Below are positions 1 through 64,000 of a stretch of DNA of 64,000 bases, piece after piece; the stretch's first letter is position 1, and every line of letters begins with the position of its first letter. Position numbers and translations under genes: made by a program. The notes beneath the pieces are model-generated. The model had not been told where the DNA came from. It saw only the letters and a list, made by a program, of their open reading frames with translations, and ran no database searches. Source of the stretch: Streptomyces sp. NA02950 (GTDB lineage Bacteria > Actinomycetota > Actinomycetes > Streptomycetales > Streptomycetaceae); NCBI RefSeq assembly GCF_013364155.1, contig NZ_CP054916.1:4026501-4090500 (forward strand). Reading direction: 5' to 3'.

Positions 1-797
1 CCCACCGCCACGGCCACGAGCAGCCAGGGGCCCATCGCCGTGTCGGCGAAGGTGCGCAGGGTTTCGTCGAGGCCCTTCGCCGTGTCCGGGTCGTAGCGCC
101 TGGCGGCGGTGACCGCGAAGCCGCCCGCCACCGCGAACACGATCCCGCGCGCCGCCCCGCCGCACACGCCCAGCGCGTCCACGGTCCGCTTCACCTTGCG
201 CGGCGTACCGGCCATCGCGAGGTGCTTGCGGAAGCTGCGCCGCAGCGCGCGTACGGCGATCCAGATCCCGGCCACGGTCACCGCGGCCCCGGCGACGCCG
301 ACCAGCCAGCGGCCGTACGGCAGGTCGAGGGCGCGTGCCGTGACGTCCTGCGACTGCTTGTCGCTGGAACCGCTGCCCTTCTCCCCGGCCGCGAAGGAGA
401 GCACGGAGTAGGCGACGACGCCGTAGAAGACCGCGCGGGCCGCGGAAGCCAGCCGCTTCTTCGCCTTGCGGCCGTCCGGCCCCGCCGCGCCGAAGACCGC
501 CTCGGACAGCCGCCACAGCGCCATCCCGGCGAGCCCCACTCCGACCGCCCAGACCAGGACCGAGCCATAGGGCTGGTCGGCCAGTACCTCCAGTGCCCCG
601 CCCCGGTCGGCCTGTTCGCCGCCGTCGCCGAAGGCGATCCGCAGCGCCAGCAGGCCGACCAGCAGGTAGAGGAGGCCGCGCGCGGTCAGCCCGCAGCGAG
701 CCGCCGCCTCGATGGCCCGGTCGCCCGCCTCACCCGGGGTGCCGGTGCGTGCGCGCGTTGCCGAGCCGAGACCACGTGTGATCGACGATGCGTTCAC
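1..797 (-). CDS. DUF1206 domain membrane protein (3' end outside window)
   Basis: Integral membrane protein of unknown biochemical role. The reading frame is open from a GTG at 797 leftwards to the window edge, so the C-terminus is missing. The start has a GGGAGG Shine-Dalgarno five bases upstream. The visible protein has repeated helix pairs such as GLLYLLVGLLALRIAF and VLVWAVGVGLAGMALWRL, each followed by a basic linker (KAKKRLASAARA, RRSFRKHLAMAG). This is the three-fold repeated two-helix layout of DUF1206 proteins of Streptomyces. It is divergent from the amidohydrolase downstream. Family assignment is from memory of conserved motifs; no function is proposed. Confidence 0.75.
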   Translation of the reverse strand, partial: MNASSITRGLGSATRARTGTPGEAGDRAIEAAARCGLTARGLLYLLVGLLALRIAFGDGGEQADRGGALEVLADQPYGSVLVWAVGVGLAGMALWRLSEAVFGAAGPDGRKAKKRLASAARAVFYGVVAYSVLSFAAGEKGSGSSDKQSQDVTARALDLPYGRWLVGVAGAAVTVAGIWIAVRALRRSFRKHLAMAGTPRKVKRTVDALGVCGGAARGIVFAVAGGFAVTAARRYDPDTAKGLDETLRTFADTAMGPWLLVAVAV

Positions 798-911
798 CGA
801 TACCTCCCGGCCGTTGGACGTGTGCACTGCGTTTGCCCTGCGCACCCGGGCGAAAACGGGGCTCACGGAACATGTCCCTTGTTGCCTGGGGCGGCGCCCC
901 CTACCCTGCAA

Positions 912-936
912 CATATCTGACGGCCCGTCAGATATG
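912..936. promoter_or_regulatory. Perfect palindromic operator upstream of the amidohydrolase
   Basis: Two 12-base arms (cATATCTGACGG and its complement) flank a single central C, giving a perfect 25-bp inverted repeat. It lies 47 bp upstream of the amidohydrolase start at 983. The core TCTGACGG/CCGTCAGA has the form of a TetR-family operator. No tetR gene is visible next to it, so the regulator must be encoded elsewhere. Repressor identity is inference; the symmetry is seen directly. Confidence 0.75.
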
Positions 937-982
937 GTTCCCGGCGGCCAGGGACCGCCGGGCGACATGGGGAGATGGCGGG

Positions 983-2209
983 ATGACTGGCGAGACGAAC
1001 GGCGGGGCCGGGCTGCCCATGGTCATCAGCGTGGACGACCATGTGATCGAGCCCGCGCACCTCTTCGAGACCTGGCTTCCGGCCAAGTACCGGGACCGTG
1101 GCCCCAAACCGCTCACGGCCGGTATCGGGGAGCTGGCGTACATCGGCGGCAAGTACCGGATCACCACCGATCCGGACGGCCAGCCCACCGACTGGTGGGA
1201 GTACGAGGGGGACCTCTTCCCGTACAAGCGCATCATCGCGGCCGTCGGCTTCTCCCGGGACGAGATGACGCTCGAGGGCATCACCCGCGACATGATGCGC
1301 CGCGGCTGCTGGGACCCCAAGGCCCGGCTCGCCGACATGGACATGAACCACGTCGAGGCGTCCCTGTGCTTCCCGACCTTCCCCCGCTTCTGCGGCCAGA
1401 CCTTCGCCGAGGCGGACGACAAGGACGTCGGCCTCGCCTGTGTACGCGCGTACAACGACTGGATGGTCGAGGAGTGGTGCGGCGACAGCGGCGGACGGCT
1501 GATCCCGCTGTGCCTGATCCCACTGTGGGACGTGGAGCTGGCCGTCCAGGAGATCCGGCGGAACGCGGCGCGCGGGGTGCGGGCGGTGACCTTCAGCGAG
1601 ATCCCCACCTATCTGGGCCTGCCCAGCATCCACAGCGGCTACTGGGACCCCTTCTTCGCCGAGTGCGAGGCCACCGGCACGGTGGTGTGCATGCACATCG
1701 GCTCGTCCTCGCAGATGCCCGCCGCCTCCCCGGACGCCCCGCCCGCCGTCCAGGCGTCGCTGAGCTTCAACAACGCCATGGCGTCGATGACGGACTTCCT
1801 CTTCAGCGGTGTGCTGGTGAAGTTCCCGCGGCTCAAACTCGCCTATGCAGAGGGCCAGATGGGCTGGATCCCCTACGCCCTGGAGCGCGCGGACGACGTC
1901 TGGGAGGAGCACCGGGCCTGGGGCGGAGTACGCGACCTGATCCCCGAGCCGCCGTCCACGTACTACTACCGGCAGATCTACTGCTGCTTCTTCCGCGACA
2001 AGCACGGGGTCGCCTCGCTGAAGACGGTCGGGGAGGACAACGCGACGTTCGAGACCGACTACCCGCACGTCGACTCGACCTGGCCGCACACCCGGCGGAT
2101 CGCGGCCGAGCACGTGGCGGGGCTGTCGGCGGAGACGACGTACAAGATCCTGCGGGGCAACGCGATCCGGATGCTGGAGCTGGACTTCGACCCAGGGCGT
2201 ACGTGCTAG
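983..2209 (+). CDS. Amidohydrolase-family metal-dependent hydrolase
   Basis: Probable TIM-barrel amidohydrolase (408 aa) of the amidohydrolase-2/ACMSD-like group, which hydrolyse or decarboxylate small organic acids and aromatic-ring products. The N-terminal motif VISVDDHVIEPAHLFETWLP resembles the metal-binding D-H segment near the start of that family. MHIGSS, YAEGQMGWIPYALERAD and ETDYPHVDSTWPHT match the later His/Glu/Asp segments. The ATG at 983 is chosen because GGGGAG lies about eight bases upstream; a second in-frame ATG at 1019 is possible. The upstream palindrome at 912-936 suggests single-gene control by a TetR-like repressor. Substrate cannot be read from the sequence. Confidence 0.8.
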   Translation: MTGETNGGAGLPMVISVDDHVIEPAHLFETWLPAKYRDRGPKPLTAGIGELAYIGGKYRITTDPDGQPTDWWEYEGDLFPYKRIIAAVGFSRDEMTLEGITRDMMRRGCWDPKARLADMDMNHVEASLCFPTFPRFCGQTFAEADDKDVGLACVRAYNDWMVEEWCGDSGGRLIPLCLIPLWDVELAVQEIRRNAARGVRAVTFSEIPTYLGLPSIHSGYWDPFFAECEATGTVVCMHIGSSSQMPAASPDAPPAVQASLSFNNAMASMTDFLFSGVLVKFPRLKLAYAEGQMGWIPYALERADDVWEEHRAWGGVRDLIPEPPSTYYYRQIYCCFFRDKHGVASLKTVGEDNATFETDYPHVDSTWPHTRRIAAEHVAGLSAETTYKILRGNAIRMLELDFDPGRTC

Positions 2210-2253
2210 GCGTGCTGTCCGGACAGCGCGACGTCCGCGGGCGTCACCTTGGT

Positions 2254-2298
2254 GACGGCAAATGAGGCGACGGCAAATGAGGCGACGGCAAATGAGGC
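2254..2298 (+). repeat. Three tandem copies of a 15-bp unit
   Basis: The unit GACGGCAAATGAGGC is repeated three times without change at 2254-2268, 2269-2283 and 2284-2298. It lies in the gap between the amidohydrolase stop and the convergent UvrA-like gene. It is AT-richer than its surroundings and looks like a slippage-prone minisatellite; no function is visible. Confidence 0.9.
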
Positions 2299-2434
2299 GC
2301 CCGCCGAGGGGATTCGGCGAACGCCTCTCCTCCAGAATCCCGGAACGCGGCCGACACGTCATGAGCACTGAGTACACAACTGTGTAAGCAGTGAGTCCAC
2401 TTGTGGCTGTGTCCGGTGTCCTCGAGAGCCTCGG

Positions 2435-4837
<2,403 letters not shown>

Positions 4838-4888
4838 CGTGTCTCCCTCTGTTACGCGGGCCGCCTGCGCGGTCTCCGTCGGCGTCGC

Positions 4889-4924
4889 CTGACTCGACCT
4901 GACTCGATCTGACTCGATCTGATC
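4889..4924. repeat. 10-bp direct repeats in the leader of the UvrA-like gene
   Basis: CTGACTCGAC, CTGACTCGAT, CTGACTCGAT and a partial CTGATCGG follow each other without spacers, 50-90 bp upstream of the UvrA-like start. A protein-binding array or simple slippage are both possible. Confidence 0.8.
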
Positions 4925-5063
4925 GGCTTCGAGCAGTACGTCTGGTTCTACTTGGTCAGCGCGGCGGCAGCAACGGTTCACCGCTCACCTGTTCGGTGAC
5001 ATCGGTCGGGCCGGGGCCGCGCTTGGCGCCGGTGGGGTGGCGTCCGGTGCTCGGAACCGGAGC

Positions 5064-5480
5064 TCACTGCCCGCGAGGCTGGTTGAAGCGCAGCATGTTG
5101 CCGGAGGGATCGCGGAAGGCGCAGTCGCGGACCCCGTAGGGCTGGTCCATCGGCTCCTGGAGCACCTCGCCCCCCGCGGCGCGGATGCGCTCGAAGGTGG
5201 CGTCGCAGTCGTCGGTCCTGAAGATGACACCGCGCAGCAGGCCCTTCGCCAGGAGTTCCGCCATGGCCGTCCGGTCGGCGGGCGAGGCGTTCGGGTCCGC
5301 GAGGGGCGGCTCGAGAACGATGGACACATCGGGCTGCGACGGCGCGCCGACGGTCACCCAGCGCATCCCCTCGAACCCGACGTCGTGGCGTACCTCGAAG
5401 CCGAGAACATCCCGGTAGAAGGCGAGCGCCTGGTCGTGGTCGTGAACGGCGATGAAGCACTGCGAAAGCGTGATGTCCAT
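5064..5480 (-). CDS. VOC (glyoxalase/bleomycin-resistance) family protein
   Basis: Small single-domain vicinal-oxygen-chelate protein (138 aa). The N-terminal half FIAVHDHDQALAFYRDVLGF and the C-terminal half VRDCAFRDPSGNMLRFNQ show the paired beta-alpha-beta-beta-beta modules of the fold. A His early in the first module and a Glu in VIFRTDD/VLQEPMD could supply metal ligands. It starts 10 bp after the stop of the AraC regulator on the same strand, so the two are probably co-transcribed. The ATG at 5480 is chosen because it begins the first conserved strand. Substrate unknown. Confidence 0.85.
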   Translation of the reverse strand: MDITLSQCFIAVHDHDQALAFYRDVLGFEVRHDVGFEGMRWVTVGAPSQPDVSIVLEPPLADPNASPADRTAMAELLAKGLLRGVIFRTDDCDATFERIRAAGGEVLQEPMDQPYGVRDCAFRDPSGNMLRFNQPRGQ

Positions 5481-5490
5481 GCGCTTGACG

Positions 5491-5922
5491 CTACGGTCGG
5501 GCTGCGGGTTTCGCTTCTCCATTCCTGACCGGTCGCGTGTAGATCTTGGCGATACAGGCCGGGATGGCGGCGCCCTCCTCATGACGGCGGGCCCGGTACG
5601 AGCTCGGGCTCTCGCCGACCAGCTCCGTGAACCGCGAGCTGAACGACCCCAGCGATGTGCAGCCGACCTCGAAGCACACCTCGGTCACGGTCAGATCACC
5701 CCGCCGCAGCAGCGCCTTGGCCCGCTCGATCCGGCGCGTCATCAGATAGCTGTACGGCGTCTCCCCGAAGGCGGCGCGAAAGCTGCGGGAGAAGTGGCCC
5801 GGCGACATGAGGGCGACGCGCGCCAGCGCCGGAACGTCGAGCGGCTTCGCGTAGTCGCGGTCCATCCGGTCACGGGCCCGGCGCAGCCGGACGAGGTCCT
5901 CCAGCGTCACGCGACCCACCAT
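5491..5922 (-). CDS. AraC-family transcriptional regulator (DNA-binding domain only)
   Basis: Short AraC/XylS regulator (143 aa) with no room for a ligand domain. Two helix-turn-helix units are visible: LDVPALARVALMSPGHFSRS, and LTVTEVCFEVGCTSLGSFSS followed by FTELVGESPSSYRAR. It lies directly upstream of the VOC gene, which it probably controls or senses with; regulator-VOC pairs of this kind are common in actinomycetes. The ATG at 5922 begins a frame consistent with the family; a GTG a few codons downstream is an alternative start. Confidence 0.85.
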   Translation of the reverse strand: MVGRVTLEDLVRLRRARDRMDRDYAKPLDVPALARVALMSPGHFSRSFRAAFGETPYSYLMTRRIERAKALLRRGDLTVTEVCFEVGCTSLGSFSSRFTELVGESPSSYRARRHEEGAAIPACIAKIYTRPVRNGEAKPAARP

Positions 5923-5943
5923 CCCACAGCACCAGGCGACGAC

Positions 5944-6018
5944 AACGGCCCCCGGCGGCATTCTCGCAGCTCGGGGGCCGTTTACCCAGTGTGGCGACGA
6001 TGCCAGGACGCGACCCCG
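5944..6018. repeat. Diverged copy of the tRNA-Tyr 3' flank (candidate relict att site) with terminator hairpin
   Basis: Bases 5944-5996 match 18086-18138 at 47 of 53 positions without a gap. The 18 kb copy ends inside the 3' end of tRNA-Tyr. Beyond 5996 the match continues weakly after a short indel (GCCAGGA at 6002-6008 and 18141-18147). The copy contains its own hairpin with 11-bp perfect arms (AACGGCCCCCG and complement, 5944-5984), which can end transcription of the secreted-protein gene. Same orientation as the tRNA copy. It brackets the integrated element; see findings. Confidence 0.6.
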
Positions 6019-6028
6019 GCCCCTGTCG

Positions 6029-6589
6029 TCAGACCGGGGTACCCGGCACGGGCGTGAACCCAGGGGCGCACGCCGTCGCGATGTTCGCCGCGGTGAAGGC
6101 GGTCGCGCTGGTGTTGCACCGGGCCGCGTAAATGACTCCGTCACCTCCCAGCAGGGAGATGAAGAGGTGGCCGGGGTCCTCCTCGGTCACGGACAGGGCC
6201 GTGTCCTCCGTGCAGGTCGGCGCACCGGGGACGAGGGTGAGGTCGATCCAGACCCCCGGGCCCCGGCTGTCCTCGAGGAAGGCGTGTCCCCAGCGGTCCG
6301 TCGTGGCACGGAAGAGCGTCTCGAACAGACCGCTGCCCGAGTAGTCCACGACGGCGGAGCTGACGTCGCGCTCCCGCGACGTACAGAATCCGCCCGTGGA
6401 CACGGACGACGAAGCGGACGACGAAATGGAGGGGGAAGCGGACGGGGAAACGGACGAGAAAACCGACGACGAAGCGGTGGAAGTGGCCGATGGGTCGTCC
6501 GCGGTCGCGGGTACGGTCCCGAGAGCCCCGACGAGGAGAACTCCCGACGCTGCCGCGAGGCCCCTGGCCGCCCAAGCGAGCTTCTTCAT
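6029..6589 (-). CDS. Secreted hypothetical protein with Ser-rich linker
   Basis: Predicted exported protein of 186 aa. The N-terminus has KK, a hydrophobic core LAAASGVLLVGALGTV and an Ala-X-Ala-type cleavage region ATA-DD. Residues about 36-68 are a low-complexity run of Ser with Ala, Pro and Val. The C-terminal part contains four Cys (GGFCTS, PTCTED, ARCNTS, ATACAP), probably two disulfides, and no motif I recognise. The ATG at 6589 has GCAGGA upstream. It sits between the candidate left end of the AICE and int, so it may be element cargo or a neighbouring chromosomal gene. Confidence 0.7.
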   Translation of the reverse strand: MKKLAWAARGLAAASGVLLVGALGTVPATADDPSATSTASSSVFSSVSPSASPSISSSASSSVSTGGFCTSRERDVSSAVVDYSGSGLFETLFRATTDRWGHAFLEDSRGPGVWIDLTLVPGAPTCTEDTALSVTEEDPGHLFISLLGGDGVIYAARCNTSATAFTAANIATACAPGFTPVPGTPV

Positions 6590-6723
6590 GTTCCTGCCTT
6601 TCTGGCCGTGAATAAAGGGTCCATCGGCGGCCGAGCGGAAGGCATCTCTTCGAGACCGCATTGCGCTGATCCATCCAGAACGCCGTAAAGGACCATGGCA
6701 AGAAGAAGTAGCCTTTGCGATCA

Positions 6724-6764
6724 CGCCCCCGACCTGCGCCTACGGCGCGGATCGGGGGCGTTTT
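6724..6764 (+). terminator. Rho-independent terminator left of int
   Basis: CGCCCCCGA pairs with TCGGGGGCG, with an inner GCGCC/GGCGC stem and a TTTT run after it on the plus strand. It can also end minus-strand int transcription. Confidence 0.7.
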
Positions 6765-6789
6765 CACGGCCCGGGCCCACTGTGGGCCC

Positions 6790-8025
6790 TCAGTCCCCCG
6801 AGCCTTGCGGCCGGAGCGCCAGCCCGAGAGCCTTCCGGGCGCGGTCCCGGCTACTCGGCATGAGGTGCGCGTACACCTTCAGGGTCAGGCCCGGGTCGGA
6901 GTGCCCGAGATACTCGCTCACGGCCTTGATGCTCTCCCCCGCGTCCAAGAGAACGGACGCGTAGAAGTGCCGCAGGGCGTGCATGCCGTGTTCGCGAGCG
7001 GCGGCGTGCTCGCGGCTCTTGGCCTTCGGGATGACGCCGACCTTCGCGAGGGCGGGCTTCCAATGGTCCTCGTTCAGCGACGTACGCCAGACGTGCCCGC
7101 CGTTGGGCCCACTGAAGATCAGGCGTTTGGTCACAGGCTGGCCGTTCGCCCGCATCCACGGCAACGTGACCTCGACGGGCGGGAAGCGCTCGATGTGCTT
7201 CTTCAGCGCCTCCGCCACGGGATCGGGCAGAGGCACGTCACGGAGCTTGCCGCCCTTCGGAGGCGCGAACACGGCCTTGCTCAGGCTCAGCTTGAGTTGC
7301 TGCACCACGTGCAGGGTGTTGGTGTCGAAGTCCAGCTCATCGACGCACAAGCCGAGGATCTCGCCCTGTCGCAGGCCGCAGCCAGCGCCCATGTCGACCA
7401 TGGTGCGGAAGCGCTCGACCATGGCGGCCCGCACGGTGAAGACGCGTTCCGGCTGCCACGGGACGACACGGCGCATGCCCATCTCGGGGAGCGTCACCGT
7501 GCGCGAGTTGCAGGGATTCCGGCGAAGGTAGCCGTCCTCGACGGCCGCGCTGAGAGCGGCGCGGACGTTGGAGAAGATCACACGGGCGTACGCGCCGGAC
7601 ATGCCGGACGCTTCGAGCTGCGTTACGAACTCGCGGATGTGGCTCGGCTGGAACGACCCGAGCGGACGTGACCCGATGCGGGGAAAGGCGTGCAGCCTGA
7701 GTTGGGACTGCATCGACGCTCGGGTGTTCGGGTCTCCGCTCTGGCTCGCAAGCCACTCCTCCGCGAACTCCTGAAAGGACGTCCGGGACGCGTTCGGGTC
7801 GATGTAGTCACCGCGAGCCACGTCCGCAGCCATCTTGCTCAGCCACTGCTCGGCGAGGCGCTTCTGTCCGTCGGCGAACGACTTGCTCTTGCGTTTCCCG
7901 TCAGGCGCGAAGTAGCGGGCCCTGTAACGCAGCCCCTGGCCGTAGCGAGCGGTCTTGACTCGGACGGTCTTGCCGTCGGCGTTGGTCTCGGTCTTGAGCC
8001 AGCGGTCTTGGATGCTGCCTGCCAT
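6790..8025 (-). CDS. int: Tyrosine recombinase / AICE integrase
   Basis: Site-specific integrase of 411 aa that would integrate and excise the element. An N-terminal arm-binding region and SAM-like core-binding domain (about residues 75-180) precede the catalytic domain. Catalytic residues are visible: R219 in CGLRQGE, H349-x-x-R352 in HALRHFY, H375 in LGHSD, and nucleophile Y385 in VYAHL. Full length for the family with no disruption, so probably active. It is last in the element's minus-strand order, 76 bp after xis. A 14-bp-arm palindrome (8055-8083) sits between xis and int and may limit read-through. Confidence 0.95.
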   Translation of the reverse strand: MAGSIQDRWLKTETNADGKTVRVKTARYGQGLRYRARYFAPDGKRKSKSFADGQKRLAEQWLSKMAADVARGDYIDPNASRTSFQEFAEEWLASQSGDPNTRASMQSQLRLHAFPRIGSRPLGSFQPSHIREFVTQLEASGMSGAYARVIFSNVRAALSAAVEDGYLRRNPCNSRTVTLPEMGMRRVVPWQPERVFTVRAAMVERFRTMVDMGAGCGLRQGEILGLCVDELDFDTNTLHVVQQLKLSLSKAVFAPPKGGKLRDVPLPDPVAEALKKHIERFPPVEVTLPWMRANGQPVTKRLIFSGPNGGHVWRTSLNEDHWKPALAKVGVIPKAKSREHAAAREHGMHALRHFYASVLLDAGESIKAVSEYLGHSDPGLTLKVYAHLMPSSRDRARKALGLALRPQGSGD

Positions 8026-8054
8026 GAGAGGCGGGGTCCTTTCCCAGCATGGAG

Positions 8055-8083
8055 CAGGGGCAGCCGTTGAACGGCTGCCCCTG
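8055..8083 (-). terminator. Perfect hairpin between xis and int
   Basis: CAGGGGCAGCCGTT at 8055-8068 and its exact complement at 8070-8083 are separated by one base. It lies in the 76-bp xis-int gap. It is terminator-like but without a T run; it could attenuate int expression or stabilise an mRNA end. Confidence 0.7.
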
Positions 8084-8101
8084 ACGGTGTGTGAGGTTGC
8101 G

Positions 8102-8347
8102 TCAGGCCGCGACGCGGTCGACGTTCTTGAGCTGAGTGACGTAGGCCCCTACTTCGGCGGGGTCGTAGCGAACGTGCTTACCGACGCGGAAGCCGGGAGG
8201 ACCGGTGCGCTTCCTGCGCCACTGGTAGACGGTTTCGAGGGGGACGCCGAAGATCTCGGCGATGTCGTCGGGAGTGAGGTACCGGTCGAGGACACCGCTG
8301 CGGAGGGTGGCGCGGGGGTCGGGTTGAGCGGAACGGGTTCGGCTCAT
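8102..8347 (-). CDS. xis: Excisionase / MerR-like helix-turn-helix protein
   Basis: Small DNA-binding protein (81 aa) of the AICE excisionase type. The segment LTPDDIAEIFGVPLETVYQWRRKRTGPPGFRVGKHVRY is a winged helix-turn-helix of the excisionase/MerR class. It would bend att DNA and direct the adjacent integrase to excise. Located immediately upstream of int on the same strand. A 7-bp inverted repeat (CTCGGAC/GTCCGAG, 8388-8410) lies just upstream of its start and may be an operator. Confidence 0.9.
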   Translation of the reverse strand: MSRTRSAQPDPRATLRSGVLDRYLTPDDIAEIFGVPLETVYQWRRKRTGPPGFRVGKHVRYDPAEVGAYVTQLKNVDRVAA

Positions 8348-8421
8348 GGGGTCCTCAGAGGTTGAGTCGCGTTGGCTTCGGGGGTGTCTCGGACTCCGCG
8401 TGTGTCCGAGGTGCGGATTTC

Positions 8422-8627
8422 TGCGTCATTGCGTCATCAGCGTCATTCATGCTTTTGACCTGCGGTTTTGTGTGACGCAGCGGCTAGGGGGTGCGTCATC
8501 GGCGCGTCATGAGCTGTGTCATCGCATGACGCAGATGACGCAGGATGACGCAGAGGCCGCCGTCTGCGTCATGCCTCTTGCCGCAGGTCAGGGGCCGTTT
8601 TCTCGTCCGCATGACGCAGATGACGCA
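8422..8627. repeat. Iteron-like cluster: ten TGACGCA/TGCGTCA heptamers
   Basis: Perfect heptamers begin at 8422, 8430, 8473, 8492, 8527, 8536, 8546, 8565, 8612 and 8621. Four are read as TGCGTCA (8422, 8430, 8492, 8565) and six as TGACGCA. One-mismatch copies lie at 8439 and 8503. They fill the 458-bp non-coding gap between the replication ATPase gene and xis. Density and partly regular 8-10 bp spacing resemble plasmid iterons or a multi-site regulator array. A replication origin for the element is the leading idea; Xis binding is the alternative. Confidence 0.8.
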
Positions 8628-8743
8628 GCGTCTTCCCTCTTAGGACAAAAGAGGGGGTGTCTGTTGTAGTTCGGTGGCGCCTCAAAGCGTGAAGAAGGAG
8701 CCGCTTCGCGGCGCGACCCTTGGGCGGCGTTCCGCCGAACAGC

Positions 8744-8777
8744 AAGAGGAGCACGCCTCGGCCCTGGTGCTCTTCTT
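8744..8777 (-). terminator. Terminator downstream of the replication ATPase gene
   Basis: AAGAGGAGCAC and GTGCTCTTCTT form an 11-bp stem with one G-T pair and a 12-base loop. The hairpin lies about 30 bases after the minus-strand stop at 8806. Confidence 0.7.
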
Positions 8778-8805
8778 GCTTGTCCAGGCGAGCGGCGTTC
8801 GCGGG

Positions 8806-10281
8806 TCAGGCCAGCCGCTTCTGCTCGTGTGGGGGCGGGGTGGCCGGGCGGGTCATTTCGAGGTAGCGGCCCTCGCTGGTGCGGCCGGTGTCGATGAGGA
8901 CACCACGAGCGGCAAGCGTCGGCTGGAGGCGCTTGAGCCGGTCGGAGAGGACTTTGCCCGTGGTCGGCCAGCCCTTGGGCAGGGCACGCAGTTCATCGCC
9001 GCTGTAGAGGCGACTGAGGCAGTGCAGCCACTCGGTAGACGTCATCCGCTGCTCGCCGCCCGGCTCGATGGTGTCGGCATGCCTGAGAACGGTCTGCGCG
9101 AGGAGATCGCCCTCGATCACGTCGTCGTTCAGGTCGTCCAGACTGGCCCGGTAGGCGGTGAGCGCCCCCAGGCCGGTTGCCGCATCGAGCTGCGCGCACA
9201 GGTGCGCGAAGTCTGCCATCCGCAGGTCGGTGGGGGTTTCCGCCTCAACCGCGCGGATCTTGACAGTGAGGTCAAGGAGAGAGCCGAGAACGACGGGCAG
9301 AACTTCCGCGTACTCCGTCCAGAGTTCTGCCTCGGTGCGCCGGACGCGGGGCCGCTCCAGTCGCAGCGGCAGGAGCCGTTCCGCCAGGTCGGGCCGGATG
9401 ACTCCCACATCGATCCCGGTCAGGAGCAGGGGGCGGCGGTAGCGAGCGCGGAACACGTCCCCGTCGGTGAAGAGGGCGCGCTTGACGTTCTCGGCGCCGG
9501 TGACGATGCAGCACATGGCGTCGGACAGGTCCGGCGTCATGTGGGAGAGGTTGTCCAGGGCGGTGACCCATCCGGCCGCCACCGCCGCGATCAGGTTCTC
9601 CTCGTCCTTCGGCGCGCGGCGCAGGTCACCGCTCATGCCCTCGATGATCCGCACGAGCATCCGGCCGCCGGTGGACTTCCCCGCGCCCTGCGGTCCGGTG
9701 AGGAACGGCGCGGGAACGGGCACGGACGGCCCGAGGCAACCGACCAGCCAGGCGATAGCCAGGCACTCGGTCTCTGCGTTGGCGAAGTTGCACAGGCGGA
9801 GCAGGAGGTCGATGCCCTTGCCGTCGGTGTCCTTGGCGGGCAGGGGCAGTTCCCCAGTGAGCTGGGTGCGCCGCCAGCACACCTCGCGCGGGTCGGGAGT
9901 GAGGATGTCCCAGCCGGTGGGGTGGATGCGGACGGACTTCCCGTCATCGCGGCCCAGGTCCAGCCACGTCGCCCCGTCGAATCCGGGGGCGACGCGGATG
10001 TGGACGGGCTGCACGTCCTCAGACAGCGCGAGCGCTTCGATCAGGTCCAACGCCTCCTTCAACGCGGTCCCGTTGAACACGCCGCGCCCGTCCTTGAACA
10101 GGCCGACCATGAGTTCCTGGCGGTGGCTGCCCGTGGTGCCCTGGGAGCGGATCGGACGGGCCACGGGGTGACCGTTCTTCTGCGCGTACACGGTGCCGTC
10201 GGGGGTGCGGAAGTACCGGAAGTGCGCCTGTGCGTAGTCGGTGATGATCTCGCGGGCCGGGGTCTTGTCGTCGTCGGACAT
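8806..10281 (-). CDS. AICE replication ATPase (helicase-like)
   Basis: Cytoplasmic P-loop ATPase of 491 aa. Walker A GPQGAGKSTGG is near residue 200, followed by an acidic WVTALDNLS segment suited to Walker B, and LLLTGIDVGVIRPDLAERLLPLRLER, a helicase/AAA-type sensor region. The C-terminal part looks like a winged-helix DNA-binding tail. Its start (ATG 10281) lies two bases after the stop of the Prim-Pol gene, so the two are translationally linked and probably form the primase-helicase pair that replicates the excised element. A longer in-frame extension upstream overlaps the Prim-Pol gene and is rejected. Confidence 0.85.
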   Translation of the reverse strand: MSDDDKTPAREIITDYAQAHFRYFRTPDGTVYAQKNGHPVARPIRSQGTTGSHRQELMVGLFKDGRGVFNGTALKEALDLIEALALSEDVQPVHIRVAPGFDGATWLDLGRDDGKSVRIHPTGWDILTPDPREVCWRRTQLTGELPLPAKDTDGKGIDLLLRLCNFANAETECLAIAWLVGCLGPSVPVPAPFLTGPQGAGKSTGGRMLVRIIEGMSGDLRRAPKDEENLIAAVAAGWVTALDNLSHMTPDLSDAMCCIVTGAENVKRALFTDGDVFRARYRRPLLLTGIDVGVIRPDLAERLLPLRLERPRVRRTEAELWTEYAEVLPVVLGSLLDLTVKIRAVEAETPTDLRMADFAHLCAQLDAATGLGALTAYRASLDDLNDDVIEGDLLAQTVLRHADTIEPGGEQRMTSTEWLHCLSRLYSGDELRALPKGWPTTGKVLSDRLKRLQPTLAARGVLIDTGRTSEGRYLEMTRPATPPPHEQKRLA

Positions 10282-10283
10282 GG

Positions 10284-11144
10284 CTACAGTCCCAACCTGG
10301 TCAGGGCGTTGGTCCACGCGTCGGTGCAGTGCCGGGCGGTCTCGCCCTTGGCCTGTGCGGCGGTGAAGAGCCGCGCGGTGTGCGCTTCGGTGAGGCAGCC
10401 GCACCGGCCGTGCGTGGACAGCACGGCGAGGAACGTGCGGTAGACGGTGGCGTGCACCGCACTGGTGGCCTGGGCGATGCGCTGTTCCGCCATGGCGATG
10501 CCACGGTCCAGGTACGTGGGCGTGCGGTGAGGGCACTCCCCGCCCCTGGCCCGTGTGGGCACCGTGAGGGGCTGCGGCGCGGACCGGGGTGTGGCGGGTT
10601 TCTGGACGGCCAGGGCGCGCACGGCGTCCGGCAGGTGGGCCATCGTGCCGGAGCCGAATCCGAGCCACCGGGCGTAGGCCATCGTGGACTTGATGTCCAC
10701 GCCCGGCCGGACCGCGTTCGCGGACTGCATGGCACCGAAGTAGAGCCAGTGCTCGCCGCGCGTGGTGGGCACGGTCTGCGTGGCGGGCAGGTTCGCGCGG
10801 GCCCACGCGATCGCGTCGGCGTCGTCCAGGTCCACGACCGTCAACCCCGCCCCGCCCGGGTGGTAGGCGACCGCACTCGCGCACCGCCAGGCGCGCCGCC
10901 AGACGCCAGAACCGACGACGTTTGGGTCGGTGGTCGCGGCGGACCACGCGTGGCAGGGCGCCGGGCAGGCGCAGGGGCCGGGGGTCTTCATGTTGGGTCG
11001 GCCGCCACAGGCGTTGTTCGCGCAGCGCGTGCAGTTACCGAACGGCACCTTCCCGGCTCGTAACGGCAGCACGGGCACGCCGGAGGCTGCCAGAGAGAGA
11101 GCGGTATGCAGGTGCTCTGCCCGAATGGTGGTCGGTTGGGTCAT
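10284..11144 (-). CDS. Bifunctional DNA primase/polymerase (Prim-Pol) of AICE
   Basis: Prim-Pol domain protein of 286 aa, expected to prime and extend DNA during AICE replication. The metal-binding strand LTVVDLDDADA carries the paired acidic residues D105 and D107. PTTRGEHWLYFG and GVDIKS follow, as in the Prim-Pol superfamily. An N-terminal Cys-rich stretch (C38, C41, C46, C58, C60, C64) may bind zinc. The Shine-Dalgarno GGAG is embedded in a small palindrome, CTGGAG-gt-CTCCAG (11146-11159). Directly upstream of the ATPase gene with a two-base gap. Confidence 0.88.
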   Translation of the reverse strand: MTQPTTIRAEHLHTALSLAASGVPVLPLRAGKVPFGNCTRCANNACGGRPNMKTPGPCACPAPCHAWSAATTDPNVVGSGVWRRAWRCASAVAYHPGGAGLTVVDLDDADAIAWARANLPATQTVPTTRGEHWLYFGAMQSANAVRPGVDIKSTMAYARWLGFGSGTMAHLPDAVRALAVQKPATPRSAPQPLTVPTRARGGECPHRTPTYLDRGIAMAEQRIAQATSAVHATVYRTFLAVLSTHGRCGCLTEAHTARLFTAAQAKGETARHCTDAWTNALTRLGL

Positions 11145-11183
11145 GCTGGAGGTCTCCAGTTCGTGAGTGGCGTGCTGGATTGG

Positions 11184-11219
11184 CGGCGGCCCCGGTTCTT
11201 GGCGGAGTGGGGGCCGCCG
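11184..11219 (-). terminator. Terminator after traB
   Basis: CGGCGGCCCC (11184-11193) and GGGGCCGCCG (11210-11219) form a 10-bp stem in the 95-bp gap between the traB stop and the Prim-Pol start. Confidence 0.65.
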
Positions 11220-11239
11220 TTGTCGTTCACGTGGAGTCG

Positions 11240-13084
11240 TCAGGCAGCCTGCTGACCAGGCAGGAGACGGCCGTCGGCGGTCCGATGCAGAGCCCCGCCA
11301 GCGGTGAGTGCCTTGATCTCCCGGGAGACGGTGCCCTTGTTGAGGCCGGTCGCCTCGGCGATGTCTTTGGCGGTGCGGGCACCGGACTGCACGGCTGCCA
11401 GCACCTTGTCCCGGTTGGTCGCCGCCCCAGACGGTGCGGCCGTCTCCTTGACCAGGTGCAGCGGCGTTCGCGGCGACGAATCGCCCGGGGTCTGCTTGGG
11501 GGTCCAGATGGACTTGGGCAGGGCGCGCACGCCCGCGTCGTCCAGGGTCCAGGTGCGCAGCATGCGCGGCCCGTAGCCCTTGAGGTAGCCGTGCCCCCGG
11601 TACTCGCGGCCGTCGGGGATCTGGTGCGGCGCGTAGTGCGCGCAGTCATCCAGCGCGACCTGGGCCTGAGTCGTACCGGCCACCCGCAGCGAGAACCGCG
11701 TCAGGAGGTTCGGCGCGATCAGCTTGTGCACACCCGGCGCACCACCATCGGTCAACGGGTACTGCGTCGCCCACCACAAAACGACACCGCGCGAGCGACC
11801 CAGAGAAGACAGCTCGATCAAACGCTGTAGCCGGTCCTTGTCCTTGGTGATCAGGGCCAGGATCACCTGTCCCTCGTCCACGACGACGGTGAGCTGACGG
11901 CCGTCCCACACGCTGATGCCGCGCTTCTTCATGTCGACTTTGCGGCGGGTCATCTCCGCGTGCGCCTCGTCCACCGCGTCCGTGATGTCGTCGCGTTCCA
12001 CGGCGACGCGGCACGCGGACTCCCAGATGTTGGCCTCTTCGCCCTTGCCGTCGATGAGCAGCAGGTCACCGCGCAGGTGGGCGGTGGCCATGAGCGGACG
12101 GAACGACCAGGACTTGCCGGTGCCGGAGGCGCCGGAGACCAACAGCCGCTCATCGAACGGGATCAGGACCTCATCACCGGTCTCGGTGTCCAGACCGAGG
12201 CTCATCATCATCAGGTCGGACGGGATGCGGTCCGGAGTCCACAGCGAGGAGACGCCCGCGGCTGCCGACCGGGTGGCCAGGGTCAGAACGGCCCACCCGC
12301 CGCGCGAGGCGGAGGTGATCCGTATGCGCAGCGCGGTGCGGGCACCCAGCAGCGCCCGGACCGAGTCGGCCTTGTCCGCGAGCGTCTTGACCGTCCACGT
12401 GCCATCCAGCCGGATCTCACACCGGATGCCGCCCGGCTCCATGGCGGGAGGCGTGGTGACCGTGCCCGACAGGCCACGGTCGGGGGCGTGCTCGACCCAG
12501 TACGACGGGTCGAGCCGCTCCATGAGCTGACGCTCTTCCAGCGACAGCGACTCATCCACCGGCACCCGCAGCCTGCGCCGCCCGAGCGCGAGACCAGCGA
12601 CATTCGCCCCGATCAGCACAGCCGAGGTGGCGACCGGCCAGACGGTCAGGTGCGAGGTGGACATGAGCGCGGACGCGACAGCACTCGGCATGGCGTGCAC
12701 CGAGTGCGCCTGGATCGCGCGAGCCTTGAGGGTGCTGGGGTAGTTCACCCGCGCGGCCTTGAGCTTGGCGCGGGTGTCCCGCTCGTGCCTCAAGGCTGCC
12801 TTGCTCGCGACACGTGCGGCGCGGCGACCGGCCGCGAACGGATTCTTCGACGCGGCGCGCGCGCTGAGTTGCTGCGACTTGGCGGTGGCGTGCGTGGAAC
12901 GCGCGGCGTTGTGCTCCTTCTGCGCCGCCATGAGCGCCTTGAGGTGTTCTGGGGTGCGCAGCTTGTCACGCCGGTCTGCCTCAAGGTCCCAGCGGGCCGC
13001 GAACGGCACGCACACCGGGGCGAGCGAGTCCAGTGCCGCGTTGGTGGTGTTGGTGGTGGTCGACCATGCTTGCTTCCAGTCCAC
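11240..13084 (-). CDS. traB: FtsK/SpoIIIE-type DNA translocase TraB (conjugation pump)
   Basis: Membrane-anchored hexameric ATPase (614 aa) that moves double-stranded element DNA between mycelia. A basic, helical N-terminus is followed by hydrophobic segment LTVWPVATSAVLIGANVAGLALG, then the FtsK motor with Walker A SGASGTGKSW near residue 315, Walker B LTVVVDEGQ and an RGVVLWWATQYP segment. The C-terminal winged helix (NRDKVLAAVQSG...TAKDIAEATGLNKGTVSREI) matches the part of TraB that reads the clt repeats. The GTG at 13084 is chosen because GGAGG lies eight bases upstream; the longer open frame to 13360 has no such site. Confidence 0.93.
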   Translation of the reverse strand: MDWKQAWSTTTNTTNAALDSLAPVCVPFAARWDLEADRRDKLRTPEHLKALMAAQKEHNAARSTHATAKSQQLSARAASKNPFAAGRRAARVASKAALRHERDTRAKLKAARVNYPSTLKARAIQAHSVHAMPSAVASALMSTSHLTVWPVATSAVLIGANVAGLALGRRRLRVPVDESLSLEERQLMERLDPSYWVEHAPDRGLSGTVTTPPAMEPGGIRCEIRLDGTWTVKTLADKADSVRALLGARTALRIRITSASRGGWAVLTLATRSAAAGVSSLWTPDRIPSDLMMMSLGLDTETGDEVLIPFDERLLVSGASGTGKSWSFRPLMATAHLRGDLLLIDGKGEEANIWESACRVAVERDDITDAVDEAHAEMTRRKVDMKKRGISVWDGRQLTVVVDEGQVILALITKDKDRLQRLIELSSLGRSRGVVLWWATQYPLTDGGAPGVHKLIAPNLLTRFSLRVAGTTQAQVALDDCAHYAPHQIPDGREYRGHGYLKGYGPRMLRTWTLDDAGVRALPKSIWTPKQTPGDSSPRTPLHLVKETAAPSGAATNRDKVLAAVQSGARTAKDIAEATGLNKGTVSREIKALTAGGALHRTADGRLLPGQQAA

Positions 13085-13124
13085 GAAAGGGTCCTCCAAG
13101 ACCGTGGATGAGGGCCGGTGCGCC

Positions 13125-13305
13125 GTTGCGTGGCGTGACCGGCCCGCCCGAGTTGCAGCGGTCGGTGCTGTCGGTTGCGTCGACAGCACCGGTTGAACCC
13201 CTGCAACCACATCTGATCTGCGACGTTGCAGAGTTGAGCGGTGGGGAGGGGTGGGGGCCCTACGCGCACGCGCGCGTAGAGCGGCGGAATAACTGGTTGT
13301 GCAAC
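13125..13305. promoter_or_regulatory. Leader of traB with GTTGC repeats and two palindromes (possible operator or clt)
   Basis: This is the repeat-bearing core of the 371-bp gap 13085-13455. GTTGC or its complement occurs at 13125, 13152, 13174, 13203, 13225 and 13301; three sites read GTTGCAG. Two strong inverted repeats are present: CGGTGCTGTC with its complement (13163-13191) and CTACGCGC with its complement (13260-13279). The region precedes traB and could be the repressor-bound traB promoter or the cis-acting transfer locus read by TraB. Both roles are inference. Confidence 0.5.
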
Positions 13306-13390
13306 CCCCCTCGCGGGGCCCTGAAGGGCCGTTCACGGCCCGGGGGGTCTCCACCCCCACAGAAGGGGGGCCGGACGCGCTGCGGGCCGT

Positions 13391-13431
13391 CTACGGCCTC
13401 CGCCCCTTTCCAGGGAAGGCGGGGGCCGTAG
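13391..13431 (-). terminator. Terminator downstream of the small Spd-like gene
   Basis: CTACGGCCTCCGCC and GGCGGGGGCCGTAG pair over 14 positions with one G-T pair, separated by 13 bases. Several shorter GGCC hairpins precede it between 13313 and 13390. Confidence 0.75.
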
Positions 13432-13455
13432 GCCGACGGTGCGGGCTCTGCCGAC

Positions 13456-13764
13456 TCAGTTCTTGGGGCGTGCGAGGCGGAGGGTGATCCCGCCGATGCC
13501 GACGGGTCCGGCCACGCTGCCGATGGCGACGGCCGTGTGCACGGCGAAGTCGAGCAGCGCCACGAACATCGCCACTAGACCGAACACCCCCACGACGCCC
13601 GCACCTGCGACGATGATGGGGAACAGGTAGTGACGCAGGGGGCGCCCGGTCTGGTCGGTGGTGTGCACGACGATGACAACCGGTTGCCCGGTGGCTTCGG
13701 CGCGGCGGTAGGCGTCGGCGGGTATGTGCGGGGCGATGATCCCCGGCGGGTCACGGTGGGCCAT
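13456..13764 (-). CDS. Small membrane protein, Spd-like spread protein
   Basis: Predicted inner-membrane protein of 102 aa. After a polar N-terminus, two hydrophobic stretches follow: HYLFPIIVAGAGVVGVFGLV with AMFVALLDFAV, and TAVAIGSVAGPVGIGGITL. Its position between traB and the DUF2637 gene, and its size, match the spd genes that help plasmid and AICE DNA spread through septa of recipient mycelium. No enzymatic motif is visible. Starts 17 bases after the stop of the Cys-pair protein gene upstream. Confidence 0.7.
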   Translation of the reverse strand: MAHRDPPGIIAPHIPADAYRRAEATGQPVVIVVHTTDQTGRPLRHYLFPIIVAGAGVVGVFGLVAMFVALLDFAVHTAVAIGSVAGPVGIGGITLRLARPKN

Positions 13765-13781
13765 CAGGGCTCTCCCTCAGA

Positions 13782-14123
13782 TCAGTTGGGGGCTGCGCAG
13801 GGCACGCACGCCCCGAGCGCGGCGGGGATGACGTATCCGGCATCACGTCGGCACAGGGGGCAGGTCCGCCGGGCACGGTTGGCCCTGGCGAGGGCCGCCC
13901 GGCGGGCCGGTGTCATCGGCCGGACGGCCTTCGCTCCGTCGATGCGGTAGAGATAGGCGACCAGCGGCCCCCGCGCTCGGCGCGGGCGCTGGAGTTCGGC
14001 GGCCACGTCCTGACCACCCGGACGCAGCCCCAGCGCACGGAGCTGCCGACGGGTGGCCAATCCGTCCGGGGCGAGCCGCCACCGGTACACAGGCAGCGAG
14101 CCACTGGCCGATGCGGTGGTCAT
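13782..14123 (-). CDS. AICE hypothetical protein with C-terminal Cys pairs
   Basis: Basic protein of 113 aa found in the transfer operon. The centre has LATRRQLRALGLRPGGQ and an Arg-rich stretch. The C-terminus carries CPLC and CVPC pairs about 18 residues apart, a likely zinc ribbon that could bind DNA or a partner. Its ATG shares one base with the TGA of the DUF2637 gene (TGATG), so it is translationally coupled. I recognise it only as a recurrent AICE/plasmid neighbour, not by function. Confidence 0.75.
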   Translation of the reverse strand: MTTASASGSLPVYRWRLAPDGLATRRQLRALGLRPGGQDVAAELQRPRRARGPLVAYLYRIDGAKAVRPMTPARRAALARANRARRTCPLCRRDAGYVIPAALGACVPCAAPN

Positions 14124-15133
14124 CAGCGGCCCGTGCTAGCCAGGTCAACCGGAACGCCGTTGACCGGCCCGCGCAGCTCGGCATATCGGGAAGAGACCCA
14201 CCCGACCGACCAGCCGCACAGCTCGGCTGCGGTCCGCACCGACAGGCCCTCGGCATGCGCGGCGGCCACGATGGCGCGCGCGTCGTCCTCGGGCAGCTTG
14301 TCCGAGGCGGGGCCGCCGGACAGCAGAGCAGCGCGTTCACGCGCGGCCCGCTCCTCCCGCTCCGCCTGTTCACGGCGCTCACGCTCCAGACGCTCGGCCC
14401 GCTCCCGCTCCGCGCGTTCGGCGGCTTCCCGCTCACGGCGTTCACGCTCCCGCTGAATCTGTTCACGCTCACGCTCAAGGCGTTCACGCTCCTCGTGCTC
14501 GGCACGCTCACGGGCCTGCTCGCGGTCGCGTTCCTCACGCCGCGCGGCGGCTTCCCGGTCGGCCTGTTCACGGGCCATGCGGGCTTCGTGCTCACGCTGT
14601 TCACGGGCCAGCGCCGCCGTGTGCTCGCGTTCCTCACGGGCCCGCCGCGCAGCCTCGTCACGCCGCTCGGCGGCGGCCCGCTCGCGGGCGTCCCGGTCGG
14701 TTTGCTGCTTGGCTTCCAGCGCCAGCACGGCGGCGGTGATCGCTCGCCGGTAGGCGAGTCCGGTCTCTGCCGTGACGATCAGCAGCAGCGGCGCGACCGC
14801 GTGCACGGCCACGCCCACCAGGTCCTTTTGCAGCGCGGAGTCCGCGACGTTCAGGGCCAGGGTCATGCATCCAGTCATCCACCGCAGGACGATGGGCCAC
14901 CGTCCGCCGTTGCCCCCGAGGCGGGCCAGCACCGCGTCCAGGCGGACCACGATGACCACGGCGGCATCCACGACAAGCGGCAGGATGGGCGCGGTCCAGT
15001 CCCACCGTTCGGGGGTGTGCGCGGCGGCGAGCGGGGTGACGGTGAGGATCGAGTAGAGCATCGCGCCCGCCACGATCAACCACGTGCCGACCGACAGCGC
15101 GCGCTCGGCTGAACGGATCTGAACGGCGTTCAC
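14123..15133 (-). CDS. DUF2637 / SpdB-like membrane protein with long charged coiled coil
   Basis: Predicted transfer/spread protein of 336 aa. The first about 135 residues contain four hydrophobic helices (WLIVAGAMLYSILTVTPLAA, WTAPILPLVVDAAVVIVV, VLRWMTGCMTLALNVA, VAVHAVAPLLLIVTA), as in DUF2637/SpdB proteins. Residues about 145-275 are an unbroken Arg/Glu-rich heptad-like coiled coil. The last about 55 residues form a helix-turn-helix-like end (DARAIVAAAHAEGLSVRTAA). It could link the septal membrane to DNA or TraB. Start and stop overlap both neighbours (ATGA and TGATG). Confidence 0.8.
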   Translation of the reverse strand: MNAVQIRSAERALSVGTWLIVAGAMLYSILTVTPLAAAHTPERWDWTAPILPLVVDAAVVIVVRLDAVLARLGGNGGRWPIVLRWMTGCMTLALNVADSALQKDLVGVAVHAVAPLLLIVTAETGLAYRRAITAAVLALEAKQQTDRDARERAAAERRDEAARRAREEREHTAALAREQREHEARMAREQADREAAARREERDREQARERAEHEERERLEREREQIQRERERREREAAERAERERAERLERERREQAEREERAARERAALLSGGPASDKLPEDDARAIVAAAHAEGLSVRTAAELCGWSVGWVSSRYAELRGPVNGVPVDLASTGR

Positions 15134-15426
15134 GCGCTCACCTCCGGCAGTGAACGGACCCGGATCGCAGCGATCAGCACGACCGGGGAAGCGGGGTCAT
15201 TGGGGATCTCGCTGTCCTCGGTCCACGTCCACTCAGCGCCCGCTACCGGCTCGAACCCGAGCAGGCTGAGCGCGTCCGTACGGTCCGTGAACGTCGGGAC
15301 CGAGCGCCCGAACCGATGCTCGGGCCACTGCTCGGTCGTGTTCAGCAGCGCCACGTACAGACGCCAGCGGCCCTGTCGGACGGACATCTGCGCGGTGAAC
15401 TCCCGCGCGCTCTTCTGTCCGCTCAC
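15130..15426 (-). CDS. Small AICE protein (DUF6303-like)
   Basis: Hypothetical protein of 98 aa in the transfer operon. It starts at the GTG of a GTGA overlap with the upstream gene and ends in an ATGA overlap with DUF2637. The sequence has an alternating beta-rich pattern, with conserved-looking segments REFTAQMSVRQGRWRLYVAL, DALSLLGFEPVAGAEWTWTED and SPVVLIAAIRVRSL. From memory it belongs to a small Streptomyces mobile-element family (DUF6303); assignment unverified. No catalytic motif. Confidence 0.65.
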   Translation of the reverse strand: MSGQKSAREFTAQMSVRQGRWRLYVALLNTTEQWPEHRFGRSVPTFTDRTDALSLLGFEPVAGAEWTWTEDSEIPNDPASPVVLIAAIRVRSLPEVSA

Positions 15427-15680
15427 GCCGCGCCACCCCAGTGCGCGTCCGTGGCCTGGTTCACCAGCGCGGTGAGCAGTCGGCGGCGGGCCCGGCGGAT
15501 ACGCCGGATATCCAGCTCCGTCGGCGTGCGGTCGAGGGTGATGATCTGCGCGTCCAACAGGTCGACATCCGCGAGGATCGCGGGCATCTCCTCCTCGATC
15601 GCGTCCAGCTCGGCGTTCGTCGGCTCCATGAAGTCGGCGAACGCGGTAACAGCGTCCTGAACAGTAACGATGTGTTCCAT
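15423..15680 (-). CDS. Small AICE protein (DUF6284-like), first gene of transfer operon
   Basis: Hypothetical acidic-to-basic helical protein of 85 aa. Segment NAELDAIEEEMPAILADVDLLDAQIITLDRTPTELDIRRIRRARRRLL resembles a family seen at the head of AICE and plasmid transfer operons (DUF6284, from memory). It is the first gene leftwards from the divergent repressor region and is followed by a GTGA overlap. Three hairpins lie in its leader. Function unknown. Confidence 0.7.
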   Translation of the reverse strand: MEHIVTVQDAVTAFADFMEPTNAELDAIEEEMPAILADVDLLDAQIITLDRTPTELDIRRIRRARRRLLTALVNQATDAHWGGAA

Positions 15681-15718
15681 TGGGTCGTGTGTCCTTCCAC
15701 AGGTGAACGGCCCGAACA

Positions 15719-15839
15719 GCGGCCCCGGTGTTCCAGCACCGGGGCCGCGCGCCGTTGAAGTCGGTAGATCCGGCTCCCCTCAGCGCTGCTCGTACGAGAC
15801 GAGCAGCGGAGGCAACCGGCCGCCGCACGGATGCGGCGG
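15719..15839 (-). promoter_or_regulatory. Three consecutive perfect hairpins in the transfer-operon leader
   Basis: Inverted repeats are: GCGGCCCCGGTG with complement (15719-15748, 6-base loop), GCTGCTCGT with complement (15785-15807, 5-base loop) and CCGCCGCA with complement (15820-15839, 4-base loop). They occupy the first 160 bases upstream of the DUF6284-like start, in the gap 15681-16258. They could be terminators, an attenuator or protein sites. No open frame is credible between 15681 and 16258. Confidence 0.65.
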
Positions 15840-16148
15840 AAGTCAGAGATGCGCGGGCCTGAGCCGCGCTGGACACCTTTTGCGGGAGGTGACGGCCCGT
15901 ACTGCGCGATATGGATCTGTGCCTCAGTCCCGCTCCTCCGAGGAATCGCATCCCGGTCTCTTCGCACGGCGTGGGTGCCCTTGGGCAGATCCGTTCTTTT
16001 GAGTCGGCACGTGTCCCTGACGGGAGATGACCGACTGGTCTCCGCTCACCTCGGCTGGTTTGGTCACGGCCGTCGTGTCTGTGGCGGATCACGCTGTTGA
16101 GTTTTCGGCGCAGGCGGGCACACTTGGAGGTGTTACACCACCTGCTCA

Positions 16149-16164
16149 GCTTGTTGGTACAAGC
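16149..16164. promoter_or_regulatory. GntR/KorSA-like operator, copy 1
   Basis: GCTTGT-TGGT-ACAAGC is a palindrome with 6-bp arms, about 95 bp upstream of the GntR repressor gene. Twelve of its bases (CTTGTTGGTACA) recur inverted at 16221-16232. Confidence 0.7.
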
Positions 16165-16220
16165 CGATGCAGTGATGCTGCACCGACGGACAGTGATGCG
16201 TCAAGGGGTTAGGGACTGCA

Positions 16221-16232
16221 TGTACCAACAAG
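16221..16232. promoter_or_regulatory. GntR/KorSA-like operator, copy 2
   Basis: TGTACCAACAAG is the exact inverted copy of the core of site 1. It lies 26 bp upstream of the GntR start codon, where binding would block the gene's own transcription or early translation. The pair suggests autorepression and possibly looping. Confidence 0.7.
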
Positions 16233-16258
16233 TTGCGCGAGTGCGTCATGATGGGGCC

Positions 16259-17026
16259 ATGAACAAGCAGCCGAAGTACCGGCAAGTGGCCGACGTCCTA
16301 CGCCGCGAGATCGTCAACGGCACCCATGCGCCTGGATCGCGGCTGCCCTCTGAGAACGACCTACAGCAGCGCTTCGACGCGTCGCGGAACACCATCCGCA
16401 ATGGGCTGAGTCTGTTGGTCAGTGAGGGGCTGATCTCGTCCAGTCAGGGACTCGGATACGAGGTCAAGTCGCATGAGGTGTTCGAGCTCAACGCGTCTCG
16501 CTTCGAGAACCTGACATTTCCGCAGAACGGCGACGCGTACAACACGGACGTGACGAACGCGGGGCGCCGCCCGCACCAGACGTTCCGTGTCGAGATGCTG
16601 CCTGCGTCGCAGGAGATCGCTGAGCGACTGAAGATCGAGCCGAGTACGAAGACGGTATTGCGGTTCTGTCATCGCTATGTGGACGACGTTCCATGGTCCA
16701 CACAAGCGACCTACTATCCATCGTGGCTGGTAGACGAGTCGCCGCGACTGGCTGAGCCGGGCGACATCGCTGAGGGCACGACACGCTATCTCGCTTCCCG
16801 GGGTATCGAACAGGTCGGGTACTTCGACGAGATCGCGGCTCGAATGCCCACGCCTGAGGAGGCTCGCCTACTGGAGATTGGAGCCGGTGTGCCGGTCATG
16901 CTCTGGACCCGAACGGGCTACTCGCCGGATCGCCCCATCCGATGCACGATCACGACGTTTCGGGGCGACCTGAACCGGATGAACTACGAGATCGGCGAAC
17001 TGTCCGCCCGAATCGAGAACGCGTGA
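16259..17026 (+). CDS. GntR/HutC-family repressor, KorSA-like master regulator of the AICE
   Basis: Transcriptional repressor of 255 aa. The N-terminal winged helix (YRQVADVLRREIVNGTHAPGSRLPSENDLQQRF...SRNTIRNGL) is a typical GntR domain. The C-terminal part from about residue 85 resembles a UTRA ligand domain. As in pSAM2-type elements it is divergent from the transfer operon and would keep transfer and replication silent. Two inverted copies of a 12-base operator lie upstream. ATG 16259-16261 begins the conserved domain; an in-frame upstream extension to 16097 overlaps the operators and is rejected. Its stop overlaps the next gene (GTGA). Confidence 0.9.
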   Translation: MNKQPKYRQVADVLRREIVNGTHAPGSRLPSENDLQQRFDASRNTIRNGLSLLVSEGLISSSQGLGYEVKSHEVFELNASRFENLTFPQNGDAYNTDVTNAGRRPHQTFRVEMLPASQEIAERLKIEPSTKTVLRFCHRYVDDVPWSTQATYYPSWLVDESPRLAEPGDIAEGTTRYLASRGIEQVGYFDEIAARMPTPEEARLLEIGAGVPVMLWTRTGYSPDRPIRCTITTFRGDLNRMNYEIGELSARIENA

Positions 17027-17592
17027 TCATCTCTCTCGCGGAGCCGCACGACGTGGCCAAGCTGCTGGCCTTCCGGGAGGAGGCCGCAGCTTGGCTTGCC
17101 CGTCTCGGCACCGACCAGTGGCGACGCCCCTATCCCGCTGACAAGCTGCTGGAGACCATCGAGGCAGGGACTGTCTTCATGGTTGTGGACGGCGATGCGA
17201 CGGTCGCGACCATCACTCTGACTCCCGACGCAGAAGCGGGGCTCTGGACAGAGCAGGAACTCGCGGAGCCCTCTCTGTTCATCAACAAGCTCACTGTGGC
17301 GCGCACGCATGCCGGGGCGAACGTCGGGGGGCGCCTGCTCGATTGGGCGGGGGATCGGGCCTATGAGGCCGGAGCCAAGTGGCTCCGTCTGGACGCGTGG
17401 ACGACTAACGAGGGGCTTCAGGCGTACTACCTTCGGCAAGGCTTCGAGCATGTTCGGACAGTCCTTGAGGGAGTGGCCGTGAACGGCGGCCCTCGGGTGT
17501 CTGGCTGGCTTGCTCAGCGCCCAACACGTCCTGCTGAGCACGGTTTCACGGACGACACCCCCAAGCCGGGAGGGGGCTGCTCTTCTTCGTGA
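17023..17592 (+). CDS. GNAT-family N-acetyltransferase coupled to the AICE repressor
   Basis: Acetyltransferase-fold protein of 189 aa. The N-terminal strand-helix LAEPHDVAKLLAFREEAAAWL is followed by the central sheet FMVVDGDATVATITLTPD. The acetyl-CoA loop region TVARTHAGANVGGRLLDWAGDRA and C-terminal YYLRQGFEHVRTV complete the fold. It starts at GTG 17023, overlapping the repressor stop by four bases, so the two are made together. In pSAM2-type elements this position is occupied by other accessory genes such as the Nudix pif, so it could modify an antibiotic, a toxin or a partner protein. Substrate unknown. Confidence 0.85.
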   Translation: MIISLAEPHDVAKLLAFREEAAAWLARLGTDQWRRPYPADKLLETIEAGTVFMVVDGDATVATITLTPDAEAGLWTEQELAEPSLFINKLTVARTHAGANVGGRLLDWAGDRAYEAGAKWLRLDAWTTNEGLQAYYLRQGFEHVRTVLEGVAVNGGPRVSGWLAQRPTRPAEHGFTDDTPKPGGGCSSS

Positions 17593-17931
17593 GTGAGGCC
17601 CGGGGCGAGACCGCCGGGCCCTCTCTGGGCCCTCCGAGGTCGACCGCCGACGACCAACAACGACCAACAACGACGGCCCAACCGCTGGTCAGCCGAGGTG
17701 TGCGGCCCGCTGACCAGGGGCGAAAAACGGGCCCGCCAGACCCAGGGCGAGAAGCGACATTCCACGGGAGCGGCGCATACTTCTATATTGTTTGATTAAT
17801 CACCTGTGGGGAGCACGCCTCATACCCCTGATGGAGCACCGGCGACGCCGTCGAGGCCGCCCGGCGCCCCCGCCGGTGCCCCGCGTCCACCGCGGGAGCC
17901 GCCCGCGTCATGCTGACCGAGGCTCCACGGA
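17593..17931. other. Non-coding right end of the element
   Basis: No credible gene between the GNAT stop and the tRNA-Tyr (17593-18133). It begins with a GGGCCC-TCTCT-GGGCCC hairpin at about 17620, then a run of GACCAACAAC repeats (17651-17671). An AT-rich patch at 17778-17800 (TTCTATATTGTTTGATTAAT), unlike its surroundings, could be an integrase arm or promoter site. Confidence 0.5.
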
Positions 17932-17974
17932 ACACGCGCGCCGGGTGCTCCGTCGGAGCACCCGGCGCGCGTGT
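17932..17974. terminator. Perfect 20-bp-arm hairpin near the right end of the element
   Basis: Two exact 20-base arms beginning ACACGCGCGCC and ending GGCGCGCGTGT surround a 3-base loop (17952-17954). It is the second strongest palindrome in this part of the window and lies 160 bp from tRNA-Tyr. No T run follows on either strand, so it may be a terminator, an RNA-stabilising hairpin or a recombination/transfer site. Confidence 0.7.
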
Positions 17975-18085
17975 GTCCAGCAGCCCCGCGTCGGCCTCTT
18001 CGGCACGCATGCGTCATGCTGCGGCTGAACTCAGGGGCGGAAGGACGAGATCGCCCATCGGGCGCGATCCCCACTTCCTCACGAG

Positions 18086-18127
18086 AACGGCCCCCGGCCG
18101 CGTTTCCGCGGCTCGGGGGCCGTTTGC
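18086..18127 (-). terminator. Terminator of tRNA-Tyr
   Basis: AACGGCCCCCG and its complement enclose a GCCGCG/CGCGG inner stem, seven bases from the 3' end of the tRNA. The same hairpin with a changed loop occurs at 5944-5984. Confidence 0.8.
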
Positions 18128-18133
18128 CCAGTG

Positions 18134-18215
18134 TGGCGGCGCCAGGATTCGAACCTGGGTAGGCTAAGCCGACGGATTTACAGTCCGCTCCCATTGGCCA
18201 CTCGGGCACACCGCC
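18134..18215 (-). tRNA. tRNA-Tyr (anticodon GTA)
   Basis: The minus strand folds into a class II tRNA of 82 bases with acceptor stem GGCGGTG/CGCCGCC, TPsiC arm containing GGTTCGAATCC, long variable arm and anticodon GTA (18179-18181). The CCA end is not encoded; discriminator is A. It is intact although it borders the element, as expected if the element carries a copy of the tRNA 3' end. tRNA-Tyr is a known target of SLP1-type AICEs. Confidence 0.95.
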
Positions 18216-18404
18216 TGGGATGTGGCCAGGCGCTCCGCTTGCGCGTCGCTGCTCCCTGGCAACGACGTAAACAATACCTGATGCGGAGGGGTGGTTCGCC
18301 ACCCGGTTGATCGCCTCTGGATCATGGCCGAGATCGCTAGGCTGGCTGATGCGGTCCGTGGGGCCGTGCCACTGACGGATCTACGTACGAGGAGCCAACT
18401 CAAG

Positions 18405-18893
18405 ATGGCCGACTCCAGTTTCGACATCGTCTCGAAGGTCGAGCGGCAGGAGGTCGACAACGCTCTCAACCAGGCGAGCCGCGAGATCTCCCAGCGCTAC
18501 GACTTCAAGAACGTCGGCGCCTCGATCGAGTGGTCGGGCGAGAAGATCGAGATGCGTGCCAACTCCGAGGAGCGGGTGAAGGCGATCCTCGATGTCTTCC
18601 AGTCCAAGCTGGTGAAGCGCGGGATCTCGCTCAAGTCGCTGGACGCGGGCGAGCCGCAGGCGTCGGGCAAGGAGTACAAGATCTTCGCTTCGCTGCAGGA
18701 GGGGATCACGCAGGAGAACGCGAAGAAGGTCGCCAAGATCATCCGCGATGAGGGGCCGAAGGGCGTCAAGGCGCAGGTGCAGGGCGAGGAGCTGCGGGTG
18801 ACATCCAAGAGCCGGGACGATCTCCAGTCGGTGATCGCGCTGCTCAAGGGCAAGGACTTCGACTTCGCGCTCCAGTTCGTGAACTACCGCTAG
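18405..18893 (+). CDS. yajQ: YajQ family nucleotide-binding protein
   Basis: Cytoplasmic YajQ-like protein of 162 aa with two ferredoxin-like subdomains. It begins [20 protein letters not shown], the family hallmark, and includes [15 protein letters not shown] and [21 protein letters not shown]. Members bind nucleotides or RNA, and some bind cyclic di-GMP as effectors; which applies here cannot be read from sequence. The ATG at 18405 has GGAG upstream. It lies just outside the element, after the divergently read tRNA-Tyr promoter region. Confidence 0.95.
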
Positions 18894-18917
18894 CCCGTCC
18901 GACCTGCGCGAACGCCA

Positions 18918-19112
18918 TCACGCAGAGTTCGTGGGGGCACAACGGGGCATATCGCCGAGCGGAGTCTCAGCCGGTGTCCTCGTTGTGCCCTCGGTCGCGC
19001 TCGGTCCTCGTCCGAGGTCGGGCAGCAGCACGTCGTGGAGGTCCGCTCCGCCACCTGGGCGCGCGGCCCGCCCGTCCAGGCGCCCGACAGTGATGGCTTC
19101 TGGTGGCGTCAC
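18918..19112 (-). CDS. Possible small protein, weak
   Basis: In the 419-bp gap 18894-19312 the only candidate is a 64-codon frame from GTG 19112. It has GAGGAG six bases upstream and encodes a peptide beginning MTPPEAITVGRLDG with a GGGADLHDVLLPDLGRG centre. No family is recognised and the composition is not decisive. Otherwise the gap shows no hairpin or repeat of note. Confidence 0.2.
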   Translation of the reverse strand: MTPPEAITVGRLDGRAARPGGGADLHDVLLPDLGRGPSATEGTTRTPAETPLGDMPRCAPTNSA

Positions 19113-19312
19113 GTAGTGCTCCTCGGACGGTCGCGCGGAACCGATGCCGCGCGGGGCGGCACGCGGGAACGGTACGGCACGCGTGGGCTGTTCGGCTCGC
19201 ACGTACCTCTGGGCCGTGGCGTGGTCGACCTCGAACGGTCCGGCGAAGCGGCCCAGTTGTTCCTGTGGCGAAGCACTGCGCTGAGCGAGCGGCGGGCCCG
19301 AGCCACCCGCGC

Positions 19313-19705
19313 TCAGCGGCCCGCGAAGGGCTGGTCGGTCGGGACGATCTCGTGGCCGAGGGGGGTGAGGGAGATCGGGATCAGCTTGAAGTTGGCCAGG
19401 CCCAGGGGGATGCCGATGATCGTCAGGCACATCGCGACACCGGTGATGATGTGCCCGAGGGCGAGCCACCAGCCCGCGAGGACGAGCCAGAGGACGTTTC
19501 CGACGCAGGAGGGGGCGCCCGCGTCGCGGCGGGGGACGGCCATGCGGCCGAAGGGCCACAGGGCGAAGCCCGCGATGCGGAACGAGGCGATGCCGAAGGG
19601 GATGCCGATGATGGTGATGCACAGCAGCAGACCGGCCAGCACATAGCCGAGGGCCATCCAGAGGCCCGCGAAGACCAGCCAGATGATGTTCAGGATCGTC
19701 TTCAT
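19313..19705 (-). CDS. YccF domain inner-membrane protein
   Basis: Four-helix membrane protein of 130 aa made of two similar halves. [18 protein letters not shown]...[17 protein letters not shown] is mirrored by [15 protein letters not shown]...[16 protein letters not shown]. This internal duplication with TIIGIP motifs defines YccF. Its start overlaps the HtpX stop (ATGA), so the two form an operon; role may concern membrane quality control, but function is unknown. Confidence 0.9.
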
Positions 19706-20565
19706 CGCTGGTCGCCTGCCATCTGCTCGAGCCGGGCGATGCGCTCCGCCATGGGCGGGTGGGTGGAGAAGAGCTTGGACATGCCGCCACCGGCTCCGAA
19801 GGGGTTGGCGATCATCATATGGCCGGCGGTCTCCAACCGGGGCTCGGGGGGCAGCGGGAGCTGCCTGGTCCCGGCGTCCAGCTTGCGCAGGGCGCCGGCG
19901 AGGGCGAGGGGGTCGCCGGTGAGCTGGGCACCGGCGGCGTCCGCCTCGTACTCGCGGGAGCGGCTGACGGCGAGCTGGATGAGGGAGGCCGCCAGCGGGC
20001 CCAGGATCATGATCAGCAGCATGCCGAGGAAGCCGGGGCCCTCGTCGTCGTCGGACCGGCCGAAGGGGATCAGCCAGGCGAAGTTGACCAGGAACATCAC
20101 CACGGTGGCGAGGGCGCCCGCGATCGACGAGATGAGGATGTCGCGGTTGTAGACATGGCTCAGCTCATGGCCGATGACACCGCGCAGCTCACGCTCGTCG
20201 AGCAGCCGCAGGATGCCGTCGGTGCAGCACACCGCGGCGTTCCGCGGGTTGCGGCCGGTCGCGAAGGCGTTGGGCGCCTCGGTCGGGGAGATGTAGAGGC
20301 GGGGCATGGGCTGGCGGGCGGCCGTGGAGAGCTCGCGGACCATGCGGTAGAGCTGAGGGGCCTCGAATTCGCTGACGGGGCGGGCGCGCATGGCGCGAAG
20401 GGCCAGTTTGTCGCTGTTCCAGTAGGCGTAGGCGTTGGTCGCCAGGGCGACGAAGACCGCGATGATCAGTCCCGTGCGGCCGAAGAGGCTGCCGATGACG
20501 ATGATGAGCGCGGACAGTCCCCCGAGGAGTACGGCGGTCTTCAGCCCGTTGTGCCGGCGGTGCAC
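19702..20565 (-). CDS. htpX: HtpX-like M48 membrane metalloprotease
   Basis: Zinc protease of 287 aa that cleaves misfolded membrane proteins. Two N-terminal helices (residues 10-48) precede the catalytic motif HELSH (133-137). Two further hydrophobic segments and a [11 protein letters not shown] helix, which supplies the third zinc ligand, follow. The GTG at 20565 is chosen because GGGAGGG lies a few bases upstream. Co-transcribed with the YccF gene. Full length for the family. Confidence 0.93.
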
Positions 20566-20712
20566 GGTACGCCCTCCCAAGTAGTGCCGCGGGGGAACCT
20601 TCGGTGGGTGTCTCCACCTTCCAGTGGACCCTCCCGAACTGGTCAACGCCAGGTGAGGGCCACTAGTTCCCTTGTGCACGCGGTCGCGGGCCGCCGGCCG
20701 GTGAGGATCAGA

Positions 20713-22308
20713 TCACAGCAGGGTGCCCGAGGCGAAGCGGAGCACGAGCTGAGGGGCGCCGGACAGGACGATGCCGAGGGCGGCGGCCAGGCCGATGGCG
20801 GCGGTGAGCGGGACCGCCGCCGTCCGGGTGACCGCCACCTCCCCGGCGGGCGTCTCCGCCGCGGCCGTCCGGGGGGTGGGGGCCGGGGCGCGGAAGAGCG
20901 TCGCCGTCCACTGAAGGTAGTAGTAGAGCGCGATCACCACGTTCACGGCCATCACCACGGCCAGCCAGCCCAGCCCGGCGTCGACGGCCGCGGAGAAGAC
21001 GGCCACCTTGGCGAAGAGCCCGATGACGCCCGGGGGCAGCCCGGCCAGGCAGAGCAGGAAGAAGCCGAGGGCGAGGGCCGCGGCCGGGCGGGCGGCGTAG
21101 AGGCCGCGGTAGTCGGTGAGCCGGTTGCCCGGGCTGGTACGGGCCACCAGGGCGGCCACGGCGAACGCGCCGAGGTTCACGGCCGCGTACATCAGGGCGT
21201 AGGCAACCGTGGAGCCCACGGCGTGGGAGATGTCCCGCGCGCTGTCCCCGTATCCGGCGGCGGCGATCGGCACCAGCAGATAGCCCGCCTGCGCCACGGA
21301 GGACCAGGCGAGCAGCCGGACGGCGCTGAAGGCGCGCTCGGGGCGCTGGCGCAGCGCGGCGGCGTTGCCCGCGGTCATGGTCAGCGCGGCGAGGACGGCG
21401 ACCACCGGGCCCCACACATCGGCGTAGGACGGGAAGGCGAGGACGGTCACCAGGATGAGGCCGGAGAACCCCACCGCCTTGCCGACGACGGACAGATAGG
21501 CGGCCACCGGGACCGGCGCGCCCACATAGGTGTCCGGCACCCAGAAGTGGAAGGGGACGGCCGCGGTCTTGAACGCAAAGCCCACCAGGGTGAGCACGAC
21601 GCCCGCCTGGGCGAGCGTGTCGAGCCGTGGATCGACGTCGGTGAGGCCCTCGGCGATCCGGGACAGATGGAGGCTGCCGGTGGCGGCGTAGACGAAGCTG
21701 ACGCCGAGCAGCATCACGGCGGTCGCGGTGACCGAGGAGAGGAAGAACTTCAGCGCGGCCTCGGAGGAGAGGCGGTCGCCGCGGCGCATGCCGACCAGGG
21801 CGAAGGCCGGGAGGGAGGCCACCTCCAGGGCGATGACGAGGGTCGCCAGATCGCGCGAGGCGGGCAGCAGGGCCGCGCCGGAGGCGGAGGACAGCAGCAG
21901 GAACCAGAACTCGCCCGCGGGGAGTTTGAGATCGGCGACGTTGCTGATGGACAGCAGCGCGGTGAGCAGCGCCCCGCCGAGCACCAGGAACTGGACGACG
22001 AGCGCGAAGCTGTCGGCCGTGTAGCTGCATACGTCGGCGTCGGAGGTCAGGCAGAAGGTGGAGCGGTCGCCGTCCAGCAGCGGCAGCAGGCTGAGCGCGG
22101 CCAGGGCGAGGCCCCCGACGGCCAGCCAGCCCAGGAGGGGCTTGCGGCGCTCGGGCAGGAAGAGGTCGGCGACGAGGCAGACCAGGGCGGCCACGGCGGC
22201 GAGGGTGGGCGGGGCGATGGCGAGCCAGTCGACCGACTGGACCAGGCTGCCGGCCAGCGCCGTGGAGTCCGCGGCGAGCCCGGAGGGGCCCGGGGCGATC
22301 GGGGTCAT
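20713..22308 (-). CDS. nuoN2: NADH-quinone oxidoreductase subunit N, second copy
   Basis: Proton-pumping antiporter-like subunit (531 aa, about 14 helices), last gene of the second nuo operon. Motifs include LPAFALVGMRRGDRLSSEAALKFFL, GFAFKTAAVPFHFWVPDTYVGAP with the conserved Lys of the proton channel, and LAWSSVAQAGYLL. A linker rich in Pro and Thr (APTPRTAAAETPAG) precedes the last helix. Its start is coupled to nuoM2 (TGATG). Confidence 0.93.
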   Translation of the reverse strand: MTPIAPGPSGLAADSTALAGSLVQSVDWLAIAPPTLAAVAALVCLVADLFLPERRKPLLGWLAVGGLALAALSLLPLLDGDRSTFCLTSDADVCSYTADSFALVVQFLVLGGALLTALLSISNVADLKLPAGEFWFLLLSSASGAALLPASRDLATLVIALEVASLPAFALVGMRRGDRLSSEAALKFFLSSVTATAVMLLGVSFVYAATGSLHLSRIAEGLTDVDPRLDTLAQAGVVLTLVGFAFKTAAVPFHFWVPDTYVGAPVPVAAYLSVVGKAVGFSGLILVTVLAFPSYADVWGPVVAVLAALTMTAGNAAALRQRPERAFSAVRLLAWSSVAQAGYLLVPIAAAGYGDSARDISHAVGSTVAYALMYAAVNLGAFAVAALVARTSPGNRLTDYRGLYAARPAAALALGFFLLCLAGLPPGVIGLFAKVAVFSAAVDAGLGWLAVVMAVNVVIALYYYLQWTATLFRAPAPTPRTAAAETPAGEVAVTRTAAVPLTAAIGLAAALGIVLSGAPQLVLRFASGTLL

Positions 22309-23927
22309 CACTTGCCTCCCGCGAGGAGCTGCTGCACGGCCGGGTCGCTGAGGCCGAGGAGGGCCGCGGGCCACAGTCCGGCGAGGACGGTGAGGGCCAC
22401 CAGGGGGCTCCAGGCGGCGGCCTCGTGGCCGCGGACGTCGGCCAGGGCGGGCCGTGCGGCCCCGGGTTCGGCGGGGTGCTGTCCGGGCTCGGCGGGGTGG
22501 TCGCCCATGCATACGCGCCGTACGACGACGAGCATGTACGCGGCGGTCAGCAGGGTGCCGAAACCGGCGAGCGCCATGAAGGTGAGGTACGCCGGGCGGC
22601 TGAGGCCGTCGGCGGGGTCGAACGCGCCGAACATGGCGAGCATCTCGCCCCAGAACCCGGCGAGCCCGGGCAGCCCCAGCGAGGCGACGGCGCCGAAGGC
22701 GAGCAGTCCGCCCAGGCGCGGCGCGCGCCCGTAGAGGGCCGCGCCGGTGGTGCCCGAGAGCTGGTCGAGGTCGGTGGTGCCGGTGCGGTCCTTGAGCGCG
22801 CCGACGAGGAAGAACAGCAGCCCGGTGATCAGGCCGTGGGCGATGTTGGCGAACAGCGCGCCGTTGACCCCGGTGGGGGTGAGGGTCGCGATGCCCAGGA
22901 GCACGAAGCCCATGTGGCCGACGGAGGAGTAGGCGATCAGCCGCTTGAGGTCGCCCCTGGCCCCGGTGCGGGCGAGCGCCAGACAGGCGAGCGATCCGTA
23001 GAGGATGCCGACGACGGCGAACGCGGCGAGGTAGGGCGCGTAGGTGTGGGCGCCGTCGGGGGTCATCGGCAGCACGATGCGGACCAGCCCGTAGGTGCCC
23101 ATCTTGAGCAGGACGCCCGCCAGGAGGACGGAGCCGACCGTGGGGGCGGCGGTGTGGGCGTCGGGCAACCAGCTGTGCAGCGGCCACATCGGGGCCTTGA
23201 CGGCCAGTCCCACGATGATGGCCAGGGCGGCGATCAGCTGAGTGGTGTGGCCGAGTCCGGAGCCGCCCGCGCCGGAGGCGCTATCGGATGCAGGGGCGGC
23301 GAGGGCCACCATGTCGAAGGTGCCGCCCTTGAGGCCGACGAGGAGGAGGCCGAGCAGCATGACGACGGAGCCGAGCAGGGTGTAGAGGATGAACCGCCAG
23401 GCGGCGCGCTCCCGTTCGGCGCCTCCCCATCGGTTGATGAGGAAGTACATCGGGATGAGCACCGTCTCGAAGGCCAGGAAGAACAGCATCAGGTCCAGGA
23501 CCGCGAAGCTGGCGAGGGTGCCGCCCTCCAGGAGCAGCAGCAGCGCGACGAACGCCTTGGGCGACGGCCCGGCGGGCTGGTTGTAGTAGCCGTAGAGCGC
23601 GCAGAGGAAGGTCAGCAGCGCGGTCAGCACCAGCAGCGGCAGCGAGACGCCGTCCACCCCGAGGTGGATCCGGATGTCCAGCGCCGGGATCCAGCTGACG
23701 TCGGTCTGCGCCTGCATCCTGGCCGGGTGGCCGTGGTCGAACCCGATGGCCAGGGCGACGGTGGCGGCCAGCACCGCACCGGTGACGGTCACGCCGTGCC
23801 GGAGCACGGCCTGCCGGGGGTCGCGGCCGCGCAGCCCGGGCGGGGCCGGGAGCAGGGCGGCGACGGAGCCGAGCAGCGGCAGTACGACGACGGCCAGGAG
23901 CAGGACGTGCAGGGCGGTGTGGTTCAC
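22308..23927 (-). CDS. nuoM2: NADH-quinone oxidoreductase subunit M, second copy
   Basis: Proton-pumping membrane subunit of 539 aa. It has HLGVDGVSLPLLVLTALLTF, the conserved glutamate segment FFLAFETVLIPMYFLINRWGG, and AVKAPMWPLHSWLPDAHTAAPTVGSVLLAG, the NuoM hallmark. A second lysine region is present in RLIAYSSVGHMG. GTG start at 23927, three bases after the nuoL2 stop. The cytoplasmic loop near the C-terminus has a short duplicated GDHPAEPG/QHPAEPG. Confidence 0.95.
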   Translation of the reverse strand: MNHTALHVLLLAVVVLPLLGSVAALLPAPPGLRGRDPRQAVLRHGVTVTGAVLAATVALAIGFDHGHPARMQAQTDVSWIPALDIRIHLGVDGVSLPLLVLTALLTFLCALYGYYNQPAGPSPKAFVALLLLLEGGTLASFAVLDLMLFFLAFETVLIPMYFLINRWGGAERERAAWRFILYTLLGSVVMLLGLLLVGLKGGTFDMVALAAPASDSASGAGGSGLGHTTQLIAALAIIVGLAVKAPMWPLHSWLPDAHTAAPTVGSVLLAGVLLKMGTYGLVRIVLPMTPDGAHTYAPYLAAFAVVGILYGSLACLALARTGARGDLKRLIAYSSVGHMGFVLLGIATLTPTGVNGALFANIAHGLITGLLFFLVGALKDRTGTTDLDQLSGTTGAALYGRAPRLGGLLAFGAVASLGLPGLAGFWGEMLAMFGAFDPADGLSRPAYLTFMALAGFGTLLTAAYMLVVVRRVCMGDHPAEPGQHPAEPGAARPALADVRGHEAAAWSPLVALTVLAGLWPAALLGLSDPAVQQLLAGGK

Positions 23928-23930
23928 GGG

Positions 23931-25946
23931 TCAGGCTCCCGCTGCGACGAGGACGGCGGCGACGGCCAGGACGAGGGAGCCCGCGAGCAGTGCGCCGAGA
24001 TAGGTCTGCACATTGCCGTTCTGGGCGCGGCGGACGGCCGCGCCGAACAGGCCCGGCGCACCGGCCGCGCCGCGCACATAGGTCTCCACGACCTCGCGGT
24101 CGAGGAAGCGGACGAGACCGGCGGCGGCGCGCACGGGGCGGACGAACAGCGCGCTGTAGAGGGCGTCGAGGTGGAAGCCGGTGGCCGCGTGGCGGTGCAG
24201 CGGGCCGAGCAGCAGGCGGCCGGGGTCGGCCGGGTCGGCCGCCGCCGCGACGGAGCCGTAGGCGGCCTCGTGGGTGGCGATGGCCTCGGCCTCGGAGACG
24301 GCGTCGGCGGCGTCCGGGTGGGCGGCCACCGCGCCGAGCGGGAGACGGGCGGCGCGGGCGGAGGTGTGCCGCCAGGCGCCGTACATCACCAGCGCTCCGG
24401 CGAGGGCCGCCCCGGTGCCCAGGACGGAGGTGGTGAGGGTCGGGGTGAGGCTCCCGCCGTCGAACCAGTCCGGCAGGACGCCGTAGGTCAGGCCGAGCCC
24501 GGCGGTGGGCAGGAAGAGCACCCACAGCACCGCGTTCATGGCGACCGGCTGCCTGCCGTGGTCCGGGGCGGGCTCGCCCTTGCCCTGGAAGGCCATCAGC
24601 CACAGCCGGGCGGCGTACCCGGCGGTGAGCAGGGCGGTGAGCAGCCCGGCGACGAGCACGGTCCAGCCGACGCCCTCGGGGACGTCCGTGGTGTGGCCGG
24701 TGGCGGCGTGCTCGGCGGCGCCGAGGACGGCCTCCTTGGAGAAGAAGCCCGCGAAGGGCGGGAGGGCGGCGAGCGCGAGCAGGGCGACCGTCACGGTCCA
24801 GAAGGCGTCGGGGATCCGCTTGGTGAGGCCGCTCATCCGGGACATGGCGGAGAGCGAGTTGGTCCCCGCGGCGTGGATGATCAGGCCGGCGCCGAGGAAG
24901 AGGAGCGCCTTGAACGCGCCGTGCGCGATGAGGTGGAAGACGGCGGCGCCGCGGTCGCCGACGGCCAGCGCACCGGTCATGTAGCCGAGCTGGCCGACGG
25001 TCGAGTAGGCGAGGACACGTTTGATGTCGTCCTGGGCGAGCGCGGCGAGCGCCGAACCGACCATGGTGACGGCCGCCGTGGCGGCGAGCACGGCCAGCGC
25101 GGCGGCGGAGGAGAGGAAGACGGGCAGCAGCCGGGCGATGAAGTAGACACCGGCCGCGACCATGGTCGCGGCGTGGATGAGCGCGGAGACCGGGGTGGGA
25201 CCGGCCATCGCGTCGGGCAGCCAGGTGTGCAGCGGGAACTGCGCGGACTTGCCCGCGACCCCCGCGAGCAGCAGCAGCGCGATCAGGGTCGGATGGTCCA
25301 GCGGCGCACCGGAGTCGGAGGTGAGCCGGGTGACGATCCCGCTGATGCGATACGTTCCCGTGTCGCCCGCGAGCACGAAGAGGCCGATCAGGAAGGGGAC
25401 ATCGCCCAGCTTGGTGACCAGGAACGCCTTGAGGGAGGCGGAGCGGGCGGCCGCGGTCTCCCAGTAGTGGCCGACCAGGAAGTACGAGCAGATGCCCATG
25501 ATCTCCCAGCCGACCAGCAGCACGATGAGGTCGTCGGAGTAGACGACGAGCAGCATCGCGGAGGTGAAGAGGGAGACCAGCGCGGCATAGGAGGGGTAGC
25601 GCGGGTCGTCGCGCAGATAGCCGGTCGAGTAGATCTGGACGCAGCAGGCCACGACGCCGACGAGGACGGCGACCAGGGCGGCGAAACCGTCGACGTTCAG
25701 GGCGAGGTCGATGGGGACCGAGCCGGTGTCGGCCAGCCGGGTCGAGGCGTGGAGGGGCGCGGTCCCGGAGCCCGCTCCCCCGCCCTGGCGTACGGCGACG
25801 AGCACGGCGAGCGCGGCCGCGGCCAGGGTGGGCAGTACGGCGAGCGGGCGGACGAAGCCGGGGGCGCGGCGGCCCGCCCCGAGACCCGCCAGGGCGCCGA
25901 GGAAGGGCAGCAGGGGGACGAGAACGGCGGCGGTCGTGGTCGTCAC
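23931..25946 (-). CDS. nuoL2: NADH-quinone oxidoreductase subunit L, second copy
   Basis: Largest antiporter-like subunit (671 aa) with the lateral amphipathic helix at its C-terminus. Key segments: [65 protein letters not shown] and [17 protein letters not shown] start overlaps the nuoK2 stop (GTGA). It is about 40 residues longer than the copy at 60241-62136. Confidence 0.95.
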
Positions 25947-26341
25947 GCGGTCTGCCTCCGAACGGGAGTTGCCTGGTCGGCGCCGTTGTCAGTGGGGGCT
26001 GTCACGCTGTCGTCAGCGGGGGTGCCGGACGGAGGGGGGTCGGCGAGGTCCCGGAGCCGGTCGACGTCGGCGGTGCCGCGGTTGCGGTGGACGAGGAGGA
26101 CGATGGCGAGACCGATGCCGATCTCGGCGGCGGCGATGGCGATGGTGAACAGGGTGAGGGCCTGGCCCGCGTGCAGGGTGTCGCGGAGCCAGACGTCGAA
26201 GGCGACGAGGTTGAGGTTGACGGCGTTGAGCATCAGCTCGACCGACATCAGCACCAGGATCGCGTTGCGGCGGGCGAGCACGCCGTAGAGGCCGGTGCAG
26301 AAGAGGAGGACGGCGAGGACGGCGGGGTAGGCGAGGTGCAT
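25943..26341 (-). CDS. nuoK2: NADH-quinone oxidoreductase subunit K, second copy
   Basis: Three-helix proton-channel subunit (132 aa). The conserved membrane glutamates are present in [18 protein letters not shown] and [18 protein letters not shown]. It is about 30 residues longer than the usual 99-100 because of a polar C-terminal tail. TGATG junction with nuoJ2 and GTGA with nuoL2. Confidence 0.93.
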
Positions 26342-26976
26342 CAGCGCTTCTCCTTGCCGCTGTTGGTTCCACCGGTACCGGCGTTCCTGTCGCCGCTCTT
26401 GCGGGACAGGACGATCGCGCCGACGAGCGCGGCGAGCAGCAGTACGGACAGCGCCTCGAACGGCAGCACCCAGTACCGGAAGAGGCTCGCCCCGGAGACG
26501 GCGGTGGAGCCCTGTACGCCCTTGTCGAGGTCGATCCAGGTGGTCCGGAAGGCGTCCACGACCACCCAGACCAGCGCGGCCGCCGCGGCGAGGGCCACCG
26601 CGAGCGCGGCCGGGCGGTTGCCCGAATCGGCGTCCGGCGAGCGGCCGATGGGCGCCTTGGTGAGCATCAGCCCGAAGAGGAGGAGGACCACGACGGAGCC
26701 GACGTAGATCAGCACCTGCACCCAGGCGATGAACTCCGCCGTCAGCAGCAGGTACTCCACGGCGAGACCGCCGAGCGCGACCACCAGCCAGAGGGCGGCG
26801 TGCACCAGCTGCTTGGTGGTGACGGTGACGACGGCCGCGCCGAAGGTGGCGAGGCCGACCAGGAGGAAGGCGATCTCGACACCCGTGGGCGACAGGAAGC
26901 CGTGGCCGCCGGCGGCCAGACCGTGCCCGGCGAGCTCGCGGCCGGTGGCTGCCGCGAGCGAACCTGCGGAACTCAC
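26341..26976 (-). CDS. nuoJ2: NADH-quinone oxidoreductase subunit J, second copy
   Basis: Five-helix membrane subunit (211 aa). Recognised by [44 protein letters not shown] and the following [24 protein letters not shown], which holds the pi-bulge helix of NuoJ. GTG start at 26976 overlaps the nuoI2 stop (GTGA). Shorter than the other nuoJ copy in this window, which has a long tail. Confidence 0.93.
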
Positions 26977-27584
26977 GATGCGGCTCCGTTCGCGCCGGGG
27001 GTGTCGCCGTTGGTGCCGCCGTCGGCATCGGGGGACGCGGCGGCTTCGGCGGCCGCGGCCGCCTCCGCGGCGGCCAGCTTGTCGGCGGCCTTGCGGGCGG
27101 CGGCGAGCTCCTTCGGCTCCTCCGCGGCCGGATCGAGCGCGGGCGGTGCGGGCACCGTCCACATCCACTCGCGGAGCTTGTCCCGCTCATGGGTGAGCTC
27201 GCGGATGTCGGTCTCGGCGTACTCGAACTCCGGCGACCAGAACAGCGCGTCGAACGGGCACACCTCGATGCAGATTCCGCAGTACATGCACAGCGCGAAG
27301 TCGATGGCGAACCGGTCCAGCACGTTCCGGCTGCGCTCGCGCCCGCCGGGGGCGGCCGGGGGCACGGTCTCCTTGTGGGAGTCGATGTAGATGCACCAGT
27401 CCGGGCACTCGCGGGCGCAGAGCATGCAGACCGTGCAGTTCTCCTCGAACAGCCCGATCACCCCGCGGGTGCGGGGCGGCAGTTCGGGCTGTGCGTCCGG
27501 ATACTGCGCGGTGTGCGACTTCCGGGTCATCGTGCGGAGGGTGACGGCCAGGCCCTTGGCCAGACCGGAACCGGGAATGCCCAT
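26973..27584 (-). CDS. nuoI2: NADH-quinone oxidoreductase subunit I, second copy
   Basis: Peripheral iron-sulfur subunit (203 aa) passing electrons toward the quinone site. Two [4Fe-4S] motifs are intact: [12 protein letters not shown] and [12 protein letters not shown]. The C-terminal about 65 residues are Ala-rich and low-complexity ([16 protein letters not shown]), not part of the ferredoxin fold. Start at ATG 27584, coupled to nuoH2 by TGATG. Confidence 0.94.
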
Positions 27585-28549
27585 CAGGAGATCACCACCT
27601 TGATGACGCCGGTGAAGGCGATCTGGGCCAGGGAGAGCGGGATGAGGCAGGTCCAGGCGAACCGCTGGAGCTGGTCCTCGCGCAGCCGGGGATAGGTCAC
27701 CCGCAGCCAGATCACCACGAAGGCGAGGACGGCCGTCTTCAGCAGGGTCCACAGCCAGCCGAGGTCATCGGCGAACGGGCCGTGCCAGCCACCGAGGAAA
27801 AGCACGGTGGTCAGCCCGCACAGGATCACGATGCCCGCGTACTCGGCGAGCAGGAACAGCGCGAAGCGCAGCCCGGTGTACTCGGTGTACGCACCGAAGA
27901 TGATCTCGGAGTCGGCCACCGGGGCGTCGAACGGCGGACGTTGCAGCTCGGCGAGGCCCGCGGTGAAGAACACCACCCCGCCGACGATCTGCCACGGCAC
28001 CCACCACCACTCGAAGGCGTCGAGGATGCCGGGCAGCGAGACCGTGCCCGCGGCCATCGCCACGGACGCCGCGGTGAGCAGCATCGGCAGTTCGTAGGCC
28101 ATCAGCTGGGCGGCCGTCCGCAGGCCTCCGAGGAGCGAGAACTTGTTGGCCGAGGCCCAGCCCGCCATCAGCGAGCCCAGGACGCCGACGCCCATCACGG
28201 CGAGCACGAAGAAGATCCCGGCGTCCACGAACTGGCCGACGGCGCCCTCGGCGGGGCCGATCGGGATCGCGACGAGCACCAGGAGGTACGGGAGCAGGGC
28301 GACGGCGGGCGCGAGCTGGAAGATACGCCGGTCGGCCCCGTTCGGGACGACGTCCTCCTTCTGCGCGAACTTCACACCGTCCGCCACGAGCTGGGCCCAG
28401 CCGTGGAAGCCGCCCGCGTACATGGGTCCGAGGCGGCCCTGCATATGGGCCATCACCTTGTGCTCGGTCTGCCCGACGACCAGCGGGAGGACCAGGAAGG
28501 CCAGCAGCAGGGCGAGCAGTCGCAGTGCGACGTCGAGGACGTCGTTCAC
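27584..28549 (-). CDS. nuoH2: NADH-quinone oxidoreductase subunit H, second copy
   Basis: Membrane subunit lining the quinone chamber (321 aa, about eight helices). Hallmarks: [59 protein letters not shown], and [37 protein letters not shown]. All conserved acidic loops of the family are present. GTG start overlaps the nuoC2 stop (GTGA). Confidence 0.95.
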
Positions 28550-29817
28550 CCGGTGCCTCCTGGCTGGTCGTCGGTGGTGTTCTCGTCGGCGCGGTGGTCC
28601 TCGCCGGACGGGCGGGGTTGTTCCTCGGCTTCCGGTTTCCCGGACGTGGCGCGGTCCGGCGCCGCCTCGGCCGTGTCCGGCGCCGCCTCGGCCGGCGCCG
28701 CCTTGTCGCCCGGGGCTTCGTCGTCGTGCGCCGGACGGGCATGGTGCCAGGGGGCGTCGGACGACCGTGTCCGGCGCGCGGGCTGCTCCGGCGCGGCCGG
28801 GGCAGCGGCGTCCGCCGCCGGGGTCTCGGGGGTCTCCGCGCGCCGGCTCGCCGAGCCCCCACCGGCGCTGCGTACCCGGCGGGCCGGGCGCTCGGCCGGG
28901 GCCGCCGCGTCCGGGGCCGCCGCGTCCGGGGCCGCCGTTTCGCGCTGACTGGCCGAGCCCCCGCTCGCGGTGCGGGTGCGCCGCACCGGGCGCTCGGCGG
29001 TACCCGCCGGGGTCTTTGCCGTCGGTTCGGCGGCAGCGGCCGCCGTCTGCCGGCCGGCCGAGCCCGCGCTCGCGGTGCGGGTGCCGCGCGCGGGGCGTTC
29101 GCCCGCCGCTCCACCCGCCGCACGGGCGCCACGGGCCGGACGGGCCGGGGCGGGCGGCAGCTGGCCCTTGAGCGGCCCCCACTCGTTGGGGTCGGGAACG
29201 CCCGGCGGCAGCATCTGCCGCCGCTTGGGGCCGCCGTGGTCGGACTCCCCCGGCTCCTTCGCGCCCGGCCATGCCTTGGCGACCCGGGCCGCCAGCACGA
29301 AGTCCTTGCGCAGCGGATGGCCCTCGAACCCGTCGGGGAGCAGCAGCGGTGCCAGATGGGGATGGCCGGTGAAGCCGATCCCGAACATCTCGTGGGTCTC
29401 GCGCTCGTGCCAGACCGCACCGGCGTAGACGCCGGTGGCGGTCGGCAGGGTGGGCGCGTCGTGCGGCACGGTGGTGCGGACCAGCAGGGTGCGCACCGCC
29501 GGGCCCGGGCCCGCGGGGCCCGCGAGCGCGACGACGTACGCGGCCACGCGGAAGCCCTGGCCCGGCTCGTCGACCGCGCTCAGCCAGTCGAAGTAGGTGC
29601 AGCCGAGGGTGTCGCGGGCCGTCTCCAGCGCCGTGGTCCAGGAGTCGGCGGGAACGTCGACGGTGAGCAGGCCGTAGGCCTCCTCCGCCGTGGCGCCCTC
29701 GCCGAACAGCTCGGCTGCGGACCGCGGCAGCCAGCCCACGGGCGGCGCGGCCGGGGTCCCGGCTGTCCGCGCCGTCTCCTCCGAGGGCTCCATGGGTTCG
29801 GGTCGCTGCTCGGTCAT
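28546..29817 (-). CDS. nuoC2: NADH-quinone oxidoreductase subunit C, second copy, with long disordered C-terminal extension
   Basis: The 30-kDa-type subunit domain covers about residues 30-235, with signature [41 protein letters not shown]. After PNEWGPLKG the protein continues for about 190 residues of Pro, Ala, Arg, Ser and Glu. This tail is built of imperfect repeats of [16 protein letters not shown] type (at least four copies), ending in an acidic stretch. The total of 423 aa is about double the family size. ATGA overlap with nuoB2 and GTGA with nuoH2 show it is translated as part of the operon. Confidence 0.93.
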
Positions 29818-30458
29818 CGGGTGTCTTCCTGCGCCGGAGGCTGCGGCGGCTGCTGCGGAGGCGTGACCAGGCCGCTGCGGAGCGCGGCCGTGGAGGGACG
29901 GCCCGCGGCGGCGTCCGCTCCGTAGCGCTCGCCCAGCGACTCGCGGGCGATCTTCTCCTGGAGCTTGAGGATGCCCTGGAGCAGGGCCTCCGGCCGGGGC
30001 GGGCAGCCGGGGACGTAGACATCGACGGGGATGATCTGGTCGACGCCCTTGGTCACCGAGTAGGAGTCCCAGTACGGGCCGCCGCAGTTGGAGCAGGCAC
30101 CGAAGGAGATCACGTACTTCGGCTCCGGCATCTGCTCGTACAGCCGCTTCACCGCGGGCGCCATCTTGTCCGTCACCGTGCCGGAGACGACCATCAGGTC
30201 GGCCTGGCGCGGCCCCGGCGCGAAGGGGATCACGCCGAGCCGGATGAAGTCGTGGCGGGCCATGGACGCCGCGATGAACTCGATGGCGCAGCAGGCCAGG
30301 CCGAAGTTGAAGACCCACAGGCTGTAGCGGCGGCCCCAGTTCAGGACCACCTTCATCGGCTCGGGGGCCAGCCGGGCGAGCGCGCCGAGGCGGCGGGGCT
30401 CCGGAAGGTCCACCGGAGTCGGCGTCGGGACCGGAGTCGGCGTCGGTGTCACGTCCAT
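29814..30458 (-). CDS. nuoB2: NADH-quinone oxidoreductase subunit B, second copy
   Basis: Iron-sulfur subunit holding the terminal N2 cluster (214 aa). Ligands visible: C56 and C57 in [10 protein letters not shown]122 in FGACSNCGG and C152 in [10 protein letters not shown]. The N-terminus is a Pro-Thr repeat ([12 protein letters not shown]) absent from ordinary NuoB. Starting at ATG 30458 gives a 10-base overlap with nuoA2; an ATG at 30479 lacks a ribosome site. Confidence 0.95.
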
Positions 30459-30865
30459 TCCAGGACGCCCTTCTTCCATGCGTACAGCAGACCTACGGCG
30501 AGGAACCCGAGGAAGATGAACATCTCCACCAGCGTGGCGGCACCGAAGCCGGGGGCGGCGAAGACCGTCGCCCACGGGAACAGGAAGATCGAGTCCACCG
30601 CGAAAATCACATACAAGAAAGCGTAGACGTAGTAGCGGACCTGGGTGTGTGCCCAGCCCTCGCCCACGGGGTCCACACCGCACTCGTACGTCAGCAGCTT
30701 CTCGGGGGTCGGCACCACGGGGCGCAGCAACCGCCCGGCCCCGAAGGCCACCGCTACGAAGATCACCCCGACCGCTCCGAGCAGACCGACCACCGCGTAA
30801 CCGTGGAAGTAGTCGGCCGCGAGCTGGACGCTGGTGGTGGTGCGCACGGTCGTCGCCTCCGGCAC
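30449..30865 (-). CDS. nuoA2: NADH-quinone oxidoreductase subunit A, second copy
   Basis: Three-helix membrane subunit (138 aa), first gene of the second nuo operon. The conserved loop [20 protein letters not shown] and helix [20 protein letters not shown] identify NuoA. GTG 30865 is preferred because GGGGCGG precedes it and the next conserved helix follows. The divergent kinase gene begins 269 bp away, so promoters for both lie in 30866-31133. I see no strong palindrome there, and nothing matching a Rex site. Confidence 0.93.
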
Positions 30866-31133
30866 GTCCGCCCCTCGCTCCCTGTCCTGGCTGTCTGGCC
30901 CGCTCCTCGTCGACCTCGTGTGTTCGACGATCCGTACGGACGGGAGTCTAGGCCCTGACGGTCCCTGGCTGGTCCGCCCGTCCGGCATGCGGTGGGAGCG
31001 GGACCGCCACGCGGTGGTGCCACGCCCCGCGGCCTGTGGTGATACGTCCCGCATCGGGTGGGGTTAGCCCTACGTCCGGCCCGGCGACGCACCCCATGGC
31101 GCCGGGCTTCCGGGCCCGGCACTCTTGGCTGCT

Positions 31134-32345
31134 ATGACCTCCAGTTCCTCGGGTTCTTCCGGTTCCTCCGGCCCAGCCGCCGGATTCTCCGGCTCCGACG
31201 CCGGTGGCGCGGACGAGCGCCTGCCCCGTCCGCCCGCGTTCGCCTTTCCCGCGCAGACATGGCGGGAGATCGCCCATCTGCTGCTGAATCTGCCGGTGGG
31301 CATCGTCGGCTTCGTCTACGCCGTCACATGGCTGTGCGTGGGCGTGGGGCTGTCGATCACGGTGGTGGGGCTGCCGCTGCTGGCCGCCGGGCTGGTCGGC
31401 GGGCGGCTGTACGGCCGGTTCGAGCGGTCGCGGGCCAGGGCGTTGCTCTCGGTGCACGTGGACGAGCCCAGCCGGCTGCCGCATGTGCGGGGCCAGAGCT
31501 TCTTCGGCTGGCTGTGGACGAGTCTGCGGGACCCGGTGGGCTGGCGGAGCACCCTGTACGGCTTCATCCGGCTGCCCTGGGGCGTGCTCACCTTCGTCAT
31601 CGCGCTGACCTCGCTGTTCGTCGCCTGGCCGGTGCTGCCCTGGATCGCCCGTGGGCTTACCAGTGTGGACCGGGCGCTGGTGCGCGGGCTGCTGTCGCCC
31701 TCGGACGAGCTGGAGCGGCGGATCGCGGAGCTGGAGTCGGACCGGGGGACGGTGGTGGACACCGCCGCCGCCGATCTGCGCCGCATCGAACGCGATCTGC
31801 ACGACGGAGCACAGGCCCGCCTCGTCGCCCTCGCCATGGACCTCGGTCTCGCCAAGGAAAAACTCGAAGAGGACCCGGAAGCCGCCGCAAGAATGGTCGA
31901 CGAAGCCCACGGCGAGGTGAAACTCGCCCTCCAGGAACTCCGCGACCTCGCCCGCGGCATCCACCCCGCCATCCTCACCGACCGCGGACTCGGCCCCGCC
32001 CTCTCCGCCCTCGCCGCCCGCTGCACCGTCCCCGTCACCGTCACCGTCGAACTGCCGGAGCGGCCCGCGCCCGCCATCGAGGGCATCGCCTACCTCACCG
32101 TCTCCGAACTCCTCCAGAACATCAGCAAGCACAGCGGCGCCCGCACCGCCGAGGTCGATGTGTGGCGGGCCGAGGACCGGGTGATGCTCCAGATCACCGA
32201 TGACGGCCGGGGCGGAGCCAACACCTCCGTCGGCTCCGGCCTGGCCGGTCTGGCCGAGCGGCTCGACGCGGTGGACGGCATCCTCATCGTCCACTCCCCG
32301 CCCGGCGGCCCGACCGCGGTCACCGCCGAGCTGCCCTGGCGCTGA
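31134..32345 (+). CDS. Sensor histidine kinase (DesK/LiaS-like, HisKA_3)
   Basis: Membrane sensor kinase of 403 aa. The Ser/Gly-rich N-terminus precedes a sensor region with hydrophobic pairs VGIVGFVYAVTWLCVGVGLSITVVG and GVLTFVIALTSLFVAWPVL. The phospho-acceptor is H223 in ERDLHDGAQARL. ATPase motifs SELLQNISKHSGA and ITDDGRGG follow. ATG 31134 is chosen over an upstream TTG. It pairs with the LuxR-type regulator 115 bp downstream and is divergent from nuoA2, so respiration or envelope stress are plausible signals. Confidence 0.92.
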   Translation: MTSSSSGSSGSSGPAAGFSGSDAGGADERLPRPPAFAFPAQTWREIAHLLLNLPVGIVGFVYAVTWLCVGVGLSITVVGLPLLAAGLVGGRLYGRFERSRARALLSVHVDEPSRLPHVRGQSFFGWLWTSLRDPVGWRSTLYGFIRLPWGVLTFVIALTSLFVAWPVLPWIARGLTSVDRALVRGLLSPSDELERRIAELESDRGTVVDTAAADLRRIERDLHDGAQARLVALAMDLGLAKEKLEEDPEAAARMVDEAHGEVKLALQELRDLARGIHPAILTDRGLGPALSALAARCTVPVTVTVELPERPAPAIEGIAYLTVSELLQNISKHSGARTAEVDVWRAEDRVMLQITDDGRGGANTSVGSGLAGLAERLDAVDGILIVHSPPGGPTAVTAELPWR

Positions 32346-32459
32346 CGGCCGGGACCCGCTGCCCCCTGCCCACCCCTGTACCGCCGGATCCGCGCGACGC
32401 GGGCGTCCGAACCCTGGGATGCTGGTCCCGACGAACCGAACGAACGGGGGCCGTGCATC

Positions 32460-33131
32460 GTGAAGGACAGAGTGCGGGTGGTCATCGCCGAGGATTCGGT
32501 GTTGCTGCGGGAGGGCCTGACCCGGCTGCTGACCGACCGTGGACATGAGGTCGTCGCGGGGGTGGGCGACGCCGAAGCGCTGATCAAGTCGATCCGCGAG
32601 CTGGCGGACGACGGCGCGCTGCCGGATGTGGTGGTCGCCGATGTGCGGATGCCGCCGACCCACACCGACGAGGGGGTACGGGCGGCCGTCCGGCTGCGCA
32701 GCGACCATCCGGGACTGGGTGTGCTGGTGCTGTCACAGTACGTGGAGGAGCAGTACGCGACGGAGCTGCTGGCGGGCAGCAGCCACGGGGTCGGCTATCT
32801 GCTGAAGGACCGGGTGGCCGAGGTCCGCGAGTTCGTGGACGCGGTGGTGCGGGTCGCCGAGGGCGGCACCGCGCTCGACCCCGAGGTGGTCGCCCAGCTG
32901 CTGGGCCGCAGCCGCAAGCAGGACGTGCTGGCCGGGCTCACCCCGCGGGAGCGGGAGGTGCTGGGGCTGATGGCCGAGGGCCGGACGAACTCGGCGATCG
33001 CCCGGCAGCTGGTGGTGAGCGACGGGGCGGTCGAGAAGCACGTCAGCAACATCTTCCTGAAGCTGGGGCTGTCCCCGAGTGACGGGGATCACCGTCGGGT
33101 GCTCGCGGTGCTGACGTATCTCAATTCCTGA
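32460..33131 (+). CDS. LuxR/NarL-family response regulator
   Basis: Response regulator of 223 aa and cognate partner of the kinase before it. The receiver domain has acidic ED at 11-12 and phospho-acceptor D61 in VVADVRMPP. The output domain has LTPREREVLGLMAEGRTNSAIARQLVVSDGAVEKHVSNIFLKLGL, the LuxR helix-turn-helix. GTG start 32460. Targets unknown; korAB downstream and nuoA2 upstream are the nearest candidates. Confidence 0.93.
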   Translation: MKDRVRVVIAEDSVLLREGLTRLLTDRGHEVVAGVGDAEALIKSIRELADDGALPDVVVADVRMPPTHTDEGVRAAVRLRSDHPGLGVLVLSQYVEEQYATELLAGSSHGVGYLLKDRVAEVREFVDAVVRVAEGGTALDPEVVAQLLGRSRKQDVLAGLTPREREVLGLMAEGRTNSAIARQLVVSDGAVEKHVSNIFLKLGLSPSDGDHRRVLAVLTYLNS

Positions 33132-33429
33132 TCGACCGATCAACACCGTGACCACCGGTGTGACCTGCCGTCAGAGCCCTGGGCCGGGTGGGGGTGTGCG
33201 AGGCGGGCCCGGCGCCAAAGCGGGGCCAAAGGCTGAACGGGGGATCAGCGGAAATGACTACACGGGGGAGGGTACACGTCGTGTCAAACCGTGACATAAA
33301 GGGTCCAGATAACGATGTCCAGCATGTGATCCAGCCAAGGAAGGCGACCCTTACCGACGTACGATGGTCATGGGACAACCGGTCGGCACCGACTGTCCAG
33401 GAGCGCCGCCTCAAGGGAGGTCCGAAGCA
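33132..33429 (+). promoter_or_regulatory. Upstream region of korAB
   Basis: 298-bp gap without a credible gene. It contains AT-richer stretches (GAAATGACTACACGGG, GTGACATAAAGGGTC) likely to include the korA promoter. A GGGAGG ribosome site precedes the GTG at 33430. No riboswitch-like pairing or long palindrome was seen. Confidence 0.4.
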
Positions 33430-35374
33430 GTGACCAGCCAGGTCAGTAGCCCGGCCGAGCAGGCCGAACCAGCCGATCAGCAGGGCGGGCCCGGGCCCGC
33501 CGGGGGGCAGCGAACGCCGGACGGGGCCAAGGAGATCCGCCGTCTGGACCGGGTGATCATCCGGTTCGCGGGTGACTCGGGTGACGGTATGCAGCTCACC
33601 GGCGACCGGTTCACCTCCGAGACGGCGTCGTTCGGCAACGACCTGTCCACCCTGCCGAACTTCCCGGCCGAGATCCGCGCCCCCGCCGGAACGCTGCCGG
33701 GAGTCTCCAGCTTCCAGCTGCATTTCGCCGATCACGACATCCTCACCCCCGGCGACGCCCCCAATGTGCTGGTCGCGATGAACCCGGCCGCGCTCAAGGC
33801 CAATCTGGGCGATGTGCCGCGCGGGGCCGAAATCATCGTCAACACCGATGAGTTCACCAAGCGCCCGATGGCGAAGGTGGGCTACCAGACCAGTCCGCTG
33901 GAGGACGGCTCGCTGGACGGCTACAACGTCCACCCGGTGCCGCTGACCACCCTGACCATCGAGGCCCTGAAGGAATTCGGGCTGTCCCGGAAGGAGGCGG
34001 AGCGCAGCAAGAACATGTTCGCGCTCGGCCTGCTGTCGTGGATGTACCACCGGCCCACCGAGGGCACCGAGAAGTTCCTGCGCCAGAAGTTCGCGAAGAA
34101 GCCGGAGATCGCGGAGGCCAACGTCGCGGCGTTCCGGGCGGGCTGGAACTTCGGCGAGACCACCGAGGACTTCGCCGTCTCCTACGAGGTGGCACCGGCC
34201 ACCACCGCCTTCCCGGCGGGCACGTACCGCAACATCTCCGGCAACCTGGCCCTGTCCTACGGGCTGATCGCGGCCTCGCGCCAGGCCGATCTGCCGCTGT
34301 TCCTGGGCTCGTACCCGATCACCCCGGCCTCCGACATCCTCCATGAGCTGTCGCGCCACAAGAACTTCGGTGTGCGCACCTTCCAGGCCGAGGACGAGAT
34401 CGCGGGCATCGGTGCCGCGCTGGGCGCCGCCTTCGGTGGGGCACTGGCCGTGACCACCACCTCCGGCCCGGGTGTGGCGCTGAAGTCCGAGACCATCGGT
34501 CTCGCGGTGTCGCTGGAGCTTCCGCTCCTGGTGATCGACATCCAGCGCGGCGGGCCCTCCACCGGTCTGCCCACCAAGACCGAGCAGGCCGATCTGCTCC
34601 AGGCCATGTACGGGCGGAACGGCGAGGCGCCGGTGCCGATCGTGGCCCCCCGGACCCCGGCCGACTGTTTCGACGCCACCCTGGACGCGGCCCGGATCGC
34701 ACTGGCCTACCGCACCCCGGTCTTCCTGCTCTCCGACGGCTATCTGGCCAACGGCTCGGAGCCCTGGCGGATCCCGGAGATCGACGATCTGCCCGATCTG
34801 CGGGTGCAGTTCGCCACCGGGCCCAACCATGTGCAGGCCGACGGCACCGAGGTGTTCTGGCCGTACAAGCGCGACCCGGAGACCCTCGCCCGCCCCTGGG
34901 CCGTGCCCGGCACGCCCGGTCTGGAGCACCGCATCGGCGGGATCGAGAAGCAGGACGGCACCGGCAACATCTCCTACGACCCGGCCAACCACGACCACAT
35001 GGTCCGCACCCGCCAGGCCAAGGTGGACGGCGTCAGGGTGGCCGACCTCGAGGTGGACGACCCCACCGGCGACGCCCGCACCCTGGTGCTGGGCTGGGGT
35101 TCGACGTACGGGCCCATCACCGCGGCGGTCCGCCGGGTGCGGGGCGCGGGCGACCGGATCGCCCAGGCCCATCTCCGCCATCTCAACCCCTTCCCGGCCA
35201 ACCTCGGCGAGGTGCTGGGCCGTTACGACAAGGTGGTGGTGCCCGAGATGAACCTGGGCCAGCTCGCCACCCTCATCCGCGCCCGCTATCTCGTCGACGC
35301 CCGCTCCTTCACCCAGGTAAGGGGGCTGCCGTTCAAGGCCGAGCAGCTCGCCGCGGCCCTCAAGGAGGCCATCG

Positions 35375-35382
<8 letters not shown>
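33430..35382 (+). CDS. korA: 2-oxoacid:ferredoxin oxidoreductase, alpha (fused gamma-alpha) subunit
   Basis: Cytoplasmic subunit (650 aa) of a 2-oxoglutarate- or pyruvate-type ferredoxin oxidoreductase, which converts a 2-oxoacid and CoA to acyl-CoA, CO2 and reduced ferredoxin. Residues about 40-210 form the gamma domain (VIIRFAGDSGDGMQLTGDRF). Residues about 225-600 form the alpha domain (LGSYPITPASDILHELSR, FQAEDEIAGIGAALGAAFGG, QRGGPSTGLPTKTEQADL). GTG start with GGGAGG. It overlaps korB by eight bases. Actinobacterial homologues are KorAB-type; 2-oxoglutarate is the likely substrate. Confidence 0.93.
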
Positions 35383-36454
<1,072 letters not shown>

Positions 36455-36474
36455 GCCGCACCCCGCACCGCATC

Positions 36475-36510
36475 CGCCCCCGCGAGCGTTCCGGCGCCCG
36501 CGGGGGCGTT
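36475..36510 (+). terminator. Terminator after korB
   Basis: CGCCCCCGCG and CGCGGGGGCG form a perfect 10-bp stem with a 14-base loop, followed by TTCGT. Confidence 0.75.
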
Positions 36511-36559
36511 CGTCCGTCCGGGCGCGGGGGCCCGTTCGTACGTCCGGGCGCAGGGGGCC
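36507..36559 (+). repeat. Two tandem 26-27-bp repeats upstream of the permease
   Basis: CGTTCGTCCGTCCGGGCGCG (start of copy 1 at 36507) is followed directly by CGTTCGTACGTCCGGGCGCA (start of copy 2 at 36533); both copies end GGGGGCC. They lie 55-107 bp upstream of the permease start. Confidence 0.75.
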
Positions 36560-36613
36560 GCCCGGCCGGAGCGTCGGACCGCGGCCCGGCCGGGCAGCGG
36601 CTGTCATAAGCCC

Positions 36614-38596
36614 ATGGCCGACACCGCCGCCCCGCTCCAGCCGCCCGACCGCCTCGGCTACCGCGTCAAGCGACGGCTGCTCGGCCCGCCCCTGGTCACC
36701 GAGCGCATCACCCGCGAGAAGCTGCGCAATCCCGTCGCGCTGGGCGTGCTCGCCTCGGACTGCATCTCCTCCACGGCCTACGGCAGCGAGGAGATGCTGC
36801 GGGTGCTGGTGCCGGTCATCGGGGTCGCGGCGTTCACCCTGATCCTGCCGGTCACCGGGGCGATCCTGCTGGTGCTGCTCCTGCTGACGCTCTGCTACAG
36901 CGATGTGGTGACGATCTACACCCGCGCGGGCGGCTCGTACATCGTCGCCCGGGAGAACTTCGGCCCCGATATCGCGCAGATCGCCTCGGTCGCGCTGCTC
37001 GTCGACTACATCGTCACCGTCGCCGTCCAGGTCTCGGCCGGTACCAACGCGATCATCTCCTTCGCCCATCTGCTGGGCGGCACCTGGACCGGGATCGACC
37101 ATCTCCAACTGCCCCTCAGCGCCCTGGTGGTCGTGATCCTCGCCTACGGCAATCTGCGCGGACTGCGCGAGGCGGGACGGGTCTTCGCGGTCCCCGCCTA
37201 TCTGTTCATCCTCGCCGTCGGGCTGATGCTGGTGATCGGGGTGGTCCGCGGGCTCACCGGGCAACTGCCGCACGCCGATGTGCATGCCGCGGGCGCCGTG
37301 CCCCTCGGGGAGCCGGACGGCGGTTGGCTCTACGGTGCCTCGCTCTTCATGGTGCTGCGCTCCTTCGCCAACGGCGGCTCCTCGCTGACCGGTCTGGAGG
37401 CGATCTCCAACGGCGTCTCCGTCTTCCGGGAGCCCCAGGGCGTCAACGCCCGCCGCACACTGGTCGCGATGAGCTGCGTCCTGGGCACGCTGGTGCTGGG
37501 CGTCTCGGCGCTGGCCCACTTCACCCACGCCATCCCCTACCGGGACGGCACCCCGACCGTGCTCGCGCAGGAGGCCCATCTGGTCTTCGGTGAGGGGGTG
37601 CCGGGCGCGCTGGGGCTGGCGTTCGTCCAGCTCGCCACCGCGCTCATCCTCTACACCGGTGCCAACACCCCGTTCACCGGCTTCCCCTTCCTCGCCAGCT
37701 TTGTCGCCGAGGACCGCTTTCTGCCCCGGCAGCTGACCCGGCGCGGCCACCGGCTGGCCTTCTCCAACGGGATCATCTCGCTGGCGGTCGTCGCGCTCGC
37801 GCTGCTCGTCGTCACGGACGCCAATGTGGACCGGCTGGTGGCGCTGTACGCGATCGGGGTGTTCACCGCGTTCACCATGGCCGGGTCCGGGCTGACCGCC
37901 TATCACCTGCGGCGCAGGGGACGGGGCCGGACCCGGAAGGTCGCGGTCAACCTCACCACCGCGGTGGTCTCCGCGGCGGTGGTGCTGATCTTCGCGGTCA
38001 CCAAGTTCACCGAGGGGGCCTGGCTGGTCGTGGTGGTCTTCCCGCTCGGCGTCTGGGCGCTGATCCGGATCAACCGCGAGTACCGCGCGGAGGCCGCGGC
38101 CCTGGAGGCGGTCCCGAGCCCCGGCGACGACGCCTCCCACTGGCACCGCCATGTGGTGTACGTCCTGGCGGACAGCATCGACCTCGCCACGGTCGAGGCA
38201 CTGCGCTACGCCCATGAGCTGCGGCCCGACGAGGTGCGGGCGCTGCACATCATGGTCGACGAGACCCATGCCCGCCGGCTGATGGCCCGGTGGGAGCGGA
38301 CCGCGGGGGTGACCGTGGCGCTGGAGGTCGTGGAGTGCCCGGACCGGCGGCTGCGCCATACGGTGATGGAGCTGGCGGCCCGTACCACCGGGGACGGCCG
38401 GACCGCGCTGACCCTGCTGGTGCCGCGCCGCACCTACTCCTCACCGCTGGGCAAACTGCTCCACCGGGGGACGGCGGAGGCGCTGGCGAAGGCGCTGGAA
38501 CATCTGCCGGGGGTGGCGGTGACGATCCTGCCGTTCGACGTCGGCCGGGCGGTACGGGCGATGGGGCGGCGGAAGAGGCGGCTCGGTCGTCGCTAG
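36614..38596 (+). CDS. APC-superfamily permease, KimA-like (possible potassium importer)
   Basis: Membrane transporter of 660 aa. About twelve helices (to residue about 490) are followed by a cytosolic domain of about 170 residues. LASDCISSTAYGSEEML, RAGGSYIVARENFG and VAVQVSAGTNAIISFAHLLG place it with APC transporters; the ASD-ISS-AYG start and soluble C-terminal domain fit the KimA/YdaO K+ symporter branch better than amino-acid permeases. No cyclic di-AMP riboswitch was seen upstream. Its TAG stop shares the palindrome CTAG with the stop of the convergent HxlR gene. Substrate is inferred. Confidence 0.85.
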   Translation: MADTAAPLQPPDRLGYRVKRRLLGPPLVTERITREKLRNPVALGVLASDCISSTAYGSEEMLRVLVPVIGVAAFTLILPVTGAILLVLLLLTLCYSDVVTIYTRAGGSYIVARENFGPDIAQIASVALLVDYIVTVAVQVSAGTNAIISFAHLLGGTWTGIDHLQLPLSALVVVILAYGNLRGLREAGRVFAVPAYLFILAVGLMLVIGVVRGLTGQLPHADVHAAGAVPLGEPDGGWLYGASLFMVLRSFANGGSSLTGLEAISNGVSVFREPQGVNARRTLVAMSCVLGTLVLGVSALAHFTHAIPYRDGTPTVLAQEAHLVFGEGVPGALGLAFVQLATALILYTGANTPFTGFPFLASFVAEDRFLPRQLTRRGHRLAFSNGIISLAVVALALLVVTDANVDRLVALYAIGVFTAFTMAGSGLTAYHLRRRGRGRTRKVAVNLTTAVVSAAVVLIFAVTKFTEGAWLVVVVFPLGVWALIRINREYRAEAAALEAVPSPGDDASHWHRHVVYVLADSIDLATVEALRYAHELRPDEVRALHIMVDETHARRLMARWERTAGVTVALEVVECPDRRLRHTVMELAARTTGDGRTALTLLVPRRTYSSPLGKLLHRGTAEALAKALEHLPGVAVTILPFDVGRAVRAMGRRKRRLGRR

Positions 38597-38988
38597 CCGC
38601 CGGACTTGGCCGCGTCGTACGTCTCGCGGGCGGCCAGCACCTGCGGCGCCTGCTCCTCCGCCCAGCAGGCCAGCGCCCACACCCGCCGCGCGGCCTCGCG
38701 CCCGAGGTCGGTGAGCGAGTAGTCCACATGCGGCGGGATGACCGGATGCGCCTCGCGGTGGACGAAGCCGTCCCGCTCCAGGGTCTGGAGGGTCTGGGCG
38801 AGCATCTTCTCGGTGACCCCGCCGACCGTACGCCGCAGCTCGCTGAAGCGGTGGGTGCCGTCGAGCAGCACGGCCAGCACCAGCACACCCCAGCGGCTGG
38901 TCAGGTGCTCCACGATGAGCCGCGCCGGACAGGCCATGGGGTCACCGTCGGCAGCCGCCATGGCCTGGAGCTTTTCACTTACGTTCAT
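38593..38988 (-). CDS. HxlR-family transcriptional regulator
   Basis: MarR-like winged-helix regulator (131 aa) of the HxlR family. It has the N-terminal Cys in DPMACPARLIVEHLTSRWGVLVLAVLLDGTHRFSELRR, then GVTEKMLAQTLQTLERDGFVHREA and VDYSLTDLGRE. The Cys (C20) may sense oxidants or aldehydes, as in other members. It is divergent from an NmrA/QorB-like reductase, which it probably controls through the repeat at 38992-39016. Confidence 0.92.
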   Translation of the reverse strand: MNVSEKLQAMAAADGDPMACPARLIVEHLTSRWGVLVLAVLLDGTHRFSELRRTVGGVTEKMLAQTLQTLERDGFVHREAHPVIPPHVDYSLTDLGREAARRVWALACWAEEQAPQVLAARETYDAAKSGG

Positions 38989-38991
38989 GAC

Positions 38992-39016
38992 AGTACCTTA
39001 CGTTGAAGTGGGTACT
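38992..39016. promoter_or_regulatory. HxlR operator candidate
   Basis: AGTACC and GGTACT half-sites lie 13 bases apart in the 101-bp divergent gap, starting four bases upstream of the hxlR-type start codon. Confidence 0.6.
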
Positions 39017-39089
39017 TTCGGCTGGTTAGTGCTGAATCTAGGGTGGCCGGCGAAGCACATGCGAACCGTATGAACAGGGAGAAAACGCC

Positions 39090-39965
39090 ATGCGCATCGT
39101 TGTCACCGGAGCCACCGGCCACCTCGGCCGCCTGGTCGTCGAGGGACTGCTGGAGAAGGTGCCCGCCGACCGGATCGTCGCCGTGGTCCGCGACCCCGCG
39201 AAGGCCACCGCCCTCGCCTCCCGCGGCGTACGGCTGCACCGGGCCGACTACAGCGAACCCCACACCCTCCAGGGCGCCTTCGCCGCGGGCGACAGGGTGC
39301 TGCTGATCTCCGGCAGCGAGGTCGGCAGCCGCATCCCGCAGCACCGAGCCGTGATCGACGCCGCCCGGGAGGCCGGAGTCGCACTGCTCGCCTACACCAG
39401 CGTGCTCGGCGCGCCCACCGCCGACTTCGCCCTCGCCGAGGAGCACCAGGTCACCGAACGGGCCATCACCGCGTCCGGACTGCCGTACGTGCTGCTGCGC
39501 AACGGCTGGTACCACGAGAACTACACCGAGAACCTCGGCCCCGTCCTGGAGTACGGCGCGGTCGTCGGTGCGGCGGGCGAGGGCCGGGTGGCCTCCGCCT
39601 CCCGGGCCGACTACGCCGCGGCGGCGGTGGCCGTGCTCACCGGGGAGGGCCACGCGGGCACGGCGTACGAACTGTCCGGCGACATCGCCTGGAGCTTCGC
39701 GGAGTACGCCGCCGTGGTCGCCGAGCGGACCGGCCGGGAGATCCGCTACCACCCGGTCTCCGCGGAGGCCTACCGGTCCGTCCTCACCGGCGCGGGGGTC
39801 CCCGGGCCGGTGGCCGACATCCTCGTGGACGCCGACACCGCGGTGGCACGCGGCCGGCTGGCGGCCGCCCCCGGCGAACTGTCCCGGCTCATCGGCCGTC
39901 CCACCACACCGCTGGCGGACGCGGTCACGGCGGCTCTCGGGGACCTCACGGCCACCCAGGGCTGA
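39090..39965 (+). CDS. NmrA/QorB-like NAD(P)-binding reductase
   Basis: Atypical short-chain dehydrogenase of 291 aa, probable NAD(P)H:quinone reductase. The Rossmann motif GATGHLGRLVVEGLL is followed by VVRDPAKATALASRGVRLHRADY, RVLLISGSEVGSRIPQHRAVIDAAREAGVALLAYTSVLGA and RNGWYHENYTENL. The catalytic Tyr of classical SDRs is absent, as in the QorB group. Divergent from the HxlR regulator, a typical pairing for electrophile or quinone response. Confidence 0.9.
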   Translation: MRIVVTGATGHLGRLVVEGLLEKVPADRIVAVVRDPAKATALASRGVRLHRADYSEPHTLQGAFAAGDRVLLISGSEVGSRIPQHRAVIDAAREAGVALLAYTSVLGAPTADFALAEEHQVTERAITASGLPYVLLRNGWYHENYTENLGPVLEYGAVVGAAGEGRVASASRADYAAAAVAVLTGEGHAGTAYELSGDIAWSFAEYAAVVAERTGREIRYHPVSAEAYRSVLTGAGVPGPVADILVDADTAVARGRLAAAPGELSRLIGRPTTPLADAVTAALGDLTATQG

Positions 39966-40084
39966 CCCGTCGCACCATCCCCTCCTCTGTCATCACCGTA
40001 TTCATGAGACGGAAATGACAGGCGGCTTCCCGGGCGCTACCTTCATCAGGTCACCAGGGACGTCCCACGCGTCGGGGAGGGGTT

Positions 40085-42389
<2,305 letters not shown>

Positions 42390-42433
42390 TCGCCCGCCCC
42401 CCGTCGGTATCGCGCCGTGTTCGGCCCGGTGGC

Positions 42434-43339
42434 TCAGGCCGTGATGTCCTTCGCGGTGAACCGGGCCCAGGCCGCCGAGCCGAACACGGCCGCGTACAGC
42501 CCCTGCAACCCCAGGTTCTTGACCAGGTCGTCCCAGTAGACCGGGTCCCGGAGCAGATCCGCGAAGCTCAGCCAGTAGTGCGGGAAGAGATACGGGTGGA
42601 TCGCGTGCAGCTGCGGGATGGTGTCCAGGATCTGCGTGGTGATCACCAGCCCCACGGTCGTGGCCATGGCCGCGATACCGCTGTTGGTCAGGGTGGAGAT
42701 GAACACGCCCACCGTGGCGATCCCCACCAGCGACAGCGCCACGACGGCCGCCACGCCCAGGGCCCGCACCAGCCCGTCGCCGAACGGGACGGTGGTGCCG
42801 GAGATCAGGGTGATGTCCCCGAGCGGGAAGAGCAGCGCCCCGGTCGCCAGTCCGGTGACGGCCACCACCAGCGTCGCCAGCAGGCAGAAGGCCAGGACGG
42901 CGGTGAACTTGGCCAGCAGCAGCCGGGTCCGGCCCGCGGGCGCCACCAGCAGATAGCGCAGTGTCCCGGAGCCCGCCTCGCCCGCGATCGAGTCCCCGGC
43001 GATCACACCGATCGCCATCGGCAGGAAGACGGGCAGCGTCGCCGCCAGCGCGGCGAAGACCAGGAAGATCCCGTTGTTGGTGATCTGGGAGAAGAACGCC
43101 GGGGCCTCTCCCTCGCCGCCGCCCCCGCCGCCCTGTCCGATCCCGCCGCCATCGCTGGTCTCGATCTTCACCGCGATGCCGATGAGGACCGGAACGGCCG
43201 CGAGCACCCCGAGCAGGGCCAGGGTCCGCCAGCGCCGGAAGGTGGTGGTCAGCTCACTGCGGAAGAGCGCCGATGTCCACAGCGGACGCGGTCGGCGCAC
43301 CGCCGGTGCCTCCGGTGTTCCGGCCTCAGCCCGCGACAT
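42434..43339 (-). CDS. ABC exporter permease (ABC-2 type)
   Basis: Membrane subunit of 301 aa with about six helices. The N-terminal helix (TLALLGVLAAVPVLIGIAV) is followed by a Gly-rich extracellular loop (GGGIGQGGGGGGEGEAP). The core IGVIAGDSIAGEAGSGTLRYLLVAPAGRTRLLLAKF is the ABC-2 permease signature. It begins 14 bases inside the preceding ATPase gene. Substrate is not evident. Confidence 0.88.
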   Translation of the reverse strand: MSRAEAGTPEAPAVRRPRPLWTSALFRSELTTTFRRWRTLALLGVLAAVPVLIGIAVKIETSDGGGIGQGGGGGGEGEAPAFFSQITNNGIFLVFAALAATLPVFLPMAIGVIAGDSIAGEAGSGTLRYLLVAPAGRTRLLLAKFTAVLAFCLLATLVVAVTGLATGALLFPLGDITLISGTTVPFGDGLVRALGVAAVVALSLVGIATVGVFISTLTNSGIAAMATTVGLVITTQILDTIPQLHAIHPYLFPHYWLSFADLLRDPVYWDDLVKNLGLQGLYAAVFGSAAWARFTAKDITA

Positions 43340-44273
43340 CGAAACCCTCCCCGGTCAGCGCCACGAAGGCGTCCTCCAGCGAGGCGCGCTCGGTGCCGAA
43401 GGCCCGGACCCGCACCCCTTCGCGTACCAGTGCGGCGTTGAGATCCGCCAGTTCCAGGGGGGTCCGGGGCAGCTCGCCGAGCACGCGCTCGTCGAGCACC
43501 ACCAGATCGGTCACCCCGTGCTCCTTCAGGACGCGGACCGCGTCCGTCGGATCCGGAGTGGTGACCGACAGCCGGCCGCGGCTGCTCGCGGCCAGTTCGG
43601 CCACGGTGCCCTGAGTGATCAGCTTTCCCTGGGCCATGACGGCCGCGTGGGTGCAGACCTGCTCGATCTCGTCGAGCAGATGGGAGGAGAGGAAGACCGT
43701 GGTCCCCTCCCCCGCCAGCGCCCGCACCAGACTGCGGATCTCGCGCATGCCCTGCGGGTCCAGGCCGTTGGTCGGCTCGTCGAGGATCAGCAGCTCACGC
43801 GGCTGGAGCAGGGCGGCGGCCAGGCCGAGGCGCTGCTTCATGCCGAGCGAGTAGGCGCGGGCCTTCTTCCCGGCCGCCGCGGCGAGACCCACCCGGTCCA
43901 GGGCGGAGGCGGCGCGGGCGCGGCGGGTGCGCGGATCGGCGGTGGGGTCGGCGGCGTCGTAGCGCAGCAGATTGTCCCGGCCGGTCAGATGGGAGTAGAG
44001 GGCGGGGCCCTCGATGAGGGCCCCGACCCTGGGCAGCACGCTCCGGGCGGCGCGCGGCATGGGCTCGCCGAGCAGCCGGGCCGCTCCGGAGGTCGGCTCG
44101 ATCAGACCCATGAGCATGCGGATGGTCGTCGTCTTCCCCGAGCCGTTGGGCCCGAGGAAGCCGAAGACGCTGCCCCGCGGCACCGTCAGGTCAAGCCCGT
44201 CGACGGCGAGCTGACCGCCCCGGTAGCGCTTGGTGAGCCCGCGGGTCTCGACCGCGGCCCCGGTTCCGTCCAC
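43326..44273 (-). CDS. ABC exporter ATPase
   Basis: ATP-binding subunit (315 aa) energising the permease downstream. Walker A GPNGSGKTTT, signature YSLGMKQRLGLA, Walker B LLILDEPTNGLDPQG and the switch histidine in SSHLLDEI are intact. A C-terminal regulatory tail of about 90 residues is DrrA-like. GTG start with GGGGAG. It lies downstream of a LolA-like lipoprotein-carrier gene on the same strand, so the three may handle envelope lipids or lipoproteins. Confidence 0.93.
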   Translation of the reverse strand: MDGTGAAVETRGLTKRYRGGQLAVDGLDLTVPRGSVFGFLGPNGSGKTTTIRMLMGLIEPTSGAARLLGEPMPRAARSVLPRVGALIEGPALYSHLTGRDNLLRYDAADPTADPRTRRARAASALDRVGLAAAAGKKARAYSLGMKQRLGLAAALLQPRELLILDEPTNGLDPQGMREIRSLVRALAGEGTTVFLSSHLLDEIEQVCTHAAVMAQGKLITQGTVAELAASSRGRLSVTTPDPTDAVRVLKEHGVTDLVVLDERVLGELPRTPLELADLNAALVREGVRVRAFGTERASLEDAFVALTGEGFDVAG

Positions 44274-44293
44274 GGGCTCCCCTTCGCCGTACT

Positions 44294-44336
44294 GCTGTGG
44301 TGCGTCAGTGCTGCGGTGCGTCAGTGCTGTGGCGCG
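44294..44336 (-). repeat. 16-bp tandem repeat between LolA-like and ABC genes
   Basis: GCTGTGGTGCGTCAGT (44294-44309) is followed by the same unit with one change (44310-44325) and a partial third copy (44326-44336). It occupies half of the 87-bp gap and could slow or regulate read-through. Confidence 0.75.
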
Positions 44337-44360
44337 TTCCGTCCTGACCGGCCGGACGGC

Positions 44361-45611
44361 TCACTTGGCCTTGTTGGCTGCGGCGACCAGGGCGTCCTTG
44401 TCGACCGCGCCGACGAAGACCTTGCCGTCGTCGGTGAGCAGGGCGTTCACCAGGCGGGTGCTGAAGACATGGCCGGCCCCGAAGTCGCCCTTGACCTTCT
44501 CGCCGAGGCCGTCGAGGAACGCTCCGGCCTCCTTGTCCGCTCCGCCGTCGCCACCCTGGCCCGGTGCCGCGGGCGTGCCGCCCTCGGGGCCGTCGATGCG
44601 GGCGATGCTGTCCCAGCCCTCGCCGATCACCTTCAGCCCGGACAGCGCCTCCTGCGCGTCCTTGCCGTTCATCCCGTCCTTGGCACCGCGCTTGTGGTCG
44701 CTCTCCTCGGTGACCTTGGCGCCCTTGGGCGGGGTGAAGTCGAAGGTGCCCGCCTTGGGCTTGCCGAAGTCGACCTTGGTGTAGGCCACGTCGACCACGG
44801 CCTTGCCGCCGCTCTTGGGGGCGAGGGTGAACTTCAGCGGGGTGCCGTTGTCCGCGTCCACCGCGATCCGGATCGAGCCGACCGTGGTGTCGCCGGACTT
44901 GGGCTTGATCAGCAGCTCGTAGGCGTCCCGCCCGGCGACCCGGGTGGTGCCGTCGACCGTGACGTCCGTGGTGTCGTCCACGGAGGCGAGCACCTGCTTG
45001 GCGAACTGCTGCGGGGTGACGTCCTCGAGGTCCTTGGGCAGCTCGCGCCGGTGGTCCTTCTCGGCTCCGGTGCCCTTCGGGGCGGTGGAGTGGAAGACCG
45101 CGTTGGACTTGCTGTCGTACGCCCAGGTCTCGTCGCCGTTGTGGATCAGGCTGTACTCGGCGGCGTTCTCGATGATCGACACCCGCTGCCGCTCCGGTCC
45201 GTCCGCTGCCACCCGCAGGGTGTGCGAACCGGAGGCCAGCTCCATCAGCTTGGACTCGGGTGCGGCGGAGGCGCCGCCGTCACCGCCCTCCCCGCCCGCT
45301 CCGCCGCCGACGCCGGAGAAGGAACCGCCGCCGGGCAGCGAGGGCAGTCCCAGATCGGTGGTGATCTTCACCGAGCCGGACAGCCGCTCGGTGTCCGATG
45401 CGGCCATCTTGCTGATGAGCTTCTCCGCCGAGATCTTCGGCAGATCGGGGTCACCGCTGCTGGCGAGGGCCGGTACCAGCCCTATCGTGGCCGCCGCAAC
45501 CCCCGCGACCGCGACCGGGACGGCGTACCGGGCGGCCTTCGTACGTCGTGTCGGGGGCCCCTCGTCCCAGAAGCCGTCGTCCGCGACCTGTGTCGGTCGG
45601 ATCCGTGCCAT
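44361..45611 (-). CDS. LolA-like outer-envelope lipoprotein carrier / DUF2092 protein
   Basis: Membrane-anchored extracytoplasmic protein of 416 aa. The N-terminus has a short polar head, then helix YAVPVAVAGVAAATIGLVPALAS. The body has a LolA-like beta-barrel pattern: ISAEKLISKMAASDTERLSGSVKITTDLGLPS, ETWAYDSKSNAVFHSTAP and GRDAYELLIKPKSGDTTVGSIRIAVDADNGTPLKFTL. A Gly-rich loop (SFSGVGGGAGGEGGDGG) is inserted. Upstream partner of the ABC exporter genes. GGAGG precedes ATG 45611. Confidence 0.85.
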   Translation of the reverse strand: MARIRPTQVADDGFWDEGPPTRRTKAARYAVPVAVAGVAAATIGLVPALASSGDPDLPKISAEKLISKMAASDTERLSGSVKITTDLGLPSLPGGGSFSGVGGGAGGEGGDGGASAAPESKLMELASGSHTLRVAADGPERQRVSIIENAAEYSLIHNGDETWAYDSKSNAVFHSTAPKGTGAEKDHRRELPKDLEDVTPQQFAKQVLASVDDTTDVTVDGTTRVAGRDAYELLIKPKSGDTTVGSIRIAVDADNGTPLKFTLAPKSGGKAVVDVAYTKVDFGKPKAGTFDFTPPKGAKVTEESDHKRGAKDGMNGKDAQEALSGLKVIGEGWDSIARIDGPEGGTPAAPGQGGDGGADKEAGAFLDGLGEKVKGDFGAGHVFSTRLVNALLTDDGKVFVGAVDKDALVAAANKAK

Positions 45612-45869
45612 ATGTGCTCTACCTCCGTCGTGGGCGGCGGTTGTCAGCCTGCACTCGTCCACCTCTCGGGCCATTGTCGCCCGTTCCCGCCCGGTGGTGG
45701 TGATTTCATCCCACCAAATAGACCGCCTCCTGGCGTCAGCCCGCAGGATCAAGTGCGCTCTCATGCTCGGGTATGACAACCATCGCCGGACGGGCGAGGC
45801 CGTACTTCCCCGGGAGACCCCGGGGAAGAGGGAGCCCCTGGGGGAACGGCACGGGCGGGCCGGGCGGGA
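45612..45869. other. Intergenic region between LolA-like and polyprenyl synthase genes
   Basis: No gene seen. It probably holds the promoter of the LolA-like gene (CACCAAATAG patch at 45712-45721). A CCCCGGGAGACCCCGGGG hairpin at about 45808-45825 could be the terminator of the polyprenyl synthase. Confidence 0.4.
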
Positions 45870-46880
45870 TCAGCCCGCGCGGTGCACCACCGCGTCGCAC
45901 AGCCCCTCGAGGGCGGCCTTCGCGGCACCCTCGGGCAGCGGCGCCAGCATCGAACGGGCCTCCGCCGCATAGCGGAGGGTGTCCTGGCGGGCCTCCTCCA
46001 GCGCCGGGTGGGCCCGCAGCCGCCGCAGCACCTCGGCATGACGGGCGTCATCGGTGAGGTCCCCGGCGAGCAGCTCGCACAGCTCACGGTCCTCGGCCGT
46101 ACCGCTGGCCGCCGCCCGGGCCCGCAGATGCAGTACGGGGAGGGTGGCGATGCCCTCGCGCAGATCGGTGCCGGGGGTCTTGCCCGACTCATGGCTGTCG
46201 CTGGCGATGTCCAGCACGTCGTCGGCCAGCTGGAAGGCCATGCCCAGCCGCTCGCCGTACTGGGTCAGGATGTTGACGATCGACTCGTCGGCGCCGGACA
46301 TCATCGCGCCGAACCGTCCGGAGACGGCGATGAGCGAGCCGGTCTTGCCCGCCAGCACATCCAGATAGTGCTCGATCGGGTCCTGTCCGTCGCGCGGTCC
46401 GGCGGTCTCCAGGATCTGGCCGGTCACCAGCCGCTCGAACGCCTCGGCCTGGATCCGGACCGCCTCCGGGCCGAGGTCGGCCAGGATGTGCGAGGCCCGG
46501 GCGAAGAGGAAGTCGCCTGTGAGCACCGCCACCGAGTTGCCCCAGCGGGCGTTGGCGCTGGACACCCCGCGCCGCACCTCCGCCTCGTCCATCACATCGT
46601 CGTGGTACAGCGTCGCCAGATGGGTCAGCTCGACAACCACGGCGGAGGGCACCACACCGGGTGCGTGCGGATCGCCGAACTGCGCGGCGAGCAGCACCAC
46701 CAGCGGACGGAACCGCTTCCCGCCCGCCCGCACCAGATGCTGGGCGGCCTCGGTGATGAAGGGCACATCACTCTTGGTGGCCTCCAACAGGCCCTCTTCG
46801 ACAGCCGTCAGCCCGGCCTGGGTGTCGGCTTCCAGAGTCTGGTCCCGCACGCTCAGCCCAAGGGGCCCGATGACGCTCAC
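45870..46880 (-). CDS. Long-chain polyprenyl diphosphate synthase
   Basis: Cytoplasmic trans-prenyltransferase (336 aa) that extends farnesyl or geranylgeranyl diphosphate, probably for the menaquinone side chain used by the Nuo complexes. First aspartate-rich motif D94-D95-V-M-D98 with RR two residues later, GKRFRPLVVLLAAQFG, LTGDFLFARAS and second motif FQLADDVLD are all present. The GTG at 46880 is chosen for its AGGAG six bases upstream; a longer frame to 46970 lacks this. Chain length cannot be fixed by eye. Confidence 0.9.
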   Translation of the reverse strand: MSVIGPLGLSVRDQTLEADTQAGLTAVEEGLLEATKSDVPFITEAAQHLVRAGGKRFRPLVVLLAAQFGDPHAPGVVPSAVVVELTHLATLYHDDVMDEAEVRRGVSSANARWGNSVAVLTGDFLFARASHILADLGPEAVRIQAEAFERLVTGQILETAGPRDGQDPIEHYLDVLAGKTGSLIAVSGRFGAMMSGADESIVNILTQYGERLGMAFQLADDVLDIASDSHESGKTPGTDLREGIATLPVLHLRARAAASGTAEDRELCELLAGDLTDDARHAEVLRRLRAHPALEEARQDTLRYAAEARSMLAPLPEGAAKAALEGLCDAVVHRAG

Positions 46881-47047
46881 GGGGTACTCCTGTCTGCCTA
46901 CGATCACGCGGAATGTCGATGTGTCGCTGCCTTCACCAACAGGCAGCGTATCCGGTCGGGTATCGATCACTGTGGGCGGCTTCCCGCCTTGTGCGCCTCA
47001 CAGCGTCCATGCCCCTGAGCGACCGGCATCCCCACGCAGTACCGCGA

Positions 47048-47574
47048 TCACCAGCAGATCATTCCTCCCGTTCCCCGGCCGTTCGGTGAACGGCCGGGGA
47101 ACGGGCCCCGCTGTGTCATCCGTGGGCGGCCGCCACCACCGCCTTCGCCGACCGCGGCGACGCGGCCGCCCGCACCGCGCAGCGAGAGCACCGGCCGGCC
47201 GTCACCCTCCACGGTGACCCGGTGGATGTGCGGCCCCTGGGTGACCTGCACCCGCCCGGCGCACCGGCCCCGCGGCCACCAGGCGCCCTTGCGGCCCAGC
47301 ACCCCGCGGACCAGATACTCCCGGGCCGTTGCGGGCAGATTGCGGAACCCGGCCGCGTGGTACGACAGCGCGTACGGCGACCAGGGGCGGCCGAAGGGCG
47401 ATTCGGGCCGCAGCCGCGCGGCTGGCGCTCCGCGTCCAGCAGCTTGTACCGGCCGTCGCGCCGGTCGAAGCGCCAGTCCGGACCGACGGTGCCACTGAAC
47501 CGGATCCGCTTGAGGGACTGGGCCGCCATCTGGGCCAGCTCCTTGTTGTCGACCACCGACGCACATGCCGTCAT
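47048..47574 (-). pseudogene. Conserved hypothetical gene broken by a frameshift
   Basis: From ATG 47574 the frame reads a protein-like start (TACASVVDNKELAQMAAQSL, then RIRFSGTVGPDWRFDRRDGRYKLLDAER). Near 47415-47440 this frame turns into Arg/Pro-rich nonsense. The frame shifted by one base then reads LRPESPFGRPWSPYALSYHA, FRNLPATAREYLVRGVLGRK and VTVEGDGRPVLSLRG, which again look like real protein. A one-base loss explains this. The first frame stops at 47116 and the second at 47048, beyond a strong hairpin. Real mutation or sequencing error in GC-rich DNA cannot be separated here. Function unknown. Confidence 0.7.
47067..47105 (-). terminator. Perfect 18-bp-arm hairpin
   Basis: Arms of 18 bases (CCCGTTCCCCGGCCGTTC and exact complement) flank the loop GGT. 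It lies just after the first-frame stop of the broken gene and is the likely terminator of that gene, possibly of both strands. Confidence 0.8.
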
Positions 47575-47786
47575 CCCCCGCGTGCGGCGGCCAGGACCGC
47601 AATGGCTCCCCCCGGCTGTGTGTGACCCCATGCAGGGCGCTACTTCGGAATGACTGCCTCCAGCAAGAACTGTCCGGACATCGCCGGCGCTTCGGGCAGC
47701 ATCCGGCACCCCCTCCTCCGACGCCCCTCGCGCCGTAGGGTGTGGCCTGGCCACCACGGTGACGAGGAGAAGGCGAGGCAGCATCC

Positions 47787-49058
47787 ATGCCGCAGCGAAG
47801 CCCGCTCGATCTGCCCGAAGGAGATCCCTTCGGGCCGCACAATCTCCCCTATGGCGTCTTCACCACGCCGCACGCGCCGCATCTGCGCAGGATCGGTGTG
47901 CGCTACGGGAGTCATGTGCTGGACGCGGGAGCCGCGGCGGCCGCCACCGCCTCGCCGCACGCCGAACTGCTGGGCGCCGCCTCGCTCAACCCGCTGATGG
48001 CCGCGGGCCGCCCGGTCTGGCAGGCGGTCCGCGCCGAGCTGCTCGACTGGCTGACCAACCCGGCGCACCGGCCGACCATCGAGCCGCTGATGCACCCCCT
48101 CACCACCCTCGCCCTCCACCTCCCGATCGAGGTGGCCGACTACGCCGATTTCTACGCGAGCGAGCACCACGCCGCCAATGTGGGGCGGATGTTCCGCCCG
48201 GACGGCGACGCGCTCACCCCCAACTGGAAGCACATGCCGATCGGCTACCACGGCCGGGCCGGCACGGTCCTGGTCTCCGGCACCCCGATCGTGCGCCCCC
48301 AGGGCCAGCATCTGCCGTCCGCCCCGCCCGCGGCGTCCCCGGCCACACCCTCCACACCTCATGCGTCCTCCCCCACTCCGGTCTTCGGCCCCTCCCTGCG
48401 CCTCGACTTCGAAGCGGAGGTGGCTTTCGTCGTCGGCGCCCCTTCCCCTTTGAATACACCGGTGCCGCTCTCCGGGTTCCAGGACCACGTCTTCGGTCTG
48501 TGTCTGCTCAACGACTGGTCCGCCCGCGACATCCAGAGCTGGGAGTACCGTCCGCTCGGCCCCTTCCTCGGCAAGTCCTTCGCCACCTCCCTCGCCGCCT
48601 GGATCACCCCGCTGGACGCCCTCGCCCCGGCCCGTACCGCCCCGCCCGCCCGCGATCTCCCGCTGCTGCCCTACCTCGACGACTCCGCCGCCGAGCCCGG
48701 CGGCCTCGACCTGCGCATCGAGGTCGCCGTCAACGGCCACACCATCTCCCGCCCGCCGTTCTCCACCATGTACTGGACCGCCGCCCAGCAGCTGGCCCAT
48801 ATGACCGTGAACGGCGCCTCGCTGCGCACCGGCGATGTCTTCGCCTCCGGCACGGTCAGCGGCCCGCGCCCCACCGAGCGCGGCTGTCTGCTCGAACTCA
48901 CCTGGGCCGGACGCGATCCGGTGCGGCTGCCCGACGGTAGCCGCACCTTCCTGGAGGACGGCGACGAAGTGACCCTCACCGCCTGGGCACCGGGCCCGCA
49001 CGGCGCCCGCATCGGTCTGGGTGAGGTGACCGGCCACGTCGTTCCGGCGACCCCCTGA
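47787..49058 (+). CDS. fahA: Fumarylacetoacetase (tyrosine/phenylalanine/homogentisate degradation)
   Basis: Hydrolase of 423 aa cleaving fumarylacetoacetate to fumarate and acetoacetate. Conserved segments: DLPEGDPFGPHNLPYGVF at the start, YADFYASEHHAANVGRMFRPD, NWKHMPIGYHGRAGTVLVSGT, RLDFEAEVAFVVG, FGLCLLNDWSARDIQSWEYRPLGPFLGKSFATS. The Asp/Glu metal ligands, catalytic His and Arg/Lys/Glu residues of the FAH fold are in these stretches. A Pro/Ser/Ala linker of about 25 residues (SAPPAASPATPSTPHASSP) is inserted before the metal site. No homogentisate dioxygenase gene is adjacent. Confidence 0.94.
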   Translation: MPQRSPLDLPEGDPFGPHNLPYGVFTTPHAPHLRRIGVRYGSHVLDAGAAAAATASPHAELLGAASLNPLMAAGRPVWQAVRAELLDWLTNPAHRPTIEPLMHPLTTLALHLPIEVADYADFYASEHHAANVGRMFRPDGDALTPNWKHMPIGYHGRAGTVLVSGTPIVRPQGQHLPSAPPAASPATPSTPHASSPTPVFGPSLRLDFEAEVAFVVGAPSPLNTPVPLSGFQDHVFGLCLLNDWSARDIQSWEYRPLGPFLGKSFATSLAAWITPLDALAPARTAPPARDLPLLPYLDDSAAEPGGLDLRIEVAVNGHTISRPPFSTMYWTAAQQLAHMTVNGASLRTGDVFASGTVSGPRPTERGCLLELTWAGRDPVRLPDGSRTFLEDGDEVTLTAWAPGPHGARIGLGEVTGHVVPATP

Positions 49059-49107
49059 GCGGCTGCTACGTTGTCGTGCCCCTGCCCTAACAACCGAGGA
49101 GATGTGC

Positions 49108-49608
49108 GTGATCAAGGCAGTGAGCGTCGCCGGAACGGTGGCCGCGGCCGCCCTGCTGCTGACGGCCTGCGGCAGCGACAGCGACGACGGGAAGAAGGAC
49201 ACCTCCAAGGACACCCCGTCGGCCTCGCAGTCCAGCGCCCCGGCGGAGGGGGGCGCGGGCGCCCAGCTGACCGGCGCCTACGTCGCCAAGAGCGGCAACG
49301 AGACGCTGGTGCTGTCCATCAGCGGCGAGAAGGCGGCCCTGGTCGCGGGCAAGCACACCTGCTCCGGTGAGTACACCGACACCGGTGAGAAGAGGCTGAT
49401 GCTCAAGTGCAGCGACGGCAACGCCGACCGCACCATGGGCAAGGTGGCCCCGAGCGGGGACGGCAAGACGCTCACCGTCGACTGGGAGGCGCTCTCGGAG
49501 AACGACACCTTCACCAAGGCGGCCTCCCCGAAGGACCTCCCGACCGGGCTTCCCACCTCGGTGCCCTCCGGTCTGCCGACCGGTATGCCCGACCTCCCCA
49601 CCAGCTGA
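49108..49608 (+). CDS. Small surface lipoprotein with Pro-rich tail
   Basis: Predicted lipoprotein of 166 aa. Lipobox LLTAC is at the end of a short hydrophobic signal; a polar Ser/Asp/Lys linker follows. The body (AQLTGAYVAKSGNETLVLSI, CSGEYTDTGEKRLMLKCSD) suggests a small beta domain with a disulfide. The tail repeats LPTGLPTSVPSGLPTGMPDLPTS. GTG 49108 has GAGGAG at proper spacing, whereas the ATG at 49102 is too close to it. Confidence 0.85.
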   Translation: MIKAVSVAGTVAAAALLLTACGSDSDDGKKDTSKDTPSASQSSAPAEGGAGAQLTGAYVAKSGNETLVLSISGEKAALVAGKHTCSGEYTDTGEKRLMLKCSDGNADRTMGKVAPSGDGKTLTVDWEALSENDTFTKAASPKDLPTGLPTSVPSGLPTGMPDLPTS

Positions 49609-49652
49609 GGCGACCGCACCCAGCGGCACCCGCGGCACCACGACCGCGTCCC

Positions 49653-49684
49653 CGAGCCCCCCGGCGAAAGCGCCGGGGGGCTCG
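49653..49684 (+). terminator. Terminator after the lipoprotein gene
   Basis: CGAGCCCCCCGGCG and its exact complement form a 14-bp stem with loop AAAG, 45 bases after the stop. Confidence 0.85.
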
Positions 49685-49753
49685 CCGCGTAGTGGCAGAT
49701 CTTGCGACAAGAAGAACAAAGCCGCAGGTCAGGGCGGTATCGAAGACGCCGTC

Positions 49754-49769
49754 AAGTGGCGCAACACTT
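49754..49769. promoter_or_regulatory. Possible operator upstream of the GntR gene
   Basis: AAGTG-gcgcaa-CACTT is a short inverted repeat 80 bp upstream of the GntR start, in the region expected to hold its promoter. Weak on its own. Confidence 0.35.
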
Positions 49770-49849
49770 CGGCAACACCATCGCGGCGACCCCCTCGGTA
49801 TGGTCCGAACACAACCCGCCGTCCACCCAGCACACCTCGGAGTCGGCCG

Positions 49850-50632
49850 ATGCCAGCCGAACGCACCCGCGACCGCACCCGCGAGCACGCCCCGCCGGTC
49901 GCCGCCGCGCGCCGCCGCAGGCTCCGCGCCGACCAGGCGCGGCAACTCGCCGATCTGCTCCGCCACCAGGTCCTCACCGGCGGCTTTCCCCGGGGTGTGC
50001 TGCCGCTGGAGGACGCGCTCGGCGCGGACTACGGCGCCTCCCGCAACACCGTGCGCCAGGCGCTCGACCTGCTGCGCGCCGAACGCCTGGTGGAGCGGCT
50101 GCCGGGGGTGGGGACGGTGGTCGTGGGCGAGAAGTACCGGCACGGCCTCGACCGGCTGATGGGGCTGGCCGAGACCCTGCACGAGCACGGCCGGGTCAGC
50201 AACGAGGTACGGACCGTAGGACCCGTGCCCGCGCCGTCCTGCGTCGCCGACCGGCTGCGCGTCCCCGCCCGCGCGGACGTCCTCTACATCGAGCGGCTGC
50301 GGCGGCTGGGCGGGCTTCCGCTCTCCCTCGACCTCACCTACATCCCGATGGACATCGGCGCCGAGCTCCTCGGCGCCGACCTGGAGAACACCGATGTCTT
50401 CCGGCTGATCGAGAAGATCACCGGACAGGATCTGGGCACCGCCGAGATCACCCTCGAGGCCGTCAACGCCGACGCGCACTCCGCCGCCGTCCTTCAGGCA
50501 CCGCGCGGTGCCGCCGTCCTGATGACCGAGCGTCTCACCCACCTGGCCGACGGCCGCCCCGTGGACCTGGAGTTCATCCGGTTCCGCGGCGACCGCATCA
50601 CCATGAGCGGCCAACTGCGCCGCACCGGCTGA
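49850..50632 (+). CDS. GntR/HutC-family regulator of the AprAB-like operon
   Basis: Transcriptional regulator of 260 aa. Winged helix: RQLADLLRHQVLTGGFPRGVLPLEDALGADYGASRNTVRQALDLLRAERLVERLPGVGTVV. UTRA ligand domain from about residue 100: VLYIERLRRLGGLPLSLDLTYIPMDIGAELL and LEAVNADAHSAAVLQAPRGAAVLMTERLTHLADGRPVDLEFIRFRGDRI. GGAG lies about eight bases before ATG 49850. It is the first gene of the downstream set and most likely senses a substrate or product of it. Confidence 0.92.
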   Translation: MPAERTRDRTREHAPPVAAARRRRLRADQARQLADLLRHQVLTGGFPRGVLPLEDALGADYGASRNTVRQALDLLRAERLVERLPGVGTVVVGEKYRHGLDRLMGLAETLHEHGRVSNEVRTVGPVPAPSCVADRLRVPARADVLYIERLRRLGGLPLSLDLTYIPMDIGAELLGADLENTDVFRLIEKITGQDLGTAEITLEAVNADAHSAAVLQAPRGAAVLMTERLTHLADGRPVDLEFIRFRGDRITMSGQLRRTG

Positions 50633-50717
50633 CGCCCCTGCCCCGCCCCCGTTCCGTCCCTGTTCCGCCGCGGTTCCACCCCTTTCCGTTCCCGTTCCGC
50701 CCTCCCTGGAGACAGCC
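50633..50717 (+). other. Pyrimidine-rich leader with GTTCC repeats before the ferredoxin gene
   Basis: 85-bp gap that is almost all C and T on the plus strand. GTTCC occurs five times (in CGTTCCGT, TGTTCCGC, GGTTCCAC, CGTTCCCG, CGTTCCGC). It ends with GGAG before ATG 50718. Confidence 0.5.
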
Positions 50718-50945
50718 ATGCCTCTCGCGCCCCAGCGTGCCGACGTGCCCGTGACGATCGACGAGTCGAAGTGCATCGACGGCTGCACCCTGTGCGTGGA
50801 CATGTGCCCCCTCGACTCGCTCGCGATCCACCCCGACAGCGGCAAGGCGTACATGCACGTGGACGAGTGCTGGTACTGCGGCCCGTGCGCCGCCCGCTGT
50901 CCCACCGGCGCGGTCACGGTCAACATGCCCTATCTCCTGCGGTGA
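50718..50945 (+). CDS. AprB-like ferredoxin with two [4Fe-4S] clusters
   Basis: Small electron carrier (75 aa). Cluster 1 ligands C19, C23, C26 and C30 (CIDGCTLCVDMCP) include an extra residue between the first two Cys. Cluster 2 ligands are C51, C54, C57 and C61 (CWYCGPCAARCP). The end GAVTVNMPYLLR and the ECWYC start of cluster 2 resemble the beta subunit of adenylylsulfate reductase, shortened. It is expected to pair with the flavoprotein encoded four genes downstream. Eleven bases before the binding-protein gene. Confidence 0.88.
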   Translation: MPLAPQRADVPVTIDESKCIDGCTLCVDMCPLDSLAIHPDSGKAYMHVDECWYCGPCAARCPTGAVTVNMPYLLR

Positions 50946-50956
50946 AAGGCTCTCCG

Positions 50957-52315
50957 ATGCAGCGCACCACCCTCCCGGCCACTGTCGCCACCGGCGCACT
51001 GCTGCTGTCCCTCACCGGCTGCGGCGGCGACGCGGAAGCCGGCGGCAAGACCGTGACGGTCACCGTCGGCTACCAGTCCAAGACGATCAACACCGTGACC
51101 GCGGGCACCCTGCTGCGCGCGCTCGGCTCCTTCGAACGCGAACTGCGCGCCCTCGGCCGCCGCGACGGCCACACCTACAAGGTAAAGTGGCAGGACTACG
51201 CCACCGGCGCGCCGATCACCGCGCAGATGGTCGCCGGGAAGGTCGACATCGGCTCGATGGGCGACTTCCCGCTCCTGATCAACTCCGGCCGCGGCAAGCA
51301 GCTGAACGCCCCGACCCGTCTGGTCTCCGTCACCGGCTACAACCTGCGTGGTGGCCTCAACACCATCGTCACCCGCCCCGGCTCCGATCTTCGCGAACTG
51401 TCCGAGCTGCGCGGCAAGCAGGTCTCCACCAGTGTCGGCTCGGCCGCCGACGGCACGCTCGTACGGGCCCTCCAGCGGGCGGGCATCGACCCGGAAGACG
51501 GTATCCACAAGCTCAACCAGCAGCCCGCCGTCGGTGCTTCGGCCCTCCAGGCGGGCAGCGCGGACGCCCTCTCGCAGTTCGTGGCCTGGCCGGGGCTGCT
51601 CGCCTTCCAGGGCAAGGCCAAGGCGCTGTACGACGGGGCGCGGCTGAACCTCCCCACCTTCCACGGTGTCACCACGCGCGCGAAGTTCGCCGATGAGCGC
51701 CCGGCCGTCGTCAAGGCGTTCCTCGCCGCCCAGATCGACGCCACCCGCTATCTGCGCGCCCACCCGCTGCCCGCCGCGCGGAAGGTCGCGAAGGCCACCG
51801 GGCTGCCACCGGAGGTGGTCTACCTCTACAACGGCGCCGGCGGTATCGCCACCTTCGACCCCACCCTCAAGCCCTCGCTGATCGCGGCCCTCAAGAAGGA
51901 CGTCCCGGTGCTGCGCGCGGCCAAACTGGTCGGCCCGGTGGACGTGAACTCCTTTGTCGACGACCGTTACATCAAGCGGGCGTACGGAAGCACGGACGCC
52001 TACGCGAAGGCGCTGCGCACCACACCGCCCGCTTCGTCCAGTCAGATCTGGCTCAAGGGCGAGGAGCGGACCCGGAGTTTCCGCACCCCCGCCGAGCTGC
52101 TGCGGTTCGCCAGCACCCACCGCGACCTGATCCGGGCCGCGTATGTGCCCGACGCCGCCACCGGCACCCTCTGGTACGCGGACCGGGCGGTCTGGGTCAA
52201 GGACGGCGCCGGGCTGCGCGCCTTCGTCACCCCGGCGAACGCCCGCACCTGGAGCGCCTCCCACCCCGGTGCCCGCACGGTCTCGTACGCCACGGCCCTG
52301 AAGGAGTCGGGATGA
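50957..52315 (+). CDS. ABC importer substrate-binding lipoprotein with extra C-terminal domain
   Basis: Periplasm-equivalent binding protein (452 aa) of the sulfonate/nitrate/taurine class. Lipobox LTGC at C22. The class II SBP body has TVGYQSKTINTVTAG, QMVAGKVDIGSMGDFPLLI and QAGSADALSQFVAWPG. It ends near residue 350. A further about 85 residues (PAELLRFASTHRDLIRAAYV...GTLWYADRAVWV...PANARTWSASHPGARTVSY) form a separate domain that recalls NosL-type metal-binding lipoproteins, a tentative likeness. ATGA overlap with the permease. Confidence 0.88.
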   Translation: MQRTTLPATVATGALLLSLTGCGGDAEAGGKTVTVTVGYQSKTINTVTAGTLLRALGSFERELRALGRRDGHTYKVKWQDYATGAPITAQMVAGKVDIGSMGDFPLLINSGRGKQLNAPTRLVSVTGYNLRGGLNTIVTRPGSDLRELSELRGKQVSTSVGSAADGTLVRALQRAGIDPEDGIHKLNQQPAVGASALQAGSADALSQFVAWPGLLAFQGKAKALYDGARLNLPTFHGVTTRAKFADERPAVVKAFLAAQIDATRYLRAHPLPAARKVAKATGLPPEVVYLYNGAGGIATFDPTLKPSLIAALKKDVPVLRAAKLVGPVDVNSFVDDRYIKRAYGSTDAYAKALRTTPPASSSQIWLKGEERTRSFRTPAELLRFASTHRDLIRAAYVPDAATGTLWYADRAVWVKDGAGLRAFVTPANARTWSASHPGARTVSYATALKESG

Positions 52316-53196
52316 CGGCGCCCACGACTCCGCTGCGGCCGACGTCCGCACCCGCCGCCCCCGCCGCGCAGCGCCCGCGCCGCCGCCCCTGGCCCCGCTA
52401 CGCCCTGCGCGCCGGGTCGCTGCTGGCCGCCCTCGGCCTGTGGCAGCTGCTCACCTCGCTCGACGTCAATCTGTGGCTGCGCTTCGCGCAGTTCCCGACC
52501 GCGACCGACGTCGCCCGGGAGTTCGCCGACCGCGTCGGCACCGACGCCTACTGGCAGGACCTGACCGACAGCCTCACCCGCATCCTCACCGGGTTCGCGC
52601 TCGCCGCGGTCCTGGGCGTGGCGGTCGGCACCGCCATCGCCCGTTCACACCTCGCGTCCGACCTGCTGAGCCCGGTCCTCGAAGTCCTGCGCCCCATCCC
52701 CGCCATCGCACTGGTCCCCGTGGCGATCCTGCTGTTCCCCAGCAATGAGCAGGGGATCGTCTTCATCACCTTCACCGCCGCCTTCTTCCCGGTCATGGTC
52801 AGCACCCGGCACGCGGTCCGCGCGCTCAGCCCGGTCTGGGAGGAGGCGGTGCTGACCATGGGCGGCGGCCGCCGGCGCGTGCTGGGCTCGGTGGTGCTGC
52901 CGGGCGCGCTGCCCGGCATCCTCGGCGGGCTCTCCGTCGGCATCGGCGTCTCGTGGATCTGTGTGATCTCCGCCGAGATGATCTCCGGCGCGTACGGCGT
53001 CGGTTACCGCACCTGGCAGGACTACACGATCGTCGACTATCCGGGCGTCTTCGTCGGCATGACCACCATCGGTCTGCTCGGCTGGCTCACCTCCACCGCG
53101 GTCGAGCTGGCCGGGCGGCGGCTGACCCGATGGCTGCCCCGCACCGAGACCGCGGGACCGGCAACGCCCCGGCGCAAGGAAGCAGGTACCCCGTGA
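52312..53196 (+). CDS. ABC importer permease (SsuC/TauC type)
   Basis: Six-helix importer permease of 294 aa. Domain features: GFALAAVLGVAVGTAIARS, EVLRPIPAIALVPVAILLFPSNEQGIVFITFTAAFFPVMVSTRHAVRALSPVWEEAVLTMG, and the EAA loop GALPGILGGLSVGIGVSWICVISAEM. AAGGAG precedes the ATG; the stop overlaps the ATPase GTG. Import of an oxyanion or sulfonate is likely by family. Confidence 0.92.
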   Translation: MTAPTTPLRPTSAPAAPAAQRPRRRPWPRYALRAGSLLAALGLWQLLTSLDVNLWLRFAQFPTATDVAREFADRVGTDAYWQDLTDSLTRILTGFALAAVLGVAVGTAIARSHLASDLLSPVLEVLRPIPAIALVPVAILLFPSNEQGIVFITFTAAFFPVMVSTRHAVRALSPVWEEAVLTMGGGRRRVLGSVVLPGALPGILGGLSVGIGVSWICVISAEMISGAYGVGYRTWQDYTIVDYPGVFVGMTTIGLLGWLTSTAVELAGRRLTRWLPRTETAGPATPRRKEAGTP

Positions 53197-53984
53197 GCAC
53201 GCCCGATGTCGCCACCACCCCCGCCCCGCCGAGGGACCGGGCCGCCCCGCCGGGCGTACGGCTGCGCCTGGAGGACGTCGCGCTCGGCCGCCCCGGCGCG
53301 CCCGTCCTCCATGGCCTCGACCTGGAGGTGGCCCCCGGTGAACTCCTCACTGTGGTGGGCCCGTCCGGCTGCGGCAAGTCCACCCTGCTGCGCACACTGG
53401 CCGGGCTGCTGCCGCCCCTCGGCGGACGGGTCACCCAGGACGGCGCACCCATCACCCGGCCGCACGCCGACCGTGCGCTGGTCTTCCAGGAGGACGCGCT
53501 GCTCCCGTGGCGCACCGTGCGTGCCAACGTCGAACTCCCGCTTGCCATTAGGGGCGTGCCGCGGGCCGAGCGCCGCGCCCGGGCCGAGGGGTGGCTGGAG
53601 CGGGTCGGGCTCGGCGACCACCTGCGGCGATACCCGCACCGTGTCTCCGGCGGCCAGCGGCAGCGGGTGCAGCTCGCCCGCGCGCTCGTCGGCGAGCCGC
53701 GCGCGGTCCTCATGGACGAGCCGTTCGGCGCGCTCGACGCGCAGACCCGGTCCGGGATGCAGCGGCTGCTGGTCGAGGTGTTGCGCGGCACCCGTGCCAC
53801 GGTCGTCTTCGTCACCCACGACGTGGACGAGGCGCTGTTCCTCGGTGACCGCGTCGCCCTGCTCGGCGGTGGGGCGGAGGCCGGCCGGGTGCTGGACGTA
53901 CCGCATCCGCGGGAGCGCGCCGCTCATGACGCCGCCGCGACCGTCGCGCTGCGCCGCCAGGTCCTCGCATCCCTCGGTATGTGA
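53193..53984 (+). CDS. ABC importer ATPase (SsuB/TauB type)
   Basis: ATP-binding subunit (263 aa). Walker A GPSGCGKSTLL, Q-loop FQEDALLPWRTVRANVELPL, signature VSGGQRQRVQLARAL, Walker B RAVLMDEPFGALDAQT and switch VTHDVDEALFLGDRV match the nitrate/sulfonate/taurine branch. GTG start overlapping the permease stop (GTGA), eleven bases before the flavoprotein gene. Confidence 0.94.
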   Translation: MSTPDVATTPAPPRDRAAPPGVRLRLEDVALGRPGAPVLHGLDLEVAPGELLTVVGPSGCGKSTLLRTLAGLLPPLGGRVTQDGAPITRPHADRALVFQEDALLPWRTVRANVELPLAIRGVPRAERRARAEGWLERVGLGDHLRRYPHRVSGGQRQRVQLARALVGEPRAVLMDEPFGALDAQTRSGMQRLLVEVLRGTRATVVFVTHDVDEALFLGDRVALLGGGAEAGRVLDVPHPRERAAHDAAATVALRRQVLASLGM

Positions 53985-53995
53985 AAGGTCCCGCC

Positions 53996-56842
53996 ATGGA
54001 GACCACGAACAGCACGGAAAGCCCACAGAGCACGGAAAGCACGGAAAGCACGGAGCATTCGGACATCATGGAGATCCCCGCACCCGAGACGGTCGAGGAG
54101 CTGTCCTGCGACGTCCTCGTCATCGGCGGCGGCACGGCCGGCACCATGGCGGCGCTCACCGCCGCCGAACACGGCGCCTCGGTCCTCCTCCTGGAAAAGG
54201 CGCACGTCCGGCACTCCGGCGCGCTCGCCATGGGCATGGACGGCGTCAACAACGCGGTCGTCCCCGGCCGGGCCGAACCCGACGACTACATCGCCGAGAT
54301 CACCCGAGCCAACGACGGCATCGTCGACCAGTCCACCGTCCGCCAGACCGCGACCCGCGGCTTCGACATGGTCAAGCGGCTGGAGCGGTACGGCGTGAAG
54401 TTCGAGAAGGACGAGCACGGCGCGTACGCGGTCCGCCAGGTGCACCGCTCCGGCTCGTACGTCCTGCCGATGCCCGAGGGAAAGGACGTCAAGAAGGTCC
54501 TCTACCGGCAACTGCGCCGCCGCGAGATGCGGGAGCGGATCCGCATCGAGAACCGCGTGATGCCGGTGCGGGTGCTCACCTCAGACGGCCGGGCCGTGGG
54601 CGCCGCCGGATTCCACACCCGCACCGGGGATTTCGTCGCCGTCCGGGCCGGGGCCGTGATCCTCGCCACCGGCGCCTGCGGCCGGCTCGGCCTGCCCGCC
54701 AGCGGCTATCTCTACGGCACCTACGAGAACCCCACCAACGCGGGCGACGGCTACGCCATGGCGTATCACGCGGGCGCCGAACTCACCGGTATCGAATGCT
54801 TCCAGATCAACCCGCTGATCAAGGACTACAACGGCCCGGCCTGCGCCTATGTCGCCAACCCGTTCGGCGGCTACCAGGTCAACCGGCACGGTGAGCGCTT
54901 CGTCGACTCCGACTACTGGTCGGGCCAGATGATGGCCGAGTTCGCGGCGGAAGTGGCGAGCGAACGCGGTCCGGTCTATCTCAAGCTCAGCCACCTCCCG
55001 GAGGAGTCCGTGGCGGCGCTGGAGTCGATCCTGCACTCCACCGAACGCCCCACCCGCGCCACCTTCCACGCCGGACGCGGCCATGACTACCGCACCCACG
55101 ACGTGGAGATGCACATCTCCGAGATCGGGCTGTGCGGCGGCCATTCGGCCTCCGGCGTACGGGTCGACGAGCACGCCCGCACCACGGTCCCGGGGCTGTA
55201 CGCCGCCGGTGATCTGGCCTGCGTACCGCACAACTACATGATCGGAGCCTTTGTCTTCGGCGATCTGGCGGGCGCAGACGCTTCCCGGCACCGCCGTTAC
55301 GAGGGCGAACTGCCGCCCGACCAGCTCGCCGAGGCCCATGAGCTGATCTACGCCCCGCTGCGGAACCCCGACGGCCCGCCGCAGCCCCAGGTCGAGTACA
55401 AGCTGCGCCGCATGGTGAACGACTATGTCGCCCCGCCCAAGAGCGGCGCCCGGCTCTCCCTCGCCGTCGAGGCGTTCGAGCGGATGCGCCGGGACCTCGC
55501 CGAGATGGGCGCCCAGACCCCCCATGAGCTGATGCGCTGCGCCGAGGTGAGCTTCATCCGCGACTGCGCCGAGATGGCCGCCCGCTCCTCCCTCGCCAGG
55601 ACCGAGAGCCGGTGGGGGCTGTACCACGAGCGCACCGACCATCCGCAGCGGGACGACGCGTCCTGGCTGCACCATCTGGATCTGCGCAAGTCGGCGTCGG
55701 GAGCGATGGAGTTCACCGCGCGGCCCGTGGCGCCCTACCTCGTCCCGGTGGCGGAGTACTCCCCCGTCGGCGGGCCGTCCCGGCGGCTCGGCGAGGTGCA
55801 CCCGGAGCACGTCGCCACGGCCGGGCCGCGCGAGACCCCGCCGAGGGGGGCGGAGCGGGCGCCCGGCACGGACGGCGGCGGGACCGGGGCATCCGCCACC
55901 GCCTCCCCGCGCATCCTCGAACTTCTCGCCCTCGCCGAGGAGCAGCCGGGTCTGCCCGCACTCCAGCCCTATCTGGCCGACCCCGACCCCGCGGTCCGCC
56001 GGTCCGCCGTCGCCACGCTGACCGAGACCGCGCCCTCGGGCACCGGTCCGGCGCTCGCCGCGGCGCTGGCCGACCCGGACGCCGAGGTGCGGGCCGGGGC
56101 CGCCGCCTCGCTGCGGGAGCTGGTCGAGGTGCTGCCGCCCGAACCGGACCTGCGCGATCCGCTGGTGCGTGCCCTGGAGGTGTCCGATCCGACGGTGCGC
56201 GCGGCGGCGCTGGAGGTGCTGCGCGCGCTGCGGCTCGGCGGGGCGCGGCTGTTCGCACGGGCGCTGACGGACTCCGAGACCGAGGTGCGCCTGCAGGCCG
56301 TACGGGCCCTGGTCTCCGTCGACGCCCTCGACGCGCTGGCGCCCGCCACCGCCGACCCCTCCCGCGAGGTGCGGGTGGCGGCGGCGGGTGCGCTGGCCAC
56401 GCTCGCGGCCCCCGCCGCCGACGGCCGCGCCGCCCGGGCGCGTGAGCTGCTGGCTCCGCTGCTGCGCGACCGGGACGTGCTCGTACGGGCCGCCGCCCTG
56501 GAGGCGCTGGCCGCGGCCGGTTGCCCACCGCCGCTCGACGCCGAGGCGGTCGCGGCGCTGGGCGACCCCGCGTGGCAGGTGCGCAAGGGAGCGGCGACGG
56601 CGCTGACCGCCGCCGAACCGGAGTTCGGTATCCCGGCGCTGGCGGACGCCCTGGCCGATCCGCACGCCGATGTCCGCAAGGCGGCCGTGCTGTCGCTGTC
56701 GCCGCACGCGGACCGCCGGCCCGCCGCCCACGACGCCCTCGCCACGGTGCTCACCGATCCGGACGCCGATGTCCGTGCCTACGCGTCCAGGGCCGTGAAG
56801 GGCGGGGGTACGGCGTCCGCCCGGGAGGGGCAGACGGTGTAG
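53996..56842 (+). CDS. AprA/fumarate-reductase-like flavoprotein fused to HEAT repeats
   Basis: Fusion protein of 948 aa. After a Ser/Thr/Glu-rich start, FAD-binding motif VLVIGGGTAGTMAAL (GGGTAG at 44-49) begins an AprA/succinate-dehydrogenase-like flavoprotein. It continues through GAVILATGACGRLGLPASGY, TNAGDGYAMAYHAGAEL, ECFQINP, VPGLYAAGDLACVPHNYMIGAFVFGDLAG and a C-terminal helical domain ending near residue 620. A Gly/Pro linker then leads to about nine HEAT-like units (650-945) marked by L-x-D-P-x-x-x-V-R-x-x-A. The adjacent AprB-like ferredoxin is the probable electron partner. Substrate unknown; APS or another sulfur or carboxylate substrate is inference. ATG 53996 preferred over GTG 53981. 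Confidence 0.88.
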   Translation: METTNSTESPQSTESTESTEHSDIMEIPAPETVEELSCDVLVIGGGTAGTMAALTAAEHGASVLLLEKAHVRHSGALAMGMDGVNNAVVPGRAEPDDYIAEITRANDGIVDQSTVRQTATRGFDMVKRLERYGVKFEKDEHGAYAVRQVHRSGSYVLPMPEGKDVKKVLYRQLRRREMRERIRIENRVMPVRVLTSDGRAVGAAGFHTRTGDFVAVRAGAVILATGACGRLGLPASGYLYGTYENPTNAGDGYAMAYHAGAELTGIECFQINPLIKDYNGPACAYVANPFGGYQVNRHGERFVDSDYWSGQMMAEFAAEVASERGPVYLKLSHLPEESVAALESILHSTERPTRATFHAGRGHDYRTHDVEMHISEIGLCGGHSASGVRVDEHARTTVPGLYAAGDLACVPHNYMIGAFVFGDLAGADASRHRRYEGELPPDQLAEAHELIYAPLRNPDGPPQPQVEYKLRRMVNDYVAPPKSGARLSLAVEAFERMRRDLAEMGAQTPHELMRCAEVSFIRDCAEMAARSSLARTESRWGLYHERTDHPQRDDASWLHHLDLRKSASGAMEFTARPVAPYLVPVAEYSPVGGPSRRLGEVHPEHVATAGPRETPPRGAERAPGTDGGGTGASATASPRILELLALAEEQPGLPALQPYLADPDPAVRRSAVATLTETAPSGTGPALAAALADPDAEVRAGAAASLRELVEVLPPEPDLRDPLVRALEVSDPTVRAAALEVLRALRLGGARLFARALTDSETEVRLQAVRALVSVDALDALAPATADPSREVRVAAAGALATLAAPAADGRAARARELLAPLLRDRDVLVRAAALEALAAAGCPPPLDAEAVAALGDPAWQVRKGAATALTAAEPEFGIPALADALADPHADVRKAAVLSLSPHADRRPAAHDALATVLTDPDADVRAYASRAVKGGGTASAREGQTV

Positions 56843-56893
56843 CCGCCGAGCGGTTTTCTCGATGCCCCGATCACAGCCCCGATCGCAAAGAGA

Positions 56894-56920
56894 TGGGCCC
56901 TCCCACGACGGGAGGGCCCA
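56894..56920. terminator. Bidirectional terminator between the flavoprotein gene and nuoN
   Basis: TGGGCCCTCCC and GGGAGGGCCCA form an 11-bp perfect stem with a five-base loop in the 99-bp convergent gap. Confidence 0.85.
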
Positions 56921-56941
56921 CCCCACGGGCGAACGGATCCG

Positions 56942-58594
56942 CTACCGCACGAACACCCCTGCCTGGCCCGCCAGATCGAGGAAGTACTGCGGCGCGACAC
57001 CGAGCACCAGCGTGACCGCCACACCGATCGCGATCGCCGACGAGGTCAGCACGCTCGGCACGGCGACCGACGGGCCCTCCGTGCGCGGCTCGCTGAAGAA
57101 CATCAGCACGATCACCCGGATGTAGAAGAACGCCGCGATCGCCGACGAGATCACACCGATGACCACCAGCGGGCCCGCACCGCCGTCGGCCGCCGCCTTG
57201 AAGACGGCGAACTTCCCGGCGAAGCCACTGGTCAGCGGGATACCGGCGAAGGCCAGCAGAAAGACCGCGAAGACCGCGGCCACCAGCGGCGAACGGCGGC
57301 CGAGCCCGGCCCACTTGGACAGGTGCGTGGCCTCGCCGCCCGCGTCCCGCACCAGGGTGACCACCGCGAAGGCGCCCAGCGTCACGAAGGAGTACGCGGC
57401 GAGGTAGAAGAGGACCGAGGAGATGCCGTCGGGCGTGGTGGCGATGACACCGGCGAGGATGAAGCCCGCGTGCGCGATCGACGAGTACGCCAGCAGCCGC
57501 TTCACATCGGTCTGGGTGACCGCGACGATGGCGCCGCCCAGCATGGTGACGATCGCGACGCCCCACATCACCGGCCGCCAGTCCCAGCGCAGCCCGGGCA
57601 GGACGACATACAGCAGCCGCAGCAGCGCGCCGAACGCCGCGACCTTGGTGGCCGCCGCCATGAAGCCGGTGACCGGGGTCGGGGCGCCCTGGTAGACGTC
57701 CGGGGTCCACATGTGGAACGGCACGGCGCCGATCTTGAACAGCAGCCCCATCAGCACCATCGCACCGCCGATGAGCAGCAGCGCGTCATTGCCCATGGTC
57801 CCGGCGAGCGCCGGGGTGACGTTCCGCACCTGGCCGTCGACCACGTCCGCGATCCCCGCGTAGCCGACGGTGCCCGCGTAACCGTAGAGCAGGGCGATGC
57901 CGAACAGCAGGAACGCGGAGGAGAAGGCGCCGAGCAGGAAGTACTTGACGGCGGACTCCTGGGAGAGCATGCGGTGGCGCCGGGCGAGCGCGCACAGCAC
58001 GTACAGCGGCAGCGAGAAGACCTCCAGCGCCACGAACAGCGTCAGCAGGTCGTTGGCCGACGGGAAGACCAGCATGCCGCCGACCGCGAAGAGCACCAGC
58101 GGAAAGACCTCGGTGGTGGTGAACCCGGCCTTCACGGCGGCCTTTTCGGCGTCGCCGCCGGGGACGGCGGCCGCCTGTGCGGCGAAGGAGTCGACCTGGT
58201 TGCCGTGCACCACGGGGTCGAGCCGTCGCTCGGCGAAGGTGAACACCGCGACCAGCGCCACCAGCAGGATGGTGCCCTGGAGGAACAGCGCCGGGCCGTC
58301 GATCGCGATCGCGCCCATGGCCGCGACATGAGCCTTGCCGGTGCCGTAGTCACCGGCGGCCAGCCCGACGACCGCGGCGAACGCGGCGGCCAGGGCGACG
58401 ACGGAGAGGAACAGCTGCGCCGCGTAGCGCCGGCGGCGCGGCAGGAGCGCCTCGATCAGGACGCCGACGATCGCCGCGCCGAGCACGATCAGCGTCGGGG
58501 ACAGCTGGCCGTACTCGATATGCGGCGCGGGGATCTTGTCGGGCGCCGCCGCCGCTGTTGTCCACAGGCTGTGGACAGGGGCCGCGTGAGTCAC
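56942..58594 (-). CDS. nuoN: NADH-quinone oxidoreductase subunit N (main cluster)
   Basis: Proton-pumping subunit (550 aa), last gene of the main nuo operon. Segments VFPLVLFAVGGMLVFPSANDLLTLFVALEVFSLPLYVLCALARR, SAVKYFLLGAFSSAFLLFGIALLYGY, GLLFKIGAVPFHMWTPDVYQGAPTPVTGFMAAATKVAAF and LLAYSSIAHAGFIL are typical. GTG start overlaps the nuoM stop (GTGA). Confidence 0.95.
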   Translation of the reverse strand: MTHAAPVHSLWTTAAAAPDKIPAPHIEYGQLSPTLIVLGAAIVGVLIEALLPRRRRYAAQLFLSVVALAAAFAAVVGLAAGDYGTGKAHVAAMGAIAIDGPALFLQGTILLVALVAVFTFAERRLDPVVHGNQVDSFAAQAAAVPGGDAEKAAVKAGFTTTEVFPLVLFAVGGMLVFPSANDLLTLFVALEVFSLPLYVLCALARRHRMLSQESAVKYFLLGAFSSAFLLFGIALLYGYAGTVGYAGIADVVDGQVRNVTPALAGTMGNDALLLIGGAMVLMGLLFKIGAVPFHMWTPDVYQGAPTPVTGFMAAATKVAAFGALLRLLYVVLPGLRWDWRPVMWGVAIVTMLGGAIVAVTQTDVKRLLAYSSIAHAGFILAGVIATTPDGISSVLFYLAAYSFVTLGAFAVVTLVRDAGGEATHLSKWAGLGRRSPLVAAVFAVFLLAFAGIPLTSGFAGKFAVFKAAADGGAGPLVVIGVISSAIAAFFYIRVIVLMFFSEPRTEGPSVAVPSVLTSSAIAIGVAVTLVLGVAPQYFLDLAGQAGVFVR

Positions 58595-60237
58595 TTGGCA
58601 CCTCCGGAAGCACCGTCGTGCATCGGGCTGTAGCTGAACCAGCCCGCGTCAACGGGGTGGTCGGGCTTGGGGTCCTTCTTGTCCACCACCGACAGGGTGT
58701 GGTCGACCGCCGGGTTGACGATGTCGGCCAGCGGCTTGGGATAGACACCGAGGAAGATCAGCAGCGCGATGAGCGGGGCGACCACCAGCAGTTCGCGCGC
58801 CTTCAGATCGGGCATACCGCGGACCTCGGCCTTCACCGGTCCGGTCATGGTGCGCTGGTAGAGCACCAGGACGTAGAGCGCGGCGAGCACTATTCCGACG
58901 GTCGCGATGACACCGAGCGCCGGATAGCGGCTGAACGTGCCGACCAGGACCAGGAATTCACTGATGAAGGGGGCGAGGCCGGGCAGCGATAGGGTGGCCA
59001 GACCGCCGATCAGGAAGGTGCCCGCGAGCACCGGGGCGACCTTCTGCACCCCGCCGTAGTCGGCGATGAGCCGTGAACCGCGCCGGGTGATCAGGAATCC
59101 GGCCACCAGCATCAGCGCGGCGGTCGAGATCCCGTGGTTGACCATGTAGAGGGTGGCTCCGCCCTGGCCCTGGGTGGTCATGGCGAAGATGCCGAGGATG
59201 ATGAAGCCGAAGTGGGAGATCGAGGCGTAGGCGATCAGCCGCTTGATGTCCCGCTGGCCGACCGCCAGCAGCGCGCCGTAGATGATGCTGATCAGCGCCA
59301 GCACCAGGATCACCGGGGTGGCCCACTTGCTGGCCTCGGGGAAGAGCTGAAGGCAGAAGCGGAGCATCGCGAAGGTGCCGACCTTGTCGACGACCGCGGT
59401 GATCAGCACGGCGACGGGGGCGGTGGACTCCCCCATCGCGTTGGGCAGCCAGGTGTGCAGCGGCCACAGCGGGGCCTTCACCGCGAAGGCGAAGAAGAAG
59501 CCGAGGAACAGCAGCCGTTCGGTGCCGGTCGCGATGGAGAGCTCACCGCCCGCCCGCGCCTGGACGATCTCCTGGAGCGAGAAGGTGCCGGTGCCCAGGT
59601 CGTCTGCGGTGACCGCGTACAGCCCGACCACCGCGGCCAGCATGATCAGGCCGCCCGCCAGGTTGTAGAGCAGGAACTTCACCGCGGCGTACGAGCGCTG
59701 GGTGGCCGTCTCCTCCTCGGACCGCTCTCCGGCCCGGTCCCCGAAGCCGCCGATGAGGAAGTACATCGGGATGAGCATGGCCTCGAAGAAGATGTAGAAG
59801 AGGAAGACGTCGGTGGCCTCGAAGGAGATCACCACCATCGCCTCGACCATCAGGATCAGCGCGAAGAAGCCCTGGGTGGGTCGCCAGCGGCGGTTGGGCC
59901 GCTCCCCTTCCAGCGGATCGGCGTCATGCCAGCCCGCCAGGATGACGAAGGGGATGAGCACCGCGGTGAGGGCGATCAGCGCCACCGCGATCCCGTCCAC
60001 GCCCAGTTCGTAGCGGACCCCGAAGTCCTTGATCCAGGCGTGGGATTCGGTGAGCTGGAAGCGGCTGCCGCCGGGGTCGAAGCGGACCAGCACCACGGCC
60101 GCGAGGACGAGCGTGGCCAGCGAGAAGGCCAGCGCCACCCACTTGGCGGCGGCGCGCTTGGCGGCGGGTACGGCGGCGGTGGCGACCGCGCCGAGCGCGG
60201 GCACCGCGGCCGTGACCGTCAGCAGGGGAAAGGACAT
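58591..60237 (-). CDS. nuoM: NADH-quinone oxidoreductase subunit M (main cluster)
   Basis: Proton-pumping subunit (548 aa). Hallmarks: YELGVDGIAVALIALTAVLIPF, FLFYIFFEAMLIPMYFLIGGFG, AVKAPLWPLHTWLPNAMGESTAPVAVLITAVVDKVGTFAM and RLIAYASISHFGFIILGIFA. ATG 60237 is preferred; a GTG directly before it (60240) is an alternative. It begins three bases after the nuoL stop. Confidence 0.95.
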   Translation of the reverse strand: MSFPLLTVTAAVPALGAVATAAVPAAKRAAAKWVALAFSLATLVLAAVVLVRFDPGGSRFQLTESHAWIKDFGVRYELGVDGIAVALIALTAVLIPFVILAGWHDADPLEGERPNRRWRPTQGFFALILMVEAMVVISFEATDVFLFYIFFEAMLIPMYFLIGGFGDRAGERSEEETATQRSYAAVKFLLYNLAGGLIMLAAVVGLYAVTADDLGTGTFSLQEIVQARAGGELSIATGTERLLFLGFFFAFAVKAPLWPLHTWLPNAMGESTAPVAVLITAVVDKVGTFAMLRFCLQLFPEASKWATPVILVLALISIIYGALLAVGQRDIKRLIAYASISHFGFIILGIFAMTTQGQGGATLYMVNHGISTAALMLVAGFLITRRGSRLIADYGGVQKVAPVLAGTFLIGGLATLSLPGLAPFISEFLVLVGTFSRYPALGVIATVGIVLAALYVLVLYQRTMTGPVKAEVRGMPDLKARELLVVAPLIALLIFLGVYPKPLADIVNPAVDHTLSVVDKKDPKPDHPVDAGWFSYSPMHDGASGGAK

Positions 60238-60240
60238 CAC

Positions 60241-62136
60241 TCAGACCGCCCTCATCAGCAGGGTCGCGGCGATGAGCACCGCCGTACCGCCGAACATCGA
60301 GACCGCGTACGTGCGGGCGTAGCCGTTCTGGAGCCTGCGCAGCCGGCCGGAGAGCCCGCCGACGGAGGCCGCGGTGCCGTTGACCACTCCGTCGACCAGC
60401 TTGTGGTCGACGTAGACCAGACCGCGGGTGAGGTACTGGCCGGGCTGGACGAGGACGACGTGGTTGAAGTCGTCCTGGAGCAGATCGCGGCGGGCGGCCC
60501 GGGTGAGCAGGCTGCCGCGCGGCGCGGTGCGCGGCACCGGCTGCCGCCCGTACTGCGCCCAGGCGAGCGCGACGCCGATCAGCAGCACGACCATGGTGCC
60601 GCCGGTGACGGCGGCGGCACTGAGCGGTGAGTCGCCGTGGCTGTGGCCGGTGACCGGCTCCAGCCACTTCACGAACGCGTCGTTGAGGCTGAACAGCCCG
60701 CCCGCGAAGACCGATCCGATGGCCAGGACGATCATGGGGAAGGTCATGGACCCCGGCGATTCGTGCGGATGCGGTTCATTGCCGTTCTCGTCCGGGACCC
60801 AGCGCTTCTCGCCGAAGAAGGTCATCAGCATCACGCGGGTCATGTAGTACGCGGTGATGGCCGCGCCCAGCAGGGCCGCGCCGCCGAGGATCCAGCCCTC
60901 GGTGCCGCCCTTGGCGAAGGCGGCCTCGATGATCTTGTCCTTGGACCAGAAGCCGGAGAGTCCGGGGAAGCCGATGATGGCGAGATAGCCGAGCCCGAAG
61001 GTGACGAAGGTGATCGGCATGTACGTCCGCAGGCCGCCGTACCTGCGCATGTCGACCTCGTCGTTCATGGAGTGCATGACCGAGCCGGCGCCGAGGAAGA
61101 GCCCGGCCTTGAAGAAGCCGTGGGTCACCAGGTGCATGATCGCGAAGACATAGCCGATCGGACCGAGCCCGGCCGCCAGGATCATGTAGCCGATCTGCGA
61201 CATGGTGGATCCGGCGAGGGCCTTCTTGATGTCGTCCTTCGCGCAACCGACGATCGCACCGAAGAGGAGCGTGACCGCGCCGACCGTGACCACCGCGGTC
61301 TGGGCGTCCGGTGCGGCGTTGAAGATCGCGCCGGAGCGGGTGATCAGGTAGACGCCCGCGGTCACCATGGTGGCCGCGTGGATCAGGGCCGAGACCGGGG
61401 TCGGGCCCTCCATCGCGTCCCCGAGCCAGGACTGGAGCGGTACCTGGGCCGACTTGCCGCAGGCGGCCAGCAGCAGCATCAGCCCGATGGCGGTGAGCTT
61501 GCCCTCGCCCGCGCGGTCCGCCTCGGCCAGCACCGGGGCGAACGCGAACGACCCGAAGGTGGTGAACATCAGCATGATCGCGATGGACAGGCCGACATCA
61601 CCGACGCGGTTGACGATGAACGCCTTCTTCGCCGCCGTTGCCGCGCTGGGCTTGTGCTGCCAGAAGCCGATCAGCAGGTACGAGGCGAGGCCCACGCCCT
61701 CCCAGCCGACGTACAGCAGCAGGTAGTTGTCGGCGAGGACCAGCAGCAGCATCGCCGCGAGGAAGAGATTGAGATAGCCGAAGAAGCGGCGGCGGCGCTC
61801 GTCGTGCTCCATGTAGCCGATCGAGTAGATGTGGATCAGCGTGCCCACACCGGTGATCAGCAGGACGAAGGTCATCGACAACTGGTCGAGCTGGAAGGCG
61901 ACGTCCGCGCGGAAGCCGCCCACCGGGATCCAGCTGAACACCTTGCTGTGCAGGGCGCGGTCGTGCTCGCCGCGGCCGAGCATGGCGGCGAAGAGCACCG
62001 CCCCGATCGCGAAGGAGGACGCCGCGAGCAGCGTGCCGATGTAGTGGCCCTTGCCGTCCAGCCGCCGCCCTCCGCACAGCAGCAGGGCCGCTCCGAACAG
62101 CGGCACCGCGACAAGCAATCCGATGAGGTTCTCCAC
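60241..62136 (-). CDS. nuoL: NADH-quinone oxidoreductase subunit L (main cluster)
   Basis: Largest membrane subunit (631 aa). [108 protein letters not shown] and [16 protein letters not shown] identify it, and the C-terminal lateral helix is present. GTG start with AAGGGG upstream; 16 bases after nuoK. Confidence 0.96.
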
Positions 62137-62152
62137 TTGAACGCGACCCCTT

Positions 62153-62452
62153 CTAGAGCTTCATCAGGCTGGCGTCGTCGACCGAGGCCGAATGGCGGGA
62201 GCGGAAGACGGTCACGATGATCGCGAGGCCGACCACGACCTCCGCGGCGGCGACGACCATCGTGAAGAAGGCGATGATCTGGCCGTCGAGATTGCCGTGC
62301 ATCCGGGAGAAGGTGACGAACGCGAGGTTGCACGCGTTCAGCATCAACTCGACGCACATGAAGAGGATGATCGCGTTCCGCCTGATCAGCACCCCGGCCG
62401 CACCAATGGTGAACAACAGGGCGGCCAGGTAGAGGTAGTAGACCGGATTCAC
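62153..62452 (-). CDS. nuoK: NADH-quinone oxidoreductase subunit K (main cluster)
   Basis: Three-helix subunit of normal size (99 aa). Conserved glutamates in [18 protein letters not shown] and [22 protein letters not shown] start overlaps the nuoJ stop (GTGA). A useful comparison for the longer copy at 25943-26341. Confidence 0.95.
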
Positions 62453-63408
62453 TTGGCGGCTCCCTTGTGGCTCTCGGCGTCCTCGGACCGCTCGTCGGCG
62501 CCCTTGCCGTCGGCGCTCGCGCCGTTCGCGTCCGCGCCGTTGACGGCGTCGTTCGCCGAGGTGCCGTTCGCTCCGCGTCCGTTCGCGGCACCGCCTGCGC
62601 CCTTGGGCTTGCGCCCCAGCCAGCGCTCGGAGCGCTGCTCCAGCGCCGCCAGCTCGGCCAGCGCCTCACCGGAGACATCCCGGATCTGACCGCGGCCGCG
62701 CAGGGTGGCGTTGACCGTGAGCTCGGAGGTGGTGCCGTCGGGCAGCAGACCGGGGATGTCCACCGCGTTGTGCCGGGCGTAGACACCGGGGGCGGGCAGC
62801 GGCGGGACGTTCCGCCCGGTGCGCACCCGCTCCTCGGACTGCTCGCGCTGGCTGCGCGCCCGCTCGATGCGCTCGCGGTGGGTCAGCACCATCGCGCCGA
62901 CCGCCGCGGTGATCAGCAGCGCGCCGGTGATCTCGAAGGCGAAGACGTACTTGGTGAAGACCAGCGTCGCCAACCCCTCGACATTGCCCCCGGAGTTGGC
63001 CTGGCCCAGACCGTTCCACGTGGTGAGCGAGGCATTGCCGATCCCGGCGCACAGCAGGATGCCGAAGCCCAGCCCGCACAGGGCGGCGAGCCAGCGCTGC
63101 CCCTTCAGGGTCTCCTTCAGCGAATCGGCGGCGGTGACACCGACCAGCATCACCACGAAGAGGAAGAGCATCATGATCGCGCCGGTGTAGACCACGATCT
63201 GGACGACGCCCAGGAAGTACGCGCCGTTGGCGAGGTAGAACACCGCCAGAACGATCATGGTCCCGGCCAGACTCAGCGCACTGTGCACCGCCTTGCGCAT
63301 CAGGATCGTGCACAGCGCGCCGATCACGGCGACGGTGCCGAGCACCCAGAACTGGACGGCCTCACCGGTGGAGGTGGTGGAGGCCGCCGCGGCCAGCGCG
63401 CCGCTCAT
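62449..63408 (-). CDS. nuoJ: NADH-quinone oxidoreductase subunit J (main cluster) with long tail
   Basis: Five-helix membrane subunit (319 aa). [67 protein letters not shown] is the NuoJ core. After helix five ([20 protein letters not shown]) about 130 residues of charged and Ala/Asn-rich sequence follow, ending in an ANG-rich stretch ([20 protein letters not shown]). ATGA overlap with nuoI. Confidence 0.94.
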
Positions 63409-64000
63409 GCCTGCACCCCCTCGTCCGCGCGCTCACCGCTGTTCTCCGCGACCTCGTCCCCCGCGGGCGTCTCGCCCTTGCTGACCGCGACCTGACGCCG
63501 GGTCCCGGGCGCCGCCTCGGTGACCAGGCCCCGGTAGTAGTCCTGCTCGTCCGTCCCGGGGTAGATCGCGTGCGGGCTGTCGACCATGCCCTCCTCGAGC
63601 CCGGCGAGCAGCTCCTCCTTGGTGTAGATGAGCGACTCGCGGGTGCGGTCGGCGAGCTCGTAGTCATTGGTCATGGTCAGCGCCCGGGTGGGGCACGCCT
63701 CGACGCACAGACCGCACAGGATGCAGCGCAGATAGTTGATCTGGTAGACGCGGCCGTAGCGCTCCCCCGGGGAGTACCGCTCCTCCTCGGTGTTGTCCGC
63801 GCCCTCGACGTAGATCGCGTCCGCCGGGCAGGCCCAGGCGCACAGCTCGCAGCCGATGCACTTCTCCAGCCCGTCCGGGTGGCGGTTGAGCTGGTGGCGT
63901 CCGTGGAATCGGGGCGCGGTGGGCTTCTTCTCCTCGGGGTACTGCTCGGTGAGCCGCTTCTTGAACATGGCCTTGAAGGTCACGCCGAAGCCGGCCACCG
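63405..64000 (-). CDS. nuoI: NADH-quinone oxidoreductase subunit I (main cluster), start outside window
   Basis: Iron-sulfur subunit with two [4Fe-4S] motifs, [12 protein letters not shown] and [16 protein letters not shown] at 63998 gives 197 aa, but that codon lies in a [20 protein letters not shown] stretch that in related proteins follows a further N-terminal segment. The true start is therefore probably beyond 64000. Tail of about 20 residues is acidic. Confidence 0.93.

Follow-up and report, generated by a model that had tools for sequence, protein, structure and literature searches.

Organic compounds, chiefly sulfate esters and sulfonates, hold most of the sulfur in soil, and the aerobic desulfonation routes described in passages of a review of the subject are oxygenases (PMC4267179). 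Those passages also describe the asfRABC genes of Pseudomonas putida S-313, an arylsulfonate utilisation cluster with the same kind of gene set as the operon analyzed here. Among AprA-type flavoproteins, passages of PMC10322725 present Gln145 as an APS-binding residue and Lys120, Arg121, and Ser122 as traits of the PAPS reductase. In 2025, two operons on Acidithiobacillus caldus plasmids, apparent relatives of the module described below, were predicted to serve organosulfonate uptake and assimilation; in the passages available, this prediction comprises a paragraph, a figure legend, and a conclusion, with no residue or phylogenetic analysis (PMC12375680). Our literature search found no biochemistry on the module. 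The original prediction of an undescribed system holds only in part: the flavoprotein is covered by the NCBI equivalog models NF010374 and NF006131, asfRABC is a comparable gene set (PMC4267179), and organosulfonate assimilation was already predicted for the apparent A. caldus relative (PMC12375680).

The window, a 64,000-nt stretch of the Streptomyces sp. NA02950 genome, carries six same-strand genes between positions 49850 and 56842, all confirmed at the positions given earlier:

49850..50632, plus strand: GntR/HutC-type regulator of 260 aa, with a GntR HTH and a UTRA ligand domain (Pfam UTRA 6e-33, GntR 3e-13)
50718..50945, plus strand: 2x[4Fe-4S] ferredoxin of 75 aa (Pfam Fer4_7 9e-11)
50957..52315, plus strand: ABC substrate-binding protein (SBP) of 452 aa, with an SsuA/TauA-like domain (~30-340) and a further domain, NosL-like in relatives, at its C-terminus
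52312..53196, plus strand: ABC permease of 294 aa (BPD_transp_1 4e-17)
53193..53984, plus strand: ABC ATPase of 263 aa, starting with GTG at 53193 (ABC_tran 6e-32)
53996..56842, plus strand: flavoprotein of the AprA superfamily fused to HEAT repeats (NF010374, NF006131, PDB match, and tree)

The last five genes are packed as tightly as predicted, with 11-nt gaps (ferredoxin to SBP and ATPase to flavoprotein) or 4-nt overlaps (SBP with permease and permease with ATPase); the GntR and ferredoxin genes are 85 nt apart. The flavoprotein likely starts at the ATG at 53996, with GTG 53981 and ATG 54068 also possible; database record P0001 of the same protein has 924 aa, i.e., the start at 54068. In the 953-aa frame from 53981, used for numbering here, the catalytic part spans residues ~30-592 and the HEAT repeats ~659-944. 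The operon is flanked in the window by nuo-like genes (recognized by eye) and a fumarylacetoacetate-hydrolase-like gene, which give no hint of sulfur metabolism.

This module is a real, widely conserved bacterial operon. A simple gene-calling script applied to 21 actinobacterial stretches (the window and 20 from other genomes) recovered the flavoprotein and SBP in 21 and the GntR regulator in 20; the script under-calls small and overlapping genes and listed the ferredoxin in only 13, and a pattern search located it in 19 of the 20 stretches from other genomes. In 11 shorter actinobacterial loci searched with tblastn, the ATPase was present in all and the permease in 10. At all 80 proteobacterial loci, the ferredoxin gene comes after the flavoprotein gene; HEAT is present at 78 of them and GntR (counted within 9 kb) at 77, and the ABC set, GntR, ferredoxin, and HEAT are all found together in 56. 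Because it recurs across actinobacterial and proteobacterial loci, the grouping of GntR, flavoprotein, and importer is not due to chance. The HEAT repeats are fused to the flavoprotein in Actinobacteria and encoded separately in Proteobacteria and Cyanobacteria; the ferredoxin gene lies four genes before the flavoprotein gene in the window and directly after it in proteobacterial copies. The module is carried by 64 of 199 sampled Streptomyces genomes, and also by other actinobacteria, Pseudomonas, Burkholderiaceae, and rhizobial and some cyanobacterial replicons, including plasmids. Among the annotated relatives, a LysR gene adjoins the flavoprotein gene in two cyanobacterial plasmids.

By curated score, the flavoprotein is a member of NF010374/PRK13800 (1613 bits, cut-off 1196, residues 30-940) and NF006131/PRK08275 (861 bits, cut-off 587); it falls below the cut-offs of the AprA model TIGR02061 (126 bits versus 641.75) and NF005331 (271 bits versus 557). 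Its best PDB sequence match is MtPAPSR (8a8o), followed by AprA. In a tree with known dehydrogenases, the check proposed originally, it sides with AprA and PAPS reductase, belonging to neither, rather than with a known dehydrogenase, and the prediction is not refuted: its 17 rows form a clade of their own (100/99), whose sister is that of AprA and PAPS reductase (9 rows, 100/100), with meeting long branches flagged by the tree software. The family makes up a third AprA-superfamily clade, besides AprA and PAPS reductase. The AprA positions Asn74 and His398, which we take to lie near the flavin, are retained: the former corresponds to Asn90 in 17 of 17 and 108 of 108 family rows (one of them the window's own genome copy) and the latter to His388 in 108 of 108 rows, aligned opposite the GSH/GGH His of AprA and PAPS reductase. 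The APS/PAPS-binding positions Trp234, Arg265, and Gln145 (A. fulgidus numbering), each invariant in 6 of 6 AprA rows, are occupied by Tyr, Leu, and Val, respectively, and are changed in 17 of 17 family members; the first two are presumably APS-binding residues of AprA. The PAPS-reductase residues Lys120/Arg121/Ser122 are likewise replaced, by Ser/Tyr/Val. Since Arg265, which holds the substrate in AprA, is Leu in this flavoprotein, a flavin-sulfite step of the AprA type cannot be taken for granted.

The ferredoxin has the cluster-binding Cys residues 19, 23, 26, and 30 and 51, 54, 57, and 61, with Trp52 beside cluster II; in a nine-member alignment, the Cys residues are invariant and the end is PYLLR-like. 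The Trp is found in 108 of 108 ferredoxins retrieved with a pattern allowing only W or F (7 of 115 loci were unmatched), and the same CW pair, in which the first cluster II Cys is followed by Trp, is seen in 6 of 6 AprB sequences. The earlier label "AprB-like" is thus apt as regards the cluster pair and the Trp beside cluster II but not for the C-terminal tail, as the protein ends at PYLLR and the six AprB sequences run on for tens of residues, nor for the score against the aprB model TIGR02060 (32 bits, cut-off 135.65).

The SBP has a sulfonate-type binding protein fold, nearest SsuA and TauA: its best structural matches are SsuA and then TauA, and profiles rank SsuA first when built from 8 relatives and TauA first when built from 19, with the score against the SsuA-family model TIGR01728 (122 bits) below the cut-off of 163.5. 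The NosL domain scores 12.3 bits in the window SBP (Pfam gathering score 24); among the SBPs of five relatives, it scores 25.2 and 30.5 bits in two and is not detected in Tsukamurella, and two cyanobacterial SBPs give 24.1 and 29.2 bits, with no match in Methylobacterium. No substrate-specific NCBIfam model matched the permease, ATPase, or regulator above cut-off, the nearest being SaoP, nitrate permease, and taurine permease for the first, the taurine ATPase model (224 bits, cut-off 357) for the second, and PhnF and HutC for the third. SsuA-family proteins above the curated cut-off adjoin the module in Nostoc, where 26 nt separate the gene from the downstream flavoprotein gene, and at two Ralstonia loci (L076 and L103) whose stretches yielded no usual SBP; scores of 170-245 bits against TIGR01728 are reached by five module-associated binding proteins (two at L021 and one each at L046, L076, and L103). 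Together, the clade and the binding-protein matches support the predicted pairing of an AprA-like flavoprotein and ferredoxin with their own sulfonate-type importer. A GntR regulator in place of the LysR of sulfate starvation indicates a specific inducer, one of the points against the explanation favored below.

Sulfur-related neighbors occur in a minority of relatives. TauE/SafE-family exporters occur at 6 of 106 loci, adjoining the module at 4 (5 of the 6 were query loci picked from annotation), YeiH-type exporters at 3 of 106, and NtaA/DmoA-type monooxygenases and TauD each at 5 of 95, all of them raw counts whose small size weighs against the explanation favored below. Candidate redox partners are a ferredoxin-NADP reductase beside the module at 4 of 106 loci and, at the 80 proteobacterial loci, FdxA near it at 14 and a large, putatively NfnAB-like protein at 8 (best NCBIfam matches below cut-off). 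At three Burkholderiaceae loci, all close relatives of one another, the module neighbors a sulfur-storage operon encoding cysteine desulfurase, encapsulin, and serine acetyltransferase; at one, L046, an SsuA-type gene separates the two, and in Variovorax an AsfABC-like set adjoins the same encapsulin operon. No cysC, cysD, or sat gene is listed beside the module in the annotated relatives, whose gene tables are incomplete. In Ilyobacter, a flavoprotein relative outside the module family sits with cysC and cysD. The distinction from assimilatory CysH was upheld, a CysH-like gene (220 bits, cut-off 235) being encoded elsewhere in the genome.

The explanation we favor, at about even chances, is that the operon serves to import and reduce an organosulfur oxyanion, with an organosulfonate as the likeliest one, and it probably allows aerobic soil bacteria to recover sulfur from organic sulfur compounds. 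The SsuA/TauA-like ABC system would take up the compound, and the GntR/UTRA protein would sense it or its product. NAD(P)H would reduce the two-cluster ferredoxin via a ferredoxin reductase that must then be encoded elsewhere in the genome, the flavoprotein would accept these electrons, and its flavin would be the site of sulfite release, supplying the usual route to cysteine, and the HEAT repeats may hold the flavoprotein-ferredoxin complex or help load the clusters. We infer the sulfonate substrate, reductive direction, sulfite product, and HEAT role from the genes and their context; the reversibility of ferredoxin reductases counts against the reductive reading. A more specific proposal, which is rather unlikely, is that this AprA-superfamily branch carries out reductive cleavage of organosulfonates with no need of oxygen as a cosubstrate: reduced ferredoxin would charge the FAD, flavin N5 would attack the sulfonate sulfur or a neighboring atom, and sulfite and the desulfonated product would leave. 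If so, a flavin-dependent reductive desulfonase with HEAT as a dedicated scaffold and, in some cyanobacteria, with a LysR regulator bearing a substrate-binding protein copy of its own would be spread across Actinobacteria, Cyanobacteria, and Proteobacteria. The module offers a defined set of genes and residues for testing a new sulfur-freeing route, possibly a third chemistry of the AprA clade beside APS and PAPS reduction.

The same clade, importer, and sulfur-context evidence could also fit a sulfur oxyanion other than a C-sulfonate, i.e., an organosulfate, sulfamate, S-sulfonate, thiosulfate, or polythionate; the sulfur attacked by the flavin would then carry an easier leaving group. Breaking an S-O, S-N, or S-S bond is chemically easier than breaking C-S. 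This is nevertheless an unlikely choice of substrate, given the SsuA-family SBPs beside some copies and the alkanesulfonate binders that best match the window SBP.

Less likely still, the flavoprotein and ferredoxin could, instead of desulfonating the substrate themselves, be helpers that pass electrons to a sulfonate monooxygenase whose gene lies elsewhere, the role put forward for AsfAB in the desulfonation of aromatics; asfRABC has parts of the same kind, and the review passages ascribe electron transfer to AsfAB (PMC4267179). The module may even be a strict Asf system if the published AsfA belongs to its family. A Variovorax AsfA candidate, picked by gene order only, falls outside the AprA and module clade on a very long branch, in a tree whose meeting long branches were flagged by the software; the window genome encodes a homolog of it besides the module. 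The reported asfA genera include Cupriavidus and Pseudomonas, and the candidate is absent from the two Cupriavidus and four Pseudomonas genomes tested, all module carriers of other species or strains than the published ones, which favors this alternative; its best 120 relatives, however, include Variovorax, Polaromonas, Hydrogenophaga, and Paraburkholderia, near the published asfA genera. The name AsfA is borne by no listed relative among the best 120 of either type. SsuD-like proteins are more common in Streptomyces genomes with the operon (52 of 64) than without it (73 of 135; Fisher p 2.6e-4, ignoring kinship and genome size), but no oxygenase is a constant neighbor, and the 227 flavoprotein positions with 97% or more conservation across 108 similarity-preselected rows suggest an enzyme with its own substrate.

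The organic acid that the original prediction had also allowed as a substrate has lost ground. A dehydrogenase or reductase of such an acid would agree with the database name, fumarate reductase/succinate dehydrogenase flavoprotein subunit, with the shared FAD_binding_2 and Succ_DH_flav_C domains (Pfam), and with a Foldseek search of a low-confidence model, which places SDH/FRD chains from rank 3, directly after the PAPS reductase 8a8o and ahead of AprA (rank 13). Nonetheless, this activity is very improbable and the name appears to be contradicted by the residues: the His of HPTG is replaced by Asn277, the RDxVxR stretch is a gap, and the Arg of GANRL is absent (PHNYM), these His and Arg residues presumably having active-site roles in SdhA/FrdA. 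All three motifs are present in L002 of the same genome and in 11 of 19 other hits from 10 genomes; the TIGR01812 score is 150 bits (cut-off 567), and the tree places the protein with AprA. Assimilatory reduction of APS or PAPS with a dedicated ferredoxin, in place of CysH, has scarcely any likelihood despite the 8a8o match in sequence and fold and the Ilyobacter arrangement, given the changed Arg265, Trp234, and Gln145, the CysH-like gene, the unlisted cysC, cysD, and sat (in incomplete gene tables), and a dedicated importer that would make no sense for APS.

The module resembles several described systems. It shares with dissimilatory AprAB the position as a sister clade, the pairing of an FAD flavoprotein with a two-cluster ferredoxin that has a conserved Trp, and the Asn74 and His398 positions, but differs in lacking the APS-binding residues and the AprB tail and in having a fused or separate HEAT partner and a dedicated importer. 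The PAPS reductase of Methanothermococcus thermolithotrophicus, its best match by sequence and Foldseek, is an assimilatory AprA-type enzyme (PMC10322725, in part). SsuABC and TauABC belong to the same transporter group, and the SBP finds its best structural matches in SsuA and TauA; the window SBP, however, scores below the SsuA cut-off and has an extra C-terminal domain, and the operon lacks SsuD/SsuE and TauD. Like asfRABC, it combines a reductase, ferredoxin, SBP, ABC transporter, and one regulator in a sulfur-recovery role (PMC4267179), with the reductase encoded alongside the ferredoxin and with its own SBP and ABC genes, whereas the asfRABC regulator is LysR rather than GntR/UTRA and the passages on it name no HEAT or DUF971 partner. 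Also comparable is the cargo of Fervidacidithiobacillus (Acidithiobacillus) caldus plasmids, described in passages of PMC12375680 as ferredoxin, APS reductase, and GntR with a TauT-type transporter: in its parts and its plasmid (pTcM1) it agrees with the set at our locus L024, where HEAT is a separate gene.

The operon at 49850-56842 on the + strand is a real finding, and a more general one than the original prediction could see. Its genes and coordinates (regulator of the GntR/UTRA type, ferredoxin with two [4Fe-4S] clusters, substrate-binding protein [SBP], permease, ATPase and a flavoprotein fused to HEAT repeats) were borne out on re-reading of the window, which is C1:4026501-4090500 of the 9.77-Mb genome. 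The last five genes are as tightly packed as had been claimed: 11-nt gaps separate the ferredoxin from the SBP gene and, provided that the flavoprotein starts at ATG 53996, the ATPase from the flavoprotein gene, and 4-nt overlaps join the SBP to the permease and the permease to the ATPase gene. A fumarylacetoacetate-hydrolase-like gene, a putative lipoprotein gene and nuo-like genes (the latter two named by eye) flank the operon. Gene calls in the window, the actinobacterial stretches, the loci lacking ABC genes, the Variovorax locus L204 and locus L208 of the window's own genome come from a simple script using GC content by codon position. Flavoprotein residues are numbered in the 953-aa frame from GTG 53981 (minus 5 for ATG 53996).

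The flavoprotein is named fumarate reductase/succinate dehydrogenase by NCBI. It scores above two NCBI equivalog cut-offs, NF010374 (1613 bits against 1196) and NF006131 (861 against 587). The phylogeny against AprA-, SdhA- and FrdA-type proteins that had been proposed as a check placed the family in a clade of its own (100/99) in a maximum-likelihood tree of 29 proteins, sister to AprA plus the phosphoadenylylsulfate (PAPS) reductase (100/100) and apart from three SdhA/FrdA/NadB-like proteins that the window's genome encodes; a second tree with one more row agrees, and in both the software warned of long branches meeting. Among PDB sequence relatives, the PAPS reductase of Methanothermococcus thermolithotrophicus (8a8o) comes first, ahead of AprA and SdhA. 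Foldseek also ranks 8a8o best, followed by SDH/FRD chains before AprA, which is weak support because the AlphaFold model has a mean pLDDT of 65 and is low in the middle.

All 17 aligned family members keep Asn74 of Archaeoglobus fulgidus AprA, and all 17 carry Tyr, Val, Leu and Cys at the positions of Trp234, Gln145, Arg265 and Gly274, respectively; His398 of AprA aligns with His388 of the flavoprotein. Gln145 of AprA, and Lys120, Arg121 and Ser122 as traits of PAPS reductase, are described in PMC10322725; in the flavoprotein, the places of the latter three are taken by Ser, Tyr and Val. The signature residues of SDH/FRD are absent. Residues, curated scores and tree thus disfavor SDH/FRD and, likewise, an assimilatory APS/PAPS reductase. 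Across 108 rows (107 loci, including the window's own, plus the window, whose protein is therefore present twice, once as L001), 227 positions reach an identity of 97% or more, and Cys273, Cys288, Cys385, Cys529, Asn277, His155, Tyr160, Tyr248 and His388 are invariant in all 108. Because the pocket is so conserved across phyla, the alignment argues for one shared substrate class, which would be neither APS, PAPS nor a dicarboxylate.

The family is large, since 6557 of 8000 candidates scored are relatives with E ≤ 1e-20, and patchily spread: the flavoprotein passes a cut-off in 12 of 396 genomes sampled phylum-wide and in 64 of 199 sampled within the genus, the window's own included. Plasmid records with a match number 54, of which 49 cover the greater part of the query; they come from Actinobacteria, Cyanobacteria, Alpha-, Beta- and Gammaproteobacteria and Acidithiobacillus, and the 54 include an outgroup match from Ilyobacter (24.6% identical). 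Neighbors of the plasmid copies were read from PLSDB gene tables, in which genes are missing. A record labeled Stenotrophomonas sp. (P0016), which may be mislabeled or contaminated, holds a protein with 94% identity to the Streptomyces flavoprotein.

A scan of genome contigs with two family motifs, whose invariance is thereby preselected, gave 587 candidates, and the best 80, all proteobacterial, were analyzed; many loci are close kin. The ferredoxin gene directly follows the flavoprotein gene in all 80. Genes found up to 9 kb away on the same strand include HEAT in 78 loci, GntR in 77, SBP in 64 and DUF971 in 62; the set GntR-ferredoxin-HEAT-SBP-permease-ATPase is complete in 56, and 39 share the exact order GntR-flavoprotein-ferredoxin-SBP-permease-ATPase-HEAT-DUF971. 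In Actinobacteria (the window and other copies, as far as called), flavoprotein and HEAT form one fused protein, and the ferredoxin gene precedes the ABC genes. One genome of the genus has a second copy that is the sole departure from this pattern (L172, G587:C1:8737500-8752500): its flavoprotein frame has 588 aa, and after it comes a distinct 308-aa frame belonging to the same flavoprotein-HEAT cluster. Fusion in one lineage and gene adjacency in others indicate that the HEAT repeats and the flavoprotein act together.

No additional constant enzyme was found by clustering the genes of the relatives' loci or, for Actinobacteria, in the gene calls; the few other genes that recur in 11 to 13 loci were taken to reflect shared chromosomal position. 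Among 15 loci without the usual ABC genes, no single recurring substitute transporter was seen except SsuA-type proteins in Ralstonia. Downstream of HEAT, three cyanobacterial loci encode an Mrp/NBP35-type iron-sulfur carrier (L021:15394-16401, L109:10957-12066 and L110:11018-12124), perhaps a dedicated cluster-loading factor; in many Proteobacteria, DUF971 (PF06155) takes its place.

The ferredoxin resembles AprB in its eight cysteines and the Trp beside cluster II but lacks the C-terminal tail of AprB. In PAPS reductase, Trp42 has been proposed to act in electron transfer (PMC10322725). Trp stands beside cluster II in 108 of 108 matched ferredoxins; the search pattern admitted no residue but Trp or Phe there and left 7 of 115 loci unmatched. 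Cluster I has the spacing C-x3-C-x2-C-x3-C in the window (50772-50807), in place of the usual C-x2-C; C-x5-C is the first spacing in 85 of the 108 relatives. Some copies of the module in relatives come with an electron supply of their own: ferredoxin-NADP reductase is encoded at 4 of 106 loci and, among the 80 proteobacterial loci, FdxA at 14 and a putative NfnAB-like protein at 8. These neighbors suggest an electron flow from NAD(P)H through ferredoxin to the flavoprotein, a direction not proven thereby. Elsewhere in the window (33364-36454), two genes resemble, by eye, the alpha and beta subunits of 2-oxoacid:ferredoxin oxidoreductase, a putative source of reduced ferredoxin.

The AlphaFold model of the SBP has a mean pLDDT of 78.5; VIA-align tested it well only for residues 29-353 and gave no separate fold match for the C-terminal domain. 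A NosL-like domain is joined to an SsuA-like SBP at L023:12126-12470 and L025:12019-12348, and a putative counterpart to the SBP of the window (51944-52315); the domain exceeds the Pfam cut-off in some relatives and is below it or not seen in two Actinobacteria tested. Such a domain could hint at copper, yet in the window's copy no Cys was seen. A link to thiamine, raised by the domain name NMT1/THI5 and by genes for thiazole synthase, ThiC, ThiO and ThiS that neighbor the Rhizobium copy, was not kept, because two other rhizobial copies have different neighbors and the domain is common to SsuA-like proteins. Beside the Pseudanabaena module lies a LysR gene (L109:5673-7673, - strand) whose product is about 30% identical to the module SBP in its C-terminal half; its Leptolyngbya counterpart (L110:5307-7343, - strand) matches it from end to end with 48% identity. 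Judged by sequence, the cyanobacterial LysR is a regulator fused to a predicted cytoplasmic copy of the module SBP.

Several neighbors are sulfur related. TauE/SafE-family exporters are encoded at 6 of 106 loci (the queries were drawn from five of the six) and adjoin the module in Rhizobium, Pseudanabaena, Leptolyngbya and Aquabacterium, two of these four loci also having a YeiH-type exporter. NtaA/DmoA-type monooxygenases and TauD are each found at 5 of 95 loci; in both the 106- and the 95-locus counts, several queries were taken from loci counted. Three Burkholderiaceae loci, close kin of one another, have the module next to an operon for an encapsulin-cargo cysteine desulfurase (93 to 98% identical among the three), a family 2A encapsulin and a serine acetyltransferase, which at L051 scores 963 against 800 bits for the desulfurase and 521 against 380 for the encapsulin:

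L046:14935-19302, encapsulin/desulfurase/serine acetyltransferase operon beside the module, with an SsuA-type gene in between
L051:13313-17626, the same operon beside the module
L060:13348-17667, the same operon beside the module
L204:8904-13492, the same operon beside the AsfABC-like set of Variovorax

These neighbors, given as raw counts, are supporting signs, not tests. Co-occurrence of SsuD-like genes with the operon is positive, uncorrected, and 0 of 199 SsuD-like matches exceed the curated cut-off.

On balance, it is about an even chance that the module would import an organosulfur oxyanion, probably a sulfonate, from which the flavoprotein, representing a third AprA-superfamily clade, would release sulfite in a ferredoxin-driven reaction; confidence is held at this level because we infer substrate, direction and product. 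Searches of open-licence papers listed no experimental study of the module, and the one paper listed for the families PRK13800/PRK08275 appears to concern something else. A ferredoxin/APS reductase/GntR set with a TauT-type transporter is described in the plasmid cargo of F. caldus, for which uptake and assimilation of organosulfonates are predicted (PMC12375680, 2025).

The closest characterized comparison is asfRABC of Pseudomonas putida S-313, described as an SBP, an ABC transporter, a reductase/ferredoxin and a LysR regulator; asfA mutants lose growth on aromatic sulfonates and keep aliphatic ones (PMC4267179). In Variovorax paradoxus, whose genus is on the asfA list of that paper, L204 encodes a flavoprotein, a ferredoxin and an SBP, in this order. 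Either this type or the module type may be the true Asf. Gene order, by which the candidate was identified, speaks for the Variovorax type, as do its relatives (among the best 120) in Variovorax, Polaromonas, Hydrogenophaga and Paraburkholderia, near the published genera. Homologs were found in 3 of 12 genomes searched. Against the Variovorax type, they are absent from the two Cupriavidus genomes (species other than C. metallidurans) and four Pseudomonas genomes tested, which carry the module, and asfA is reported from both genera. The name AsfA was not found among the best 120 relatives each of the Variovorax candidate and a Cupriavidus module flavoprotein. In the tree, the candidate forms a very long branch outside the clade of AprA and the module, and the window's own genome has an AsfAB-like flavoprotein-ferredoxin set 60% identical to that of Variovorax (L208, G000:C1:722500-737500; neighbors, by eye, TauD-like, an NtaA/DmoA-like monooxygenase, an ABC ATPase and a binding protein). 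Two distinct flavoprotein-ferredoxin systems therefore exist side by side.
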